64,000 nt of DNA, from NCBI RefSeq assembly GCF_006874465.1, contig NZ_VIRL01000010.1:1-64000 (forward strand). Reading direction: 5' to 3'. Under the pieces are notes generated by a model that was given only the letters and a program-made list of their open reading frames with translations, did not search any database and was not told where the DNA came from. The stretch is from Microbispora bryophytorum (GTDB taxonomy: Bacteria; Actinomycetota; Actinomycetes; Streptosporangiales; Streptosporangiaceae). Made by a program: the position numbers and the translations under genes. The first letter of the stretch is position 1; every line of letters begins with the position of its first letter. Shown here one piece after another: positions 1 through 64,000 of this stretch.

Positions 1-435
1 ACCATCACCCGAAACCCTTTAACAGGTCCCGCACTCCGGGGCGTTTCACCGTTTGTTTTTCTTTTGTCCTGCTGGTCTTAATTCTTCCCGACCGGCTCTT
101 CCGTGTCAAATCCGCCCCACCGGGACCTAATTTGACCCGAAACCCGCCAACCGACAGGAATTCGACCACCCCGTTTCCGGGGCAACCCCTCTAACTTACC
201 CGAATTTCGAAAGCCCGTCGAATCGCGACGATGCATCCCGAAATCGGGTTCGTTGAAAGGGAGACGCTGAGAGCCTAGCAGCCGATCTCCGGAGGGAGAT
301 TCAGGCTCGCCGGTCCTCGGCGCGTGCAGAAAGACTAGCACCCCTCGACGGGTGCCGCGCACAACTTGGGCAACTTTAGGGTCCTGTCCTGTCTTCATGC
401 CGTTCAAACCTCAGCCGGCACAAAGCCAGGAGTGC
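1..435. other. intergenic stretch downstream of valS, no gene recognised
   Basis: About 430 bases with no convincing gene. The stretch is visibly poorer in G+C than its surroundings and contains T-rich runs (around 50-65) and several repeats of the short string CCCGAA, some in small hairpins (for example around 236-247). A 109-codon open frame on the minus strand (78-407) has no recognisable domain and its composition is not typical for the window, so I do not call it. In many actinobacteria folC follows valS, but it is not visible here. Confidence 0.5.
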
Positions 436-467
436 CTGTGCGCCCTCGCCGGGACGAGGGCGCACAG
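436..467 (-). terminator. hairpin terminator of valS
   Basis: Thirteen-base perfect inverted repeat (CTGTGCGCCCTCG and its complement) around a six-base loop, starting about 10 bases after the valS stop codon. There is no long T run, as is usual for terminators of high-G+C actinobacteria. Function is inferred from position and stem strength. Confidence 0.7.
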
Positions 468-476
468 ACCGACGGC

Positions 477-3056
477 CTACGCCGACAGGGCGGCGAGCTG
501 GGCCTCAAGACGGGAGATGTCTTCGGCCGACTGCTCGGCCCGCCGGCGCACCTTCGCCACGACGTCCTCGGGCGCCTTGGCCATGAACTGCTCGTTGCCG
601 AGCTTCGCCGTGACCTGCGCCTGCTCCTTGCGTGCTGCGGCCAGGTCCTTCTCCAGCCGCTTCCGCTCCGCGACGACGTCGATGGCTCCGGCTGTGTCGA
701 TCTCCACGAGCACCGTGCCGACCGTGAGCCGGGCTGTCGGGTTGAAGGTGTCCGCGGGTTCGTCCAGACGCAGCAGGACGCGGATCGCCCCCTCGTGGGC
801 GGCGAGAGCCGTACCGGACAGGGACAGTCGCGCGGCCACCCGCTGGCCGGGCTTGAGGCCCTGGTCCGAGCGGAACCTGCGCACCTCCGTCACGAGGTTC
901 TGCAGTGCGGAGATCTCCTGCTCGGCCGCGGGGTCGAGCAGTCCGGGCGAGGCCGAAGGCCAGGGAGCGACCACGATCGACTCCCCACCGGTCAGAGCAC
1001 GCCACAGCTCCTCGGTGACGAACGGCACGAGCGGGTGGAGCAGCCGGAGCAGCGCGTCGAGGACGTGCCCCAGCACCCGCTTGGTGTTCTCGGCCACCGC
1101 GCCGCCCTCGGCGAACTTGACCTTGGCCAGCTCGACGTACCAGTCGAAGACCTCGTCCCAGGCGAAGTGGTAGAGGGCGTCGGAGGCCTTGGCGAACTCG
1201 AATTCCTCGAAGGCCGCGTCGACACTCGTGACGACCTCCTGCAGGCGCGACAGGATCCACCGGTCGGCAGCCGTGAGGTCGTCGGGCAGGCCGTCGGAGA
1301 CGGCGCCGTTCATCAACGCGAATCGGGTGGCGTTCCAGATCTTGTTGCAGAAGTTGCGGGATCCGGCCGCCCAGTCCTCGCTGATCGCCACATCGGAGCC
1401 GGGGTTGGCGCCGCGGAGCAGCGTGAAGCGCGTGGCGTCCGCGCCGTATCGCTCGATCCAGTCGAGCGGGTCGACGACGTTGCCGAACGACTTCGACATC
1501 TTCTTGCCGAACTGGTCGCGCACCATGCCGTGCAGCGCCACGGTCCGGAACGGCGGCTGGCCGTCCATCGCGTACAACCCGAACATCATCATCCGGGCGA
1601 CCCAGAAGAACAGGATGTCGTAACCCGTGACGAGCACGGTCGTCGGATAGAAACGGGCCAGCTCGGGCGTGGCGTCGGGCCAGCCCAGCGTGGAGAACGG
1701 CCACAGCCCGGAGGAGAACCACGTGTCGAGGACGTCCTGGTCCTGCTCGTAACCGGCCGGCGGCTCCTCATCGGGCCCCACGCAGACCATGTCGCCGTCC
1801 GGGCCATACCAGACGGGAATCCGGTGTCCCCACCACAGCTGGCGTGAGATGCACCAGTCGTGCATGTCGTCGACCCAGTCGAAGTAGCGTTTGGCCAGCT
1901 CCGGCGGGTGGATGCGGGTGCGGCCGTCGCGCACGGCGTCACCGGCGGCCTTGGCCAGGGGCGTGACGTTGACGAACCACTGCAGCGACAGCCGCGGCTC
2001 GACCACGGTCTTGCAGCGGGAGCAGTGCCCGACGGAGTGCACGTACGGCCGCTTCTCGGCGACGATGCGGCCCTGCTCGCGCAGCGCGGCGACCACGGCG
2101 GGCCGTGCCTCGAACCGGTCGAGGCCCTGGAAGGGCCCGTGGGCGGTGATGACGCCGCGCTCGTCCATGATGACGAGCGACTCCAGGGAGTGGCGGCGCC
2201 CGATCTCGAAGTCGTTCGGGTCGTGCGCGGGGGTGACCTTCACCGCGCCGGTCCCGAAGGAGGGGTCCACGTGCTCGTCCGCGACGATCGGGATGCGCCG
2301 CCCGGTGAGCGGGACCTCGACGAGCCTGCCGACCAGGTGCGCGTAGCGCTCGTCGGCGGGGTGGACGGCGACCGCGGTGTCGCCCAGCATGGTCTCGGCA
2401 CGGGTGGTGGCGACGACGATCTCCGCGTCGCCCGAGCCGTAGCGGATCGAGACGAGCTCGCCATCGTCGTCGCTGTGCTCGACCTCGATGTCGGACAGGG
2501 CGGTCAGGCAGCGGGGGCACCAGTTGATGATCCGCTCGGCGCGGTAGATGAGACCGTCGTCGAACAGCTTCTTGAAGATCGTCTGGACGGCTCGGGAGAG
2601 CCCCTCGTCCATCGTGAAGCGCTCACGCGACCAGTCCACGCCGTCGCCGAGCTTCTTCATCTGGCCGAGGATCCGGCCGCCGGACTCTTCCTTCCACTGC
2701 CAGACGCGCTCGACGAACGCCTCACGGCCGAAGTCGTGGCGAGACAGGCCCTCCTTGGCGATCTCGCGCTCCACGACGTTCTGCGTGGCGATGCCGGCGT
2801 GGTCCATCCCGGGAAGCCACAGCGTCTCCATGCCCCGCATCCGGGCTCGGCGGGTGAGCGCGTCCTGGACCGAGTGGTCGAGGGCGTGGCCCACGTGGAG
2901 CGACCCGGTGACGTTGGGCGGGGGAAGCACGATGCTGTACGGCTCGCGCCCGCTGCCCGGGTCCGCGGTGAAGTAGCCCGCCGATACCCAGCGCTCGTAG
3001 CTCCGGATCTCGACATCGGCGGGGGCGTACTGGGTGGGCAGCTCAGACGTAGTCAC
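477..3056 (-). CDS. valS: valyl-tRNA synthetase
   Basis: Charges tRNA-Val with valine in the cytosol and edits mischarged threonine. About 859 residues, normal for the bacterial enzyme. The class I signature HVGHA lies near residue 60 ([16 protein letters not shown]) and KMSKS near residue 520 (KKMSKSFGN). The C-terminal end is a predicted coiled coil ([16 protein letters not shown]), the tRNA-binding arm typical of ValRS. The GTG start at 3056 is chosen because a TAGAAT -10 element ends 8 bases upstream, suggesting a leaderless mRNA. An in-frame TTG at 3065 is the alternative. No T-box leader is seen. The gene follows clpX in the same direction with a 75-base gap. Confidence 0.97.
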
Positions 3057-3070
3057 GGTGCCCAATTCTA
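3056..3070 (-). promoter_or_regulatory. -10 element for a probably leaderless valS mRNA
   Basis: On the minus strand TAGAAT (3065-3070) is followed by 8 bases and then the GTG codon at 3056. No Shine-Dalgarno sequence lies before the GTG. Leaderless genes with this spacing are common in actinobacteria. The -35 region is poor, so this is a moderate inference. Confidence 0.45.
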
Positions 3071-3140
3071 GGGACGTCCGGACGCCGCCCGAGCCGTCAC
3101 CGCACGCCCTGTGGACAACGCGCCGGCGAGGGCCCCCGCC

Positions 3141-4424
3141 TCAGGCCGACTTCTCCCTCGGGGTCCGCTGCTGCTTGGCCTGCAGCTGGTCGCGTGGCAC
3201 CAGGGTCGGATTCACGTGCTCCAGCACGGCTTCGCGGGTGATGACGACGCGGGCCACGTCCTGGCGGGAGGGCACCTCGTACATCACGGACTGGAGGACT
3301 TCCTCCAGGATGGCGCGCAGACCGCGGGCGCCGGTGCCGCGCAGGATGGCCTGGTCGGCGATGGCCTCCAGGGCGTCGTCGGAGAACTCGAGCTCGACAT
3401 TGTCCAGTTCGAGCAGGCGCCGGTACTGCTTCACGAGCGCGTTGCGCGGCTCGGTGAGGATCTGGATCAGTGCGTCCCTGTCCAGGTTGTGCACCGATGT
3501 GATCACCGGGAGCCGGCCGACGAACTCGGGGATCATGCCGAACTTCAGGAGGTCTTCCGGCATGACGTCCGAGAAGATGTCGGAGGAGTCCATCTCCTCC
3601 TTCGAGTGGATGATCGCGTTGAAGCCGATGCCCTTCCTGCCGACCCTCGACTCGATGATCTTCTCGAGGCCGGCGAAGGCGCCGCCGCAGATGAACAGCA
3701 CGTTCGTGGTGTCGATCTGGATGAACTCCTGGTGGGGGTGCTTGCGCCCGCCCTGCGGCGGCACACTCGCCGTCGTCCCCTCCAGGATCTTCAGCAGGGC
3801 CTGCTGCACGCCCTCGCCCGACACGTCCCGCGTGATCGACGGGTTCTCGCTCTTACGGGCGATCTTGTCGACCTCGTCGATGTAGATGATGCCGGTCTCG
3901 GCCTTCTTGACGTCGTAGTCGGCGGCCTGGATCAGCTTGAGGAGGATGTTCTCCACGTCCTCGCCGACGTAGCCGGCCTCGGTCAGCGCGGTCGCGTCCG
4001 CGATGGCGAAGGGCACATTGAGCATCTTGGCGAGAGTCTGCGCGAGCAGGGTCTTGCCCGACCCGGTGGGGCCGAGCAGCAGAATGTTGGACTTGGCCAG
4101 CTCCAGGCCGTCGTCGCGGCCCCGCTCCCCGGACTGGACGCGCTTGTAGTGGTTGTAGACCGCCACCGACAGCGCCTTCTTCGCCTTGTCCTGTCCGATG
4201 ACGTACGCGTCGAGGAACTCGTAGATCTCGCGCGGCTTGGGGAGGTTGTCCCACTTGAGCTCGGAGGACTCGGACAGCTCCTCCTCGATGATCTCGTTGC
4301 AGAGATCGATGCACTCATCGCAGATGTAGACGCCTGGTCCGGCGATGAGCTTCTTGACCTGCTTCTGGCTCTTGCCGCAGAACGAGCACTTCAGCAGGTC
4401 TCCCCCGTCGCCGATGCGTGCCAC
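3141..4424 (-). CDS. clpX: ATP-dependent Clp protease ATP-binding subunit ClpX
   Basis: AAA+ unfoldase that feeds tagged proteins to ClpP. 427 residues from the GTG at 4424, which has AAGGAG 8 bases upstream. A longer frame from 4490 would add 22 atypical residues. The N-terminal zinc-binding domain shows CSFCGKSQ and CDECIDLC, the Walker A is GPTGSGKT, the Walker B is [11 protein letters not shown], and a RIGF-like pore loop region is present. It lies downstream of clpP2 on the same strand but behind a strong hairpin (4608-4657), so it probably has its own promoter. Confidence 0.97.
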
Positions 4425-4496
4425 CCCAGATACTCCTTTGCGTGGGACCGCCCCTGCTGCCGCGGTCGTCTCCGTCCGCACCTTGTTCACGATCCG

Positions 4497-4521
4497 GGCT
4501 CATGATCCTGGGTCATGAGCC
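4497..4521. promoter_or_regulatory. inverted repeat upstream of clpX
   Basis: Perfect 9-base inverted repeat GGCTCATGA-N7-TCATGAGCC about 75 bases upstream of the clpX start, in the only space between the clpP2 terminator and clpX. Its size and position fit an operator or a leader hairpin. I cannot name the regulator. Confidence 0.45.
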
Positions 4522-4607
4522 GGCGATCGCGATCCGGTGCGAAAACGTCATCCCGCTCAGGTTTCGACGTTACCGTCTCTCGGGCCCTCAGTGAGCCCCC
4601 TAGCGGT

Positions 4608-4657
4608 GAGTCGCACCGGAACGTGCCCAAATGGGCACCGTTCCGGTGCGGCGACTC
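4608..4657 (-). terminator. terminator of the clpP1-clpP2 operon
   Basis: Long imperfect hairpin (GAGTCGC ... GCGACTC outer stem, CACCGGAACG/CGTTCCGGTG inner stem, AAAT-centred loop) two bases after the clpP2 stop. It separates clpP1P2 from clpX. Confidence 0.75.
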
Positions 4658-4658
4658 C

Positions 4659-5306
4659 TCAGGAAGCGGCGACAGCCGCCGTGCGCTTCTTCCGCGACGG
4701 GATGATGTCGTCCACCAGCCCGTACGCCTTCGCCTCCTCGGCGCTGAGGATCTTGTCACGCTCGATGTCCCTGCGGACCTCGTCGGGCGCCTTGCCCGAG
4801 TGCCTCGCCACGATCTCTTCGAGCAGCGACCTCATCCGCAGGATCTCACGAGCCTGGATCTCGATGTCACTGCCCTGGCCGCCGCCCTCGGTGTAGGGCT
4901 GGTGGATCAGCACGCGGGCGTTGGGCAGGGCGAACCGCTTGCCCGGCGTGCCGCCGGCCAGCAGGACCGCTGCTGCCGAGGCCGCCTGCCCAAGGCAGAC
5001 CGTCTGGATCTCGGGCCGGACGAACTGCATGGTGTCGTAGATCGCGGTCATCGCGGTGAACGAACCACCCGGCGAGTTGATGTACATGCTGATGTCGCGG
5101 TCCGGGTCCAGCGACTCCAACGTCAGCAGCTGCGCCATCACGTCGTTCGCCGAAGCGTCGTCGATCTGGACGCCGAGGAAGATGATGCGGTCCTCGAACA
5201 GCTTGTTGTAGGGGTTCATCTCCTTGACGCCGTACGACGTGCGCTCGACGAAGGAGGGAAGGACGTAGCGGCCGTTGATGTCACCCGGCCGGATCAGCTC
5301 ACTCAT
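4659..5306 (-). CDS. clpP2: ATP-dependent Clp protease proteolytic subunit ClpP2
   Basis: Serine peptidase subunit of the ClpP1P2 double ring, degrading substrates delivered by ClpX or ClpC. About 215 residues. Catalytic serine lies in [14 protein letters not shown], histidine in [10 protein letters not shown], and the aspartate region in [18 protein letters not shown]. The ATG at 5306 has GGAG 8 bases upstream. A GTG at 5324 that overlaps the clpP1 stop (GTGA) is an alternative start, so translation is probably coupled to clpP1 either way. Confidence 0.95.
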
Positions 5307-5320
5307 CTGGGAAGCTCCAG

Positions 5321-5965
5321 TCACGAGACGGCGCCCTCAGAGGGCACCTGGCGGGCGCTGCGCACCACGTGGTCGATGAAGCCGTAGTCCTTGGCCTCCT
5401 CGGCCGTGAACCAACGGTCCCGGTCGGAGTCACGCTCGATCTGATCGAGCGGCTGGCCGGTGTGGAAGGCGATCCGCTCCGCGAGCGTCTTCTTCACGTA
5501 GAGCATCTGCTCGGCCTGGATCGCGATGTCGGCCGCGGTGCCGCCGATGCCGCCCGACGGCTGGTGCATCATGATCCTGGCGTGCGGAAGCGCGTACCGC
5601 TTGCCGCGTGCGCCGGCACAGAGCAGGAACTGCCCCATGGAGGCGGCCAGGCCCATGGCGACCGTGCAGACGTCGTTCGGCACGTACTCCATCATGTCGT
5701 AGATCGCCATGCCGGCGGTCACCGAGCCACCCGGAGAGTTGATGTACATCCAGATGTCGCGGTCCGGGTCATCGGCGGCGAGGAGCAGGAGCTCAGCGGC
5801 CAGCCGGTTGGCCACATCGTCGTTGACCTGGGTGCCGAGCACCACAATCCGCTCACGCAACAGGCGCTGGTAGAGCTGGTCCTCGAGGCGGGAGGGGCCA
5901 CCCTCCGGGCTCCGGGCCTCGAAGCCGGAACCATCGGTCGGGAAGAAGGTCGGCGGGCTGGTCAC
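5321..5965 (-). CDS. clpP1: ATP-dependent Clp protease proteolytic subunit ClpP1
   Basis: First gene of the clpP1-clpP2 operon. About 214 residues from the GTG at 5965, preceded by GGAAGG at 7 bases. Upstream in-frame codons to 6070 look non-coding. The catalytic serine is in [14 protein letters not shown], the histidine in [12 protein letters not shown], and the aspartate in [18 protein letters not shown]. Two different ClpP subunits that must co-assemble are the rule in actinobacteria. A ClgR-type box lies about 90 bases upstream. Confidence 0.96.
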
Positions 5966-6053
5966 AGCGTCACCTTCCGATGCGTCGAAATCGATTGGCT
6001 TTGCTTGTGACCTTAACGCGCGACGCAGACAGGTCATGCCCGTGCGCCGTACT

Positions 6054-6067
6054 GTTCGCTGACGGCG
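6054..6067. promoter_or_regulatory. candidate ClgR box upstream of clpP1
   Basis: The sequence GTTCGC-TGACG-GCG matches the GTTCGC-N5-GCG motif described for the actinobacterial regulator ClgR, which activates clpP1P2. It lies about 90 bases before the clpP1 start. clgR itself is not in the window. Confidence 0.6.
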
Positions 6068-6265
6068 CATGCCCGGCTCGCGGCGGGGGCCCGCACCGCA
6101 CTGCTCGGGTTTCCCGTCGTGGCCGCACGGCCGGGGGCACAGGGATCTCGGCCGTGCGATTACTCCCCGTCACGCGGCAAGAAACAACTTTGCAGGGATT
6201 TACCCGTATATAACCGGAAACCCCCGGCGCACCCGAGTGCGACGGGGGTTCCACCATCACCACCA

Positions 6266-6293
6266 CGCCGACCGGCCTCCCGGCCGGTCGGCG
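6266..6293 (-). terminator. terminator of tig
   Basis: Perfect 12-base stem (CGCCGACCGGCC and its complement) with a TCCC loop, 27 bases after the tig stop. The remainder of the 5966-6320 gap holds the clpP1 upstream region and no further gene that I can see. Confidence 0.7.
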
Positions 6294-6320
6294 GCAGAGG
6301 TCAGGCGAGAGCCTGGGAAC

Positions 6321-7715
6321 TCAGCTCTGCTCGGCCTCGTCGGCGGGCTCCCCGACGCCCGCCTCCTCCACGCCCACAGCCTCCTGCTCGGGGTTGAGCT
6401 CGGCGTAGATGGCCTTCACGTCCACGTCGTTGCCGGCCGTGTCGGTCACCTTGGCCGCGTCTCCGACGAGGGTCTTGGCCTTCTCGCGCACGATCTCCAT
6501 CATCGCCAGCGGGAGCTGGTTGTTGTCGGCGAGGTGCTGGGCCAGCGTGTTCGGCGCGACGTTCATCTGCATGGCGCGGCGCACCACGAAGTCGGTCAGC
6601 TCCTGCTCGCTGACACCGATCTCCTCCGCATTGACGATCTTGTCGAGCACGAAGCCGGACTTCAGCGCCTTGGCCGAGGTCGCCTCGTATTCGGCGAACA
6701 GCTCCTCCTCGGTGGTCTGCTGGAGGCGGAGGTACGCCTCGCGGCTCAGGCCGCTCTCGGCGACCTGGTGCTCGAGGTTGTGCTTGCGCGCGTCGATCTC
6801 CGCCTGGAGCGCGCTCTCGGGCAGCGGGATGTCGATCCTGTCGAGCAGCGCGTCGAGGGCCTTCTCGCGGCTCTGCACGACCTGGTCCACCAGCTTGTTG
6901 CGGCGAACCTGCTGCCGGATGCTGTCCTTGAGCTCGTCGAGCGTGTCGAACTCGCTGGCGAGCTGCGCGAACTCGTCGTCGAGCTCGGGCAGCACCTTCT
7001 CCTTGACCGACTTGACGTTGATGATCACGTCGGCCTCCTCGCCGGCGTTCTCACCACCGACGAGCGTGGTGCGGAAGGTCTTCTCGTCGCCGGCGGTCAT
7101 GCCCTCCAGCGCGTCGTCCAGGCCCTCCAGGACCGAGCCCGCGCCGACCTCGTACGACACGTCGGCGGCCTGCTGCTCGTCGAGGTTGCGGCCGTCGATC
7201 TCGGCGCGCAGGTCCATCACGACGTAGTCGCCGTTCTGGGCCGGCCGCTCGACACCGGCCAGCGTCGCGAAACGCTGGCGCAGGGCCTCGATCTGGGCGG
7301 CGATGTCCTCGTCGGTCACCTCGGCGGGGTCGACCACGACCTCGGCGCCCTGGTAGTCCGGGACGTCGAAGGCGGGACGGATGTCCACCTCGGCGGTGAA
7401 CTCGACCTGCTCACCGTCCTCGATCTTGGTGACCTCGATCTCCGGCTGGCTGACCGGGAAGACCTCAGTCTCGTCCACGGCCTGGCCGTACAGTTTGGGC
7501 AGCGCGTCGTTCAGGGTCTCCTCGAGAACCACCGCGCGGCCGAAGCGCTGCTCGATGATCCGGGCCGGCACCTTGCCAGGGCGGAAGCCGGGCACGCGCA
7601 CCTGCTGCGCGACCTTCTTGTACGCGGCCTGCAGGCTCGGCTCGAGCTCCTTGAATGGCACCTCGACGGTGAGCTTGACCCGGGTAGGGCTGAGCTCCTC
7701 GACAGCGGTCTTCAC
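6321..7715 (-). CDS. tig: trigger factor, ribosome-associated chaperone and prolyl isomerase
   Basis: Binds nascent chains at the ribosome exit tunnel and has peptidyl-prolyl isomerase activity. 464 residues. The N-terminal ribosome-binding loop signature GFRPGKVP is seen as VPGFRPGKVPARII near residue 40. An FKBP-type middle domain (about 155-245) contains NGDYVVMDLRAEIDG and the C-terminal helical arms follow. The tail is acidic. The GTG at 7715 (AAGGAG upstream) gives the family N-terminus (VKTAVEELSPTRVKLTVEVPF). The frame upstream to 7850 is arginine-rich and not part of the protein. Confidence 0.97.
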   Translation of the reverse strand: MKTAVEELSPTRVKLTVEVPFKELEPSLQAAYKKVAQQVRVPGFRPGKVPARIIEQRFGRAVVLEETLNDALPKLYGQAVDETEVFPVSQPEIEVTKIEDGEQVEFTAEVDIRPAFDVPDYQGAEVVVDPAEVTDEDIAAQIEALRQRFATLAGVERPAQNGDYVVMDLRAEIDGRNLDEQQAADVSYEVGAGSVLEGLDDALEGMTAGDEKTFRTTLVGGENAGEEADVIINVKSVKEKVLPELDDEFAQLASEFDTLDELKDSIRQQVRRNKLVDQVVQSREKALDALLDRIDIPLPESALQAEIDARKHNLEHQVAESGLSREAYLRLQQTTEEELFAEYEATSAKALKSGFVLDKIVNAEEIGVSEQELTDFVVRRAMQMNVAPNTLAQHLADNNQLPLAMMEIVREKAKTLVGDAAKVTDTAGNDVDVKAIYAELNPEQEAVGVEEAGVGEPADEAEQS

Positions 7716-7916
7716 GGGGTGGTCTCCTTGATCCAGCATCTGGTGATCGCGGGCACGTCGTGCACGGCAACCGCGGCACAATAACGCGCGCCGCGCCCAC
7801 GTGAGAGGCGCAGGATCACCGTCTCGCCTGCACGCGACCTGTCTGGGCATGCTCGACTGTGGCGGGTGTCCAACGCCAAGGGCAGTCTAGAGCAGATGAG
7901 GCCCGGTAGCGACTGA

Positions 7917-8783
7917 TCAGAGGTCGGCCATGATCTGCCGCAGTAGGTCCACCGTCTCCGTTGGGGTGGTGCTGACCGCGCAGAGGCGTTCCATGACCTC
8001 GCTGTAGCGATCGACTTCTTCCCGTTTATCCAGGTAAAGCGCGCTGGCGAGCTGCTCGACGTACACGATGTCGGGCAGGTCGGGATCGCCGAACCGCAGG
8101 ATGCTGAAGGCACCGCCCTCGGCGGCGTGTCCTCCGTAACTGAACGGGATGACCTGAATCGTCACGTTGGGCTGGTTCATCAGGTCGATGAGGTGCTGGA
8201 TCTGGCCCCGCATGACCTCGACACCGCCGATCGGACGGCGCAGCGCGGCCTCGTCGATGACAGCCCAGAACTTGGGGCTGTTCTCGCCGTCGAGGATGCT
8301 CTGGCGTTCCAGCCGCAGGTCCACCCGCCTGGCGATCTCCTCCGGCACCGCGCCGACCGCGCCGGCCATGATGACGGCCCGCGCGTATTCCTTTGTCTGC
8401 AGCAGGCCGGGAACGAACTGCACCTCATAGGTGCGGATGCGCTCGGCGGCCTCCTCCAGGCCGACGTACGCCTGGAACCACGAGGGAAGCAGGTCGTTGA
8501 ACCGGTGCCACCAGCCGGGCTCGTTGGCCCGCTCGACCAGGTTCATCACGACGTCACGCGTCTCCTCGTCCTCCACTCCGTAGAGGGCGAGAAGGTCAAC
8601 CACGTCGCGTTCCTTGAACCCGACCCGGCCCAGCTCCATCCGGCTGATCTTCGACTCGGACGCCCGGATGCACTGGCCGGCCTGGTCACGGCTGATGCCC
8701 TTGCTCTCGCGGAGCTTGCGGAGCTGGGAGCCGAGAAGGATGCGCAGAGCCGTCGGACCCGATCCAGCCTGGATCTGTATCAC
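7917..8783 (-). CDS. XRE-family regulator with C-terminal DUF5753 domain (WhiJ/Scr1-like)
   Basis: Probable DNA-binding regulator of 288 residues. An N-terminal helix-turn-helix (about residues 16-70: LGSQLRKLRESKGISRDQAG ... ESKISRMELGR) is followed by a DUF5753-type domain with EVQFVPGLLQTKEYARAVI and WAVIDEAALRRPIGG. Such proteins are numerous in spore-forming actinomycetes and are usually paired with a small DUF397 protein and an RsbW-like ATPase. Here the ATPase is present (divergent, 9059) but no DUF397 gene is found. The GTG start at 8783 has GGGAGG 4 bases upstream. The target is probably the palindromic region between the two genes. Confidence 0.9.
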   Translation of the reverse strand: MIQIQAGSGPTALRILLGSQLRKLRESKGISRDQAGQCIRASESKISRMELGRVGFKERDVVDLLALYGVEDEETRDVVMNLVERANEPGWWHRFNDLLPSWFQAYVGLEEAAERIRTYEVQFVPGLLQTKEYARAVIMAGAVGAVPEEIARRVDLRLERQSILDGENSPKFWAVIDEAALRRPIGGVEVMRGQIQHLIDLMNQPNVTIQVIPFSYGGHAAEGGAFSILRFGDPDLPDIVYVEQLASALYLDKREEVDRYSEVMERLCAVSTTPTETVDLLRQIMADL

Positions 8784-8929
8784 GGCGCCTCCCTCTCACC
8801 TCGGCCCTGTGTGCCGCAAGGGACGACCCGCACGACACCCCCCAGCCCACACAGTGTCACCACTTCGGGCTCCGATGACAAGGTCTGATCTACGTGTCCC
8901 TGACAGTAAGGACTACCGCAGCGTGCGTC

Positions 8930-9021
8930 TGCACGTGACAATTGCACGTGCATCTGGGTCTTGCAGCGGCAGGAGCCGCTGATCCATCATGTCTAGGTGC
9001 ATATTGGGTCAAATGTGCACC
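8930..9021. promoter_or_regulatory. palindromic operator region between divergent regulator and ATPase genes
   Basis: Two inverted repeats share the TGCAC/GTGCA core. TGCACGTG-N7-CACGTGCA (8930-8952) is perfect over 8-base arms. GGTGCA-N14-TGCACC (8996-9021) lies closer to the ATPase start at 9059. Their place in the only divergent promoter region suggests binding sites for the HTH protein at 7917-8783. This is inference. Confidence 0.6.
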
Positions 9022-9058
9022 AGCCCTCGATTCAGGCCAGCGGGAGGTACGGGCAACC

Positions 9059-9538
9059 ATGTCGGACGAGCCCAAACCCGGCGGCCAGCTGACCCGCGAC
9101 GTGGGATTCGGCTGGTTCCGGAGGACGGCAGGGGCGTCCGATACGACGATGTGCCCCCTGGCCCCCCAGGCCGACTCCGTCAAGACCGCGCGTGACGTCA
9201 CGCGGATGACCCTGCAACGGTGGGGCCTGTCGGAGCTGAGCGACGACGCCGCGCTGGTCGTGAGCGAACTGGTGACGAACGCCGTCCGTTACGCGCTGTG
9301 TCCGGCGACCCGCCTCGTCCACCGGCCGTTGACACTGACGCTCCTGCGCCTCACCCCGCACGTGCTGCTCGCCGTCTCGGATCCCAGTGACCAGGCGCCG
9401 TCGCCCGTGCAGCCCGACTTCGTCTCCGAGCACGGCCGCGGCCTCTACATCGTCGAGACCTACAGCCAGGCGTGGGGCTGGGACGCCCTGGACGAGGGCG
9501 GCAAGGCCGTCTGGGCCCTGTTCCACACCGGCGGCTGA
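9059..9538 (+). CDS. RsbW-like ATP-binding protein (anti-sigma factor kinase fold)
   Basis: 159-residue HATPase_c protein, the kind that acts as anti-sigma factor or partner of WhiJ-like regulators. The N box is VVSELVTNAVRYA and the G box EHGRGLYIVETYSQAWGW. The start at 9059 is supported by GGGAGG 9 bases upstream. The frame remains open to 8942 but would run through the operator region. No sigma factor gene is adjacent. Its divergent partner is the XRE/DUF5753 regulator. Confidence 0.85.
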   Translation: MSDEPKPGGQLTRDVGFGWFRRTAGASDTTMCPLAPQADSVKTARDVTRMTLQRWGLSELSDDAALVVSELVTNAVRYALCPATRLVHRPLTLTLLRLTPHVLLAVSDPSDQAPSPVQPDFVSEHGRGLYIVETYSQAWGWDALDEGGKAVWALFHTGG

Positions 9539-9756
9539 CCGTTTCCCGGCGCCTCGCGCCGGCTCCACGATGTACGGGCCGCAGTCGCGGCGGGCGCTCA
9601 CGCGGTCGGACGGCCCCGCCTCGACCGGATGACAGGCACGAGGAAAGTATTCGGGCGTGTGACGGACGCGGCAGAAATCCGGAGGCTTTAAAAGATTGCG
9701 GCCCACCGTCGCGATAACGCCGCGGCGACTCTTCCGACCTGGGCCTTCATCATCAG

Positions 9757-9827
9757 AGCGGACGACGGGAATCGAACCCGCGTAGCCAGTTTGGAAGACT
9801 GGGGCTCTACCATTGAGCTACGTCCGC
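9757..9827 (-). tRNA. tRNA-Gly (anticodon TCC)
   Basis: 71-nt cloverleaf on the minus strand. Acceptor stem is GCGGACG/CGTCCGC, the anticodon arm is CCAGT-CTTCCAA-ACTGG, and the T arm contains GGTTCGATTCC. The 3' CCA is not encoded. It lies back to back with tRNA-Pro. Confidence 0.95.
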
Positions 9828-9917
9828 GCGCGCCCGGTGTCCATCTGGTCTAGACTTCATCCGGTCGTCAGGGCGTAAGCGTACCGGAGTCTCGGAGCGT
9901 TCGCGTACCCGACGAGA

Positions 9918-9994
9918 CGGGGCGTGGCGCAGCTTGGTAGCGCGCTTGCTTTGGGAGCAAGAAGTCGCAGGTTCAAATCCTGTCGCCCCGACCA
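9918..9994 (+). tRNA. tRNA-Pro (anticodon TGG)
   Basis: 77-nt cloverleaf including an encoded CCA. Acceptor stem is CGGGGCG/CGCCCCG, the anticodon arm is CTTGC-TTTGGGA-GCAAG, and the T arm contains GGTTCAAATCC. No integrated element is seen at its 3' end. Confidence 0.95.
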
Positions 9995-10010
9995 GCACTC
10001 AGGCACGTCA

Positions 10011-10041
10011 AAGGCCGCCTCCGGTGAACGGAAGCGGCCTT
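10011..10041 (+). terminator. hairpin terminator after tRNA-Pro
   Basis: Thirteen-base stem with one mismatch (AAGGCCGCCTCCG and its near complement) around a GTGAA loop, 17 bases past the tRNA. It would end the tRNA transcript before the crotonase gene. Confidence 0.7.
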
Positions 10042-10107
10042 GTCCGGCGCGCGGGGTCCGGCGCGTCTCCCGGAACCGCCGTACCCCCCCGGAACCTGAG
10101 GAGCATC

Positions 10108-10869
10108 ATGGACGACCTGGTCCTCGTCGACCGGCCCTCCGAGGCCGTCGCGGTCGTGACGCTGAACCGCCCGCGCAAGTACAACGCGATCTCCAAGGCG
10201 CTGCTCGAGGAGTTCCAGGACACGCTCCAGCGGCTCGCGGAGGAGCCCGCCCTGCGCGCGATGGTCCTCACGGGGGCCGACCCCGCCTTCTGCGCCGGCC
10301 TGGACCTCGGCGAACTGGAAGCGGCGGTGCAGATCGGCCACCCCGACTCCATCCTCCCGCTGCGGAACTTCCCGGTGCCCGTCATCGGGGCGGTCAACGG
10401 CGTGGCGGTGACCGGCGGCCTGGAGTTCGCGCTGGCCTGCGACTTCAGGATCGCCAGCGAACGGGCGAGGTTCGCCGACACCCACACCCGCGTCGGCATC
10501 GTGCCCTCCTGGGGCATGACGGCCCGGCTCAGCCAGGCCGTCGGGCAGTCCTGGGCCAGGCAGATGACGTTCACCGGGGATTTCGTCGACGCCTCCCTGG
10601 CACTGCGTATCGGCCTGGTGAACGAGGTCGTCGCGCACGACCGGCTGCTGCCCCGGGCCGTCGAGCTCGCGCAGAGCATCGCGACGACGACCCCGGAGAC
10701 GCTGGGCAGGATCCGGGAGATCTACGACCTCCTGCGCGACGGCACCGGCGCCGACGGCCTCCGGGCCGAGCTGGAGACCGGCCGGGACGGCCTCGCCGTC
10801 GCCGGCCCCGACGATTTCGCCGCCCGCAGGCGCGCCGTGTTCGACCGGGGCCGGGCGCAGAACCGCTGA
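10108..10869 (+). CDS. enoyl-CoA hydratase/isomerase (crotonase) family protein
   Basis: 253-residue cytosolic crotonase-fold enzyme acting on an acyl-CoA, typically hydration in fatty-acid or amino-acid breakdown. The oxyanion-hole segments GADPAFCAGLDLGE and GAVNGVAVTGGLEFALACD are present, and the region THTRVGIVPSWGMTARL matches the catalytic loop. The ATG at 10108 has GAGGAG upstream; the frame reaches back through tRNA-Pro only by chance. The exact substrate cannot be told. It converges on the VOC gene with a 3-base gap. Confidence 0.88.
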   Translation: MDDLVLVDRPSEAVAVVTLNRPRKYNAISKALLEEFQDTLQRLAEEPALRAMVLTGADPAFCAGLDLGELEAAVQIGHPDSILPLRNFPVPVIGAVNGVAVTGGLEFALACDFRIASERARFADTHTRVGIVPSWGMTARLSQAVGQSWARQMTFTGDFVDASLALRIGLVNEVVAHDRLLPRAVELAQSIATTTPETLGRIREIYDLLRDGTGADGLRAELETGRDGLAVAGPDDFAARRRAVFDRGRAQNR

Positions 10870-10872
10870 AGG

Positions 10873-11265
10873 TCACTCCTCCTCGACGTACGGATGGGTC
10901 AGGAACTCGATGGCATGGCCGTCGGGGTCGTCCACGTACACCCCGCGGCCGTGGTGACGGTGGTTGATCTGCTGTGGCTCCAGGTGGTGGGGGCCGCCCC
11001 AGTAGGGCAGGCCCCGCTCGGCGATGCGGGCGCAGATGTCGTCGAACTCGTCTTCGGAGACGAGGAACGCCAGGTGCTGCATGACGATCCGGTCCCGGTC
11101 GACGATCGAGTCGGCGTAGTCGATCGTCACGCCGTTGCCGACCCGGACCGTGGCGAACGGCCCGAACGCGCCGGGCTCGGGCTCGCCGAGCAGCCCGGTC
11201 AGGAACCGCGCGGACTCGAAGCGGTCGCTGCTGTGCACAATCGTGTGGTCCAGTTGAGCGGTCAC
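10873..11265 (-). CDS. VOC (glyoxalase/bleomycin resistance) family protein
   Basis: 130-residue protein of the vicinal oxygen chelate fold. It carries the beta-alpha-beta-beta-beta pattern with LDHTIVHSSD at the N-terminus and the metal-site end GVYVDDPDGHAIEFLTHP. The GTG at 11265 is chosen over the ATG at 11295 because it has GGAGGG 6 bases upstream and leaves promoter space to the divergent gene. A glyoxalase- or dioxygenase-like role is possible; the substrate is unknown. Confidence 0.8.
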   Translation of the reverse strand: MTAQLDHTIVHSSDRFESARFLTGLLGEPEPGAFGPFATVRVGNGVTIDYADSIVDRDRIVMQHLAFLVSEDEFDDICARIAERGLPYWGGPHHLEPQQINHRHHGRGVYVDDPDGHAIEFLTHPYVEEE

Positions 11266-11315
11266 GTCGCCCTCCAGGTTTCCTACGGTCTTCATCGACG
11301 CAATACCGTGGACAG

Positions 11316-11813
11316 GTGATCGACAAGCACATCTCCCGCGTGCTGGGGCTGCTGGGGCAGGACGACACGCTCCGGGTCCTCGCCGGGCTGGTCCTGCGTC
11401 CCGGTGGGCCGCTGGACAAGGTCACCGGGCTCGACCGGGAAGTGGTGTCCAGGGCCCTGGACCGGCTGGAGCGGGGCGGCCTCGCCGTACGGGACGGGGA
11501 CGGCTGGCGGGCGCGGCCCGAGACCTTCCGCGACCTGCTGCGCACGATCCCCTCCACGCCGGCGGACCCGATGGACGCGTTCCTGGTCGACGGGCGGCTC
11601 GTCTCCATGCCGGCGAAGAGGACCAAACGGCTCATGGTGCTCGACTACGTCGCCCAGGTGTTCGAGGTGGGCGTGCGCTACCCGGAGAAGGAGGTCGACG
11701 TGGCGCTGCGGGCGTTCCACGACGACTACGCCGCTCTGCGCCGTTACCTGGTGGACGAGGGGTTCCTCACCCGGGAGTCCAACGTCTACTGGCGCTCGGG
11801 CGGAACCGCCTGA
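11316..11813 (+). CDS. DUF2087 domain protein
   Basis: 165-residue protein of unknown function. The N-terminal half resembles a winged helix (LDREVVSRALDRLERGGLAV). The C-terminal half carries the DUF2087 pattern KRTKRLMVLDYVAQVF ... YPEKEVDVALRAFHDDYAALRRYLVDEGFL. Proteins of this family are often small regulators. It is divergent from the VOC gene, with 50 bases between starts. Its stop codon is the first of five tandem 12-base repeats. Confidence 0.82.
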   Translation: MIDKHISRVLGLLGQDDTLRVLAGLVLRPGGPLDKVTGLDREVVSRALDRLERGGLAVRDGDGWRARPETFRDLLRTIPSTPADPMDAFLVDGRLVSMPAKRTKRLMVLDYVAQVFEVGVRYPEKEVDVALRAFHDDYAALRRYLVDEGFLTRESNVYWRSGGTA

Positions 11814-11864
11814 CGCACCGCCTGACGCTCCGTCTGACACACCGTCTGGCGCACCGTCTGACCG
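11805..11864 (+). repeat. tandem 12-base repeat containing the stop codon of the DUF2087 gene
   Basis: Five imperfect copies of ACCGYCTGACGC. The first copy holds the TGA stop. All five contain TG(A/G) at the same place, so a slip into the repeat would in most cases still terminate. Confidence 0.7.
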
Positions 11865-11924
11865 GGTCCGGCCACATCGGCGGTCGCCCTTTCCCGCCAA
11901 GCCCCGGGCGCGGACACTGGAGTT

Positions 11925-13283
11925 ATGGGCGAGCCGACCAGAGTCCTTCTCGACGAGTCCCGGATCCCCCGGAACTGGTACAACGTCGTCCCCGATCTGC
12001 CCGCGCCTCCCCCGCCGGTGCTCCACCCGGCGACGCTGCAGCCGGTCGGCCCCGACGACCTCGCCCCGCTCTTCCCGGCGGCGCTGATCGAGCAGGAGGT
12101 GTCGGGTGAGCGGTTCGTCCCGATCCCTGACGGCGTCCTCGACGTCTATCGCCTCTGGCGGCCCACACCCCTCATCCGCGCCCGGCGCCTTGAGCTCGCG
12201 CTCGGCACGCCCGCGCGGATCTACTACAAGTACGAGGGCGGCAGCCCGTCGGGCTCGCACAAGCCCAACACGGCGGCCCCCCAGGCGTACTACAACGCGC
12301 GGGAGGGCGTCCGGAGGCTGACCACCGAGACCGGTGCGGGCCAGTGGGGCTCCGCCCTGGCGTTCGCCTGCGTACAGTACGGCCTGGCCTGCGAGATCTG
12401 GATGGTCAGGGCGTCGTACGAGCAGAAGCCGTACCGCCGCACACTGATGAAGATCTACGGCGCGACCCTGCACGCCAGCCCGTCGGCGGTGACCACGGCG
12501 GGCAGCAGGATCCTGGCGCAGGATCCCCACTGCACGGGGTCGCTGGGCATCGCGATCAGCGAGGCGGTCGAGGTCGCCGGGCAGCACGACGACACGCGCT
12601 ACGCCCTCGGCTCGGTGCTCAATCACGTCCTGCTGCACCAGACCGTGATCGGCGAGGAGGCGCTGGAGCAGCTGGCCGTCGTCGGCGAGACGCCGGACGT
12701 GGTGATCGGCTGCACCGGCGGCGGCTCCAACTTCGCCGGGCTGGCCTTCCCGTTCCTGCGCGAGAAGCTGGCGGGGCGCATGAACCCCGTGCTGCGGAGT
12801 GTCGAGCCCGCCGCCTGCCCGTCCCTGACCCGCGGAGCCTACGCGTACGACTTCGGCGACACGGCGGGGTTCACGCCGCTGATGAAGATGCACACGCTGG
12901 GGCATACGTTCGTGCCCGACCCGATCCACGCCGGCGGGCTGCGCTACCACGGCATGTCGCCGTTGCTTTCGCACGTCTACGCGCTGGGCCTGGTGGAGGC
13001 CGTGGCCGTCACGCAGACCGAGGCCTTCGACGCGGGGATCCGCTTCGCCAGGAGCGAAGGGATCGTGCCGGCTCCCGAGCCCGCCCACGCGGTGGCCGCG
13101 ACGATCGCGGAGGCGTTGCGGTGCGCCGAGTCGGGCGAGGAGAAGGTCATCGTGATGTCCCTGTGCGGGCACGGCCACTTCGACCTGCCCGCCTACGAGA
13201 GCCGGCTCGCCGACCGCCTGGAGGATTTCACCCTCCCGCAGGAGCGGATCGACGCGGCCCTCGCGCACCTGCCCGCCGTCTGA
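11925..13283 (+). CDS. TrpB2-type pyridoxal-phosphate tryptophan synthase beta-like protein
   Basis: 452-residue cytosolic PLP enzyme of the TrpB2 subgroup, which condenses indole with serine without a TrpA partner nearby. The PLP lysine is in [13 protein letters not shown], and the phosphate-binding glycine loop is [12 protein letters not shown]. It is longer than TrpB1 (about 400) with the typical TrpB2 N-terminal extension ([13 protein letters not shown]). No trp genes surround it. In vivo role, such as indole salvage, is inferred for the family. Confidence 0.9.
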
Positions 13284-13444
13284 TGGGGCGCATGCCCGCT
13301 GATATCCGTTTCGTCCCTTGACCGGCGGGTACGGCTGCGCCACGCGCCGTCATACCGACTGGAGCACTCATGTCAAACGGCTGAAATGCGCGGTATCAGC
13401 TCCATACGATTCTGGAACACCATCCGCTCTCTCCGGAGAATTCG

Positions 13445-15178
13445 TTGAACCGGAACTGCGTCATCAAGGACCCCGCCCCGGGTAACCGGGCGCAGTGGCG
13501 CCGCAGCAGCGCCGCGTCCGCGCACGAGCGGCTGGCTTTCCTGAACGAGGCGAGCCGGCGGATCGGCAGCACGCTCGACTTATCCGAGACGAGCCGCGAG
13601 CTCGTCGACGTGGCGGTCCCCCGCTTCGCCGACGCGGCGGCCGTCATGGTTCAGGACCGCCTCACGGCGGACGGCGAACTGTCGTCCCGGCCGGTGGACG
13701 GGAGCACCCTTGTACGCCGGGTCGCCGTGGCGGTGGCCGGCGCCGATCCGGACGCCTGGATGAAGGCCTTCCCCGTCGGCGAGGCGACGGTCTACCCGGC
13801 GATCCTTCCGCAGGCCCAGTGCATGGCCGGCAGCAAACCGCTGATGTATCCCGCGCTCGACAAGGAAAGCGCCCGGCTGATCGGCGCCAGCCTGGACCGG
13901 GAGGAGGCGGTCGCCTCGCTCCTGACCGACTCCTCGTTCCTCGCGGTGCCCCTGCGGGCGCGAGGGCGGGTGCTGGGCTGCGCGGTCTTCATCAGGCACC
14001 CGGGCAGCCTGGCGTTCGAGGAGCAGGACGTGGTGGTGGCCGAGGACCTGGCCGCCCGCACCGCCCTGTGCATCGACAACGCCCGGCTCTACACCAGGGA
14101 GCGCAGGACCGCGCTGACCCTGCAGAGCAGCCTGCTGCCCGTCGAACTGCCGCAGGCGCTCGGCATGGACATCGCCTCGCGCTATCTGCCGGCCAGCGAC
14201 CTGATGGGTGTCGGGGGCGACTGGTACGACGTGATCGCCCTGCCCGGGTGCCGTACCGCCCTGGTGGTGGGCGACGTCATGGGCCACGGAACCAGGGCCG
14301 CGGCGACCATGGGCCAGCTCCGCACGGCCGCGCGGACGCTCGCGAGCCTCGACCTGCCGCCCGACGAGGTGCTGTTCCGGCTCAACCTGATGAGTCAGGA
14401 CCTCGACCCGAGCCAGATCGCCACGTGCATCTACGCCGTCTACGACCCAGTCACGCGCAACTGCGCGCTCGCCCGTGCCGGGCACGTGCCGCCGATCCTG
14501 CTGCACCCCGACCGGTCGACCGAGATCATCGAGCTGCCCTCGGGCCTGCCTCTCGGCATCGGGAGCGACCCGCTGGAGTCGCGCGAGATGGTCCTGCCGG
14601 CCGGGAGCGTGCTCGCCCTCTACACCGACGGCCTCGTGGAGAGCAGGGAGCGGGACCTGGACGCGGGGATCATGGGGCTGCGCCGCCTGCTCGCCGGTCC
14701 GATCGAGGACCTGGAGGACATGTCCGACGCGATCATCAGCAGCCAGCGGGCGGGCCACGAGCGTGACGACATCGCCCTGATGGTGGCCCGGGTGCGCGAT
14801 CTCGACCCCGACGAGGTGGCGACCTGCCCGTTGCCGTCCGACCCGCGGTTCGTCTCGCACGCCCGCCGTTTCGTCCGCGGCACGCTGCAGAGGTGGGGGC
14901 TGAGCCCCCTGGTGGACAGCACCCAGCTCATCGTGAGCGAACTGGTCACCAACGCGCTCAAACACGGCTGGCCGCCGATCGAGCTGCGCATGCTGCGCGG
15001 CCGCACGCTGGTGGTCGAGGTCGTCGACGGCTCCCCTGCCGCTCCCGCCCCGCGCACGGCCGCCCCCGACGAGGACACCGGCCGCGGTCTCCAGCTGATC
15101 AAGCGGTTCGCCTACCGCTGGGGCACCCGGCCCACCCCGTACGGGAAGATCGTCTGGGTCGAGCAGCACCTCCCTTGA
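13445..15178 (+). CDS. GAF-SpoIIE phosphatase-HATPase regulatory protein
   Basis: 577 residues combining a sensor, a PP2C-type serine/threonine phosphatase and an anti-sigma kinase. GAF-like domain is about residues 25-215. The SpoIIE domain (about 225-445) keeps the metal aspartates in GVGGDWYDVI, VVGDVMGHGTRAA and HERDDIALMV. The HATPase domain (about 460-577) has the N box IVSELVTNALKHG and the G box DTGRGLQLIKRFAYRWG. The start is a TTG at 13445 with CCGGAG 6 bases before. Such proteins both phosphorylate and dephosphorylate anti-anti-sigma factors. No partner is adjacent. Confidence 0.9.
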   Translation: MNRNCVIKDPAPGNRAQWRRSSAASAHERLAFLNEASRRIGSTLDLSETSRELVDVAVPRFADAAAVMVQDRLTADGELSSRPVDGSTLVRRVAVAVAGADPDAWMKAFPVGEATVYPAILPQAQCMAGSKPLMYPALDKESARLIGASLDREEAVASLLTDSSFLAVPLRARGRVLGCAVFIRHPGSLAFEEQDVVVAEDLAARTALCIDNARLYTRERRTALTLQSSLLPVELPQALGMDIASRYLPASDLMGVGGDWYDVIALPGCRTALVVGDVMGHGTRAAATMGQLRTAARTLASLDLPPDEVLFRLNLMSQDLDPSQIATCIYAVYDPVTRNCALARAGHVPPILLHPDRSTEIIELPSGLPLGIGSDPLESREMVLPAGSVLALYTDGLVESRERDLDAGIMGLRRLLAGPIEDLEDMSDAIISSQRAGHERDDIALMVARVRDLDPDEVATCPLPSDPRFVSHARRFVRGTLQRWGLSPLVDSTQLIVSELVTNALKHGWPPIELRMLRGRTLVVEVVDGSPAAPAPRTAAPDEDTGRGLQLIKRFAYRWGTRPTPYGKIVWVEQHLP

Positions 15179-15265
15179 CCCGGGCGTTCACTCCCCTTAG
15201 AGCGTGTATGACTGATCGTTGAGAAGAGTTACGGTCGAATGGGGAGTTCGTGGCGAGGAGGGGAC

Positions 15266-15832
15266 ATGATCGACATCCGTGACGCGTACCGCAGGGCGCT
15301 GGACGGTTTCGGGGACCGCCTCCATCTCGTCCGCCGCGGACAGTGGGAGCTGCCGACCCCTTGTATCGACTGGGACGTCCGGGGGCTCGTCAACCACGTC
15401 GTGGCCGAGAACCTGTGGGCCCCCGAGCTGCTGTCCGGCCGTACGGTGGCCGAGGTGGGGGACGCCTTCGAGGGCGACGTGCTCGGCGACGACCCGCTGA
15501 AGGCGTTCGAGGCCTCCGCGCAGGGCGCCGTCCAGGCGGTGTACGCCGAGGGCGCCCTCACCAGCGTGACCCACCTGTCCTTCGGCGACGTACCGGGCGA
15601 GGAGTACATCACCGAGCTGTTCGCGGACGCGTTGATCCACACCTGGGACCTGGCACGTGCCATCGGCGGGCCGGAACGGCTCGACCCCGAGCTCGTCGCC
15701 TCCTGCTCGGAATGGTTCGAAAAGGCGCGGGAGGACTACCGCGAGGCGGGGGTGATCGGGGATGAGCGGGGCGTCCCGGCCGGCGCCGACCAGCAGACTC
15801 ACTTGCTCACCGCCTGGGGCAGGAACCCATAG
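15266..15832 (+). CDS. TIGR03086-type metal-binding protein (mycothiol maleylpyruvate isomerase/DinB fold)
   Basis: 188-residue protein of the MDMPI/DinB four-helix-bundle superfamily. It has the family start LVRRGQWELPTPCIDWDVRGLVNHVV and the metal-site segment ELFADALIHTWDLARA. Such proteins bind a divalent metal and may use mycothiol. The substrate is unknown. The ATG at 15266 has GAGGAGGGG upstream; an ATG at 15239 would add nine residues. Confidence 0.8.
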   Translation: MIDIRDAYRRALDGFGDRLHLVRRGQWELPTPCIDWDVRGLVNHVVAENLWAPELLSGRTVAEVGDAFEGDVLGDDPLKAFEASAQGAVQAVYAEGALTSVTHLSFGDVPGEEYITELFADALIHTWDLARAIGGPERLDPELVASCSEWFEKAREDYREAGVIGDERGVPAGADQQTHLLTAWGRNP

Positions 15833-15891
15833 GTCCTGCCCCAGGGACCGCCGCACGGTCCTGTCCCGGAGCTGTCCGCACGGTCCTGACT

Positions 15892-16000
15892 CAGGGCTGA
15901 CGCACAGCCCCGTCGCAGGGCTGACGCACAGCCCCGTCGCAGGGCTAACGCGCAGCCCCGTCGCAGGGCTAACGCGCAGCCCCGTCGCAGGGCTAACGCC
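15892..16000. repeat. 24-base tandem repeat array between convergent genes
   Basis: Four full and one partial copy of a 24-base unit (CAGGGCTGACGCACAGCCCC plus GTCG, with TGACGCACA changing to TAACGCGCA in later copies). Each unit can fold as GGGCT-N7-AGCCC, so the array is a string of small hairpins between the MDMPI gene and bL37. The bL37 stop codon lies in the last partial unit. Confidence 0.85.
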
Positions 16001-16070
16001 CTGTGGGCCGCCTGCCGTGGTTGGCCTTCTTCTTCTTGCGTGCCTTCGACTTGCGTGCGCGCCTGCCCAT
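15993..16070 (-). CDS. small basic protein resembling ribosomal protein bL37
   Basis: A 25-codon gene that most automatic callers would miss. The product is almost all Arg, Lys and Gly and ends KANHGRRPTGR. From memory this closely matches the about 24-residue actinobacterial large-subunit protein bL37 seen in mycobacterial ribosome structures, which ends KANHGKRPNA. GGAAGG lies 8 bases before the ATG. It diverges from the deoR-type gene, and its stop sits in a tandem repeat. The identity rests on the C-terminal motif and length. Confidence 0.72.
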   Translation of the reverse strand: MGRRARKSKARKKKKANHGRRPTGR

Positions 16071-16209
16071 CACGACCGCCTTCCGTCGAGTACGGCTTTC
16101 GCCCACTGTCCTCCCCCGGACCCCGAGCGGCAAGGGGCAGACCCCCAACTCAACACGTCTCCACGTTCGTGGGGCATAATTTGTTTGAATCTGTTGACAG
16201 GAGTGGTGA

Positions 16210-17037
16210 ATGCTGGCCCAGCAACGGCAGCAGGCGATCCTGGAGAGGGTACGCAGAACCGGCGGGGTGCGCGTCGCGCAGCTCGTACGCGACCTCGGGG
16301 TCTCGGACATGACCATTCGCCGCGACCTTGAGGTCCTCGCGGAGCGCGGCCTGATCGTCAAGGTGCACGGCGGGGCGACCGCCACCGGCACCGGCTCGAC
16401 GGAGGAGCCGGGCTTCGCGGCGAAGTCCGTGCGGCAGCAGGCCGAGAAGGAGGCCATCGCCCGCCGGGCCGCCATGCTCGTACGGCCGGGCAGCTCCGTC
16501 GCCCTGTCGGCCGGGACCACGACCTGGACACTCGCCCATCACCTGGTGGACGTGCCCGAGCTGACCGTCATCACCAACTCCGTCCAGGTGGCCGACGTCT
16601 TCCACCGGGCGGGACGGCCCGACCAGACCGTGGTGCTGGTGGGAGGCGTGCGTACGCCCTCCGACGCGCTGGTCGGCCCGGTGGCCGTGGCGGCCGTCCG
16701 CTCCCTGAACGTCGACACGCTCATGCTCGGCGTGCACGGCATGAGCGTCCGGGCCGGTTACACCACGCCGAACCTGCTGGAGGCGGAGACCGACCGCGCC
16801 CTCGTCGCGGCCGCCCAGCAGCTCGTGGTCCTGGCCGATCACACCAAGTGGGGGACGATCGGCATCAGCACGATCGCCGCCCTCGATGAGGCCGGCGTGG
16901 TCGTGAGCGACGTCGGCCTGCCGGAGGAGGCGCGCACCGCGCTGTCGGAGCACGCCGGCGAGCTCCTCCTCGCCGATCCGTCCGGGGAAACCGAGCTGGA
17001 GACCCCGCTGGAGACCGCACTGGAGACCGCACTGTGA
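16210..17037 (+). CDS. DeoR/GlpR family transcriptional regulator
   Basis: 275-residue sugar-phosphate-responsive repressor. The N-terminal helix-turn-helix (about 5-57) reads QQAILERVRRTGGVRVAQLV ... VSDMTIRRDLEVLAERG, followed by the linker VHGGA. The C-terminal phosphosugar-binding domain contains SAGTTTWTLAHHL, VLVGGVRTPSDALVGP and VLADHTKWG. It lies 93 bases before galT on the same strand, so it probably controls galactose use. The C-terminus ETPLETALETAL is encoded by a 12-base tandem repeat and is likely disordered. Confidence 0.92.
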   Translation: MLAQQRQQAILERVRRTGGVRVAQLVRDLGVSDMTIRRDLEVLAERGLIVKVHGGATATGTGSTEEPGFAAKSVRQQAEKEAIARRAAMLVRPGSSVALSAGTTTWTLAHHLVDVPELTVITNSVQVADVFHRAGRPDQTVVLVGGVRTPSDALVGPVAVAAVRSLNVDTLMLGVHGMSVRAGYTTPNLLEAETDRALVAAAQQLVVLADHTKWGTIGISTIAALDEAGVVVSDVGLPEEARTALSEHAGELLLADPSGETELETPLETALETAL

Positions 17038-17134
17038 CGCCGGACCTCTGGAGCGAGCCCGCTGCGCGCCCGGACGCCTGGAAGCCCGCCGCGACCCGGG
17101 ACACCGCACCGTGAAACTGGAGACCGCTCTGTGA
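16996..17134 (+). repeat. 12-base repeats at the deoR-type gene end with a further copy at the galT start
   Basis: Three tandem copies of CTGGAGACCGCA (first copy CCCCG variant) end in CTGTGA, the regulator stop (17035-17037). The same string CTGGAGACCGCTCTGTGA recurs at 17117-17134, where GGAG and the GTG serve as the galT ribosome-binding site and start. The two 18-base copies differ at one base. Confidence 0.75.
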
Positions 17135-18189
17135 AGCGCACCATCACCCATCTCGCCGACGGCCGTGAGCTGATCTACTTCGACCGGCGCGACGACGCCG
17201 ACCACAGCGCCATCGATCCCCGGGACCTGCCGCCGCGCCCGCTCGCCTCCGAACTGCGCTACGACCCCCTGATGGACGAGTGGGTGGCCGTCGCCCGGCA
17301 CCGCCAGACGCGCACCCACTTGCCGTCCGCCGACGAGTGCCCGCTCTGCCCGGGCCATCCCGGCTCGGAGATCCCCTCGCCCTACGAAGTGGCGGTGTTC
17401 GAGAACCGCTTCCCGTCGTTCAGCTTCAACACCGGTGCGTACGAGCAGGTGGGCGGGCTGAGCGAGGTGCGGCCGGGGATCGGGCGCTGTGAGGTCGTCT
17501 GCTTCACCTCCGACCACAACGCGTCGTTCAGCTCGCTCAGCGACGAGCAGGCCGAACTGGTCGTCGAGGCGTGGGCCGACCGCACGGCCGAGCTGTCCTC
17601 GCTGCCCGGTGTGGAGCAGGTCTTCTGCTTCGAGAACCGCGGCGCCGAGATCGGCATCACGCTGCCGCACCCCCACGGGCAGATCTACGCCTATCCGTAC
17701 GTCACGCCGCGTACGCGGCAGATGCTGGACGCCGCCGGCCGCCATCAGGGCGGCAACCTGTTCGCGGACGTCCTGGCCGCCGAGCGGAAGGGCCCCCGGG
17801 TGGTGGCCGCCAACGAGCACTGGACGGCCTTCGTCCCGGCCGCCGCGCGCTACCCGTTCGAGGTGCACGTCTACCCGCACCGTCAGGTGCCCGACATCCC
17901 TGCGCTGTCCCCGGAGGAACGGGCCGCCTTCGCGCCGCTCTACACCGAGGTGCTGCGCCGCCTCGACGGGCTGTTCGGCGTCGTCATGCCGTACGTCGCG
18001 GCCTGGCACCAGGCCCCGGTCACCTACCGGCGCGACCTCGCCTACCTTCACCTGCAGCTTTTCACGATCCGGCGCGCGCCGGACAAGCTGAAGTATCTGG
18101 CCGGGTCGGAGTCGGCCATGGGCGCGTTCGTCAACGATGTGCTGCCCGAGGAGGCCGCCCGGATGCTTCGAGAGGCGATAACGGCTTGA
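17131..18189 (+). CDS. galT: galactose-1-phosphate uridylyltransferase
   Basis: Leloir-pathway enzyme that swaps UMP between UDP-glucose and galactose-1-phosphate. 352 residues, normal length. The nucleophile motif HPHGQ is in LPHPHGQIYAYPYV, a zinc pair is in CPLCPGHPGSE, and the second histidine-rich segment is PFEVHVYPHRQVPD. The GTG at 17131 has GGAG 8 bases upstream. galE and galK, often linked, are not nearby. Confidence 0.95.
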   Translation: MKRTITHLADGRELIYFDRRDDADHSAIDPRDLPPRPLASELRYDPLMDEWVAVARHRQTRTHLPSADECPLCPGHPGSEIPSPYEVAVFENRFPSFSFNTGAYEQVGGLSEVRPGIGRCEVVCFTSDHNASFSSLSDEQAELVVEAWADRTAELSSLPGVEQVFCFENRGAEIGITLPHPHGQIYAYPYVTPRTRQMLDAAGRHQGGNLFADVLAAERKGPRVVAANEHWTAFVPAAARYPFEVHVYPHRQVPDIPALSPEERAAFAPLYTEVLRRLDGLFGVVMPYVAAWHQAPVTYRRDLAYLHLQLFTIRRAPDKLKYLAGSESAMGAFVNDVLPEEAARMLREAITA

Positions 18190-18254
18190 TCTCCGGTTGG
18201 TTGCGACTTTGGTGGCAGCCACGGTTTCTTTACCACTAGTATCCCTGACACCGG

Positions 18255-18385
18255 ACGTCACAACCGGTACGCCTAATCCCGGGCGCCCTGCCCGGGAGCC
18301 GGGGACCCAATCACGCACCTGGGGTCAAGGCAGTAGCCTGCCCGGGCTTCTCCAGCCCGAACCCGTCAGCTAACCCGGTCGGCAG
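18255..18385 (+). ncRNA. ydaO/yuaA-type cyclic di-AMP riboswitch
   Basis: The leader of the next gene has the conserved blocks of this riboswitch class: GGGGACCCAA, a following GGGGTCAA, and near the 3' end CCCGAACCCGTC and AGCTAACC. The outer helix pairs ACCGG (18263) with CCGGT (18379). In streptomycetes this riboswitch controls cell-wall hydrolase genes, which agrees with the gene downstream. Boundaries are approximate. Confidence 0.85.
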
Positions 18386-18402
18386 ATGGAGAGGAGTGGG
18401 CT

Positions 18403-19344
18403 CTGCCCCGCGCGTTCCCCCTGGCTGTCGGCGTGCTCGCCTCCGCCGTCCTCGTGTTCGGCACGGCCGCGCCCGGCGCCGCCGACCCTAAGCCGACGGA
18501 GAAGCAGCTCAAGCAGGAGCTGTCGGACCTGCGGAAGAAGGTCGACCGGCTGATCGGCGACTACAACGCCAAACGCGTCGCCCTCGCCAAGGCCCGCGTG
18601 GAGGAGAAGGCGGCACGCGGCCGGCTGGCCAAGGCCGAGGCCGACTACGAAGCCGCCAGCGACGCCGTACGGCAACTCGCCGGGCTGCGCTACCAGACCG
18701 AGAGCGCGATGGTGCTGCCCGACATGAACACCGCGGCCCTGAACTACCAGCTCAAAGAGGAACAGGCCGCCAGGCTCGCGCGCTTCGACCAGGTCCGCGG
18801 CGAACGGCAGCAGGCCGCGGACGCCGCCAAGACACTGACCGGACACCTGAAGACGCAGGCGGCCGAGGTCGCCGGACAGCGCGAGGACGCCGAGGATCTC
18901 ATCGACGAGATCAAGGACAAGCTCGACGCGCTGATCCCGATCGCGCCGGGAAAGCGCGCGGGCGGGTCGTGGGCGCCGGAACTGCCCAGTGGCTCCGACA
19001 ACATCACGCCCCGGATGCAGTTCATGCGCACCGAGGTCGGGCAGCACTTCGCCCTGCGGTTCCCGATCGGCTGCTACCGCGCGGAGAACAGCGGCGAGCA
19101 CCCCCTCGGGCGCGCATGCGATTTCATGATGAGCTCGGGCGGCGCCATGCCCTCACCCGAGATGAAGGCGCTCGGCGACAGCCTGGCCGCCTGGGCCATC
19201 AAGAACGGGCCGAAGCTGGGCGTGATGTACGTGATCTGGCAGCAGCGCATCTACAACCTCGGCCGTCCGGGCTGGCGGACCATGTCCGATCGCGGCGGAA
19301 TCACCGCCAACCACTACGACCACGTACACATCTCGATGTACTAG
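18403..19344 (+). CDS. secreted coiled-coil cell-wall protein with ARB_07466-like C-terminal domain
   Basis: 313-residue exported protein. It has a signal peptide (PRAFPLAVGVLASAVLVFG, cleavage after AAPGAAD), a long coiled coil (about 35-185, heptads such as EKQLKQELSDLRKKVDRLI), then a globular domain with HPLGRACDFMMS and HYDHVHISMY, histidine/aspartate motifs of a peptidase-like fold common after NlpC-like helices. The best start is a CTG at 18403 with GAGGAG 6 bases before. A GTG at 18433 would remove the basic part of the signal. Expression is probably under the c-di-AMP riboswitch just upstream. Confidence 0.82.
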   Translation: MPRAFPLAVGVLASAVLVFGTAAPGAADPKPTEKQLKQELSDLRKKVDRLIGDYNAKRVALAKARVEEKAARGRLAKAEADYEAASDAVRQLAGLRYQTESAMVLPDMNTAALNYQLKEEQAARLARFDQVRGERQQAADAAKTLTGHLKTQAAEVAGQREDAEDLIDEIKDKLDALIPIAPGKRAGGSWAPELPSGSDNITPRMQFMRTEVGQHFALRFPIGCYRAENSGEHPLGRACDFMMSSGGAMPSPEMKALGDSLAAWAIKNGPKLGVMYVIWQQRIYNLGRPGWRTMSDRGGITANHYDHVHISMY

Positions 19345-19351
19345 AAGGCGT

Positions 19352-19393
19352 GCCTATTCCATCTGATGTGGTATCCGCATCAGTGGCATAGGC
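19352..19393 (+). terminator. imperfect hairpin after the secreted cell-wall gene
   Basis: GCCTAT and CTGATG on one side pair with CATCAG and ATAGGC on the other, with a 4-5 base internal loop, 8 bases after the stop codon. Probable terminator. Confidence 0.5.
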
Positions 19394-19473
19394 GTTCTCA
19401 CAGGTCAGGCGCGGCCTTCGGCGTGAACGTCGGGGCCTGGTGATGCCTTGACTGTTGAGCTTCTGACCTTGCG

Positions 19474-19620
19474 CGCGTCGACGACGCCTACGTCCGCAAG
19501 TACGGCAGCCTCGCGAGTGGCGCCACCGGCGACCGCATGCGACAGGCCACCATCCGCATCGACCCGTTCACCGAACTGGTGGCCGCGCCGGTACCACCAC
19601 CGCCGTCAACGAATGACCCT
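19474..19620 (+). pseudogene. possible C-terminal remnant of a DUF2255-type protein
   Basis: An open stretch with no start and no matching upstream part reads VDDAYVRKYG and, after a short gap, RMRQATIRIDPF. This resembles the C-terminal motif (AYRxKYG ... ATLRL) of DUF2255 proteins. The first part of such a gene is absent. The rest of the 19394-19697 gap shows no gene. Confidence 0.35.
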
Positions 19621-19697
19621 CCCGGTCCCGTTCGTGCGGTAGCGGGACCGCCCCGGGAAGGACGCGTCATGCTCGCGTGGTGTCGTGAGCATCGATC

Positions 19698-19752
19698 CGT
19701 ACCGGACTTGCCTGTCCGGTACGATGAAGGTTAACCGGACGCAAAGGTCCGG
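19698..19752. promoter_or_regulatory. two tandem TetR-type operators
   Basis: Two sites with identical half-sites CCGGAC-N6-GTCCGG lie at 19702-19719 (extended to a 10-base arm, CGTACCGGAC) and 19735-19752. Their centres are 33 bases apart, about three helical turns. A possible -35 (TTGCCT) and -10 (TTAACC) at 17-base spacing sit within them. They precede the NTF2-like/TetR pair, so autorepression is likely. Confidence 0.75.
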
Positions 19753-19774
19753 ATAGATGAGAGGGGTTTGCTCG

Positions 19775-20131
19775 ATGACATTTGCACGCATCAGTGACGC
19801 CATCCGCGACGTGGCGTTCGAGCCCCGACTTGACCTTCACGAGGCTCTGGACAAGTACTACGCCCCCGACTACATCCACCGCGGCGACGGACGTGTGCTG
19901 GACCGCGCCGGGTTCGCGGACATGGTCGCCGGCATCCGCAGTCGAGTCGTTGAGGGTACGGTGACCGTGCTCGACGAGTTGTACGACGGTTCGCGCTATG
20001 CCGAGCGGCACCGCTACACGATGACCTTGACCGACGGGACGATCATCGACCGGGAGATCTACTTTTTCGCGACATTGGCCGAGGACGGTCGCTTCCGCCA
20101 GGTGGACGAGGCCGGCTTCGACGTCCGCTGA
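19775..20131 (+). CDS. NTF2-like (SnoaL-type) small protein
   Basis: 118-residue protein with the cone fold of the SnoaL/NTF2 superfamily (YYAPDYIHRGDGRVLDRAGFADMV, RYTMTLTDGTIIDREIYFF). Members bind small hydrophobic ligands or act as isomerases, cyclases or hydrolases. The ATG at 19775 has GAGAGGGG 8 bases upstream. It is the first gene of a pair with the TetR regulator 32 bases downstream and is probably its target. The ligand is unknown. Confidence 0.75.
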   Translation: MTFARISDAIRDVAFEPRLDLHEALDKYYAPDYIHRGDGRVLDRAGFADMVAGIRSRVVEGTVTVLDELYDGSRYAERHRYTMTLTDGTIIDREIYFFATLAEDGRFRQVDEAGFDVR

Positions 20132-20163
20132 AAGGAACCCGAGATGCCCGGACCCATCCGACC

Positions 20164-20709
20164 ATGACGGTGAACGTGCCCCGGCGCGCGGACGCGCTGC
20201 GCAACCACGAGCGGGTCGTCGCGGCAGCCCGCGAACTGTTCGCAGAGCACGGCCTTGACGTCACGGTGCCCCAGGTGGCCGAGCGGGCTGGGGTCGGGCG
20301 GGCGACGGTCTACCGCAGCTTCCCCACCAAGGAGGAGCTGGTGCTCGCGATAGCGCGGGAGAACTTCCGCTCGCTGGAGGACCGTACGCTGGCCGCTCTC
20401 GCCGCCGACGACGCCTACCGCGGGTTCGCCGACTATGTGCCGGATCTGCTCGATCGTCTCGCCCGCGACCGCGGCCTCGCGGCGGCGTTCTTCGAGGCCC
20501 GCCTGGTGCCTGCCGCGAAACTTGTCGACCTGATCGGCCGGCTGGTCGAGGCGGCGAAGGTATCGGGCCTGATCCGCCAGGACGTCGGCGTCCTCGACGT
20601 CCGTGTCGTTCTGTGCGGCGTGGTCCGCCAGCTCATCGTGCTGGACGAACGTGACCCGGCTGTCTGGCGCCGCTACGCGGACATCATCCTCGCCGCCTTC
20701 CGTCCCTGA
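20164..20709 (+). CDS. TetR/AcrR family transcriptional regulator
   Basis: 181-residue repressor. The N-terminal HTH (about 10-56) reads RVVAAARELFAEHG ... VPQVAERAGVGRATVYRSFPTKEEL. The C-terminal ligand domain is helical and resembles SbtR-like regulators. It is cotranscribed with the NTF2-like gene and probably binds the two operators at 19698-19752. Confidence 0.9.
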   Translation: MTVNVPRRADALRNHERVVAAARELFAEHGLDVTVPQVAERAGVGRATVYRSFPTKEELVLAIARENFRSLEDRTLAALAADDAYRGFADYVPDLLDRLARDRGLAAAFFEARLVPAAKLVDLIGRLVEAAKVSGLIRQDVGVLDVRVVLCGVVRQLIVLDERDPAVWRRYADIILAAFRP

Positions 20710-20730
20710 CCACGGCCTACGGCCCTGTAA

Positions 20731-20785
20731 CGAATGCTCTGCAACCTTCACCCCGACACCTGAAGCTCGCAGAGGCCAGCATTCG
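20731..20785 (+). terminator. imperfect hairpin after the TetR gene
   Basis: CGAATGCT and CTGC pair with GCAG and AGCATTCG across a 26-base loop with a bulge. It begins 21 bases after the TetR stop. Possibly a terminator. Confidence 0.35.
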
Positions 20786-20911
20786 CACAGCTTCATAAAG
20801 CCACTCCGCCAGGAGTCCGCAAGCCGTCCACCTGCATGTTCGATCCCGGCAGGTCGGGTCAGGGCACATCGAGGGCGTCTGTGTGCGTGCGGTGCGGCTT
20901 AGCCTGTCCGC

Positions 20912-21634
20912 ATGCGACGCTTCAACGACGAAGACCTCACGGGAGCGGAGTTCCGCGAGTGCGACCTGAGTAGGGCGCGGCTGGTCGGTGTGGTCATGCA
21001 GGACGTTGAGATCGACGGTTTGGTCACGAACCTGGTGGTCAACGGCGTGGAGGTGATGCCGTACGTCGAGGCGGAGCTCGACCGCCGGCACCCGGTGCGG
21101 CTGCTGATCCGTTCCGACGAACCGGCCGACCTGCGCGAGGCCTGGCGACAGCTGCGGAAGGCGTGGGCGACGACTACCGAGCGGGCCGGGTCGATGGCCG
21201 AGGGCAGCGAGGATCTCGGCGTCGACGGCGAGTGGTCGATGGTCGAGACTCTGCGTCACCTCGTCTTCGTGCACGACTCGTGGTTTCGGCGCTGCGTGCT
21301 CGGGCTGACCGAGCCGTTCACGGCGATGGGACTGGCATCTCCGTTCGTGCCGGATCAGGAGGGGCTGGGGCTGGACAGGTCCGCCCGGCCGAGTCTCGGC
21401 GAAGTGTTGAGCGTGCGCGATCGGCAGGCGTCGGAGATTGAGGCGTGGCTGGCCGAGGTCACACCCGAGCAGCTCGCGAAGCCCGCGCCGGTGCCGGACG
21501 ACGACAGATGGCCCCCGTATGCCAAGGGCCGGCGCGTGCGGCAATGCCTCGGCACTGTGCTCAACGAGGAATGGGAACACCACGGTTTCTGCGTGCGCGA
21601 CCTGGACAAGCTGTCGCGTCGGGCGGCTCCGTAG
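20912..21634 (+). CDS. DinB-family protein with N-terminal pentapeptide-like segment
   Basis: 240 residues. The first 50 or so show a short pentapeptide-repeat pattern (LTGAEFRECDLSRARLVGV). The rest is a DinB four-helix bundle with possible metal ligands in ETLRHLVFVHDSWF and EEWEHHGFCVRDL. Such proteins are often thiol-dependent S-transferases or detoxification proteins. Function is not known. No operon partner is evident. Confidence 0.78.
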   Translation: MRRFNDEDLTGAEFRECDLSRARLVGVVMQDVEIDGLVTNLVVNGVEVMPYVEAELDRRHPVRLLIRSDEPADLREAWRQLRKAWATTTERAGSMAEGSEDLGVDGEWSMVETLRHLVFVHDSWFRRCVLGLTEPFTAMGLASPFVPDQEGLGLDRSARPSLGEVLSVRDRQASEIEAWLAEVTPEQLAKPAPVPDDDRWPPYAKGRRVRQCLGTVLNEEWEHHGFCVRDLDKLSRRAAP

Positions 21635-21669
21635 GTGTCGTGATGAGGAATCTTCGCCAAGGTCGGGGG

Positions 21670-22908
21670 TCAGAGCCCGTAGTCGGCGAAGAGGTTCGTC
21701 GTCGGCCAGGGGCTGACGGCGTCCGCCGCCTGGTGGAGCAGGAGGTCGATGTCGCCGTAGCCGAGGCCCGAGGGGTCGTCGCGCTGGTTGAAGAGCACCA
21801 CCCAGCTCAGCCCGTCCCACCGCCGGACCATGAGCGTGGAGGTGCCCGGGAGCGAGCCGTCGTGCCAGGTGTTGAGGCCGCCGGTGACCGGGCGGACGAG
21901 CCAGCCGAGCCCGTAGTACCAGCCGTCGGGGTTCACGATGTCGGGCTGGGCGAACGCCTGCGCGATGCTCGACGAGGTGAGCAGGCCGGGAGCGTCGAAG
22001 ATCGTGGTGAACTTCGCCATGTCGACGGCCGAGGAGAGCCAGCCCCCGTGCGCCGCCATGTTCTCCAGGTTGAAGGCGCCGTACTGGAAGGGCACGAGGT
22101 CTCCGGAGGAGTCGAGCACGGTCGTCCCGGTGTACTGCGAGGAGTAGGTCACCTCCGTCGGCTGCCGCAGGCTCTGCGCCGAGCGGCCGAGGACCATGCG
22201 CTGGATCCCCACCGGGGAGAGCACGTTCTGGCGGACGTACGTGTCGTAGGGGAGGCCGGTGACCTCCTCGATGACCTTGCCGAGCAGCATGTAGCCGTAG
22301 TTCGAGTAGGCGTAGTGCGTGCCGGGGTCGTCGTCGAGCTCGAACTGCGACGTGTAGTCCATGATGTTCGCCTGCGTCACCGGCAGCGGCACCTGGAGCC
22401 CGTCCCTGATCGCGAGGTCCCGGAACATCGGATCGAACGACTCGTCGCTGTCCCAGCCGCCGACGTGCTGGAGCAGGTGGAGCACGGTGACGTCGCCGAG
22501 GTCGGAGTCGGCGGCGGTGCTGAGCCCCAGCATGGGCGCCACCTGGGCGGACAGGCTGAGACTGCCGTCCTGGACGAGCTTCATGATCGCCGTGGCGGTG
22601 ACCGGCTTGCTCATGCTCGCCAGACGGAACAGCGAGGTCGGCCCGGCCTGCGGGCTGGTGTTCTCCGTCCAGTTGTAGCCGCGCGCCAGCACCAGCCTGC
22701 CCTGACACACCACGGCCAGCGACGCGTACGGGATCGCACGGGCCTGCATGAAGCTCTTGAGCGTGTCGTCGAACGGCTGCAGCGCCGGAGCGCTCTGCCC
22801 GGTGACGGTCCATGTGCGGGTCCCCGCGGCCGCGGGACGGGCCTGTACGGCGGTCACCCCCGCCGCGACACCGGCGAGCAGCCGGAGCGAGTCTCTACGG
22901 GTCAACAT
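21670..22908 (-). CDS. exported serine hydrolase of the beta-lactamase (class C/DD-peptidase) family
   Basis: 412 residues with a Tat signal peptide (TRRDSLRLLAGVAAG, cleavage near AAAGT). The catalytic SxxK is SMSK (FRLASMSKPVTATAIMKL), the Tyr motif is YSNYGYMLLGKVIEE, and the third motif region is WHDGSLPGTS near the C-terminus. This family includes DD-peptidases, esterases and amidases; resistance to beta-lactams should not be assumed. It converges on the DinB gene. Confidence 0.88.
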   Translation of the reverse strand: MLTRRDSLRLLAGVAAGVTAVQARPAAAGTRTWTVTGQSAPALQPFDDTLKSFMQARAIPYASLAVVCQGRLVLARGYNWTENTSPQAGPTSLFRLASMSKPVTATAIMKLVQDGSLSLSAQVAPMLGLSTAADSDLGDVTVLHLLQHVGGWDSDESFDPMFRDLAIRDGLQVPLPVTQANIMDYTSQFELDDDPGTHYAYSNYGYMLLGKVIEEVTGLPYDTYVRQNVLSPVGIQRMVLGRSAQSLRQPTEVTYSSQYTGTTVLDSSGDLVPFQYGAFNLENMAAHGGWLSSAVDMAKFTTIFDAPGLLTSSSIAQAFAQPDIVNPDGWYYGLGWLVRPVTGGLNTWHDGSLPGTSTLMVRRWDGLSWVVLFNQRDDPSGLGYGDIDLLLHQAADAVSPWPTTNLFADYGL

Positions 22909-23107
22909 GACAAATTTCCCCCGATCTTGGTCAAAAGACGACGAGGGATGATCATAAGGTCACGAGTTGATCTCTGTCAGGAAATCTCACGCAGTCGAAT
23001 TGCGAGGATCACGGGCGGCGGCCGGCGCAGCCTTCCACTCGCCGGGAGAAGGGCGGATCGGGTTATCGTCCTTCCATGACGAGTGACCTCGTGATCAGGC
23101 CCGCCCC

Positions 23108-23755
23108 GTGATGGATGGCTTCGTCCGGATCTGGTGCCTGCGCCATGCCGAATCGGAGAACGTCACGGCCGGTGTCGCCGGGGCCGTTCCCGCCGCGCCT
23201 CTGACGGGACACGGGCGCGAGCAGGCGGCCGGGGCAGCCGGAATCCTCACCGGCGAGCCGATCGCCGGAATCTATTGCAGCACGGCGCTACGCGCCCGGC
23301 AGACCGCGGAGTTCCTCGCCCCCTCGCCGGCCGTCACCATTGTCGAGATGCCCGAGTTGGCCGAGGTCGGCATCGGCAGGTACGAGGGGACGACCGACCC
23401 TGCCGTCCACCGGCTGACCGCGGACGTGCTGCGCGCCTGGGTCGTGGACCATGACCTTGAGCGGAAGGTCGCCGACGGTGAAACGGGTCGTGAGGTGGTC
23501 GCCCGCATGACCGCGGCGTTAGGGGTGATCACACGAGCGCATCGAGGAGAGACCGTCGCGGTCGTCGGTCACGTCGCCAGCCTTACCGCGGCGCTGGCGG
23601 CGCTGTGCCGCCTTGGAGCGGACGTCTGGGGGGCTCCATTACCGCACGCCATACCCTTCGCCGTGGACTTCGACGGCGAAGACTGGCACTGCCCTTCCTG
23701 GCCGGGGGCGCGGCCACGGTGGACGATGGACCCGTTCAGGGTGACGACGACGTGA
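23108..23755 (+). CDS. histidine phosphatase family protein
   Basis: About 215 residues of the phosphoglycerate-mutase-like superfamily. The catalytic motif is LRHAESENVTAG, the second histidine is VAVVGHVASL, and an arginine pair is in STALRARQTAEFL. Start may be the GTG at 23108 or the ATG at 23111. Substrate unknown. Confidence 0.85.
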   Translation: MMDGFVRIWCLRHAESENVTAGVAGAVPAAPLTGHGREQAAGAAGILTGEPIAGIYCSTALRARQTAEFLAPSPAVTIVEMPELAEVGIGRYEGTTDPAVHRLTADVLRAWVVDHDLERKVADGETGREVVARMTAALGVITRAHRGETVAVVGHVASLTAALAALCRLGADVWGAPLPHAIPFAVDFDGEDWHCPSWPGARPRWTMDPFRVTTT

Positions 23756-23830
23756 GATTCGAAGACCTACCGGCCGTCCGTACGGACGGCAGTGACATGC
23801 GAGACGAATTCAGGATCGAGGAGTCAGGCC

Positions 23831-24379
23831 GTGGCTGAGCTCGTAGCGGACGTGTTCGTGTCGATGGACGGCTTCGCCGCCGGTGTGGACGTGGGGCCCT
23901 TCTTCGGCTATGCGGGTCCCGGCCTCGACGCCTGGATCCGCGAGGCCACCGAGCAGCCGCAGCTGATGCTCATGGGGCGCGTCACCTATGAGGCGCTGGC
24001 GGCCATCTCGTCCACGGACGAGGCGAGCACCCGGATGAACGACCTGCCCAAGGCCGTCTTCTCCAACACCCTGCGAGAGCCGCTCGCGTGGAAGAACACC
24101 CGGCTCGTACGCGGCGACCTCGCCGAGCGGATCACGGCGCTCAAGCAGGAGTCGGACGTGCCGCTGCGCTCGATCGGCAGCCTCACGCTGGTGAGAAGCC
24201 TGATGGAGCTCGGGCTGGTCGACCGGTTCCGGGTGATGGTCTTCCCTCTGACGCTGGGCGGCGACGGCCGGGAGCCCGCCTACGCGGGATACCCCCGGAC
24301 CGGGCTGGAACTGACCGGAACCAGGGTCCTCGACTCGCGCGTCGTCCTGCTCGAGTACCGACCGGCGAGCTTCAAATGA
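23831..24379 (+). CDS. dihydrofolate reductase family protein (RibD C-terminal-like)
   Basis: 182 residues with the RibD-C fold that binds NADPH. It starts AELVADVFVSMDGFAAG and contains LMGRVTYEALA and MVFPLTLGGDGREPAY. It is not a true DHFR. The GTG at 23831 has GAGGAG 7 bases upstream. It is followed by the DinB/DUF664 gene after 37 bases, probably in one transcript. Confidence 0.85.
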   Translation: MAELVADVFVSMDGFAAGVDVGPFFGYAGPGLDAWIREATEQPQLMLMGRVTYEALAAISSTDEASTRMNDLPKAVFSNTLREPLAWKNTRLVRGDLAERITALKQESDVPLRSIGSLTLVRSLMELGLVDRFRVMVFPLTLGGDGREPAYAGYPRTGLELTGTRVLDSRVVLLEYRPASFK

Positions 24380-24416
24380 CATGACTTCGCACCGCGACTC
24401 GGGGCAGGATGCCGGG

Positions 24417-24926
24417 ATGACCGACACACGTATCGATCCCCCTGTCACCGCGGGCGAGCGCGCGATGCTGCGCGCCTGGCTCGACTACCACCGCCAGACC
24501 CTCGCGGCGAAGTGTGCGGGCCTCACGGAGGAGCAGCTGCGGCTGCGCTCGGTGCCACCCTCCAGCATGTCGCTGCTCGGCCTCGTACGGCACATGGCCG
24601 ACGTCGAGCGCGCCTGGTTCCGGCGCCGGCTGAACGGCGAGGACCTCGGCGGCATCTACTACAGCGACGACGACCCGGACGGCGAGTTCGACAACGTGGA
24701 CACCGCCTCCGCCGAGGAGGCCTTCGCGACCTGGCACGCGGAGATCGAGCACGCGCGGGCGGCCGAGGAGGCCTGCGCCGACCTGGACGCGATGACGAAG
24801 ACGGACCGCCAGGGAGTGCACTACTCGCTGCGCTGGATCATGTGCCACATGGTCGAGGAGTACGCCCGCCACAACGGCCACGCCGATCTGCTGCGCGAGC
24901 GCATCGACGGCGCGACCGGCGAATAG
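24417..24926 (+). CDS. DinB family protein (DUF664 type)
   Basis: 169 residues, four-helix bundle. DUF664 signatures are LRAWLDYHRQTLAAKCAGLT, SLLGLVRHMADVERAWF and the metal-site end MVEEYARHNGHADLLRE (histidines near residues 60, 146 and 150). Probably a mycothiol- or bacillithiol-type S-transferase-like protein; activity unknown. The ATG at 24417 is preferred over that at 24381 because of AGGA upstream. Confidence 0.85.
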   Translation: MTDTRIDPPVTAGERAMLRAWLDYHRQTLAAKCAGLTEEQLRLRSVPPSSMSLLGLVRHMADVERAWFRRRLNGEDLGGIYYSDDDPDGEFDNVDTASAEEAFATWHAEIEHARAAEEACADLDAMTKTDRQGVHYSLRWIMCHMVEEYARHNGHADLLRERIDGATGE

Positions 24927-24944
24927 CCCCCGGCCCGACGGGGC

Positions 24945-26249
24945 TCAGCCGGACAGACGGACCGGGTTGACGAGGTCGGCGTAGATGAGAAGGCCGCCCA
25001 TGACGACCAGCAGGGCCGCCATGACGTACGTCAGCGGGAGCGCCTTGGCCACGTCCACGTGACCGGGGACGGGCCGGCGGCGCACCCGTGCGAAGACCCG
25101 CTTGACGCCCTCCCACAGTCCGCCGGCGATGTGACCGCCGTCCAGCGGCAGCAGCGGGATCAGGTTGAACATGCCCACCGCGAGGTTCAGCGCGGCCAGC
25201 AGGTTGATGAAGATCTGGATCTTGTTTTCGACCGGGAGGTCCGAGGCGGCGATCTCGCCGCCGATGCGACCCGCCCCGACGATGCCGATCGGCCCGTTGG
25301 GGTCGCGCTTCTCGCCCGAGAACGCGGCGTTCCACACGCCGACCATCTTCTTGGGGATGTTGACCATCGCGACGGCGGTGCGCTCGGTCAGGTCCCACAT
25401 CTGCGCGACGACGTAGCCGGGGCCCTTCTTCTCGACGACGGTGGCCGGGCTCACGCCCAGGAAGCCGACGTTCTTGTCGATCTTGTCCGGGTCGGTCAGC
25501 GAGGGCATGTCCTGCGCGATCAGGTCGACGCTCACGTCGGTGCGCTGCCCGCCCCGCTCGATGCCGAGCGTGGTCACCCCCGCGCCGCGCTCCCGGATCA
25601 GCCGCTGAGCGTTCTCCCAGTCCTTCACCGGCGTGCCGCCGATGGCGACGATGTGGTCGCCGGGCCGCAGACCGGCCTTGGCGGCGGGCGTCAGTGGGTC
25701 GCTGTCCCGGCAGTCGCGGTGCTCCGCCTCGGCGGCGGGGATGGCGCACTTGGACACCGAGGACACGACCGGCGTCAGCTCGCGGACGCCGAAGCCCATC
25801 ATCACGACCGCGAACAGCACGAACGCGAGCACGAAGTTCATCGCCGGGCCGCCGGTCATGATGATGACCTTCTGCCACCAGGGCTTGCGGTAGAAGACCC
25901 GGCCCTCGTCGCCCGGCCGGATCTCCTCCGAGGCGACCGCCCGCGCGTTCTCGATGAGGCCCTGCCAGGGGCCGGTGGAGACGCTGCGCAGCCTGCCCGG
26001 CTCGTCGGAGGCCCGCGGGGGAAGCATGCCGATCATGCGGATGTAGCCACCGAGCGGGACCCACTTCACGCCGTACTCGGTCTCGCCCCGCCTGCGTGAC
26101 CACATCGTGGGCCCGAAGCCGACCATGTATTGGGTCACGCGGACGCCGAAGAGCTTGGCGGGCACGAGGTGCCCGATCTCATGAAGCGCGATCGAGAGCA
26201 ACAGGCCCACGAAGACGATCCCGAATCCGGCCACGATGAGCCAGCTCAT
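24945..26249 (-). CDS. site-2 metalloprotease (M50, RseP/Rip1 family)
   Basis: 434-residue integral membrane zinc protease that cuts anti-sigma factors and other membrane proteins within the bilayer. The zinc motif is ALHEIGHLVPAKLFG in the first membrane segment, and the second motif is NLIPLLPLDGGHIAGG. A PDZ domain lies between (about 145-255, LRPGDHIVAIGGTPVKDW). Start at 26249 fits the family N-terminus (MSWLIVAGFGIVFVG). In many actinobacteria the gene lies between dxr and ispG; neither is beside it here. Confidence 0.93.
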   Translation of the reverse strand: MSWLIVAGFGIVFVGLLLSIALHEIGHLVPAKLFGVRVTQYMVGFGPTMWSRRRGETEYGVKWVPLGGYIRMIGMLPPRASDEPGRLRSVSTGPWQGLIENARAVASEEIRPGDEGRVFYRKPWWQKVIIMTGGPAMNFVLAFVLFAVVMMGFGVRELTPVVSSVSKCAIPAAEAEHRDCRDSDPLTPAAKAGLRPGDHIVAIGGTPVKDWENAQRLIRERGAGVTTLGIERGGQRTDVSVDLIAQDMPSLTDPDKIDKNVGFLGVSPATVVEKKGPGYVVAQMWDLTERTAVAMVNIPKKMVGVWNAAFSGEKRDPNGPIGIVGAGRIGGEIAASDLPVENKIQIFINLLAALNLAVGMFNLIPLLPLDGGHIAGGLWEGVKRVFARVRRRPVPGHVDVAKALPLTYVMAALLVVMGGLLIYADLVNPVRLSG

Positions 26250-26427
26250 CAGCGCGTACCCCCGAGGTGGAGAAAGTGCCCTGGCAGACGAAGCACCTTT
26301 CGAGCGTAGCCCACCCGCGTGAGCGCGAAGGCTTTTCCGGCGTGGCTTCGGCTTGCCCATGTGTGACCGATTGGGGACACTTCGTTGACAGTACGCAATT
26401 GGTCGATCACCCTTTGAGAGACGTCCA

Positions 26428-27045
26428 GTGAGGAGAACCTTGATCCGGATCCTGGTGGCCGAACACCTTCCGTTGATACGGCGAGGCCTGGTCGCGTCCC
26501 TCGACGGGGAGGACGACCTGCGGGTGGTCGCGGACGTCGGGTCGGGCGAGGACATCGTGCCGGCGGCTCTGGAGCTGCGGCCGGACGCCGCGGTCATCGA
26601 CGCGGACCTGCCCGGGGTGGACGGGCTCACCGCGGCCGCGCGGCTGGGAGAAAAGGCGCCACGCTGCCGGGTGATGCTGCTGTCGGCGCAGCCCAGCCCG
26701 GGTCACGTCAAGCGGGCCTTCGCGGCGGGCGTCCTCGGCTATCTGAGCATCGAGGTGGCCCCCGAGCATCTCGCCGACGGCATCCGCCGGATGGCGACCG
26801 GGCGCCGGGTCGTCGACTCCGAGCTGGCGGTGGCCGCGCTGGAGGCCGCCGACTGCCCGCTGACGCCGCGGGAGCACGAGGTGCTGCGGCTCGCGGCGGG
26901 GGGCGGGCGCTCGAAGGACATCGCCGCCGAGCTGGGCCTGTCCGTCGGCACCGTGCGCAACCACCTGTCGCGCATCCTCGTCAAGACGGGAGCGCGCAAC
27001 AGCGTCGACGCCGTGAGAATCGCCACCGACTCCGGCTGGCTGTAG
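26428..27045 (+). CDS. LuxR-type response regulator with atypical receiver domain
   Basis: 205 residues: receiver (about 7-122) and LuxR/GerE HTH (about 140-200, PLTPREHEVLRLAAGGGRSKDIAAELGLSVGTVRNHLSRIL). The phospho-acceptor aspartate is kept (VIDADLPGVDG), but the usual acidic pair is AEH rather than D/E-D and the conserved switch lysine is replaced in LGYLSIEVAPEHL. No histidine kinase gene is adjacent. It may work without normal phosphorylation. It converges with the PP2C gene, 4 bases between stops. Confidence 0.88.
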   Translation: MRRTLIRILVAEHLPLIRRGLVASLDGEDDLRVVADVGSGEDIVPAALELRPDAAVIDADLPGVDGLTAAARLGEKAPRCRVMLLSAQPSPGHVKRAFAAGVLGYLSIEVAPEHLADGIRRMATGRRVVDSELAVAALEAADCPLTPREHEVLRLAAGGGRSKDIAAELGLSVGTVRNHLSRILVKTGARNSVDAVRIATDSGWL

Positions 27046-27049
27046 GAGG

Positions 27050-28162
27050 TCAGGGCCGCCAGATCAGGACGAGCGCGCAGTCGTCGTTGTGGCCGGAGGA
27101 CATCGACTGGACGAGTTGCCGGGCCTTGTCGCGGAATCCCGACGGCAGCAGCCGCTCGGCCTCGCCCAGCAGCCGGTCGAGCCCGGCGTCGATGTCCCGG
27201 CCGGGCTGCTCGATCAGCCCGTCGGTGAACAGCATGAGCGCGTCGCCCTTGCGCAGCACCCCGCTGTCGGTCTCGCAGGCCAGGTCGGGCACCACGCCGA
27301 GCACGACGCCCTTCGCCGTGGAGACCCGCCATGTGCCCGACCCGGCGTCGAACCGGACCACGGGCGGGTGCCCGGCGGAGGTGATGGTGTACTCCCCCGT
27401 GGAGAGGTCGAGCTCCAGGTGGACGGCGGTGACGAATCCCTCGTCGCCGAGCTGGCGGTGCAGGTAGGAGTTGCACGCGGCCAGGAAGTCGTCCACCGAG
27501 CCGAGCAGGCCGCCGAAGGTGCCCGACAGCATGAGCGCGCGGGTTCCCGCGTCCACGCCCTTGCCGGAGACGTCGACGACCGCCACCCGGACCCGGTCGC
27601 CCTCCCGCATCGAGACGACGAAGTCGCCGCCGAACGACGATCCCCCGGCCTGCTTCAGCACCACCTTGCCGCCCCAGTCCTTGGGCAGCGGCGGCAGCTC
27701 GCTCTGCCGCTTGAGCCTGTCGCGCAGCTCCAGCAGCATCGCGTCGCCGCGCAGGCCCTGGACGCCGAGCTTGCCCCGCGTCCGCGCCATCATCCAGGCG
27801 AGCACGGCGGTGAAGGCCATCGTGATCAGCAGGCCGGGGCCGACGCTGGGCACTTCCCTGATCGGTCCCATGTACGCCAGGGCTGCGACGGCCACGCACA
27901 GCAGGATCGTGAGGCTGCGCAGCCGGAGCTGGAGGCCGCCGATCAGCGTGAACAGGATCAGCAGCGAGGGCGAGAACCAGTACGCCGACACCTCCGCGTC
28001 GAGCACGCCGATCACGACGGTGAGCATGACGAGAGCGATGAGGAGGTACCGGTCCTTCGACCACACCTTCCTCACGAAACGGACCGACGGCACCAGAAGC
28101 GGCACGCGCGCCAGGAGTGCACGCAGCCGAGGAGGGATCAGCGGCGCCGGACGGGAAGTCAT
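27050..28162 (-). CDS. membrane SpoIIE-type serine/threonine phosphatase
   Basis: 370 residues. Four predicted membrane segments lie between about 38 and 126 (for example YLLIALVMLTVVIGVL and LLITMAFTAVLAWMMA), followed by a SpoIIE/PP2C domain (about 150-370) with metal motifs GGSSFGGDFVV, VAVVDVSGKGVDAG and GHNDDCALVLIW. It probably dephosphorylates an anti-anti-sigma factor at the membrane. No partner is beside it. Confidence 0.88.
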   Translation of the reverse strand: MTSRPAPLIPPRLRALLARVPLLVPSVRFVRKVWSKDRYLLIALVMLTVVIGVLDAEVSAYWFSPSLLILFTLIGGLQLRLRSLTILLCVAVAALAYMGPIREVPSVGPGLLITMAFTAVLAWMMARTRGKLGVQGLRGDAMLLELRDRLKRQSELPPLPKDWGGKVVLKQAGGSSFGGDFVVSMREGDRVRVAVVDVSGKGVDAGTRALMLSGTFGGLLGSVDDFLAACNSYLHRQLGDEGFVTAVHLELDLSTGEYTITSAGHPPVVRFDAGSGTWRVSTAKGVVLGVVPDLACETDSGVLRKGDALMLFTDGLIEQPGRDIDAGLDRLLGEAERLLPSGFRDKARQLVQSMSSGHNDDCALVLIWRP

Positions 28163-28279
28163 GATGGCCTCGACTGTATCCGGACATCCCAGATGGCGGC
28201 ACCTGCTTGACCAACGTCTAGATCATGCGGCACGGATATTGGGTCGCCCCACCCCGCGGCCCGCTTCTACGGTGATTCG

Positions 28280-29509
28280 ATGAGCATCACCGTACGCCCC
28301 CTCGGGGGCTCCGAGTGGCCGGCCTTCGTCGCCGTCGACTACGAGGCGTTCAGCGCCACCTATCCCCTGGAGATGGCCGACCGCTGGCGCGAGGTCGTGG
28401 AGCTCGACCGCCTGCTGACCGCCTTCGACGGCGACCTGATGGTCGGCGGCGCCGGCGCGCTGTCCTTCGAGATGACGGTGCCCGGCGGGCCGATCCCGGT
28501 GGCCGGCGTCACGTCGGTGGGCGTGCTCCCCTCGCATCGCCGCCGCGGCGTGCTGACCGCGCTGATGACCCGGCAGCTGCACGGCCTGCACGAGGACGGG
28601 CGTGAGGCCGTCGCCGCGCTCTACGCCAGTCAGGCGGGCATCTACGGGCGCTTCGGGTACGGCAGGGCCGCCGACACTCTGTCCTTCCGCATCCCCACCC
28701 ACGGCTCGGCCTTCACGCGCTCGGCCCCCGCCGACCCGGCGCTGCGCCTGCGCGTGGCCGCCCCCGCCGACGCGCTGCCCGGCCTTCGGCGGGTCTACGA
28801 CGCCGTACGGCCCGGCCGTCCCGGCATGTACGCGAGGTCCGACGGGTTCTGGAAGACCGAGATCATTCCGGACACCGAGCACGACCGGGGCGGGATGGGC
28901 CCGCTGCGCTGCCTGATCGCGGAGGACGCGACGGGGGCGCGCGGCTACGCGCTGTTCCGGGCGAAGGCCGGCTGGAACGAGCACGGCGTGCCGGACGGGG
29001 AGGTCCGGCTCCTGGAGCTGATGGCCTCCGATCCCGCGGCGTACGCGCTGGTCTGGCGCGGCGTCCTCGACCGGGACCTGTGCTCGGTCGTCCACGCCGG
29101 GCGGCGGCCGGTGGACGACCCGATCATGCACCTGCTGGCCGAGCCCCGCCAGCTCAACGCGGTCTGGCTCGACGACCTGTGGATCCGCCTGGTGGATGTG
29201 GACCGGGCCCTGGCCGCCCGCGCGTACGCGGCCCCGGCAGACCTGGTGCTGGAGATCGAGGACGAGGTCTGCCCGTGGAACGCCGGCCGCCTCCGCCTGG
29301 TCACCGGCAAGGCGTCCTGCGAACCGACCGGCGCGCCCCCCGACCTCACGCTGCCGGTCGACGTGCTGGGCGCGGCCTACCTCGGCGGGCGGCCCCTGCG
29401 GGCGGCGGCGGATGCCGGGCTGGTGCGGGAGCACCGGCCGGGGGCGCTGCGCGAGCTGTCGGCCGCGATGGCGTGGGACCCGGCCCCCTGGGGCTGCCGG
29501 GTGTTCTGA
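28280..29509 (+). CDS. GNAT N-acetyltransferase, Eis-like
   Basis: 409 residues with the three-part architecture of Eis-type enzymes: two GNAT-like domains and a C-terminal sterol-carrier-like domain. The acetyl-CoA loop is VGVLPSHRRRGVLTALMTRQL, and SQAGIYGRFGYGRA is the second conserved segment. The C-terminus ends MAWDPAPWGCRVF, giving the free carboxyl terminus needed for catalysis in Eis. Eis enzymes acetylate lysines or aminoglycosides; the substrate here is unknown. Confidence 0.88.
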   Translation: MSITVRPLGGSEWPAFVAVDYEAFSATYPLEMADRWREVVELDRLLTAFDGDLMVGGAGALSFEMTVPGGPIPVAGVTSVGVLPSHRRRGVLTALMTRQLHGLHEDGREAVAALYASQAGIYGRFGYGRAADTLSFRIPTHGSAFTRSAPADPALRLRVAAPADALPGLRRVYDAVRPGRPGMYARSDGFWKTEIIPDTEHDRGGMGPLRCLIAEDATGARGYALFRAKAGWNEHGVPDGEVRLLELMASDPAAYALVWRGVLDRDLCSVVHAGRRPVDDPIMHLLAEPRQLNAVWLDDLWIRLVDVDRALAARAYAAPADLVLEIEDEVCPWNAGRLRLVTGKASCEPTGAPPDLTLPVDVLGAAYLGGRPLRAAADAGLVREHRPGALRELSAAMAWDPAPWGCRVF

Positions 29510-29548
29510 CCCGCGCCCCGGGCGTCCGGACCGCGTAGGCTTCGGGGC

Positions 29549-29716
29549 ATGGCGCTGCAGAGTTTGCAGATCACCGCGATCACGGCCATGCGGGCCCGCG
29601 ACGTGTCCCGGCCGACGGCCGAGCAGCAGGAGGCCGCCGACCAGCGGCCGCTGCGCGACGAGACGCCCCGGCGGGAGCCCCGCCGGGGCCGGGACAGGGA
29701 CAGGGACACCCGCTAG
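29549..29716 (+). CDS. small hypothetical protein, 55 residues
   Basis: Begins MALQSLQITAITAMRARDVS, then becomes very rich in Arg, Asp, Glu and Pro (GRDRDRDTR at the end). The first half is likely ordered and the second half disordered. It lies 39 bases after the acetyltransferase stop, on the same strand. No strong ribosome-binding site. I do not recognise a function. Confidence 0.5.
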   Translation: MALQSLQITAITAMRARDVSRPTAEQQEAADQRPLRDETPRREPRRGRDRDRDTR

Positions 29717-29723
29717 AGGCAGC

Positions 29724-30194
29724 TCAGGCGGGCAGCGGCGGCAGTTCGCCGGTGGTCTCGAAGTCGGCGAGCTGGCGGATCCGCCGGGCGTGCCGTTCGG
29801 CCCCGGAGAACGGCGTGGCCAGGAAGAGCCCGACGAACCCGGCGGCCTCCTCAGGCGTGTGCTGCCGGGCGCCCAGGCTGATCACGTTGGCGTCGTTGTG
29901 CTCGCGGGCCAGCTTCGCCGTTTCCTCGTTCCAGGCGAGGGCCGCGCGCACCCCCCGCACCTTGTTGGCGGCGATCTGCTCGCCGTTCCCCGAGCCGCCG
30001 ATCACGACCCCGAGGCTGCCCGCGTCGCCGGCCACGCCCTGCGCGGCCCGCAGCACGAACGGCGGGTAGTCGTCCTCCGCGTCGTAGACGTGGGGACCGC
30101 AGTCCTCCACCTCGTGGCCCTGCTCCTTCAGCCAGGAGACCAGGTGATTCTTCAGCTCGTAGCCGGCATGGTCGGCACCGATGTAGACACGCAC
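29724..30194 (-). CDS. rpiB: ribose-5-phosphate isomerase B
   Basis: 156 residues. Interconverts ribose-5-phosphate and ribulose-5-phosphate in the pentose phosphate pathway. The N-terminus MRVYIGADHAGYELK and the active loop GGSGNGEQIAANKVRG fit the mycobacterial-type RpiB, in which a glutamate replaces the catalytic cysteine of the E. coli enzyme. Single gene. Confidence 0.93.
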   Translation of the reverse strand: MRVYIGADHAGYELKNHLVSWLKEQGHEVEDCGPHVYDAEDDYPPFVLRAAQGVAGDAGSLGVVIGGSGNGEQIAANKVRGVRAALAWNEETAKLAREHNDANVISLGARQHTPEEAAGFVGLFLATPFSGAERHARRIRQLADFETTGELPPLPA

Positions 30195-30300
30195 GACATG
30201 AGTTTCCCAGAAGGACCCTGGCGGAGACGACCCCGGGCTCCATTAAAGTAATGGCCAAGACGGGCTTCCGTCCCTTACACCCCGGCCTCCCAGGAGTGTC

Positions 30301-30789
30301 ATGCGCGAGCTTCGTTATGTCGGCGACCCGGTCCTGCGCACCCCCGCCGAACCGGTGACGGACTTCGACCGCGAACTGCGACGGCTGATCGACGAGATGT
30401 TCTCGCTCATGTACCAGGCCGACGGCGTCGGGCTGGCAGGGCCGCAGATCGGGGTGGGCCGGCGGCTGTTCGTCTACGACATCAGCAACCGCAAGGGCCA
30501 CGTGATCAACCCGGAGTTGACGATCGACGACCCCGAGCAGGTCGTCGAGGAGGAGGGCTGCCTGTCGGTGCCCGGCAAGGAGACCGGCAAGCCGCTGTAC
30601 GCCCCGACCGCCCGCGCCGCAGGGGTGACGGTGCGCGGGGTCGACAAGCTCGGCCGGCCCGTCACCGTCAAGGCCCGGGGCATGCTCGCCCGCTGTTTCC
30701 AGCACGAGTTCGACCACCTTGAGGGCACGCTGTACGTCGACCGGCTGGGCAAGGACGAGCGCCGCAAGATCCTCCTGCAGACGCCCTGA
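30301..30789 (+). CDS. def: peptide deformylase
   Basis: 162 residues. Removes the formyl group from nascent N-terminal methionine. All three motifs are present: GVGLAGPQIG, EEGCLSVP and QHEFDHLEG, giving the Cys-His-His metal site. The start at 30301 is the first ATG, MRELRYVGDPVLRTPA. It converges on the aldehyde dehydrogenase gene with a 4-base gap. Another def copy elsewhere is common in these genomes. Confidence 0.95.
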   Translation: MRELRYVGDPVLRTPAEPVTDFDRELRRLIDEMFSLMYQADGVGLAGPQIGVGRRLFVYDISNRKGHVINPELTIDDPEQVVEEEGCLSVPGKETGKPLYAPTARAAGVTVRGVDKLGRPVTVKARGMLARCFQHEFDHLEGTLYVDRLGKDERRKILLQTP

Positions 30790-30793
30790 CGTC

Positions 30794-32209
30794 CTACAGC
30801 TGGATGGCCTTGACCTCCAGGAACTCTTCCAGGCCGAACTCGCCGAGCTCCCGGCCGATTCCCGAGCGCTTGTAGCCGCCGAACGGCGCCATCGTGTTGA
30901 ACCGGCCGCCGTTGACCGCCACCTGCCCGGTGCGCAGGCGGCGCGCGACCGCGAGCGCCTTGTCCTCGGTGCCCGCCCACACCGCCCCCGACAGCCCGTA
31001 CGGCGTGCCGTTGGCGATCTCCACGGCCTCGCGCTCCGACCCGAACGGGACGATCACCAGCACCGGGCCGAAGATCTCCTCCTGCTCGATCGCCATGCCG
31101 GGCGAGACCCCCGCGAATATCGCGGGCTCGACGTAGTAACCACGTTCCATGGGGTTGTCGGTCCCGCCGAGCACGAGGCGGGCGCCCTCCTCCTGGCCGC
31201 GGTTGATGTACCTGACGACCCGGTCGCGCTGGGCCGCGGACACCAGGGGCCCGAGGCGGGTGCCCTCGGCGAACGGATCACCGGGGACGTAGGCGCCGGC
31301 CGCCTCCACGGCGAGCCGCACGGCCTCGTCGTACTGGTCCCAGTGGACGAGCATCCGGGTCAGCGCCGAGCAGGTCTGGCCAGAGTTGAGGTAGGCGCCC
31401 GCGACCCCGTGCTTCACCGCCTTCTCCAGGTCGGCGTCGGGGAGGATGACGTTCGCCGACTTGCCGCCCAGCTCCAGGGCCACCCGCTTGACCGTCTCGG
31501 CCGCGAGGGCCGCGACCCTGCGGCCGGCTCTGGTGGACCCGGTGAACGAGACCATGTCCACGTCCGGGTGGGCGGCGATGACCTCGCCGACCACCGGCCC
31601 GTGGCCGCTGACCATGTTGAACACGCCGGGCGGCAGCCCGACCTCGTGGAAGATGTCGGCCAGCGCGTACGCCGCGAGCGGCGCGACCTCGCTCGGCTTG
31701 AGCACGACGGTGCAGCCGGCCGCGAGAGCCGGGGCCACCTTGCACACCACCTGGTGGAGCGGGTAGTTCCACGGCGTGATCGCGCCGACCACGCCGACGG
31801 GCTCCCGCACGATGAGCGAGTTGCCCACGCGGCCGCCGTCGAACTCGTACCGCTTGGCGAGGTCGGCGTAGGAGGCCAGCACCTCGGCGGGCATCAGCGT
31901 CTGCACCTTCAGCGCGAGCGTGAGCGGGGCACCCATGTCGGTGGCGATCGTCGCCGCGATCTCCCTGGCGCGCTCCTGCAGGAGCCCGGCCGCCGCCCCC
32001 AGGAACGCGGCGCGTTCCGCCGGGTCCAGAGCCGACCATGCGGGGAAGGCGGCGCGTGCGGCGGCGACGGCGGACTCGACGTCGGCGGGCGCTCCGGCGG
32101 GCACCCGGTCCACGACCTCCTCGGTCGCGGGGTTGACGACGTCAACGGCCTCGCGGGAGGAGGACGGGACCCAGGCTCCGTTCACGTAGAGGTGACGCAT
32201 GCCACTCAT
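30794..32209 (-). CDS. aldehyde dehydrogenase family protein
   Basis: 471-residue NAD(P)-dependent enzyme. The catalytic cysteine is in [16 protein letters not shown], the glutamate in [13 protein letters not shown], and the nucleotide-binding segment [18 protein letters not shown] typical C-terminus ([28 protein letters not shown]) is present. The substrate cannot be assigned. It lies upstream of, and opposite to, def. Confidence 0.92.
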
Positions 32210-32295
32210 CCTTGCGCCTCGGCTGTCAGATGGCGAGTCCTCGGACCGAAACCTTTCCGCTCGGTTCGCGCGGGAGTGAAGGAGCCTGTGAAGTC

Positions 32296-32904
32296 TCAGG
32301 TGAAGATCGGGTTACGGGTCCTCGACCTCTTCAGCTCGAAGAAGCCGTCGGTGCCGGCGACGAGCAGGACGCCGTCCCACAGGCGCGCGGCGGCCTCGCC
32401 CCTCGGGATCGGCGACACGACGGGGCCGAAGAACGCCGCGCCCTCGACGGCGATGACCGGTGTGCCGACCTCCTGGCCGACCAGCTCGATGCCCTCCCCG
32501 TGCGAGCGCCGGATCTCCTCGTCGTACTCGTCCGAGTCGTGGGCCGCCACCAGCGCGGGGTCGAGCCCGGCTGCGGTCAGGGCCTCGGCGATCGTGTCCC
32601 GGCCGCGCTCGCGCCCCTCGTCGTGGAAGCGCCTGCCGATCTCGGTGTAGAGGTCGCCCAGGACCTGCTCGCCGTACTTGTCCGCGGCGGCGGCCAGCAC
32701 CCGTACGGCGCCGAGCGTCTTCTTGACCCCCTCGCGGTAGTCGGCGGGGATGTCCTTGTCCTCGTTCAGGACCGCCAGGCTCATGATGTGCCAGCGCACG
32801 TCGATGGGACGCAGCGCGGCCACCTCGTGGATCCAGCGTGAAGTGATCCACGCCCAGGGGCAGGCGGGGTCGAACCAGAAATCGACAAGCTTTCGGTCGG
32901 ACAC
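32296..32904 (-). CDS. DsbA-family protein, mycothiol-dependent nitroreductase (Rv2466c) type
   Basis: 202 residues. Close to Rv2466c in layout: [18 protein letters not shown] at the N-terminus, [32 protein letters not shown] and the C-terminal [14 protein letters not shown]. Rv2466c has a CPWC site; here it reads CPWA, so only the first cysteine remains. It likely uses mycothiol as the second thiol. It is on the same strand as the aldehyde dehydrogenase, 86 bases upstream. Confidence 0.85.
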
Positions 32905-33087
32905 TGTGACACCCTCTCGAACGGAATATGGTTCCCTCGGTCGACAACCCGGGCAGGAAATCTCCTATTCCAGGTAGGAGCGATCTCGAACCCGTCATGT
33001 CTCCGCGACGTGGCAGGATTCATGCAATCCCTGACGCGACGGGGCGGCGGGGATCGGGGGCGTCGACCATGCGATGAGGAGCGGTGT

Positions 33088-35652
33088 GTGGCAGGGAATC
33101 TGACACGGGACGAGGCTCGGGAGCGCGCTCGGTTGCTCTCCGTCCAGTCCTACCAGGTCGAACTCGACCTGACCGAGGGCGAGGAGCGGTTCGAGAGCGT
33201 CACGACGGTCCACTTCACGTCGGACCGCGAGGGGGCGGACACGTTCATCGACCTCCACGGTGCGCACGTGCGGAAGGTCGTGCTCAACGGCAGGGAGCTG
33301 GACGTCAGCACCTACGACGCCGAGAAGGGCCGCATCCCGCTGCCGGGGCTGGCCGCGCGCAACGAGCTACGCGTGGACGCCGACTGCTCCTATATGCGCA
33401 CCGGTGAGGGCCTGCACCGCTTCGTCGACCCCGTGGACCGGCAGGTCTACCTGCACAGCCAGTTCGAGACGGCCGACGCGCACCGGATGTACGCCTGCTT
33501 CGACCAGCCGGACCTCAAGGCGACCTTCGAGCTGACCGTCCTCGCCCCCGCCGCCTGGGAGGTGGTGTCCAACGCCGCTCCCGACACCGCGGAGGCGCTG
33601 GAGGAGCACCACGGGCGGCACGGCACGCTGCAGGCCGCCAAGCGCTGGCACTTCCCGCCGACCCCCGTGATGTCGACGTACATCACGGCCCTCATCGCCG
33701 GGCCGTACGCGGTCGTGCGGGACGAGCACGACGGGATCCCGCTCGGGATCTACGTGCGGCGCTCGCTCGCGCAGTATCTCGACCCCGAGAACATCTTCGA
33801 GGTCACCAAGCAGGGCTTCGACTTCTTCCACCGCGTCTTCGGCCTGCGCTACCCCTTCGGCAAGTACGACCAGCTGTTCGTGCCGGAGTTCAACGCGGGC
33901 GCCATGGAGAACGCGGGCGCGGTGACGTTCCTGGAGGACTACGTCTTCCGCTCGCGGGTGACCGACGCGCTCATCGAGCGCCGCGCCGAGACGATCCTGC
34001 ACGAGATGGCGCACATGTGGTTCGGCGACCTCGTCACCATGCGCTGGTGGGACGACCTGTGGCTGAACGAGTCGTTCGCCACCTACATGTCCGTGCTGTG
34101 CCAGGCCGAGGCGACCCGGTGGGGCCAGGGCGCGTGGACCACGTTCGCCAACGTCGAGAAGGCCTGGGCCTACCGGCAGGACCAGCTGCCCTCCACCCAC
34201 CCCATCGCCGCCGACATCCCGGACATGCAGGCCGTCGAGGTCAACTTCGACGGCATCACGTACGCCAAGGGCGCCTCGGTGCTCAAGCAGCTCGTCGCGT
34301 ACGTGGGGCTCGACAACTTCCTCGCCGGGGTGCGCGACTACTTCAACGAGCACGCCTGGAAGAACACCTCCCTGCAGGACCTGCTGTCGGCGCTGGAGCG
34401 CACCTCCGGGCGCGACCTGTCGTCCTGGTCGAAGGAGTGGCTGGAGACCTCGGGCGTCAACACGCTGCGGCCGTCGTTCACCACCGACGACGAGGGCCGG
34501 TTCCTGAGCTTCGACGTGCTGCAGGAGGCCACGCAGGAGCACCCGACGCTGCGCTCGCACCGGGTGGCCGTCGGTCTGTACTCCCTGCGCGACGGCGTGC
34601 TGTCCCGGACCAAGCGGGTCGAGCTCGACGTCGTCGGCGCGCGCACGGCCGTGCCCGAGCTGGTCGGCGAGGTCCAGCCCGACCTGGTGCTGGTGAACGA
34701 CGACGACCTCACCTACGCCAAGATCCGGCTCGACGAGCGGTCGCTGCACACCCTCGTGGGCGGCGGGATCACCGCGTTCACCGAGTCGCTGCCCCGCGCG
34801 CTGTGCTGGTCGGCCGCCTGGGACATGACGCGGGACGCCGAGATGGCCACCCGCGACTACGTCAAGCTGGTCGTCTCCGGCATCGACTCGGTGCGCGACA
34901 TGACCGTCCTGCAGACCGTGCTGCGCCAGGCCCGGCAGGCCGTGCAGCAGTACGCCGACCCGGCGTGGCGGGCCACCGGCCTTGCCGAGCTGGCCGGCGC
35001 GCTGCGCCGCCTCGCCGCGGCGGCGGAGCCGGGCTCGGACCACCAGCTCGCCTATGTCAACGCCCTCGCCGCGACCGCCACCTCGCCCGAGGACCTCGCG
35101 TTCCTCAAGGGCGTGCTCGACGGCGGCGAGGCGCCCGAGGGGCTGGCCGTCGACACCGACCTGCGCTGGACGCTCATCCAGGCGCTCGTGTCCGGCGGCG
35201 TCCTCGGCGCCGGCGACATCGACGCCGAGCTGGCCAGGGACGCCACGGCGACCGGCGAGCGCTCGGCCGCCACCAGCCGGGCCTCGGTCCCTACCTCGGA
35301 GGCCAAGGCCGAGACCTGGGCGACGATCGTGGGAGGCAAACTGAGCGGCGCGCTTCTGCGCGCCACGATCCTCGGCTTCGTGGACCCGCACCACCCCGAG
35401 CTGCTGGAGCCGTACGCCGACCGGTACTTCGAGGAGGTCGGGCGGATCTGGAGCGAGTGGACCTCCGACATGGCGCAGAACTTCGCCATCGGCTGCTACC
35501 CCGCGCTGCTGATCCGTCCGGAGACCGTGGCCCGCACGCAGGACCACATCAGCGCCGCGCAGCCGCCGCACGCGCTGCGCCGCCTGCTGCTCGAGGGCGC
35601 GGACGGCGTCAGCCGGGCGCTGCGTGCCCGGGCGCGGGACGCCTCCGCCTGA
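33088..35652 (+). CDS. pepN: aminopeptidase N (M1 family)
   Basis: 854-residue cytosolic zinc aminopeptidase that removes N-terminal residues in peptide turnover. The exopeptidase motif GAMENAG is near residue 275, and the zinc site HEMAHMWFGDLVT continues to NESFAT. The C-terminal ERAP1-like helical domain is complete. The GTG at 33088 has GAGGAG upstream and gives the family N-terminus. A strong terminator follows. Confidence 0.95.
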   Translation: MAGNLTRDEARERARLLSVQSYQVELDLTEGEERFESVTTVHFTSDREGADTFIDLHGAHVRKVVLNGRELDVSTYDAEKGRIPLPGLAARNELRVDADCSYMRTGEGLHRFVDPVDRQVYLHSQFETADAHRMYACFDQPDLKATFELTVLAPAAWEVVSNAAPDTAEALEEHHGRHGTLQAAKRWHFPPTPVMSTYITALIAGPYAVVRDEHDGIPLGIYVRRSLAQYLDPENIFEVTKQGFDFFHRVFGLRYPFGKYDQLFVPEFNAGAMENAGAVTFLEDYVFRSRVTDALIERRAETILHEMAHMWFGDLVTMRWWDDLWLNESFATYMSVLCQAEATRWGQGAWTTFANVEKAWAYRQDQLPSTHPIAADIPDMQAVEVNFDGITYAKGASVLKQLVAYVGLDNFLAGVRDYFNEHAWKNTSLQDLLSALERTSGRDLSSWSKEWLETSGVNTLRPSFTTDDEGRFLSFDVLQEATQEHPTLRSHRVAVGLYSLRDGVLSRTKRVELDVVGARTAVPELVGEVQPDLVLVNDDDLTYAKIRLDERSLHTLVGGGITAFTESLPRALCWSAAWDMTRDAEMATRDYVKLVVSGIDSVRDMTVLQTVLRQARQAVQQYADPAWRATGLAELAGALRRLAAAAEPGSDHQLAYVNALAATATSPEDLAFLKGVLDGGEAPEGLAVDTDLRWTLIQALVSGGVLGAGDIDAELARDATATGERSAATSRASVPTSEAKAETWATIVGGKLSGALLRATILGFVDPHHPELLEPYADRYFEEVGRIWSEWTSDMAQNFAIGCYPALLIRPETVARTQDHISAAQPPHALRRLLLEGADGVSRALRARARDASA

Positions 35653-35723
35653 TCAACGTCGATCCACAGCGGTCCACGTCGGCTCACGTCCGTCTGGTCC
35701 GCGTCGGGCCGCACGATCACGAT

Positions 35724-35758
35724 CCCGAGGGCCCCGGCACACCGCCGGGGCCCTCGGG
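35724..35758 (+). terminator. terminator of pepN
   Basis: Perfect 15-base stem (CCCGAGGGCCCCGGC and complement) with an ACACC loop, 71 bases after the pepN stop. Confidence 0.75.
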
Positions 35759-35861
35759 CGTGCCGGGGGACAGGTGGCACGGCGGGCGGGCACCTGAAGG
35801 CGGGCACGTGAAGGCACGGCGGGAGGCGGACGCCCGTCGGCGTGCTGAGTAGGGTCGTCGG

Positions 35862-36833
35862 GTGCACTCAGCCCACGACCTGTTGATCGCCCTGGCCGGG
35901 AGGTACTCGTTCGGCGACGTCGGCGCGCTCGCGCCGGCCGTGCTCGGGGAGGGCGGGCGGGCCGCCCTGGTGGCGTCGGTCTGCGAGTTCGGCCAGCGAT
36001 TACTCACCCTCGACGCCGAGGACTTCCACGCCGAGATCGACGCCCAGACGGTGCCGGCCGACCTCCGTAGGCGCGCCCGCGCGTGCCACATGCCGCAGAC
36101 GCCGAGAGAGCAGCCGCGCGGCGCGCTCGACTCGCTTCGGCCGGCGTACGCGTTGCTTCTCGAGGTCGTCGAGGCCCGCTGGCGGCGGCGCGAGCTCAGC
36201 TCGATGATCGCGGCCGTACACATCTGCAGCGAGTATCTTCCGCTGCTCGCCTTCGAGCCCGCGCTCGGCCACGCGGGCGACCCGGTTCGCTGGCCTGAGG
36301 GCCTGCGCGCCGCCGGCAGCCGCTTCGGGGTCATGCCCGACCGGGAGTGCGACCACACGAGGGCGGAGCGTTCGGCGGCGGAGCGGACGCTGCGGGTGGC
36401 CGTGGAGCCGCCCGCGGGCTGGCGGGCCTACTTCGACCGGCAGCACAGCCAGGTCGCGGGGGCCCTCGCCACCTGCGCCGGCCGGTGCCGCACTCCCTGC
36501 CCCGCCCTCGACTGGGTGCCGGACCTGGCCGGCCTGGCCACCCGCTGCCGGATCGCGCTGGCGTTCGCCGAGACCCCGCTCGTGCGGCTGCGCCACGCCG
36601 CCCCGGTCGGCCACGGCTTCGGCGTGCCGTCGCCGGAGGAGGTGCTGGAGGCGTGGGAGCGCAGCCGCACCGCGCTGGCCAAGCACGACGCGGCCGCCGC
36701 GGTCACCGCCGACGACGGTTTCCCGCTGCCGGGGCTTCCCGCCCTGTTCTCCGCCGTCGCGGCGGCGCCGGTGCGGCCGGCCACGCTGCTCGCCGACGTC
36801 TCGGCCTACGTCGTCGAGCTGCTGCGGGATTAG
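35862..36833 (+). CDS. hypothetical protein, 323 residues
   Basis: Codon use is normal for the window, so the gene is likely real, but I recognise no domain. It is mainly helical, soluble, with no signal or membrane segment. A cysteine-rich centre (ATCAGRCRTPCPALDW and a nearby ECDHTR) could bind a metal. The GTG start at 35862 (HSAHDLLIALAGRYSFGD) is tentative. It converges with the amidase (3-base gap). Confidence 0.7.
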   Translation: MHSAHDLLIALAGRYSFGDVGALAPAVLGEGGRAALVASVCEFGQRLLTLDAEDFHAEIDAQTVPADLRRRARACHMPQTPREQPRGALDSLRPAYALLLEVVEARWRRRELSSMIAAVHICSEYLPLLAFEPALGHAGDPVRWPEGLRAAGSRFGVMPDRECDHTRAERSAAERTLRVAVEPPAGWRAYFDRQHSQVAGALATCAGRCRTPCPALDWVPDLAGLATRCRIALAFAETPLVRLRHAAPVGHGFGVPSPEEVLEAWERSRTALAKHDAAAAVTADDGFPLPGLPALFSAVAAAPVRPATLLADVSAYVVELLRD

Positions 36834-36836
36834 CCG

Positions 36837-38264
36837 TCACCAGACCGGCGGCCTGCGGTCCCCCCAGAAGCCGCCGACCGACGCCTCCACCTGGGACGAC
36901 AGCGAGATGAGCGTGCCCTCGTCGCCGTACCTGCCGGCCAGCATGACGCCGATGGGGAGGCCGTCGGGCGTCCAGTAGAGCGGGAGGTTGACCGCGGGCT
37001 GGCCGCTCACGTTGTAGATGGCCGCGAAAGGCGCGAAGCGCATCATCCGCTCGAACGTCTCCTCGGGCGACTCGACGTCCTCGAACCAGCCGACCGGCAC
37101 GGGCGGCTGGGTGACGGTCGGCGAGAGCACCGCGTCGTAGGCGTCGGTCACGAGCAGCGCGAACCGGGTGGCGAGCTGGAGCGTCGACTGCGCCTGGAGG
37201 AACTCCGGGGCCGAGATCGCGTGGCCGCGCTCGCGCAGCCACGCGGTGAGCGGGCGCAGCTTGGGCTCCAGTTCCTCCGCCACGGGATGCATGCAGGAGA
37301 AGCTGAACCACATCTTGACGAACTCGGGCACCACGTCCGGGCCGAACGGCGGCGCGATCTCCTCCACCTCGTGACCGAGCGACTCCAGCACCGCCGAGGC
37401 GCTCTCGTACGCCGCCAGCACGTCGGGGTGGACCTCCGCGCCGGGCACGGCGGGCGTGGCGAACCGGGCGATCCGCAGGCGGCCCGGGTCCCGCCCGGCG
37501 TAGGCCGAGAACGACCCGAGCGCCGGCGCAGGGGCGTGGTAGAGGTCGCCGGGATTGTTGTGCGCCATGGCGTCCAGCAGCGCCGCGGCGTCGGCGACGT
37601 TCCTGGCCAGCGGCCCGCTGGTCGACAGTCCCGCGAGGTCGGGCATGATCGGGGCCGAGGAGATGCGGCCGCGGCTGGGCTTGATGCCGTACAGGCCGCA
37701 GACGGAGGCGGGGATGCGGATCGAGCCCGCGCCGTCGCTGCCCTGCGCGGCGGGCGCGAGACCGGCCGCGACGGCGGCCCCCGCTCCCCCGCTCGATCCC
37801 CCGGCCGACCGCGTGGTGTCCCACGGCGTGCGGGTGGGCTCGTGCAGGTAGGTCTCCGTGTAGCAGGGCATGCCGAACTCGGGGGTGCTGGTCTTGCCCA
37901 GCATGATCGTGCCGGCGTCCCGGAGGCGCTCGACCATGCTGTCGTCCGCGGGCGCGACGAACCCCTCGTACGCGGCCGAGCCGAAGTGGACCGGCACGTC
38001 CTTGACGAAGTTGAGGTCCTTGATCGGGATCGGCACGCCCAGCAGCGGGGGCAGGTCCTCCGCGTCACCGGCGGCGAGCCGGGCCTCCTGCTCGCGGGCC
38101 TGGACCAGAGCCCGGTCGGCGGTCACCGTGACGAACGCCCCCAGGCGGGGGTTGAGCCGTTCGATGCGCTCCAGGTAGTGCTCGGTGATCTGAACAGGAG
38201 AGAGTTCACCCGTACGTACGGCTGCCGCCTGCTCAAGGGCGGTAAGATCGTGAATGTGCGCCAC
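36837..38264 (-). CDS. amidase signature family protein
   Basis: About 475 residues. The Ser-Ser-Lys triad is visible: lysine in GVPIPIKDLNF, the cis-serine in AGGSSGGAGAAVAAG, and the nucleophile region SDGAGSIRIPASVCGLYGIKPSRGR. Family members hydrolyse amides such as aryl-amides, nylon oligomers or acyl-tRNA amides; GatA is excluded by context and sequence. The start is a GTG at 38264, which directly abuts a palindrome; an in-frame ATG at 38327 also exists. Confidence 0.9.
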   Translation of the reverse strand: MAHIHDLTALEQAAAVRTGELSPVQITEHYLERIERLNPRLGAFVTVTADRALVQAREQEARLAAGDAEDLPPLLGVPIPIKDLNFVKDVPVHFGSAAYEGFVAPADDSMVERLRDAGTIMLGKTSTPEFGMPCYTETYLHEPTRTPWDTTRSAGGSSGGAGAAVAAGLAPAAQGSDGAGSIRIPASVCGLYGIKPSRGRISSAPIMPDLAGLSTSGPLARNVADAAALLDAMAHNNPGDLYHAPAPALGSFSAYAGRDPGRLRIARFATPAVPGAEVHPDVLAAYESASAVLESLGHEVEEIAPPFGPDVVPEFVKMWFSFSCMHPVAEELEPKLRPLTAWLRERGHAISAPEFLQAQSTLQLATRFALLVTDAYDAVLSPTVTQPPVPVGWFEDVESPEETFERMMRFAPFAAIYNVSGQPAVNLPLYWTPDGLPIGVMLAGRYGDEGTLISLSSQVEASVGGFWGDRRPPVW

Positions 38265-38280
38265 GCTACCGAACGGTAAG
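38265..38280 (-). promoter_or_regulatory. palindromic 16-base motif at the amidase start
   Basis: Minus strand reads CTTACCGTTCGGTAGC, with the palindromic core TACCG-TT-CGGTA. The identical 16 bases occur again before the globin gene (55086). It lies immediately 5' of the amidase GTG, which would suggest a leaderless transcript or an operator over the start. Confidence 0.5.
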
Positions 38281-38399
38281 GCCCCTGGCCGCGGATATCT
38301 AGAGAAGATACCCGCACTTCCGCGCAACGAATCGGCTCAAGCAGGCCACAAAAGTATGAACCATCCAACACTAGGCAAGCCGCTGACGGCTCAACTACC

Positions 38400-39239
38400 G
38401 TGAGTGATGTGGATACCGGTCTAGCGCCAGAAGACGGTCACGATACGTCACCTATATGGGTGGGTGACCAAACCTCAGAGCAGGCGGAACGCCCTTCGGC
38501 GCCACCTGAGGCGCCGGCGTCTCCCACGTACGCTCCGGTCGAGCGCACGTCGCTGAGCATCCTGTGGCAGGACACGCGATACCGCCACCTTCGTCGCCGG
38601 GCCGTCATCGCGGTCGCGGCGGGCGTGGCGTTCGGCGTGCTGTTCGGCAGCTGGCGGCTCGGGCTCACCGCGGCCATCCTCGCGTGCGTCGCCGACGCCG
38701 TCTACCGGGCGAGGACGGTCTCGTCCATCCCCGCGTGGCGGCGCGCCTCCGCGGCGGAGCGTCAGACGGAGGCCCAGCTCAAGAAGCTGGAACGCAACGG
38801 CTACAAGACGCTGCACGCCCGCGCCATCCCCGGCAGCGAGGCGCAGATCGACCACCTCGTGGTGGGGCCCACCGGCGTGTACGCGGTGGACTCGGAGAAG
38901 TGGGACAAACGGCTGCCCGTGCGGGTCCAGTCGCACCGCAAGCTCTTCCACGGCCCGTTCAACCAGAAGCCGCGGCTCGACGAGGCCCGGTGGGAGGCGG
39001 CGCAGGCCAGCGACCTGATCAGCAAGGCGCTCGGCCGGGAGATCACCGTGGTGCCGTCCCTGGCCATCTACGGGCCGCCGATCCCGTGGCGCATCCTCAA
39101 CATCCGTGAGGTGGACGTCTTCTCCGGCGGGCTGGTGCGCAAGTGGATCACCAAGCGGGAGAGGTCGCTCACCAACGCGGAGATCGACGCGATCCACCGG
39201 GCCGCCGAACGCGTGCTGCCCGCGCGGTATCCCGAGTAG
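38400..39239 (+). CDS. membrane-anchored NERD domain protein
   Basis: 279 residues. A disordered N-terminus (about 1-60) is followed by two membrane segments (about 68-105, VIAVAAGVAFGVLFG and LGLTAAILACVADAVY). Then comes a nuclease-related NERD domain with the PD-(D/E)XK-like line AQIDHLVVGPTGVYAVDSEKW. NERD proteins are proposed nucleases, with roles in DNA processing not well known. The GTG start at 38400 opens the frame. Confidence 0.85.
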   Translation: MSDVDTGLAPEDGHDTSPIWVGDQTSEQAERPSAPPEAPASPTYAPVERTSLSILWQDTRYRHLRRRAVIAVAAGVAFGVLFGSWRLGLTAAILACVADAVYRARTVSSIPAWRRASAAERQTEAQLKKLERNGYKTLHARAIPGSEAQIDHLVVGPTGVYAVDSEKWDKRLPVRVQSHRKLFHGPFNQKPRLDEARWEAAQASDLISKALGREITVVPSLAIYGPPIPWRILNIREVDVFSGGLVRKWITKRERSLTNAEIDAIHRAAERVLPARYPE

Positions 39240-39347
39240 ACACGTCCCGACACCAGACGTGTCCCGACTCGTGGACAGCGGGTCTCGGCAGCCGGGCACT
39301 GGCCGTACCATTTGAAGACTCAGTAGTCTCCAGATGGGGGTTCATCG

Positions 39348-41186
39348 ATGCCCGCACTCAGGTCCCGCACTGTCACTCACGGCAGGAACATGGCCGGCGC
39401 CCGCGCGCTGCTCAGGGCCACGGGCGTAGCGGGCAGCGACCTCGGCAAGCCGATCGTCGCGGTCGCCAACAGCTTCACGCAGTTCGTGCCCGGCCACGTG
39501 CATCTGCGCGAGGTCGCCGAGGTGGTGGCCGGCGCGGTCCGCGAGGCGGGGGCCATCCCGCGCGAGTTCAACACGATCGCCGTGGACGACGGCATCGCGA
39601 TGGGCCACGGCGGCATGCTCTACTCGCTGCCGTCCCGCGAGCTGATCGCCGACGCGGTCGAGTACATGGTCAACGCGCACTGCGCCGACGCGCTGGTCTG
39701 CGTCTCCAACTGCGACAAGATCACGCCCGGGATGCTGCTCGCCGCCTTCCGGCTCAACATTCCCACGATCTTCGTGTCCGGCGGCCCGATGGAGGCCGGC
39801 AAGGTCCCCGGCCGCAAGCTCGACCTGATCGACCCGATGATCGCCTCCGCCGACGCGAGCGTGTCGGACGCCGAGCTCCTGGAGATGGAGGAGAACGCCT
39901 GCCCGACCTGCGGGTCCTGCAGCGGCATGTTCACCGCCAACTCCATGAACTGCCTCGCCGAGGCGATCGGCCTGGCCCTGCCCGGCAACGGCACCACGCT
40001 GGCCACCCACAAGGCGCGCAAGACCCTGTTCGAGAACGCGGGACGGCAGATCGTCGACCTCGCCCGGCGCTACTACGAGGACGACGACGAGTCGGTCCTG
40101 CCGCGGAACATCGCCACCCGCGAGGCGTTCGAGAACGCGATGGCGCTCGACGTCGCCATGGGCGGATCGACCAACACGATCCTCCACATCCTGGCCGCCG
40201 CCCGTGAGGCGGGCGTCGACTTCGGGCTCAAGGAGATCAACGAGCTGTCGCTGCGGGTGCCGTGCCTGTGCAAGGTCGCCCCCGCGACGATGAAGTACCA
40301 CGTCGAGGACGTGCACCGGGCGGGCGGCATCCCCGGCATCCTCGGTGAGCTGGACCGGGCCGGTCTGCTCCACCGCGACCTGCCGACCGTCCACTCCGCC
40401 TCCATCGCGGAGTACATCGCCAAGTGGGACCCCAAGTCTCCCGAAGTCACCGGCGAGGCCGTGGAACTGTGGCACGCGGCGCCCGGCAACGTGCGCACGG
40501 TGAAGGCGTACTCGCAGGACGCCCGCTGGGAGTCGCTCGACCTCGACCGCGCCGAGGGCTGCATCCGCGACCTCGACCACGCCTACACCAAGGACGGCGG
40601 CCTCGCCGTGCTGTACGGGAACATCGCGCAGGACGGCTGCGTGGTCAAGACGGCCGGCGTGGACGAGTCGATCTGGCGCTTCTCGGGCCCGGCGGTCGTG
40701 TTCGAGTCGCAGGAGGATGCCTCCGAGGGCATCCTCGCCGGCAAGGTCAAGGCCGGCGACGTGGTCGTCATCCGCTACGAGGGCCCCAAGGGCGGCCCGG
40801 GCATGCAGGAGATGCTCTACCCGACGAGCTTCCTCAAGGGCAAGGGCCTGGGCAAGGCCTGCGCGCTGATCACCGACGGCCGCTTCTCCGGCGGCACGTC
40901 GGGCCTGTCCATCGGCCACGCCTCTCCCGAGGCCGCCGAGGGCGGGACGATGGCCCTGATCGAGGACGGCGACATCATCGAGATCGACATCCCCGGCCGC
41001 TCGATCGAGCTCAAGGTGGCCGAGGACGTGCTGGCCGCCCGCCGCGAGCGGCTGCTGGCCGACCTCGGCGGCTACCGGCCGCGCGACCGCCAGCGCACGG
41101 TCTCGGCCGCCCTGCAGGCGTACGCCGCGCTCACCACCTCGGCCTCGACCGGCGCGTCCCGCGACCTGTCCCAGCTCTCCCGCTGA
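39348..41186 (+). CDS. ilvD: dihydroxy-acid dehydratase
   Basis: 612 residues. Iron-sulfur enzyme of branched-chain amino acid synthesis, converting 2,3-dihydroxy acids to 2-keto acids. Cluster cysteines lie in [12 protein letters not shown] and [18 protein letters not shown]-terminal segments [25 protein letters not shown] are canonical. No other ilv genes adjoin. A perfect terminator follows at once. Confidence 0.96.
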
Positions 41187-41190
41187 AACC

Positions 41191-41238
41191 ATGAGAATGC
41201 GGGGCCGCCTCTCCGAAGAGGCGGCCCCGCATTCTCAT
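41191..41238. terminator. bidirectional terminator between ilvD and a secreted-protein gene
   Basis: Perfect 22-base stem with a CCGA loop, starting 4 bases after the ilvD stop and ending 5 bases before the stop of the convergent gene. It should serve both. Confidence 0.9.
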
Positions 41239-41243
41239 GCCGG

Positions 41244-41696
41244 TCAGCTGTAGGAAACCGACTGCACGCTGCAGTTGGTCATCCACGGACCGGGATAGAC
41301 CGGGGCCGTCGTGCAGCCCCAGGTGGCGGTCACGGTGGTGGTTCCCGCGGGGATGCTGACGCTGCCGGCAGAACCGGCGAAGTCGTACATATGGCCCTCG
41401 CTGCACATGGCGGAGACGCTGACGGACGTCGTCCCACTGGCCAGCGTCTTCGTGAACTGCCACGCGTGCGTGGCCGGGACCGCGACCAGGCTGGCGTACG
41501 GCACCCCTACGACGGAGATGGGGTACCAGTCTCTGGTGTCCCCGAAACTGTTGTAGTTGAGGCAGTCCACCGTGGCGTTCAGCGTGACGGCGTCGGCCGC
41601 GGCGGGGTTGGGCGCGAGCGCCACGCTCAGCACACCGGTCGTGACGAGCGCCGCACCGAGCGCGAGCACCCTCCGGGCTGGATTCACAGCGAACAT
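41244..41696 (-). CDS. secreted protein of unknown function
   Basis: 150 residues with a Sec signal peptide (RRVLALGAALVTTGVLSVAL, cleavage at AAADA). The mature part is small, polar and beta-rich, with four or so cysteines (VDCLNYN, AMCSEGH, WGCTTAP, TNCSVQS) that may form two disulfides. GAAGGGA lies before the ATG at 41696. No family recognised. Its upstream 276 bases (41697-41972) are G+C-poor and contain no other gene. Confidence 0.75.
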   Translation of the reverse strand: MFAVNPARRVLALGAALVTTGVLSVALAPNPAAADAVTLNATVDCLNYNSFGDTRDWYPISVVGVPYASLVAVPATHAWQFTKTLASGTTSVSVSAMCSEGHMYDFAGSAGSVSIPAGTTTVTATWGCTTAPVYPGPWMTNCSVQSVSYS

Positions 41697-41972
41697 TGAT
41701 GTCCCTTCTCCCGCATTCGAAAGCAGCCACAACGAATGCACCACCTCCCCCAGGAACGGTCAATCACCCGAGTTTTCGGCAGGCCGGAACATCACGTCAG
41801 CTGAAAATGCGCTCAACCAATGGCCCGAAACGTGTTTCCGGCGGACCATGCGGCCGAAATTCGATAAGCAGCGGCGATCGCGACCCTTTTACGAGCGATT
41901 CGGCGAAATATTTCGACTACCCGGCTCACCGTGCTTTCCGGGCGGAGCCCGGCCGCTGAAAGTTTCAGCGCG

Positions 41973-42932
41973 TCATCCGCCCGCGGCGCTCGCGAAGCCG
42001 TCCAACGCCGCCCCGATCTCGCGGCGCATGGCCGCGCTGCCGGTGTGGCCCGCGTCGTCCACCACGACCAGACGCGCGTCCGGCCAGGCCTGGGCGAGCT
42101 GCCAGGCGGTCTCCAGCGGTCCCCCCAGGTCGAGGCGGCCGTGGACGAGGACGCCGGGGATGCCGGCGAGCTTGTGCGCGTCGCGCAGCAGGACGCCCTC
42201 CTCCAGCCAGGCGGCGTTCGAGAAGTAGTGGGTGCAGATTCTGACGAAGGCCTGCAGGGCGTCGGAGGGCCGGTCGCTGTAGGCGTCCGGCTTGCCGTTG
42301 ACCTCGTGCGCGATCACCGCGTCCTCCCACGTCACCCACTCGTGAGCCGCCCTGGCCCGTACGCCCGGATCGGGGTCGGACATCAGCCGCGCGTAGGCGG
42401 CGAGCAGGTCGCCGTCGCGCCGGTCCTCCGGCACGCCGGAGCGGAAGCGTTGCCATTGCTCGGGGAGGAACCGGCCGACTCCCCGGTAGAGCCAGTCGAT
42501 CTCGGAGCCGCGGGTCATAGTGACGCCGGCGATGACGATCTCCGACACCCTTTCGGGGTGAGCCTCGGCGTAGGCGAGGATGAGCGTGGATCCCCAGGAC
42601 CCGCCGTGGAGCAGCCATCGTTCGACGCCGAGACGCTCACGCAGCCGTTCCATGTCCGCGATCAGATGATGGGTCGTGTTGGTGCTCAGGTCGGCCGCCG
42701 GATCGCTCGCGTGGGGCAGGCTCCGGCCACAGTTGCGCTGGTCGAACAGGATGATGCGGTAGCGCGCGGGGTCGAAGGCCCGGCGCTGGCCGGGTCTGCA
42801 GCCCGAGCCCGGGCCACCGTGGACGACGAGCGCGGGCTTGCCCTCGGGGTTCCCGCAGACCTCCCAATAGACGAGATGGCCGTCCCCGGTGTCCATATAC
42901 CCGTGGTCGTACGGCTCGATGGCGGGATGCAC
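41973..42932 (-). CDS. pip: proline iminopeptidase (alpha/beta hydrolase, S33)
   Basis: 319 residues. Removes N-terminal proline from peptides. Motifs: oxyanion HGGPGSG, NCGRSLPH, nucleophile GGSWGSTL, aspartate in VHGRLDLGGP, and histidine in VVDDAGHTGS. Length and motif spacing fit S33 enzymes. Single gene. Confidence 0.92.
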   Translation of the reverse strand: MHPAIEPYDHGYMDTGDGHLVYWEVCGNPEGKPALVVHGGPGSGCRPGQRRAFDPARYRIILFDQRNCGRSLPHASDPAADLSTNTTHHLIADMERLRERLGVERWLLHGGSWGSTLILAYAEAHPERVSEIVIAGVTMTRGSEIDWLYRGVGRFLPEQWQRFRSGVPEDRRDGDLLAAYARLMSDPDPGVRARAAHEWVTWEDAVIAHEVNGKPDAYSDRPSDALQAFVRICTHYFSNAAWLEEGVLLRDAHKLAGIPGVLVHGRLDLGGPLETAWQLAQAWPDARLVVVDDAGHTGSAAMRREIGAALDGFASAAGG

Positions 42933-43095
42933 TCTGGAGAAACTACAGTGGCCCGTATGGGCGGGAAAAGCGGTTTCCCACGCGGGCGGTCAAGCGTCCC
43001 GGACAGCAAACAGTGACCGGAAGGACAGATCAACCTGTCGTTCTTCCCGAGCAGGCGTTCGGAAAAATGTCAGTCCTCGTCGTTATTGTCGAGGT

Positions 43096-43590
43096 ATGGC
43101 CAACGTCATTCGGCACTCGCTGACCGCCGAGGAAATCGCCGCCCTCGCCCTGTCGCTCGCCCACCTCGGTGCCGGCCCGCAGTCGGTCACCGCCCGGCGC
43201 GGTCTGCGCCACGCCTTCGAGCACCTCGACCTGGACGACGACGTCATCGCCGCGACCCTGACCACCCTGACCACCCCGCTGCCCACCGACGTCGCCCGGC
43301 GGGCGCGGGCGGTGGCCAACGCGATCACCGCGCGCCTGGTCATCCGCATCCAGTATCACGACGCCGCGGGCCGGATGACGGTCCGCGACGTCGAGCCGGT
43401 GACCTGCCTGGTCCACGGCGAGTTCTGGTACCTGGTGGGCTGGTGCCGCATGCGCCGGTCGATCAGGGCCTTCCGCTTCGACCGCATCCTGGCGGTCGAA
43501 CCGACCGACCTACCGGCCCGCGCCCATCTGCCGCAGCGCTACCTGCCGTTCCAACGACGCTCGCGGGCCAGTCGCCCGTCCGCGGCCTGA
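43096..43590 (+). CDS. WYL domain-containing protein
   Basis: 164 residues with a WYL-type ligand-binding domain (RLVIRIQYHDAAGRMTVRDVEPV ... GEFWYLVGWCRMRRSIRAFRFDRI) after a short helical N-terminus. No helix-turn-helix is visible, so it may act by binding a ligand or partner. The ATG at 43096 has GAGG upstream. A strong terminator follows. Confidence 0.82.
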   Translation: MANVIRHSLTAEEIAALALSLAHLGAGPQSVTARRGLRHAFEHLDLDDDVIAATLTTLTTPLPTDVARRARAVANAITARLVIRIQYHDAAGRMTVRDVEPVTCLVHGEFWYLVGWCRMRRSIRAFRFDRILAVEPTDLPARAHLPQRYLPFQRRSRASRPSAA

Positions 43591-43596
43591 CACACC

Positions 43597-43627
43597 GCGG
43601 CCCGCGGGCGTGGCGCCCGCGGGCCGC
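43597..43627. terminator. terminator after the WYL gene
   Basis: Perfect 14-base stem (GCGGCCCGCGGGCG and complement) with a three-base loop, 6 bases after the WYL stop, between it and the convergent FmdB gene. Confidence 0.85.
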
Positions 43628-43664
43628 AGGCCTGACCCGGACCACGCGGCGGGACACCCCCGGG

Positions 43665-43886
43665 TCAGCCGCCGCAGCAACCGCCGCCACAGCAGCCGCC
43701 CGCGCCGCCCGCCGGACGGGCGGCGGGAGCCCCGGACGCCCTGCCCGTGACGGCCACGGTGGACAGCAGCTTCACGGTGTCGTCATGGCCGGAGGGGCAG
43801 ACCGCCCGGTCACCGGCCTGCGCCATGGGACGGTTGAGCTCGAACGTCGATCCGCACGCGCGGCAACGGTAGTCATAGCGAGGCAT
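43665..43886 (-). CDS. FmdB family zinc-ribbon protein
   Basis: 73 residues. The N-terminal zinc ribbon MPRYDYRCRACGSTFELNRP is followed by a second knuckle, VCPSGH. The tail is rich in Gly and Cys (GGCCGGGCCGG). FmdB proteins are putative regulators of unknown activity. Confidence 0.88.
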   Translation of the reverse strand: MPRYDYRCRACGSTFELNRPMAQAGDRAVCPSGHDDTVKLLSTVAVTGRASGAPAARPAGGAGGCCGGGCCGG

Positions 43887-43938
43887 GCGTCCAGATTACG
43901 GCCCGCCGCGGCGACCGCGCGCGCCGCGGGGAAGCACC

Positions 43939-44754
43939 TCAGGTGAAGTGGATGGTGGCGTAGTCGGCGATGGGCCGGTAGCCGAGCCTCTGGTAGACGG
44001 AGTTCGAGATGGGGTTGCCGAGATCGGTGAACAGCAGCACCTCGGTTGCTCCGTCATCGAGCGCCTTCCTGCTGGCCGCGTGGCTGACGGCGCTGCCGTA
44101 CCCGCGCCCGCGCAGATCGGGCGGGGTGTAGACGGGCCCGATTCGCGACATGCCGGCGATCGGCGCGCAGACCCCGGCGATGGACACGGGCCGGGCGCCG
44201 TCCTCCCACAGGACCAGTTCCTCGCGGTTGACGCGCGCGGCGGCGACCGGGGTGGGATCGGCGGTGCGCTCGGCGTGGGCCTCCTGCTGGAACTCCCGGA
44301 AGAAGCGCACCACCGTGGGCAGGTCGTCGGGGCCCGCCACGCGGGGCTTCCCCGGCGCGGAGGGAGCCCGCAGCGCGCCGAGGCGATAGAGCCGCTCGGC
44401 CCGGCGGTGTGTCTGCGGCCGCCACCAGGCGCGTGCGAACGCCTCGGCGACGGCCGCCGGACCGCCGACGGCGGGGACGTCGTGGTCCCTCTCGATCAGG
44501 TCCCGCGCCAGCGGGGCGAGCGCCGCGAGCGGGACATCGCCCAGCGCGAGGGGATAGGGCGGCGTCCGGCAGGCCGCCCCCACCACCGTGCCGTCGTCCT
44601 CCAGCCAGGCCAGGAGGGGATCGGCCGTGAACCGGCCGTCGCGGATTCCGCTCAGCACGGTCAACATGACCGTGCTGCGCACGGGGTCGCGCAGCAGCCA
44701 GGACTCGGCCGCCGCGGCGTACTCCTCCACGTCGGCGGTGATCGTCCATCTCAT
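43939..44754 (-). CDS. GNAT family N-acetyltransferase
   Basis: 271 residues. A long N-terminal part is followed by a GNAT domain with the acetyl-CoA motif GPVYTPPDLRGRGYGSAVSHAASRKAL and SNSVYQRLGYRPIADY at the end. The ATG at 44754 lies 11 bases after the HNH gene stop, so both may be in one transcript. Substrate unknown. Confidence 0.85.
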   Translation of the reverse strand: MRWTITADVEEYAAAAESWLLRDPVRSTVMLTVLSGIRDGRFTADPLLAWLEDDGTVVGAACRTPPYPLALGDVPLAALAPLARDLIERDHDVPAVGGPAAVAEAFARAWWRPQTHRRAERLYRLGALRAPSAPGKPRVAGPDDLPTVVRFFREFQQEAHAERTADPTPVAAARVNREELVLWEDGARPVSIAGVCAPIAGMSRIGPVYTPPDLRGRGYGSAVSHAASRKALDDGATEVLLFTDLGNPISNSVYQRLGYRPIADYATIHFT

Positions 44755-44765
44755 GACGTCATCCG

Positions 44766-45275
44766 TCAGGCCGCCGTCTCCGACAGATAGGGCGCCCACT
44801 GCGGATCGCCGTCGAGTTGCGCGCCGATGAGCCGCCAGTGCGCGCCGTGCGGCACCACGGGAGCCACGCGCAGCGCCCACCCGAGCTCCTCCAGCAGCCT
44901 GTCGGCCTTCCGGTGATTGCACGGCATGCACGAGGCGACGCAGTTCTCCCAGGTGTGGGGGCCTCCCTTTGACCGTGGGATGACGTGGTCGATGGTCTCG
45001 GCCCGCTGGCCGCAGTAGGCGCAGCGGAAGTTGTCCCGGCGCATCAGCGCCGCCCGGGTGAGCGGGATACGCGTCCGGTAAGGGATGCGGACGTAGCGCC
45101 GCAGCCGGATGACCGACGGGACGTCGAGCGTGCAGGTGGCCGAGCGCAGGACCGCGCCCCGGCCGTCGCGGTGGACGACGTCCGCCTTCTCTCTCAGCAC
45201 CAGGATGACGGCCCGGTGCAGGGAGAGCGTGGTCAGCGGTTCGTATGTGGCGTTGAGTAGCAGGACTTGGCGCAT
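44766..45275 (-). CDS. HNH endonuclease
   Basis: 169 residues of the small HNH family widely conserved in actinobacteria. The first zinc pair is CAYCGQRAETIDHVIPRSKGG, ending with ENCVASCMPCNHRKADR. The N-terminus VLLLNATYEPLTTLSLHRAV is typical. It is a chromosomal nuclease of unclear role and not a homing enzyme in this context. Confidence 0.93.
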   Translation of the reverse strand: MRQVLLLNATYEPLTTLSLHRAVILVLREKADVVHRDGRGAVLRSATCTLDVPSVIRLRRYVRIPYRTRIPLTRAALMRRDNFRCAYCGQRAETIDHVIPRSKGGPHTWENCVASCMPCNHRKADRLLEELGWALRVAPVVPHGAHWRLIGAQLDGDPQWAPYLSETAA

Positions 45276-45574
45276 CAGCCGGCCTCCACAGCGGTCTCGG
45301 CTGTGCGCCTGGGTTGTGGCCCCGTCTGTTGGGACCCGGGTGCTTCCGTCACAGGGACCTCCGCCGGACGGCCCAGCGGATCGTCACCACGGCACCGCCC
45401 TTCACCAAAGTGTGGCCTTGTCGGCGGCCTCTCCGCCACCCCATAAAGGGTCCGTGAGGTGAACGACGGGAACGCCTGCAGCTTCTATGCCCAGCTGTTC
45501 GCCCCTTTATTCCCGTCTTGGCCGGGTAGGGACGGTGTACCGTCGCAGTCGGCCGGTTGATTTAAAGTGCCAGC

Positions 45575-47638
45575 ATGAGCCGAGTGCCGTACCCGCCAGC
45601 CCGCCGTGACGACATCGTCGACGATCTCCACGGAACGCCCGTCCCCGACCCGTACCGGTGGCTGGAGGATCCGGACGATCCGGCGACGAAGGAGTGGCTG
45701 GACGCGCAGGAGACCCTGTTCCGGTCCGCCGAGCTCGAAGGGCGCGACCACTTCCGCGAGCGCATCGCCGAACTGCTGCGGTCCGGGTCGGTGGGGACAC
45801 CGTCCTGGCGCGGCGAGCGCCGCTTCTTCACCCGCCGGGCCCCCGACCAGGAGCACCCGGTCCTGTACGTCGCGGACGCAGACGGCGAGCGCGTGCTGCT
45901 CGATCCCACCGCCCTCGACCCCTCGGGCCTGACCACGCTCGACTCCTACCAGCCGGACAAGGAGGGCAACCGGCTGGCGTACCAGATCTCGGTCGGCGGT
46001 GACGAGGAGTCGCGCCTGTACGTCGTCGACGTGACGACCGGAGAAATCGTCGAGGGGCCGATCGACCGCTGCCGCTACTCCCCCGTGGCCTGGCTGCCCG
46101 GCGGCGAGGCGTTCTACTACGTGCGAAGGCTGGCGCCCTCGCTGGTCCCGGCCGATGAGGAGCAGTTCCACCGCCGTGTCTACCTGCACCGTGTCGGCGC
46201 CTCCCCCGACGACGACGTGCTGATCTTCGGCGACGGCCTGGAGAAGACCAACTACTACGGAGTGTCGGTCTCGCTCGACGGCAGACGGCTGTCGATCTCC
46301 GCCTCACGGGGGACCGCCCCGCGCAACGACCTGTGGGTGGCCGACCTGGACGCCTCCTCATTGGAGGCGCCGGAACTGGTCACCGTGCAGCAGGACGTCG
46401 ACGCCCAGACCGGGCTCCACTTCGGCCGCGACGGGCGGCTCTACGTCTTCACCGACCTCGACGCCCCGCGCGGGCGGGTCTGCGTCACCTCTCCGGAGAC
46501 GCCCGGCCCCGAGCACTGGCGCGACCTCGTTCCCGAGGACGCCGAGGCGGTGCTGTCCGACTTCGCGATCCTCGACGGCATGGCCGAGCCGATCCTGCTC
46601 GTCGGCTGGACCCGGCACGCGATCGGCGAGATCTCCGTCCACGCCCTGGAGACCGGCGAGCGGATCGGCGAGGTCCCGCTGCCGGGGCTCGGCTCGATCG
46701 GGGGGATCTTCGAGCGTCCGGAGGGCGGGCACGAGGCCTGGTTCAGCTACACCGACGGCATCACCCCGACCGCGGTCTACCACTACGACGCGCTGACCGG
46801 CGAGACCTCCCTCTGGGAGGCGCCTCCCGGTGCGGTGGAGGTGCCCGAGGCGACGACCGAGCAGGTGGTCTACCGGTCCAAGGACGGCACCGAGGTGCAC
46901 ATGCTGGTTACCGCACGCCCCGGCTCCGGGCCCCGTCCCACCATCCTGTACGGCTACGGCGGCTTCGGGGTCCCGATGAACCCCGGGTTCTCCGCCACGA
47001 CGCTGGCGTGGGTCGAGGCGGGCGGCGTCTACGCGGTCGCCCAGCTTCGCGGCGGCGGCGAGGAGGGCGAGCAGTGGCACCGGGACGGCATGCTCGGCAA
47101 CAAGCAGAATGTCTTCGACGACCTGCACGCCGCGGCCGAGCACCTCATCGCCACCGGCGTCACCAGCCCGGACCGGCTCGCCATCTCCGGCGGCTCCAAC
47201 GGCGGCCTGCTCGTCGGCGCGGCGCTCACCCAGCGCCCCGACCTGTACGCGGCCGTCGTCTGCCTGGCCCCGCTGCTCGACATGATCCGCTATGAGAAGT
47301 TCGGCCTCGGGGCGACCTGGAACGTCGAGTACGGCTCGGCCGACGTGCCGGAGGAGTTCGCCTGGCTGTGGGGCTACTCGCCCTACCACCACGTGCGCGA
47401 GGGGGTGTCCTACCCGGCCACGCTGTTCGCCGTGTTCGCCTCCGACACCCGCGTCCACCCGCTGCACGCGTGGAAGATGGCGGCGGCCCTGCAGCACGCG
47501 CAGGCGGGCGACCGGCCGATCCTGCTGCGCAACGAGACCGAGGTGGGGCACGGCGCCCGGTCGGTGAGCCGGTCGGTCGAGCTCTCGGCCGACCAGCTCG
47601 CGTTCGTGGCCCGGCACACCGGCCTGAAGGCCGGCTGA
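45575..47638 (+). CDS. prolyl oligopeptidase family serine peptidase (S9A)
   Basis: 687 residues. Cytosolic peptidase cutting after proline in short peptides. An N-terminal extension and seven-bladed propeller (about 75-400) precede the alpha/beta hydrolase domain. The nucleophile is in ISGGSNGGLLVGA, the aspartate in FASDTRVHPLH, and the histidine in ETEVGHGARS. The 299 bases upstream show no gene or clear promoter. Confidence 0.93.
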   Translation: MSRVPYPPARRDDIVDDLHGTPVPDPYRWLEDPDDPATKEWLDAQETLFRSAELEGRDHFRERIAELLRSGSVGTPSWRGERRFFTRRAPDQEHPVLYVADADGERVLLDPTALDPSGLTTLDSYQPDKEGNRLAYQISVGGDEESRLYVVDVTTGEIVEGPIDRCRYSPVAWLPGGEAFYYVRRLAPSLVPADEEQFHRRVYLHRVGASPDDDVLIFGDGLEKTNYYGVSVSLDGRRLSISASRGTAPRNDLWVADLDASSLEAPELVTVQQDVDAQTGLHFGRDGRLYVFTDLDAPRGRVCVTSPETPGPEHWRDLVPEDAEAVLSDFAILDGMAEPILLVGWTRHAIGEISVHALETGERIGEVPLPGLGSIGGIFERPEGGHEAWFSYTDGITPTAVYHYDALTGETSLWEAPPGAVEVPEATTEQVVYRSKDGTEVHMLVTARPGSGPRPTILYGYGGFGVPMNPGFSATTLAWVEAGGVYAVAQLRGGGEEGEQWHRDGMLGNKQNVFDDLHAAAEHLIATGVTSPDRLAISGGSNGGLLVGAALTQRPDLYAAVVCLAPLLDMIRYEKFGLGATWNVEYGSADVPEEFAWLWGYSPYHHVREGVSYPATLFAVFASDTRVHPLHAWKMAAALQHAQAGDRPILLRNETEVGHGARSVSRSVELSADQLAFVARHTGLKAG

Positions 47639-47648
47639 GGCGCGGAGC

Positions 47649-48497
47649 TCAGCGCGGGAAGATGACGGTCTTGTGGCCGTCCAGCAGCACGCGGTGCTCG
47701 GCGTGCCAGCGGACGGCCCGGGCCAGCGCCTGACATTCGAGGTCACGGCCGATCGCGGCGAGGTCCTCATGTGAGTGGGTGTGGTTCACCCGCGCGACCT
47801 CCTGCTCGATGATCGGCCCCTCGTCGAGGTCGGGCGTCACGTAGTGCGCCGTGGCGCCGATCACCTTCACGCCCCGGGAGTACGCCTGGTGGTACGGCTT
47901 GGCGCCCTTGAACGACGGCAGGAACGAATGGTGGATGTTGATCATGCGCCCGGCGAGCTTGGCGCACATCTCCGGTGAGATCACCTGCATGTAGCGGGCG
48001 AGCACGACCAGATCGGCCTGGTAGTGGTCGACCAGCGTGAGGATCTCCTCCTCCTGCCGCGGCTTGGTGTCCGCGGTGACCGGCAGGTGGTGGTAGTCGA
48101 CGCCGTACGACTGGGTGAGGGGACGCAGGTCGGGGTGGTTGGACGCGACGCCCACGATCTCGATGGGCAGCAGGCCCGAGCGCACCCGGTAGAGCATGTC
48201 GTTGAGGCAGTGGTCGAACCGGCTGACGAGCACCAGCGCCCGCGTCCGCACGGAGAGGTCGAAGAGCTGGAACTCCATGGCGAACTCCGACGCGAGCGAG
48301 GCGAACGCCGCTCGCAACTCGTCGACCGCGCTCCCGCCGGAGAACTGCACGCGCATGAAGAACCGCTCCTCGACCGGATCGCCGAACTGCTGGCTCTCGA
48401 TGATGTTGCAGCCCTTCCCGGCCAGCAGCCCGGAGACGGCCGCGACCACTCCGGGCCGGTCCGGGCAGGACAGGGTCAGCACAAATTCAGCGCTCAT
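47649..48497 (-). CDS. purU: formyltetrahydrofolate deformylase
   Basis: 282 residues. Hydrolyses 10-formyl-THF to THF and formate, balancing one-carbon pools. ACT domain (about 5-85, VLTLSCPDRPGVVAAVSG) followed by the formyltransferase fold with the catalytic residues in INIHHSFLPSFKGAKPYHQA and TPDLDEGPIIEQEV. The ATG at 48497 is the normal start; the frame stays open far upstream only because of the G+C content. The leader has a 15-base direct repeat. Confidence 0.95.
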   Translation of the reverse strand: MSAEFVLTLSCPDRPGVVAAVSGLLAGKGCNIIESQQFGDPVEERFFMRVQFSGGSAVDELRAAFASLASEFAMEFQLFDLSVRTRALVLVSRFDHCLNDMLYRVRSGLLPIEIVGVASNHPDLRPLTQSYGVDYHHLPVTADTKPRQEEEILTLVDHYQADLVVLARYMQVISPEMCAKLAGRMINIHHSFLPSFKGAKPYHQAYSRGVKVIGATAHYVTPDLDEGPIIEQEVARVNHTHSHEDLAAIGRDLECQALARAVRWHAEHRVLLDGHKTVIFPR

Positions 48498-48519
48498 GCT
48501 CAGATCCTCGACGGGGGAC

Positions 48520-48635
48520 GGTGTCGGCTTCAAGGGTGTCGGCTTCAAGGGTAGGGCTAGCCGGTCGGAGAGTGCGGACAGGCGGAGGCGGGGCGGCGGA
48601 CGACCGGCTGATCGGTTTGACCGGCTGATCGGCTT
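48520..48635. repeat. short direct repeats in the purU leader
   Basis: A 15-base unit GGTGTCGGCTTCAAG occurs twice in tandem (48520-48549). A 17-base unit GACCGGCTGATCGGYTT occurs twice in tandem (48602-48635). Both lie in the gap between the TPR gene and purU and contain TTGA(A/C) strings on the minus strand. Confidence 0.6.
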
Positions 48636-48679
48636 GACCGCTGACTGGCCGCCCGCCCGCTGTGAGCGTCCCCCGCGTG

Positions 48680-50689
48680 TCAGCCCTCCTTGTCGTGCCG
48701 CTCCAGCGCCGCGCCCACGTCGGGGTCGTCGGGAGCCAGCGCCGACGCCCGGCGCAGGTCGGCCAGCGCCTCCTGGCCCCGGCCGAGCGCGTCGAGCGCG
48801 GTCGCCCGGTTGAAGTACAGGGCCGCGTCCTCGCCCAGCTCGATCGCCCTGGTCAGGTCGTCGACGGCGCCCCGCGCGTCGCCGGTCTCGAACCGCAGGG
48901 TCGCCCGGTTGGCCCAGGCCGAGGCCAGGCGCGCGTCGGCGGCCAGCGCCGCGTCGAAGGCCAGGGCGGCCTCCGCGTAGCGGCCCGCCTCGGTCTCCAG
49001 CTGCCCGAGCACGCCGTGCAGGTGCGCGTTGCCGGGGTCGAGGGCGAGCCCCGCCTCGACGTCGCGCCTGGCGGCCTCGTGCTCGCCGAGCATCTCCAGC
49101 ACACCGGCCCGGTTGACGTACGCGTCGAGAAAACCGGGGTCGAGGTCGAGCACGTGGTCGAGGTCGGCCCGGGCGCCGTCCAGGTCCGCGCCGGCCAGGC
49201 GCAGCTCCGCCCGGTTGTAGTACGCCTCGGGCAGCGGCGGGCTCACCCGAATCGCCGTCTCGTAGTCGGCCAGCGCCTCGTCCGTGCGTCCCATCTCCAG
49301 CAGCAGGTTGCCCCGGTCGAGATAGTGGTCGGGGAAGCCCGGGTCGATCGCGACGGCGCGGTCGAAGTCGGCCAGCGCCTCCTCCTTGCGGCCCGTCCGC
49401 GCGAGGAGCTGCGCGCGGTTGGCGAACAGCACCATCCGGTGCACGGGGTGGGCGTCCGGAGGGAGGTCGCGCTCGGCCAGGTCGATGGCCGAGCGCACCA
49501 GGCCGAGTGCCTCGTCGATGCGACCCTCCCGCAGCTCGATCAGCGCGCGGCCGTTCTGGTCGAACCCGAGTTTGAAGGCGCGCGTCCGCCGGTCGGGAAG
49601 CAGTGTGGAGATCGCTATCGCCTCGTTGATCCAGGCTCTGGCCCTGGCCAGGTCGCGCCGCGCCGGATCGCGGTCGCGCGCATCGAGCATCGCCGTTCCG
49701 TACGCGGCGGCGGCGTGCACGGCCGGATCGACGCTGATCCTCCGGGCCTGGTCGTACAGCTCCTGCGCGTGCGCCCGCCGGCCCAGCCCCGCCAGGGCGG
49801 TCGCGGTGCGGTGGGTGAAGCGCCACCACAGGTCGGAACCCGGCGACACCCGCCGCAGGCCGCGCGAGCCCAGCTCCACGACCGCGTGCAGGAGACCCTC
49901 GGTGACGCAGTGGTCCACCGCCGCCCACAGGGCCCGCGCCGCGGCGTCCGGGTCGCCGCCGTGCTCCAGGTGGTAGGGCACCGCGCCCAGAGCGTGCTCC
50001 GGCGCCGCGGCGTCGGCCGTCAGCTCGGCGGCGCGCCGGTCGTGCCGGCGCGCCCGTTCCTCCGGCGGCAGCGACAGGTACGCCCGGTAGGAGCGGGGGT
50101 CGTCGGAGGTGCAGTCCGAGACGACGTAGTCGTCGGGCGGACCGCCCTGGGCCGGGGCCTCCACCAGTCGCGTGGCCTCCCATTGGGGCTCCGCGGAGGC
50201 CAGGGCCAGCGTCAGATCCGGCACCCGGCGCGCCAGGACGCCCAGCAGCTCGCGGTCGGCCGGATCCGCCTCGTGCAGGTTGTCGACCAGCAGCGTCCGC
50301 GGCCCGTCGAGGCAGTCGCGGACGAACTCGGCGATCCCGTTGGCGATCCGCAGCGTGCGGCGCGGCGCGGGCACGAGGATCCGCTCGTCCTCCGTCAGGC
50401 GGGCCTCGACGGTCTGCCGCCGCGCCGGCACCAGAGGGCGCAGGCTGGGAGCGACGGCGCGGATCTCGATGTCGTGTTCCGCCACCAGGCCCGGGGAACG
50501 CTCCAGGGCGACCGGAACGAGGGCGCGCAGGATCGCGCCACCGATCGTGTACGGACCGCGTAACCGGCGGTGCCCGTTGACGACGGGCGCCACAGGAGGC
50601 GGCACCTCCAGGACAAGCGCTCGGAGGGCCGCCAGGCGGTCCCGGGAGAGATCCCCCCGGACCCAGATGTGGCTCGGGTGGTCCCTCAC
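48680..50689 (-). CDS. TPR protein with degenerate STAND/AAA-like N-terminal region
   Basis: 669 residues. About residues 1-260 look like a worn ATPase: a Walker-B-like line RTLLVDNLHEADPADRELLGVL is present, but no P-loop GxxGxGK is found where GPYTIGGAILRAL occurs. The rest (about 280-660) is a run of tetratricopeptide repeats (for example EALADFDRAVAIDPGFPDHY and GARADLDHVLDLDPGFLDAY). The GTG start overlaps the stop of a 24-codon gene (GTGA), so the two are translationally coupled. Probable scaffold or peptide-binding role; function not known. Confidence 0.82.
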   Translation of the reverse strand: MRDHPSHIWVRGDLSRDRLAALRALVLEVPPPVAPVVNGHRRLRGPYTIGGAILRALVPVALERSPGLVAEHDIEIRAVAPSLRPLVPARRQTVEARLTEDERILVPAPRRTLRIANGIAEFVRDCLDGPRTLLVDNLHEADPADRELLGVLARRVPDLTLALASAEPQWEATRLVEAPAQGGPPDDYVVSDCTSDDPRSYRAYLSLPPEERARRHDRRAAELTADAAAPEHALGAVPYHLEHGGDPDAAARALWAAVDHCVTEGLLHAVVELGSRGLRRVSPGSDLWWRFTHRTATALAGLGRRAHAQELYDQARRISVDPAVHAAAAYGTAMLDARDRDPARRDLARARAWINEAIAISTLLPDRRTRAFKLGFDQNGRALIELREGRIDEALGLVRSAIDLAERDLPPDAHPVHRMVLFANRAQLLARTGRKEEALADFDRAVAIDPGFPDHYLDRGNLLLEMGRTDEALADYETAIRVSPPLPEAYYNRAELRLAGADLDGARADLDHVLDLDPGFLDAYVNRAGVLEMLGEHEAARRDVEAGLALDPGNAHLHGVLGQLETEAGRYAEAALAFDAALAADARLASAWANRATLRFETGDARGAVDDLTRAIELGEDAALYFNRATALDALGRGQEALADLRRASALAPDDPDVGAALERHDKEG

Positions 50690-50760
50690 CCCTTGTGGAT
50701 CACGCTCGCGGTGCCGCTGAGCTTGGTCGTCCCCGGCTTACGGATAATGATCTTCTTCAT
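50686..50760 (-). CDS. putative 24-residue basic peptide, coupled to the TPR gene
   Basis: A 25-codon reading frame begins MKKIIIRKPGTT and ends SVIHKG. It has seven basic and no acidic residues, and no signal peptide. AGAGG lies 4 bases before the ATG. The TGA stop overlaps the GTG start of the TPR gene by four bases, a classic coupling arrangement. Upstream, 80 bases away, is a GNAT acetyltransferase and before it an HTH-TPR regulator on the same strand. It could be a peptide signal or the precursor of a modified peptide. Too short for domain calls, so it rests on context. Confidence 0.5.
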   Translation of the reverse strand: MKKIIIRKPGTTKLSGTASVIHKG

Positions 50761-50840
50761 CACGCCTCTTTCCCCACTCTTGTGGACAAGGCACAAGTAT
50801 TCGCAGGGATCAGCTATCCGCCAAGGGATGGAAGCATTAT

Positions 50841-51407
50841 CTATCGGGAGAAAAGCGGAGAGACTACGGCATTCAGCTGCTTCTCGATATAAATCACCAC
50901 ATTCTCACCGCGCACCTCGCGCCGCAGCTCCCGCCAGCCGGATTTGCGATAGAGCTCCAGCGCGGCGACCTGACGCAGGGTGGTGTCACCGCGCAACGTC
51001 CGGTAGCCGAGCCGGCTCGCCCGATCCTCAAGCTCCTGCGCGATCCGGGCGCCGTAGCCGCGCCGCTGATGATCGGGGTGGACCCGGAGCCGGCACATCT
51101 CCGCCGTGTCGGCGTCGATACGGCGCAGGCCGCCCATCGCCACGAGCCCCGCCCCGGACACCTCGCCCACCAGGAAGTCACCCCCCGCGGCCAGGTAGAC
51201 CTCGGTGATCCGGGGGAAGTCGTCGTCGTAGTAGACGCCGTCACCCGGCACGACGCCCACCTGGGCCAGGCCGACCTGATGGAGGGACCACACCGCGTCG
51301 AGGTCGGACCACCGGTACCGCCGGATCCTCAGCGGTGCCGTCCTGCTCTGCCCGCCCCTCACGGGATCTCCCGGCTCGAGATCTCCCGCCAGCGCGTCTC
51401 CTGCCAC
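50841..51407 (-). CDS. GNAT family N-acetyltransferase
   Basis: 188 residues. The acetyl-CoA-binding segment is MCRLRVHPDHQRRGYGARIAQELEDRA, followed by TLRQVAALELYRKSGWRELRR. The GTG at 51407 has GAGGAGGA just upstream and lies 21 bases after the stop of the HTH-TPR gene, so they share a transcript. Its substrate is unknown; the coupled peptide gene downstream is a possible target. Confidence 0.87.
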   Translation of the reverse strand: MAGDALAGDLEPGDPVRGGQSRTAPLRIRRYRWSDLDAVWSLHQVGLAQVGVVPGDGVYYDDDFPRITEVYLAAGGDFLVGEVSGAGLVAMGGLRRIDADTAEMCRLRVHPDHQRRGYGARIAQELEDRASRLGYRTLRGDTTLRQVAALELYRKSGWRELRREVRGENVVIYIEKQLNAVVSPLFSR

Positions 51408-51428
51408 ACGTCCTCCTCGGTACCCACG

Positions 51429-53018
51429 TCACCCGACGTCACGGAGCAGCTCCGGCGGGATCTCGACCCGGCTCTGCTTGATCACCTCGCAGAAGGCCTG
51501 GAGCCGGGGCGAGTCGCCGTGCTTGGCCCTGACCTCCTTCACCAGGTCGTACGCCGGTTTGAGCAGCAGGTCGGTCCGGTAGTCCTTGTCGACGAGCTCG
51601 ATGGCCTCCTGACCCAGCTTGAGCGCCGCATCGACGTCGCCGTCGATGAGCCGGCACATCGCCCGGTCGAACCGGATCAGGGTCTGGTCGAGCAGGTCCT
51701 CATCCGTGTACTTGTCGAGCGCCTGCTGCAGGACGACGTCGGCCTCCACCGTCTGCCCCAGCTTCACCAGGACGTCGCCCTGGTAGAAGTAGAGCTGCCG
51801 CTCGGTGTAGCCGAACGCCGGATCCTCCCGGTCGCTGTCGTTCATCTGCTGGAAAGCCGCCCTGGCGCGATGCAGGGCCCGCTTGGCCTGCTCGACCACC
51901 TCGTGCCGCGAGCCGTTGACACCGGCGATCTTCGCCAGCGCCCTCGCCTCGACGACGGGCGCCATGGCCCGCGCGGCACAGGGGGTGTGGCCGGCCAGGT
52001 CGCGGCTCTTCTTCGCCAGCGTGAGCGCCTCGCGCGGGTCGCCGTAGTAGAGCGGGACCAGCGCCTCCCGGGCGGTGACCCAGGCCCGCAGGGCCCGATC
52101 GCCGGTCTCATCCGCCGCCATCCGGCCCGTACGGAAGAACGACCGGGCCATCCGCTGGTCCCCGAGGTCGATCATGATCATCCCCGAGAGCCCGGCGAGC
52201 TGGGCGGCCATCCGGCACAGCCGCTCCTGCACGTCGATGGGCTGCCGTCGGTCCAGGGCCTTGCGCACAGCGGTGAACTCCAGCATGACGTCGCAGAGCA
52301 GCCGTACGGGCGGGGTGTTCATGTACTGCCGCCCGAAGCCGAATGTGGCCTGCTCCCACTGGTCCAGCATCGCCGGCGAGACGGTGGCCATGACCATCGT
52401 CTCGTCCATGCGCCGGCGGAGGTTCTCCACCGCGCCGAGCACCTCTTCGTTGAGCTCCTTGAGCCCAGCCGCCCCGACGGTGCCGCCGGCGAGGAGCCTC
52501 AACAGCGTCCTCCGTAGCACGTTCTCGTCCTCCTCGCCCCCGTCCACCGGATGGGTGCCGCCGCCCGACGGGGCCGGCGCGCCCCACGGAGCGGGTGAAG
52601 TGATGGGTCTGTCCTGTTCAGGAGCACCGCCACCTGATTCGGCCAGGTGTCCGTGGCCGCAGATGCACGGGCTTTCGAACCCCAGGGCCGGGGGTTCCAC
52701 CCGGTAGACCGAGCACAGGTAGTGGAGATACTCCGGGCCGGGCCGCTTCATGCCCGACTCGTACGCGGACAGTAGCGTCTCGCCGATGCCGGGGACGGCC
52801 TTTCCGTCTCTCTCGAAGAGCGCACGCACCTGCTCGATCACGTCGGCGAGCGCCACACCGTGTGAGAGGCGATGCGCCTTGATCCGAGTCGTGCCGAACT
52901 GCGCTCCACAGTCGTCGTGGATCTCCTTGGCGATCTCGGCCAGGCTGCGCCCGGCTGCCAGGCCTCGCGCCCGGATCCGGCGCGCGGTCTCCGTCTCTCT
53001 GTGTTGCCTGCCGGACAT
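51429..53018 (-). CDS. helix-turn-helix regulator with TPR domain
   Basis: 529 residues. N-terminal DNA-binding part (about 1-110; IGETLLSAYESGMKRPGPEYLHYLCSVYRV) has a helix-turn-helix of the Cro/XRE kind, followed by a proline-rich linker (about 125-160) with a possible metal-binding CICGHGH. The C-terminal 340 residues are helical repeats of TPR type (YYGDPREALTLAKKSRDLAG; EADVVLQQALDKYTDEDLL). The arrangement recalls peptide-responsive RRNPP regulators, but this larger form is typical of actinomycetes. First gene of the operon with GNAT, peptide and TPR protein. Start at 53018, GAGAGGGG upstream. Confidence 0.88.
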   Translation of the reverse strand: MSGRQHRETETARRIRARGLAAGRSLAEIAKEIHDDCGAQFGTTRIKAHRLSHGVALADVIEQVRALFERDGKAVPGIGETLLSAYESGMKRPGPEYLHYLCSVYRVEPPALGFESPCICGHGHLAESGGGAPEQDRPITSPAPWGAPAPSGGGTHPVDGGEEDENVLRRTLLRLLAGGTVGAAGLKELNEEVLGAVENLRRRMDETMVMATVSPAMLDQWEQATFGFGRQYMNTPPVRLLCDVMLEFTAVRKALDRRQPIDVQERLCRMAAQLAGLSGMIMIDLGDQRMARSFFRTGRMAADETGDRALRAWVTAREALVPLYYGDPREALTLAKKSRDLAGHTPCAARAMAPVVEARALAKIAGVNGSRHEVVEQAKRALHRARAAFQQMNDSDREDPAFGYTERQLYFYQGDVLVKLGQTVEADVVLQQALDKYTDEDLLDQTLIRFDRAMCRLIDGDVDAALKLGQEAIELVDKDYRTDLLLKPAYDLVKEVRAKHGDSPRLQAFCEVIKQSRVEIPPELLRDVG

Positions 53019-53354
53019 CCCGGCCCCTCTCTCGTGGCCGGCCGCACTCGCAGCCCGTGGTCTCGAGCGGTCCTCACCTCGTGACGGAGAGTGACTTACT
53101 CGTCGCGCTCCGACCACACCATAATGATGGACCATAGTTGGCGCGGCCAAGCCCCCAACTTGAACGCGCCGACTAAGGATCGTCCCCCGATAGGGGTTTT
53201 CTTTCAACTGACACGGGTTTTCCTCCACCACAGCGGCTTGTCGCCCTCGTTGACCCGAGCACTTCTGTGAGCCATCTTTGGCGCACCAGAGTGAACAGGC
53301 GGAGACGGAAAGTACACATTCCATCCGCGAACGGGAAATGAAGGAGGACCTACG
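53019..53354. promoter_or_regulatory. divergent promoter region
   Basis: 335 bases between the HTH-TPR gene and a small gene on the other strand, with lower G+C than the flanks. It contains the direct repeat ACCATAATG/ACCATAGTT (around 53117-53140) near the regulator start and TTGAAC ... TAAGGAT strings for the plus strand (around 53160-53180). No gene seen. It probably holds both promoters and the regulator's own sites. Confidence 0.45.
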
Positions 53355-53615
53355 GTGGGGGAGGACGATTTCCGGCATCTGGAACATTTGGTGGCCGAAC
53401 TTGATGCGCGGGGCCTGCTCGCGCGAGTCGTTCGCACCCCGTCGGGCCGCGCCTACGTACGCGTGATCAATCCCGACGCGACGAGCCTCACGGAGAACGT
53501 CGTCTGCCAGGCGGCCGACTACTGGTGGTCCTGGGGTGAACGGATGCACCGGGCCGACGACCCCGCCGGAGCGGCCACGAAGGTGGCCCGCGTGCTTGCC
53601 GCGGTGAGCGAGTAG
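53355..53615 (+). CDS. hypothetical protein, 86 residues
   Basis: Small soluble protein with FRHLEHLVAELDARGLLARVV, VINPDATSLTENVVCQAADYWWSWGERMH and a helical end. It has AAGGAGG 7 bases before the GTG start. Small proteins of this type often lie divergent to HTH-TPR regulators in actinomycetes, so it may be a target or partner of the regulator. No known function. Confidence 0.75.
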   Translation: MGEDDFRHLEHLVAELDARGLLARVVRTPSGRAYVRVINPDATSLTENVVCQAADYWWSWGERMHRADDPAGAATKVARVLAAVSE

Positions 53616-54072
53616 GGGAAGGCGGCGGCCCGGGTGACGGTGAAGTCGCCGTGGCCGCCGCATCCACCGCGGCCTCAGGGGGCGGGCAGGACGCCCGGTG
53701 CGGAGCGTGGCCGTCGTGCCGCCCCGGCGCGACGGCTGTGCTGCGGCGTCCCGCCCGCCCCGACCCCGTCCGCGTCCCGCGGGCGGGCCGACCGGCTCGC
53801 CGGTCGGCATCGACCGCCGTCCGGCCCCGTCGAGCAGGTGGGGCCGGACGGTGATCGAGGGGATCCCCGCTTGGAGAACGGCGCCGGGCGCGCTTCCGGG
53901 TGCGCGCCCGCGCCCTGCCACACCGTCACTGGAGCGTGTCCGGTCCGCCCTCCGCGGCCCCGGACGGGACGCGTTCCCGTCTTCCCCGGCGATGTGACGG
54001 AGGCCGGATCAGTCGGCAGTATTGGCTACGTTCATGACCTGCCGTTGAACCGATCCAAGGGGGATCCACCTC
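53616..54072. other. intergenic stretch without recognised gene
   Basis: 457 bases, very G+C-rich in the first 300. An open frame (53634-54161) overlaps the MscS gene and looks like chance. The last 60 bases contain a plausible promoter and the AAGGGGGA ribosome-binding site of the MscS gene. Confidence 0.5.
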
Positions 54073-55083
54073 GTGTTACCACTGTCGCCCGCGACGCCCA
54101 CCCCAGCGCCGACCGTGCCGGATCTCGATGTGATCGGCCAGCAGGTGGCAAAGGCGTGTGACAACAACGACGGCATCTTCTGCACCGTCCTGAACAGCAC
54201 CTTCCCGGAGAAGGACTTCCCCGCCTGGGTGCAGCTCGTGGCGGGCATCGTGGACGTGCTGCTGCTGATCGCCCTCATCCTGGCCGGAGCGCTGGTCGTC
54301 CGGAACGTCGTGCACCGGCTGATCACCCGGCTCACCGTGCGGGCCAGCGTCGGCGTCCTGCCGGAACGGCTGCGCGGCAAGAGCGTGCTGACGAGCACGG
54401 AGGCCGCGGCGGCGATCATGACGGAGCGCCGCAGGGCACGCGCCGAGACGATGGGCTCGGTGCTGCGGAGCCTCGCGTCCGTCGTGATCCTGGGCACCGC
54501 GGCGTTGATGGTCTTCGCGAAGCTCGGGGTCGAGCTGGCGCCGCTGCTCACGAGCGTCGGCATCATCGGTGTGGCGGTCGGCTTCGGCGCCCAGGAGCTG
54601 GTCAAGGACTTCATCGCCGGCATGTTCATGCTCCTGGAGGACCAGTACGGCGTGGGCGACGTGATCGACACCGGGGTGGCCGTCGGCACGGTGGAGGCCG
54701 TCACGCTCCGCATCACCCGCCTGCGCGATGCCGACGGCAAGGTCTGGTACGTGCGCAACGGCACGATCACCCGCATCGGCAACGAGTCGCAGGGCTGGTC
54801 GAGGGCTCTGGTGGACGTGCCGGTGCCGTACGACAGCGACGTGGCGACGGTCCGCGAACTGCTCAACGGCCTCGCACACGACATGTGGGAGGACCCGGAC
54901 TACCGGGACACGGTCATCGTCGAGGAGCCGCAGGTCTTCGGCCTTGAGTCGGTCTCGGGCTCGTCCGTCATCTTCCGGATCAGCGCGAAGACCGTGCCCG
55001 CGCGGCACCTGGAGGTCGCCCGGGAGCTGCGCCTTCGGGTGAAGCGGGCCTTCGACGACAAGAGCCTCGTCTTCGCGGCCTGA
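54073..55083 (+). CDS. mechanosensitive channel of the MscS family
   Basis: 336 residues. Membrane segments at about 55-77 (VAGIVDVLLLIALILAGALVV) and 140-180, then the pore helix (TSVGIIGVAVGFGAQELVKDFIAGMFMLLEDQYGVGDVI), which is the MscS signature, and the cytoplasmic beta/alpha domain. It opens under membrane tension to release solutes. The N-terminus is short and extracellular. The start is GTG at 54073 with AAGGGGGA upstream. Confidence 0.9.
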   Translation: MLPLSPATPTPAPTVPDLDVIGQQVAKACDNNDGIFCTVLNSTFPEKDFPAWVQLVAGIVDVLLLIALILAGALVVRNVVHRLITRLTVRASVGVLPERLRGKSVLTSTEAAAAIMTERRRARAETMGSVLRSLASVVILGTAALMVFAKLGVELAPLLTSVGIIGVAVGFGAQELVKDFIAGMFMLLEDQYGVGDVIDTGVAVGTVEAVTLRITRLRDADGKVWYVRNGTITRIGNESQGWSRALVDVPVPYDSDVATVRELLNGLAHDMWEDPDYRDTVIVEEPQVFGLESVSGSSVIFRISAKTVPARHLEVARELRLRVKRAFDDKSLVFAA

Positions 55084-55085
55084 CC

Positions 55086-55101
55086 CTTACCGTTCGGTAG
55101 C
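55086..55101 (+). promoter_or_regulatory. second copy of the 16-base palindromic motif, upstream of globin
   Basis: CTTACCGTTCGGTAGC, identical to the copy at the amidase start (38265-38280). It lies 17 bases before the globin GTG and 2 bases after the MscS stop. Likely a site for one regulator at both loci. Confidence 0.5.
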
Positions 55102-55118
55102 TGACTTAGGCTGAAACC

Positions 55119-55502
55119 GTGACCAGCGAGCAGACCCTGTCCTTCTACGAGGCGATCGGCGGTGAGGAGGCCTTCGAGCGCCTCGTCCACCGGTTCTACG
55201 AGGGCGTCGCGGAAGACCCCCTGCTGCGCCCGATGTACCCCGAGGAGGACCTCGCGGGCGCGGAGGAGCGGCTGCGCCTGTTCCTCATCCAGTACTGGGG
55301 CGGCCCGAGGACCTACAGCGAGCAGCGCGGCCACCCCCGCCTGCGGATGCGGCACGTGCCGTTCGTCGTCGATGAGGCGGCACGAGACGCCTGGCTCCGG
55401 CACATGGGCGACGCCGTACGCTCCCTCGGCCTGCCGGCCGAGCACGAGAACCAGCTGTGGGACTACCTCGTCTACGCCGCCCACAGCATGGTCAACGCAT
55501 AA
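55119..55502 (+). CDS. group II truncated haemoglobin
   Basis: 127 residues. Haem-binding 2-on-2 globin. [21 protein letters not shown] is the N-terminal start of the family, the proximal histidine is in [23 protein letters not shown], and the tryptophan in DAWLRHM is the conserved G8 residue of group II globins. Family roles include oxygen or NO chemistry. Often written glbO. Confidence 0.92.
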
Positions 55503-55532
55503 GTAACGGAAGCAGCGGGCAGCCAAAGACTC

Positions 55533-57083
55533 ATGGAAACAACCCCTTGGTGGCGTGATGCCGTTGTCTATGAGATCTATGTCCGCAGCTTCGCCGACGC
55601 CTCCGGCGACGGTACGGGCGACCTGGCGGGAATCCGCGACCGCCTGCCGTACCTCGCCGAGCTCGGCGTCGACGCGATCTGGCTGACCCCCTTCTATCCC
55701 TCCCCCATGGCCGACGGCGGCTACGACGTGGCGGACTACCGCGACGTCGATTCGTTGTTCGGGTCGCTGGCCGACTTCGACGACCTGGTCGCCGACGCGC
55801 ACGCGCACGGCCTGCGGCTGATGGTCGACATCGTGCCGAACCACAGCTCGTCGGCTCACCCATGGTTCCAGAAGGCCCTGGCGGCCCCCAGGGGCTCCCA
55901 GGAGCGCGAGCGGTACATGTTCAGGGACGGCGGCCCCGAGGGCGGTGGAAGCGGCCACGGAGAGCCGAACAACTGGCTGTCGACCTTCGGGGGCCCGGCC
56001 TGGACCCAGGTGCCCGACGGGCAGTGGTACCTCCACCTGTTCGCGCCCGAGCAGCCCGACTTCAACTGGCGCAACCCCGAGGTGCGGGAGGAGTTCCTCG
56101 ACGTCCTGCGGTTCTGGCTCGACCGGGGGGTGGACGGCTTCCGGATCGACGTCGCGATGGGCCTCATCAAGGCGGAGGGGCTGCCCGACACCGATCCGGG
56201 CTTCACCTCAAGGTCGCCGATCTGGAGCCGGCCGGAGGTGCACGACATCTATCGCGACTGGCGACGGGTGCTCGACTCCTATCCCGGCACCCGTGTCGCC
56301 ATCGGCGAGGTCTGGACCGACTCGGCCGAGGACCTCGCGTTGTACGTGCGGCCCGACGAGCTGCACCAGAGCTTCAATTTCGCCTGGTTGGAGGCCCCCT
56401 GGTCGGCCACGGCCTTCAGGAAGGTCATCGACGACACCCTCAAGGCCGTCGCCTCGCCGACCTGGGTGCTGTCCAACCACGACGTCGTACGGCACGTGAC
56501 CCGCTACGGCCAGGGGTCGCTCAACCCGCAGGCCGGTCCGGCCCGGGCCCGCGCGGCGCTGCTCTCCATGCTCGCCCTGCCGGGGTCGGCCTACCTGTAC
56601 CAGGGTGAGGAGCTCGGGCTGCCCGAGGTCACCGACCTGCCTCCGGAGGCGCGGCAGGACCCGATCTTCGCGCGGTCGAACGGCGAGGTGCCGGGCCGCG
56701 ACGGCTGCCGGGTGCCGCTGCCCTGGTCGGGCACCGAGCCGCCGTACGGCTTCGGGTCCGGCGGGTCGTGGCTGCCGCAACCGGCGAACTGGGCGGACCT
56801 CACGGCCGAACGGCAGGCGGCCGACCCGTCCTCGACGCTGTGGTTCTACCGACGGGCGCTGCAGACGCGGCGGGAGCTGCGCGGCACGCTGCCCGAAGCG
56901 ATCACCTGGCTGGAGTCGCCGGAGGAGACGCTGTTCTTCCGGCGGGGCCGGCTGCTCTGCGTGATCAACTGCGGCGAGGGCGCGGTGGCGCTCCCGCCCC
57001 ACGACCAGGTGCTGATCACCAGCGGCCCGCTCGACGGCACCGCTCTTCCCGCCGACACGGCGGCCTGGCTGCTCACCGGCTGA
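55533..57083 (+). CDS. glycoside hydrolase family 13, alpha-glucosidase type
   Basis: 516 residues. TIM-barrel enzyme acting on alpha-glucosides. The four GH13 regions are visible: DIVPNHSS, GFRIDVAMG (nucleophile Asp), IGEVW (acid/base Glu) and VLSNHDVVRH. No signal peptide, so it acts in the cytosol, most likely on maltose, trehalose-type or isomaltose oligomers. It starts 30 bases after the globin stop. No transporter is beside it. Confidence 0.92.
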   Translation: METTPWWRDAVVYEIYVRSFADASGDGTGDLAGIRDRLPYLAELGVDAIWLTPFYPSPMADGGYDVADYRDVDSLFGSLADFDDLVADAHAHGLRLMVDIVPNHSSSAHPWFQKALAAPRGSQERERYMFRDGGPEGGGSGHGEPNNWLSTFGGPAWTQVPDGQWYLHLFAPEQPDFNWRNPEVREEFLDVLRFWLDRGVDGFRIDVAMGLIKAEGLPDTDPGFTSRSPIWSRPEVHDIYRDWRRVLDSYPGTRVAIGEVWTDSAEDLALYVRPDELHQSFNFAWLEAPWSATAFRKVIDDTLKAVASPTWVLSNHDVVRHVTRYGQGSLNPQAGPARARAALLSMLALPGSAYLYQGEELGLPEVTDLPPEARQDPIFARSNGEVPGRDGCRVPLPWSGTEPPYGFGSGGSWLPQPANWADLTAERQAADPSSTLWFYRRALQTRRELRGTLPEAITWLESPEETLFFRRGRLLCVINCGEGAVALPPHDQVLITSGPLDGTALPADTAAWLLTG

Positions 57084-57092
57084 CCGCGCCCC

Positions 57093-57210
57093 GCCTCCGG
57101 ACCGGCCACCCTCTCCGGACCGGCCTTGGCTTCCCGACCGGCCTCCGCCTCCCGACCGGCCACCGGCTCCGACCGGGCCACCGTCTCCGGACCAGGCCAC
57201 CGCCTCCGGC
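57093..57210. repeat. degenerate 18-base tandem repeat between convergent genes
   Basis: Six to seven copies of a unit like GCCTCCGGACCGGCCACC, each with 1-5 changes. It fills the gap between the GH13 stop and the thioesterase stop. Confidence 0.75.
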
Positions 57211-57222
57211 CGTCGCGGCCGG

Positions 57223-57660
57223 TCACGGAGCGAGGGCGGTGAACCGCTTGAGGTAGGCGAGCTCGTCCTCGTCGAGCCTGCGGGGGCGGGCCTCCGCGGC
57301 GTCGTAGGCCACCAAGACCGTGCGTGCCTCGGCGTAGAGCGTCTCGTCGTCGCGGATCTCGTACGCGAGGGTGAAACGCACACTGGAGATCTCGGTGACC
57401 CACATCTCGACGCGGACGGGATCGGCGCGGAAGGTCAGGGGCCGCCGGTAGTCGATCTCATGCCGGGCGACCACCAGGTCCTGCCGGCGGCCGGCGAGCT
57501 CGCGCGGCCGCTCCCACAGCATGGACACCCGCGCGTCCTCAAGGTAGTCGAGGAAGCGGACGTTGTTGACGTGGCCGAAACTGTCGATGTCGGCGAAGCG
57601 CACCTTGCGCTCGAAGACGAAGCGGGTCAGCTGCTCTGGAGGATGGCGTAGCTCGGTCAC
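57223..57660 (-). CDS. acyl-CoA thioesterase (4HBT-like hotdog fold)
   Basis: 145 residues. FADIDSFGHVNNVRFLDYLEDARV is the catalytic-helix motif of the 4-hydroxybenzoyl-CoA thioesterase/YbgC group (aspartate and the HVNN line), with RFTLAYEIRDDETLYAEARTVLV after. Start GTG at 57660. Likely cytosolic hydrolysis of short acyl- or aryl-CoA. It follows ettA in the same direction. Confidence 0.9.
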   Translation of the reverse strand: MTELRHPPEQLTRFVFERKVRFADIDSFGHVNNVRFLDYLEDARVSMLWERPRELAGRRQDLVVARHEIDYRRPLTFRADPVRVEMWVTEISSVRFTLAYEIRDDETLYAEARTVLVAYDAAEARPRRLDEDELAYLKRFTALAP

Positions 57661-57682
57661 CGGTCAAACCTAACGGGCCCCC

Positions 57683-57707
57683 GTCCCCCGCCGTGGCGGC
57701 GGGGGAC
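57683..57707 (-). terminator. terminator of ettA
   Basis: Ten-base stem GTCCCCCGCC and its complement around GTGGC, 39 bases after the ettA stop, before the thioesterase start. Confidence 0.7.
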
Positions 57708-57745
57708 GCAGGCGACAGGCCCGCGAACGGGCGAGGGAACTCGGA

Positions 57746-59410
<1,665 letters not shown>

Positions 59411-59420
59411 ACCTTCAAGC

Positions 59421-60722
59421 CTAGGGGATCGCACCGGCAGCGCCGTCCGCGCTGCGCGGGGGTGGGGCCACTGGGGCGGCAGGGAGGCAGACCCTGTCCC
59501 TGCCGAGCTCCTTTGCACGGTAGAGCGCGAGGTCGGCCGCGGCCAGCAGTTCGATCAGGTCCTCACCGTGAACGTTCATGATGGCCACCCCGGCGGAGAC
59601 CGTGACCGTGACCATCGCCTGCTCGGTGGGGACCACCATCCGGCCGACGCGGGTGCGCAGCCGCTCGGCCACCCGTCTGGCCTCGTGGACGTCCGCGCCG
59701 GGCAGCAGCACGACGAACTCCTCTCCGCCGAACCGCCCCACCACGTCGTACTCGCGCAGCTGCGTCCGGAGGGTGGCCGCCATCTGGGCGAGGACCTGAT
59801 CGCCCACCAGGTGGCCGTAGGTGTCGTTGACCTTCTTGAAGTGGTCGATGTCGACCAGGACCAGCGCGAGGGCGTCCCCGGTCCGCTGGGCCCTGGCGAT
59901 CTCCGTGTCCGCCTCCCGCTGCCAGGCGGCCGCGTTCAGCAGGCCCGTCTTCGGATCCGTGCGGGCCGCGGCCTGGAGCTGGGCGTGCAGCAGGCTCCGC
60001 TGGAGAAGCACGACGGGCGGCAGCACGAGCAGCAGCAGCGCCAGATTGAGGCCGCAGACGACCGCGACGAGCACGCCGAGGCAGAGCTCGACCGCGTCGA
60101 GCAGGACGCGTTCGCGGTCCCACAGGACCTCGCACCAGCGGCCCTCCGGGTCGGACGCGTGCGCCGCCACCGCGATCAGTGCGGTGTTGAGCACCGTGAA
60201 CAGCACCGCGCAGGCCGCCGCGACCGCGATCGGCCCGCCCTCCCCCGCCGACAGGTGTGGCGGGACGTGGACCCAGTGATGGAAGACGACCGAGGCGGAG
60301 GCCGCCGCGAGTCCGATCGCCGCCGCGCTGAACACGCGGCGGTACAGCACGGTCGCCCGCACCCTGAGCTGCAGCAGGATCTGCATCGGTATGGGCGCGA
60401 GCAGGGCGTAGACCGGCGGAAGCAGGAACGCCACCGGCAACCACCAGGCGGACAGCAGGTCGCGGGACACACCGGCGGGCATGCCGAGGCGGCGGGTCGC
60501 CTCGATGCACACCGCACCGCACGCGGTGAGCGCCCCGAACATGGCGAGGTGGTGAGCGTGGAGCGGGGTCGCCTTCGCCAGCACCGCGATGAGGACCGCG
60601 TCGAAGGCCACGATCGCACACACGTAGGCCACGAGGGCGGGCGGCTGGGCCAGCAGCGGCCAGCGACTTCGCAAGCAGATCGCGCTTCGCGGCCTGGCCG
60701 AGGTCTGACCGGTTGCCGTCAT
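59421..60722 (-). CDS. membrane diguanylate cyclase (GGDEF)
   Basis: 433 residues. Six or so membrane helices (about 25-245) form a sensor, followed by a GGDEF domain (about 255-415). The active site is RFGGEEFVVLLPGAD, and an inhibitory I-site RxxD (REYD) lies five residues before it, so the enzyme is probably product-inhibited. It makes cyclic di-GMP. No EAL domain. It lies 10 bases upstream of ettA's start on the same strand. Confidence 0.93.
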   Translation of the reverse strand: MTATGQTSARPRSAICLRSRWPLLAQPPALVAYVCAIVAFDAVLIAVLAKATPLHAHHLAMFGALTACGAVCIEATRRLGMPAGVSRDLLSAWWLPVAFLLPPVYALLAPIPMQILLQLRVRATVLYRRVFSAAAIGLAAASASVVFHHWVHVPPHLSAGEGGPIAVAAACAVLFTVLNTALIAVAAHASDPEGRWCEVLWDRERVLLDAVELCLGVLVAVVCGLNLALLLLVLPPVVLLQRSLLHAQLQAAARTDPKTGLLNAAAWQREADTEIARAQRTGDALALVLVDIDHFKKVNDTYGHLVGDQVLAQMAATLRTQLREYDVVGRFGGEEFVVLLPGADVHEARRVAERLRTRVGRMVVPTEQAMVTVTVSAGVAIMNVHGEDLIELLAAADLALYRAKELGRDRVCLPAAPVAPPPRSADGAAGAIP

Positions 60723-60981
60723 CCCGCCCCCCAGTAGCCGAAGCCAGTCTCACGATGAGTAACACAATAGTTGCGGAGTGTGCGATGCGCGACGGGAACC
60801 ACTACCTTGGCACGATGGCCATCTGCATCCGATGGGCCGAGGAGGCGTCTGCGGCGGTTTACCCGACCTGCCTCGCGTCGGCTCCGGCGCAACCGGGTCG
60901 CGCAGGCTCCGCCCGTGCCCGCGGTGTCGCCCGGGGCGGCCAAGAGGCGGCCAAGAGCAGGCCGGCTCCACCCGCCGGATG

Positions 60982-61575
60982 CTACGCGGTGGGGGGAAGC
61001 GGCGGCAACGGCAGGGGCAGACCCGGCAGGCCGTCGACACTGGTCGCGACGTGCTCCTTCTTGTGGAAGTACGCGTCGAGCGACTCGTCGGTCTCGCGTT
61101 CGAACCGCGAGCCGTGCAGCGGACGGTCCCCTTCGTAGGTCATGAACGGGACGGCGTACCCGCACGTGTCACGGATCTTCTCGGCGGTCACGACGATGAT
61201 CGCGCGCAGGCCGTGCCGGGCCGGGTCGATGTCCGGAAAGTAGCGCATCAGACCGGCCCAACGGGGATCGTCGCGGAATACCGGCTCACCGCGACCGTGC
61301 ACCCGCACGATGGTGGGAGGGCCGTCGAAGGCGCACCACATCAGGCTGATGCGGCCGTTCTCGCGGAGGTGGGCGATCGTCTCGGCGTTGCTGCCGGCGA
61401 AATCCAGGTAGGCCACGGTGAGTTCGTCGATCACGGCGAACGAACCGGTCAGGCCCTTGGGTGAAAGGTTGACGGTGCCCTCGCCGGCCAGCGGCGCGGT
61501 CGCTGTGAAGAAGATGTGCTGCGCCTCGATAAAGGCGCGCAATCTGCCATCTATCCGCTCGTAGCTCTTCCCCAT
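60982..61575 (-). CDS. pyridoxamine 5'-phosphate oxidase-fold protein
   Basis: 197 residues. The flavin-binding split barrel pattern is FFTATAPLAGEGTVNLSPKGLTGSFAVID ... VAYLDFAGSNAETIAHLRENGRISLMWCAF. It ends with the proline-rich LPLPLPPLPPTA. Members bind FMN or F420; the substrate is not known. The 259-base gap before it (60723-60981) shows no gene. Confidence 0.85.
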   Translation of the reverse strand: MGKSYERIDGRLRAFIEAQHIFFTATAPLAGEGTVNLSPKGLTGSFAVIDELTVAYLDFAGSNAETIAHLRENGRISLMWCAFDGPPTIVRVHGRGEPVFRDDPRWAGLMRYFPDIDPARHGLRAIIVVTAEKIRDTCGYAVPFMTYEGDRPLHGSRFERETDESLDAYFHKKEHVATSVDGLPGLPLPLPPLPPTA

Positions 61576-61705
61576 GGCCCGATTATGACCGGGGCGCGAC
61601 GCAGAGGCGGGGACGGCGCGGTGGGAGCGAGGGCGTGGGAGCGGGGACGGCTCAGGGTCGCGAACACCGAAGTCCTCGGCGGGGTCCCACGACGAGGGAT
61701 GCGGG

Positions 61706-62644
61706 TCAGACGCCCGGCGGGGCGAGCACGATGTCGAAGCGCACCCTGGTCCAGGTGCCTTCGATCATCCGCCCGTCGGGGGTCGGAGTGCCGGCCGGCT
61801 GCCGCTCGAACTTCTTGATCAGCGACTCCTTGACCCCGAAGACGGAGTCGTTCCAGCCGATCGGGTCGCCCTCGGGAAAGATGTGCGTCACCAGCGTGCG
61901 CCCGTTCTCGTGGCTGACCATGAAGTGCAGGTGCGATGCCCGCAGCGGGGAGCGGCCGACCGCGGTGAGCATCTGCCCGACCGGGCCGTCGTCCGGGATC
62001 GGGTAGGGCGTCGGGGTCAGCGCCCAGAACCGGTAGCCGCCGTCCTCGGCCGAGAACAGGTGACCACGTGCGGAGCGCCTGGGCACGTCGTACTGCACGT
62101 CATAGAGGCCGGCCTCGTCGGCCTCCCAGACCTCGATGCGCGCGCCCTCGAGCGGGTTGCCGTCGGTGTCGGTCACCGTGCCCTCGACCCAGCAGGGCTC
62201 TCCCGGCGCGCCCAAGGCGACGTCGCCGCCGAGCCCGACGTGCGGGGCGTCCTCGACGAAGAACGGGCCGAAGACCGTCGCCTCCGTGGCGTCCTTGTAC
62301 GCCGCGTTGTTGACGTTGATGGTCTGCATTGAGGCACCGAGGGTGTCCGACAGCAGGATGAACTCCTGACGCACGTCGTCGGTGATGTGACCGGCCCTGG
62401 TGAGGAAGTCGATCGCGGCGCCCCACTCCTGCTCGGTCAGTCGCACCTCGCGGATGAAAGCGTGCAGGTGCTCGACCAGGGCGACCATCAGCTCCTTCAG
62501 CCTCGGGTCGGGGCAGTCGGCGAAGGAGGCGACGACGTTCTCGACCAGCTTGGCCTCGACGGCCTCCTGCCCGGCACCGATCTCCCGATGGACGCGGCCC
62601 TGAGTGCCGGCCTGGGCCGATCCCGGGTCCCCATGGATGCTCAT
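61706..62644 (-). CDS. hydroxyquinol 1,2-dioxygenase (intradiol ring-cleavage)
   Basis: 312 residues. Non-haem Fe(III) enzyme that opens hydroxyquinol to maleylacetate. An N-terminal dimerisation domain (about 20-110) precedes the catalytic beta-sandwich. The iron ligands are the Tyr in [10 protein letters not shown], the Tyr in [20 protein letters not shown], and the two His in [11 protein letters not shown]. The ATG at 62644 overlaps the stop of the maleylacetate reductase gene (ATGA), so the pair is an operon. Confidence 0.88.
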
Positions 62645-63693
62645 CGACGCTCTCCTTCCCACGCAGCACGCAACAGCGCAGTGAGGTTCTCTTCGGTCAC
62701 GGAGGTCGGGTTGCCGGCCGGTAGGGCGGCCATGATCGGCGCGACCGCCTTGGTGATGCCTTCTTCGGGCATCCCGTAGTCCTTCAGCGCACGCGGCGCG
62801 CCGACCTCCGCCCGCAGCGCCGCCAGCCCCTCGACGGCGGTGGCGGCGCCGAAGGCCGCCGCCATGCGCCGCTCGGCCTCGGGCGCGCCCGGAGCGTTGA
62901 AGGCCAGCACGTGCGGGAGCACGACGGCGTGGGTCTGCGCGTGGGGCAGGTCGAACATGCCGCCGAGCACGTGGCAGATCTTGTGGTGCAGTCCCGAGCC
63001 GGCCGACGCGAACGCGACCGCGGCGAGGTAGGCGCCGTACAGCGTCTGCTCGATGCCCTCGATCGCGCCGCCGTCCGCCGTGACGACGGGCAGCCCGGCG
63101 GTCAGTGCGCGGATGCCCTCGCCCGCCAGTGCCCGGTCGACCGGGTCCGCCCGCGGTCCCCACATCGAGTCGACGCAGTGGGCCAGCGCGTTGAGCCCCG
63201 ACGCCACGCTCATGTCCGCGGGCAGCAAGGTGAGCAGCCCGGCGTCGTAGACGATCGAGCGCGGCAGCACCTTGTCGTCGACGCCGGTGGTCTTGGTCCC
63301 GCCCTCGGTCAGGCCCCAGACGTTGGTCGCCTCGGAGCCCGCGTAGGTGGTCGGGACGGCGATGACCGGCAGGCCGGTCGTCATGGCGACGGCCTTGCCC
63401 AGCCCGGTGGCCGACCCCCCGCCCACGGTGACCACGACGTCGGCCTCGGCGGCCGCGGCGGCCCTTCGCGCCCGGCCGGCCACCTCGACCGGGACGTGCA
63501 TGACGACCTCCTCATGCCGCAGCACGACCGGCAGCCGTGTCGCGATCGGGTCGGCGAGGGCGGCCGCGCGGCCGGAGGCGATCAGCATGACCCGCCGGGC
63601 GCCGAGGAGGGAGACCTCCTCGGCCACGGCCTCCGGCGAGCCGCCGGAGGCGAAAACGACGCGCTGCGGCAGCGTCGCGTGGACGAACCTCAT
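62641..63693 (-). CDS. maleylacetate reductase
   Basis: 350 residues. Iron-type alcohol dehydrogenase superfamily. It reduces maleylacetate to 3-oxoadipate. The NAD(P) segment is [17 protein letters not shown], and the histidine-rich line [29 protein letters not shown] holds the active site. Its stop overlaps the dioxygenase start and its own start (63693) overlaps the stop of the upstream hydroxylase remnant, both as ATGA. Confidence 0.9.
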
Positions 63694-63914
63694 GCCCGCC
63701 CCAGCAGCTTCGGCAGCGCCGCGCGCAGGGCGCCGGCCGGGTCGTCGGGCAGGCTCATCGCACGCCGGGCGATGTGCGCGTCGGGGCGGACCAGCAGCAC
63801 GCCTGACTCCTCTGTCTCTCGAAGTTTGGCCCGGTCATAGTACAGATCGGTGATTTCAGGACAGGGATCGACCCGGCCAAGACCCGTGAGGCCCTGAGGT
63901 CCGTGGACACCCCA
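63690..63914 (-). pseudogene. C-terminal remnant of an FAD-dependent aromatic hydroxylase
   Basis: The last 75 codons before maleylacetate reductase read ITDLYYDRAKLRETEESG and VLLVRPDAHIARR ... LPKLLGRA. This is the C-terminal end of flavoprotein monooxygenases such as resorcinol hydroxylase (normally 550-600 residues). An in-frame TAG at 63915 cuts it off, and no FAD-binding part is visible before the window edge. Codon use upstream of about 63820 is odd. The gene was likely truncated by insertion or deletion. Confidence 0.6.
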
Positions 63915-64000
63915 CTAAGCCGCCAGTGCGGGCGGGAGCCAGGCGGCGTCGCCGTTGTCCCGCACGGCACGCTCCGGGTCCGTCGCCCCGTCCGAGGCCG
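63915..64000 (-). CDS. 3' end of an unidentified gene, cut by the window edge
   Basis: On the minus strand an open frame enters from beyond 64000 and stops at 63915 (TAG). The visible end reads ATDPERAVRDNGDAAWLPPALAA. I do not recognise it. The sequence right after the stop (GGTGTCCACGGACC) resembles the ends of some insertion sequences, so this could be a transposase C-terminus, but that is a guess. Confidence 0.35.
   Translation of the reverse strand, partial: ASDGATDPERAVRDNGDAAWLPPALAA

Follow-up and report, generated by a model that had tools for sequence, protein, structure and literature searches.

We find that the window, the 64,000-nucleotide stretch of DNA from the soil actinomycete Microbispora bryophytorum that was analysed, carries a putative module whose unit, on sequence evidence, is a short peptide and the TPR protein encoded next to it. 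By sequence comparison the peptide is shown to share one family with RiPP-precursor-like peptides of other actinomycetes, and it has the look of a side branch from a modified-peptide system, here without the processing enzyme. The peptide is most likely an intracellular partner in the predicted Asn-lined, acidic TPR superhelix, and the putative pair is best read as a peptide that the TPR protein encoded downstream binds or senses. The favoured reading, which in our judgement has an even chance of being right, is of a two-gene module in which a peptide-loaded STAND-like TPR protein would serve inside the cell as regulator or scaffold, with its loading state as the signal.

The locus has four genes, all on the minus strand with gaps of 21, 80 and -4 bases, as claimed in the sequence-only reading of this DNA. 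They are an HTH-TPR gene for an NsdA-family TPR-like regulator (51429 to 53018, from NF053720 and synteny), a GNAT acetyltransferase gene (50841 to 51407, from family match and synteny), the peptide gene (50686 to 50760, from its frame and conserved family) and the TPR protein gene (48680 to 50689, from TPR family matches, structure model and residue conservation). The peptide gene has 24 codons and a TGA stop, with ATG as start and MKKIIIRKPGTTKLSGTASVIHKG as product; the TPR protein has 669 amino acids, and its GTG start overlaps the peptide-gene stop as GTGA. An alternative TTG start would give a peptide of 36 amino acids, but conservation starts only at the ATG. The description of the peptide as purely basic is right in that it has a net charge of +6 and no acidic residue, but it includes hydrophobic, Gly, Ser and Thr residues too.

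The small gene stands up as real: it is conserved, and it goes with the TPR gene that follows it. A family peptide is present upstream of a TPR homologue in 79 of 80 named loci, for which the 80 best among 362 candidate relatives were kept; the nearest named relatives are Microbispora. In 60 TPR loci selected from the TPR match list there is a same-strand family peptide at most 1.7 kb upstream in 59 (57 by pattern, plus L083 and L084), and as the two sets overlap the counts are not additive. For pN/pS we used all 37 fetched class-1 loci (see below) with the peptide in cis, chosen by the IHKG ending and comprising 35 distinct sequences, with loci lacking the TPR gene excluded. The value was 0.26 for the peptide frame, and 1.49 and 1.60 for the other two frames; the peptide is conserved as protein. 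A chance open reading frame is excluded by this value and by the family peptide upstream of TPR homologues. Loss of the frame where TPR and GNAT genes are kept, which had been put forward as the observation to look for against the sequence-only reading, was not seen: GNAT, peptide and TPR gene are present together at 37 of the class-1 loci fetched, and the frame is intact in every one. The C-terminal IHKG is present in 37/37 of the fetched class-1 cis loci and 40/41 named class-1 loci, the exception being IHQG in L225. Inspection of 15 loci with weak peptide matches added family peptides at L106 to L108 (G208, G289 and G427), and most other weak matches sit inside other frames or have no start.

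The 80 named loci comprise class 1 (41 loci), class 2 (25) and class 3 (14), each of which is one side of a branch of the unrooted TPR tree (SH-aLRT 99, 99 and 100). The incomplete L248 was left out of the tree, L224, one of the 39 class-2 and class-3 loci, was put in class 2 despite having no cis peptide, and long branches were flagged for L121, L122, L123, L239 and L255. In class 1 a 4-base stop/start overlap is found in 34 of 37 loci (starts as called). In place of the overlap, 13 class-2 loci with a nearby peptide have a gap of about 29 to 168 bases (starts as called). The distance between peptide and TPR start in class 2 is mostly some tens or hundreds of bases, and in class 3 about 1.3 to 1.7 kb.

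These distances bear on the suggestion that the small frame is only cis-acting and serves to couple or attenuate translation of the TPR gene. The class-1 overlap would suit such a role, as would the foldable 35-base 5' leader (50761 to 50795, minus strand), with a predicted hairpin of -11.8 kcal/mol (folding without shuffle control) and a ribosome-binding-like stretch, GGGGAAAGAGG. However the amino acids are conserved over synonymous change, the class-2 and class-3 spacing does not fit, and peptides occur apart from the TPR gene, with the pair split in two genomes, and we consider the suggestion improbable to a high degree. No Rfam match was obtained at gathering threshold for 48000 to 55000, so a known RNA family was rejected. 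The peptide gene may have its own promoter, as there is a promoter-like TTGGCG-N17-AATACT in the GNAT-peptide gap (50796 to 50824, minus strand; best-match scan without chance control). In the same scan (no chance control) TTGGCG-N17-(A/G)ATACT came out on top at 15 of the 37 class-1 loci; the matches at the others are weaker or different, and L049 and L051 have none.

Across 200 family genomes, 93 have peptide and TPR gene, two have TPR only and one peptide only; the two do contain a family peptide on inspection, and the one has no family peptide on reading. G046, G131, G167 and G181, with weak TPR matches (E about 1e-4 to 1e-5), were excluded before this count. In G016 and G051 peptide and TPR gene are both present, but at different sites in the genome. 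A family peptide without a cis TPR gene occurs at 11 loci, with a TPR homologue elsewhere in each such genome, and for these 11 loci other partners or decay of the peptides are thus possible. Otherwise conserved peptide positions are altered in 6 of 7 loci without a cis TPR gene as against 4 of 37 with one (Fisher p 0.0002, kinship not corrected). In 7/7 of those without it H replaces R at position 7, a shift that represents just two supported independent pairs, and H7 is seen as well in L182, a class-1 peptide accompanied by its TPR gene. A plasmid search gave one weak partial match.

With regard to the other two genes, the sequence-only reading had pointed to XRE-TPR regulators of RRNPP families, which can bind small peptides. 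The HTH-TPR protein is a member of the NsdA family (NF053720, 152 bits, cut-off 75), and a likeness to RRNPP is not borne out. The sequence-only reading had all four genes as one system, in which the peptide would perhaps be acetylated by GNAT and sensed through its acetyl state. A GNAT match is indeed present upstream within about 2.4 kb in 37/37 class-1 loci, and among the 41 named class-1 loci 38 have one in the stretch that was fetched (L243 and L248 end at contig ends); at seven loci GNAT and peptide adjoin though the TPR gene is absent. However none of the 25 class-2 and 14 class-3 named loci has a GNAT or HTH-TPR match in the fetched stretch, and a four-gene system is not upheld. The class-1 locus L198 (Spongiactinospora rosea) retains HTH-TPR, peptide and TPR genes with no GNAT between them, and L064 and L066 have about 1.5 kb extra between GNAT and peptide. 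GNAT and TPR genes are also separable across genomes: a strong TPR match is missing from 17 of 105 GNAT-bearing genomes, and GNAT from 7 of 95 TPR-bearing ones. Because GNAT is missing at L198, has no match at the named class-2 and class-3 loci, and is separable across genomes, acetylation of the peptide is without support and we see hardly any prospect that it is correct. GNAT was rejected as a module member on the same grounds, and from the gene order both GNAT and HTH-TPR are judged to be conserved neighbours outside the module.

The C-terminal part of the TPR protein is a TPR superhelix by TPR family matches and a structure model (mean pLDDT 95.8). Its net charge is -19, and that of the whole protein -24, against +6 for the peptide. 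N379, N424, N492, N526 and N627 are identical across 50/50 aligned TPR homologues, and Asn at that helix position is also frequent in TPR consensus sequences. The best fold match of the TPR part is the TPR domain of O-GlcNAc transferase (OGT; 1w3b, Foldseek E 2.3e-13), with which it shares fold and conserved Asn ladder, but the likeness is limited to the repeat part, as family scans gave no glycosyltransferase match in the protein. In the portion of PMC10618255 available, the OGT Asn ladder is described as binding peptide backbone. By reading, the N-terminal domain appears STAND/AAA-like, with HRRLRGPYT at the P-loop position and Tyr or Phe preceding the P-loop threonine in 50/50 homologues; an AAA_16 match (E 0.0076) was below cut-off. 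In Pfam and NCBIfam scans the protein matched no DNA-binding or HTH domain, no phosphatase and no similar effector. A phage or defence family was considered and rejected, the matches being confined to TPR repeats.

Class 3 (Streptomyces, Lentzea and others) has a peptide with a variable tail, then a membrane-like RRE-fold HExxH protein and then the TPR protein, an arrangement that is RiPP-like, with an RRE domain beside short precursors. The N-terminus of the HExxH protein is modelled as three strands and three helices, and the best Foldseek match of the RRE region is TbiB1 with leader peptide (probability 1.00, E 0.07; none at 0.001 or better), while the HExxH motif sits in the helical, membrane-like part. 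These clusters resemble known RiPP precursor/protease systems in the constant N-terminal part and variable tail of the peptide, the RRE fold and the HExxH motif. The membrane M50 proteases TglG, TmoG and EpeP belong to RiPP systems, according to part of PMC10885120. In contrast an RRE protein, a known modifying enzyme and a variable core are all missing at the window locus, and a TPR protein accompanies the peptide; this peptide belongs to the class-3 precursor-like family, but in class 1 without the variable core. No RRE-HExxH match at E 1e-5 was found at the 37 fetched class-1 loci, and the gene lists read for a few class-1 loci showed no other modifying enzyme. We infer loss of the RRE-HExxH protein and not gain elsewhere because class 3 has the wider range, the tree being unrooted.

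The peptide might still serve as precursor of a RiPP, with a distant RRE-HExxH homologue elsewhere in the genome processing it in trans and the TPR protein as chaperone or immunity factor. The window genome has two such homologues, both at other places, and the N-terminal motif of the window peptide is that of class-3 precursors. A ThiF-family gene is near the one homologue with a scanned neighbour, and both homologues have short precursor-like frames upstream. One homologue gives a weak match to the daptide HExxH model (E 2.3e-7, 30.3 bits, cut-off 300). However the small frames of the homologues are their own and different, the class-1 C-terminus is near constant, and G058, G095, G015, G044 and G033 have the pair with no RRE-HExxH homologue at E 1e-10 (four candidates scored per genome), and we regard processing in trans as unlikely.

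For the intracellular module that we prefer, we suggest that the peptide would be held extended in the Asn-lined, acidic groove of the superhelix. In RRE-carrying clusters the TPR protein may pass it to the RRE-HExxH protein; in the window lineage, with that protein missing, the coupled gene pair would give a peptide-loaded TPR protein, which would act within the cell as regulator or scaffold, its loading state being the signal. It is possible, but still doubtful, that a RiPP precursor family has here turned intracellular ligand, the leader-like part being the signal read by a pseudo-STAND TPR protein, and position 7 (R/H) helping to match the peptide to one of two TPR classes.

A TPR domain with an adjacent small peptide gene is also the arrangement of RRNPP/RRNPPA receptors, and together with the strongly conserved class-1 IHKG it would suit a secreted, non-acetylated pheromone that is exported, cleaved, re-imported and sensed by the TPR protein. 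Eep is M50-like. It is named as a possible signal-peptidase alternative for Rgg, ComR and PrgX in the part of PMC9765709 available, and the class-3 HExxH protein would be a parallel. The RRNPPA systems reported in the same part come from Firmicutes, almost all of them Bacilli, in a survey that itself covered Firmicutes, whereas the window protein is actinobacterial and has no HTH or effector domain by Pfam/NCBIfam. A secreted form of the quorum-type system in the sequence-only reading also finds no backing in a signal-peptide-like stretch (by eye) or in a transporter common to the loci whose gene lists were inspected, and the coupled translation of class 1 favours use in the same cell. We think a pheromone improbable, if less so than a purely cis-acting frame.

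No family for the gene set was found in Pfam, NCBIfam, PHROGs or PADLOC, and no paper on the gene set or peptide sequences was among the matches listed in literature searches; the terms M50 and TPR are absent from the available parts of PMC12710340 and PMC7470986. The locus is a clean example of selection on a very small protein that has an obvious partner gene and occurs in many actinomycete genera, and the pair is a good test case for short-peptide action inside cells. As a RiPP-like precursor family is tied to a regulator-like TPR protein, the role of an enzyme-less leader-like peptide becomes testable. If the ligand reading is true, the actinomycetes would have here a peptide-receptor pair of a new kind, and class 3 would be a new class of RiPP in which a TPR protein is the partner; the Streptomyces and Lentzea class-3 clusters are a lead to new RiPP chemistry.

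The AfsR-type SARP regulators, described as SARP-NOD-TPR in part of PMC10936776, are by reading similar in having a nucleotide-binding-like domain followed by TPRs, but a SARP domain is missing from the window protein, which also differs in the Tyr or Phe before the P-loop threonine. A BTAD plus NB-ARC protein adjoins the class-3 locus L086.

The small gene is real, and the unit to which it belongs is the peptide together with the TPR protein. Read on the minus strand, its frame spans 50760-50686; the product, MKKIIIRKPGTTKLSGTASVIHKG, is matched by no Pfam or NCBIfam model, and the TGA stop shares bases with the GTG start of the TPR gene. The order, strand and gaps of the four genes (HTH-TPR, GNAT, peptide, TPR protein) are all as given in the sequence-only reading, which had also proposed a search upstream of TPR homologues in relatives. 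That search found a family peptide at 59 of 60 loci picked from the list of TPR matches in the family genomes (57 by pattern, L083 by eye, and L084 through a profile match that was then read), with L078 the sole exception, and at 79 of 80 named loci, which were the highest-ranking among 362 candidates; the two samples have many contigs in common. At L076 a predicted opposite-strand gene sits between peptide and TPR gene. For 35 distinct sequences of class 1, the window type, a comparison of codons with silent change gives a pN/pS of 0.26, against 1.49 and 1.60 when the frame is shifted; this shows selection on the peptide at the protein level. Among the best 80 of 362 candidates the named relatives nearest to the window are Microbispora species (Streptosporangiaceae), and the TPR protein of M. 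catharanthi has 94% identity to that of the window. At L232, in Actinomadura, two family peptides precede the TPR match, one by about 1.2 kb and the other by about 0.1 kb.

The GNAT-peptide gap contains a promoter-like TTGGCG-N17-AATACT upstream of a foldable 35-base leader, so that peptide and TPR gene may have a transcript of their own. A hairpin is possible in the leader (50761-50795) in many class-1 loci despite sequence change between genera (e.g. L043, L048, L052, L062).

Within the 200 family genomes there is a TPR match (E 1e-20 or better) in 95, a peptide match (E 0.01) in 94 and both in 93. The two genomes with TPR match only (G013, G032) nevertheless have the family peptide on reading, and the match in G002, the sole peptide-only genome, does not read as a family peptide. 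The pair is split to separate places in two genomes, G016 (L078, L135) and G051 (L176, L136). By occurrence these data show a partnership of peptide and TPR protein. The proposal that all four genes form one system is not supported by the loci of class 2 (sited elsewhere, with the TPR gene set off by a gap) and class 3 (where a further protein is encoded after the peptide): neither a GNAT nor an HTH-TPR match is present in the fetched stretch of 25 class-2 and 14 class-3 named loci (best 80 of 362), nor at 23 class-2 or class-3 loci among L067-L090. GNAT matches (E 1e-25) occur in 105 of the 200 genomes, 17 of them without a TPR gene, and 7 TPR-bearing genomes have no GNAT. At L198 (Spongiactinospora rosea) the HTH-TPR, peptide and TPR genes are all in place but no GNAT lies among them. 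From this gene content, GNAT and HTH-TPR are therefore judged to be long-standing neighbours of the pair in one lineage. Acetylation of the peptide by the GNAT had also been considered; against it, the pair can do without the GNAT. Pointing in the opposite direction, GNAT and peptide occur together at seven loci without the TPR gene. L198 can be seen as a natural GNAT deletion.

Those seven syntenic loci retain the peptide frame. Leaving aside position 7 and the start codon, otherwise conserved positions are changed in 6/7 of them as against 4/37 loci with a cis TPR gene (p 0.0002, uncorrected for kinship). Position 7 is H for R in all seven, with R7 in 36/37 of the others; H7 is the usual class-2 residue, and each of the seven genomes has another TPR homologue. 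At L128 the frame is longer by six residues. On the locus tree the direction is the same in 2/2 supported independent pairs, too few to test. The departures and H7 suggest that the peptide sequence depends on its TPR partner. Four more family peptides lack a cis TPR gene (L126, L132, L135, L136), those at L126 and L132 being near an ftsY-like gene. Such a gene, named by eye, is near a family peptide or TPR gene at L126, L132, L073, L090 (from upstream DNA only) and L176. The solitary peptide of G051, at L136, comes after another small gene (5494-6555, 353 aa), of TPR type as judged by eye, which may encode a further peptide partner.

With regard to the TPR protein (model mean pLDDT 95.8), a STAND/AAA-like core is suggested for its first 200 residues by the order of elements and, weakly, by AAA_16, whose match (E 0.0076) is below cut-off. 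Where a P-loop would be, the sequence is HRRLRGPYT, with Gly-Pro invariant in 50/50 homologues and followed in all 50 by Tyr or Phe at the place of a P-loop lysine. Beyond this domain is a TPR superhelix with O-GlcNAc transferase (OGT) as closest fold, and the modelled protein resembles OGT in its superhelix and invariant Asn, five of which are present in 50/50 homologues. A passage of PMC10618255 has the corresponding Asn of OGT holding the peptide backbone. Net charge is -24 for the TPR protein and +6 for the peptide. On the likeliest reading the peptide would be synthesised together with the TPR protein and lie in the groove of its superhelix, and the loaded protein would then act within the cell, with a putative regulatory output; the pair may work like a peptide receptor. 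A quorum-type role had been suggested, but no secretion signal was seen by eye, the loci read have no transporter in common and the genes are coupled. On present evidence the window pair would not count as an RRNPP member. No paper on the gene set was among the matches listed in literature searches for the set or its parts, and a text search of the literature found six sequence stretches of the peptide family in no paper.

Class-1 peptides, at the HTH-TPR/GNAT locus, are usually ...RKPG...IHKG and usually overlap the TPR start. Those of class 2 are usually ...VHKPGTV.L.GAAS.KH.., with varying neighbours among the four loci with gene lists read (L067, L070, L073, L079). Those of class 3 are mostly MKKIxVRKAGxVRLT with variable tails such as CSIYKNPN, NSLYAPFSCWPF and SAAASCYCGGTPVLA, and are followed by a middle protein, about 400 to 440 aa long, and then the TPR gene. 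In the TPR tree (83 rows, quick method, SH-aLRT only, unrooted) a branch separates each class from the rest. The family relation of the peptide to class 3 is shown. Among the best 80 of 362 candidates, class 3 is found in Streptomyces, Kitasatospora, Actinacidiphila, Streptacidiphilus, Catenulispora, Lentzea and some Streptosporangiaceae, and classes 1 and 2 only in Streptosporangiales. Given this wider range of class 3, and with the tree unrooted, the simpler reading is that the window's lineage has lost the middle protein. Cys-rich class-3 tails are present at L121 (G208), L226, L236 and L244: CYCYGCCCCGGRAAI, SCYCGGTPVLA, SCYCGGGPVLA and SAYCCGTGPVLA.

In the model of the middle protein (mean pLDDT 76.8) three strands and three helices make up the N-terminal part, for which Foldseek gave TbiB1 with leader peptide (probability 1.00, E 0.07) and further RRE matches to a lasso B1 protein with leader peptide, TigE and SkfB, with nothing at E 0.001 or better. 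The remainder is helical, with HE..H invariant (15/15 rows) and an invariant Asp further on; the best that Pfam gave for four such proteins was M50 (E 0.12), in one of them. M50 proteases occur in RiPP pathways according to a passage of a review (PMC10885120). Judged by the presence of an RRE protein, which it lacks, the window locus is not a RiPP system. L086 (class 3) is adjoined by a flavin oxidoreductase (Oxidored_FMN) and a divergent BTAD/NB-ARC regulator, and a similar layout was seen, by eye only, at L082, L124 and L125.

The window's genome has two distant middle-protein homologues elsewhere, on contigs C49 and C54 (L165, L166), with upstream short frames of another type, each including TIRLLDKIETT or SIRLLDRIETT. 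The L165 homologue has a weak match to the daptide HExxH model and a ThiF-family gene nearby. These loci are probably another, separate peptide-modification system. In other genomes (L167, L169, L170, L173, L174) there are more RRE-HExxH homologues with small upstream frames, perhaps related precursor families, such as MKKLVVRKLEPIKTSANADCVPAAA at L170 and one containing MKKLIVRRLESVKTSAATSCSVVVA at L167.
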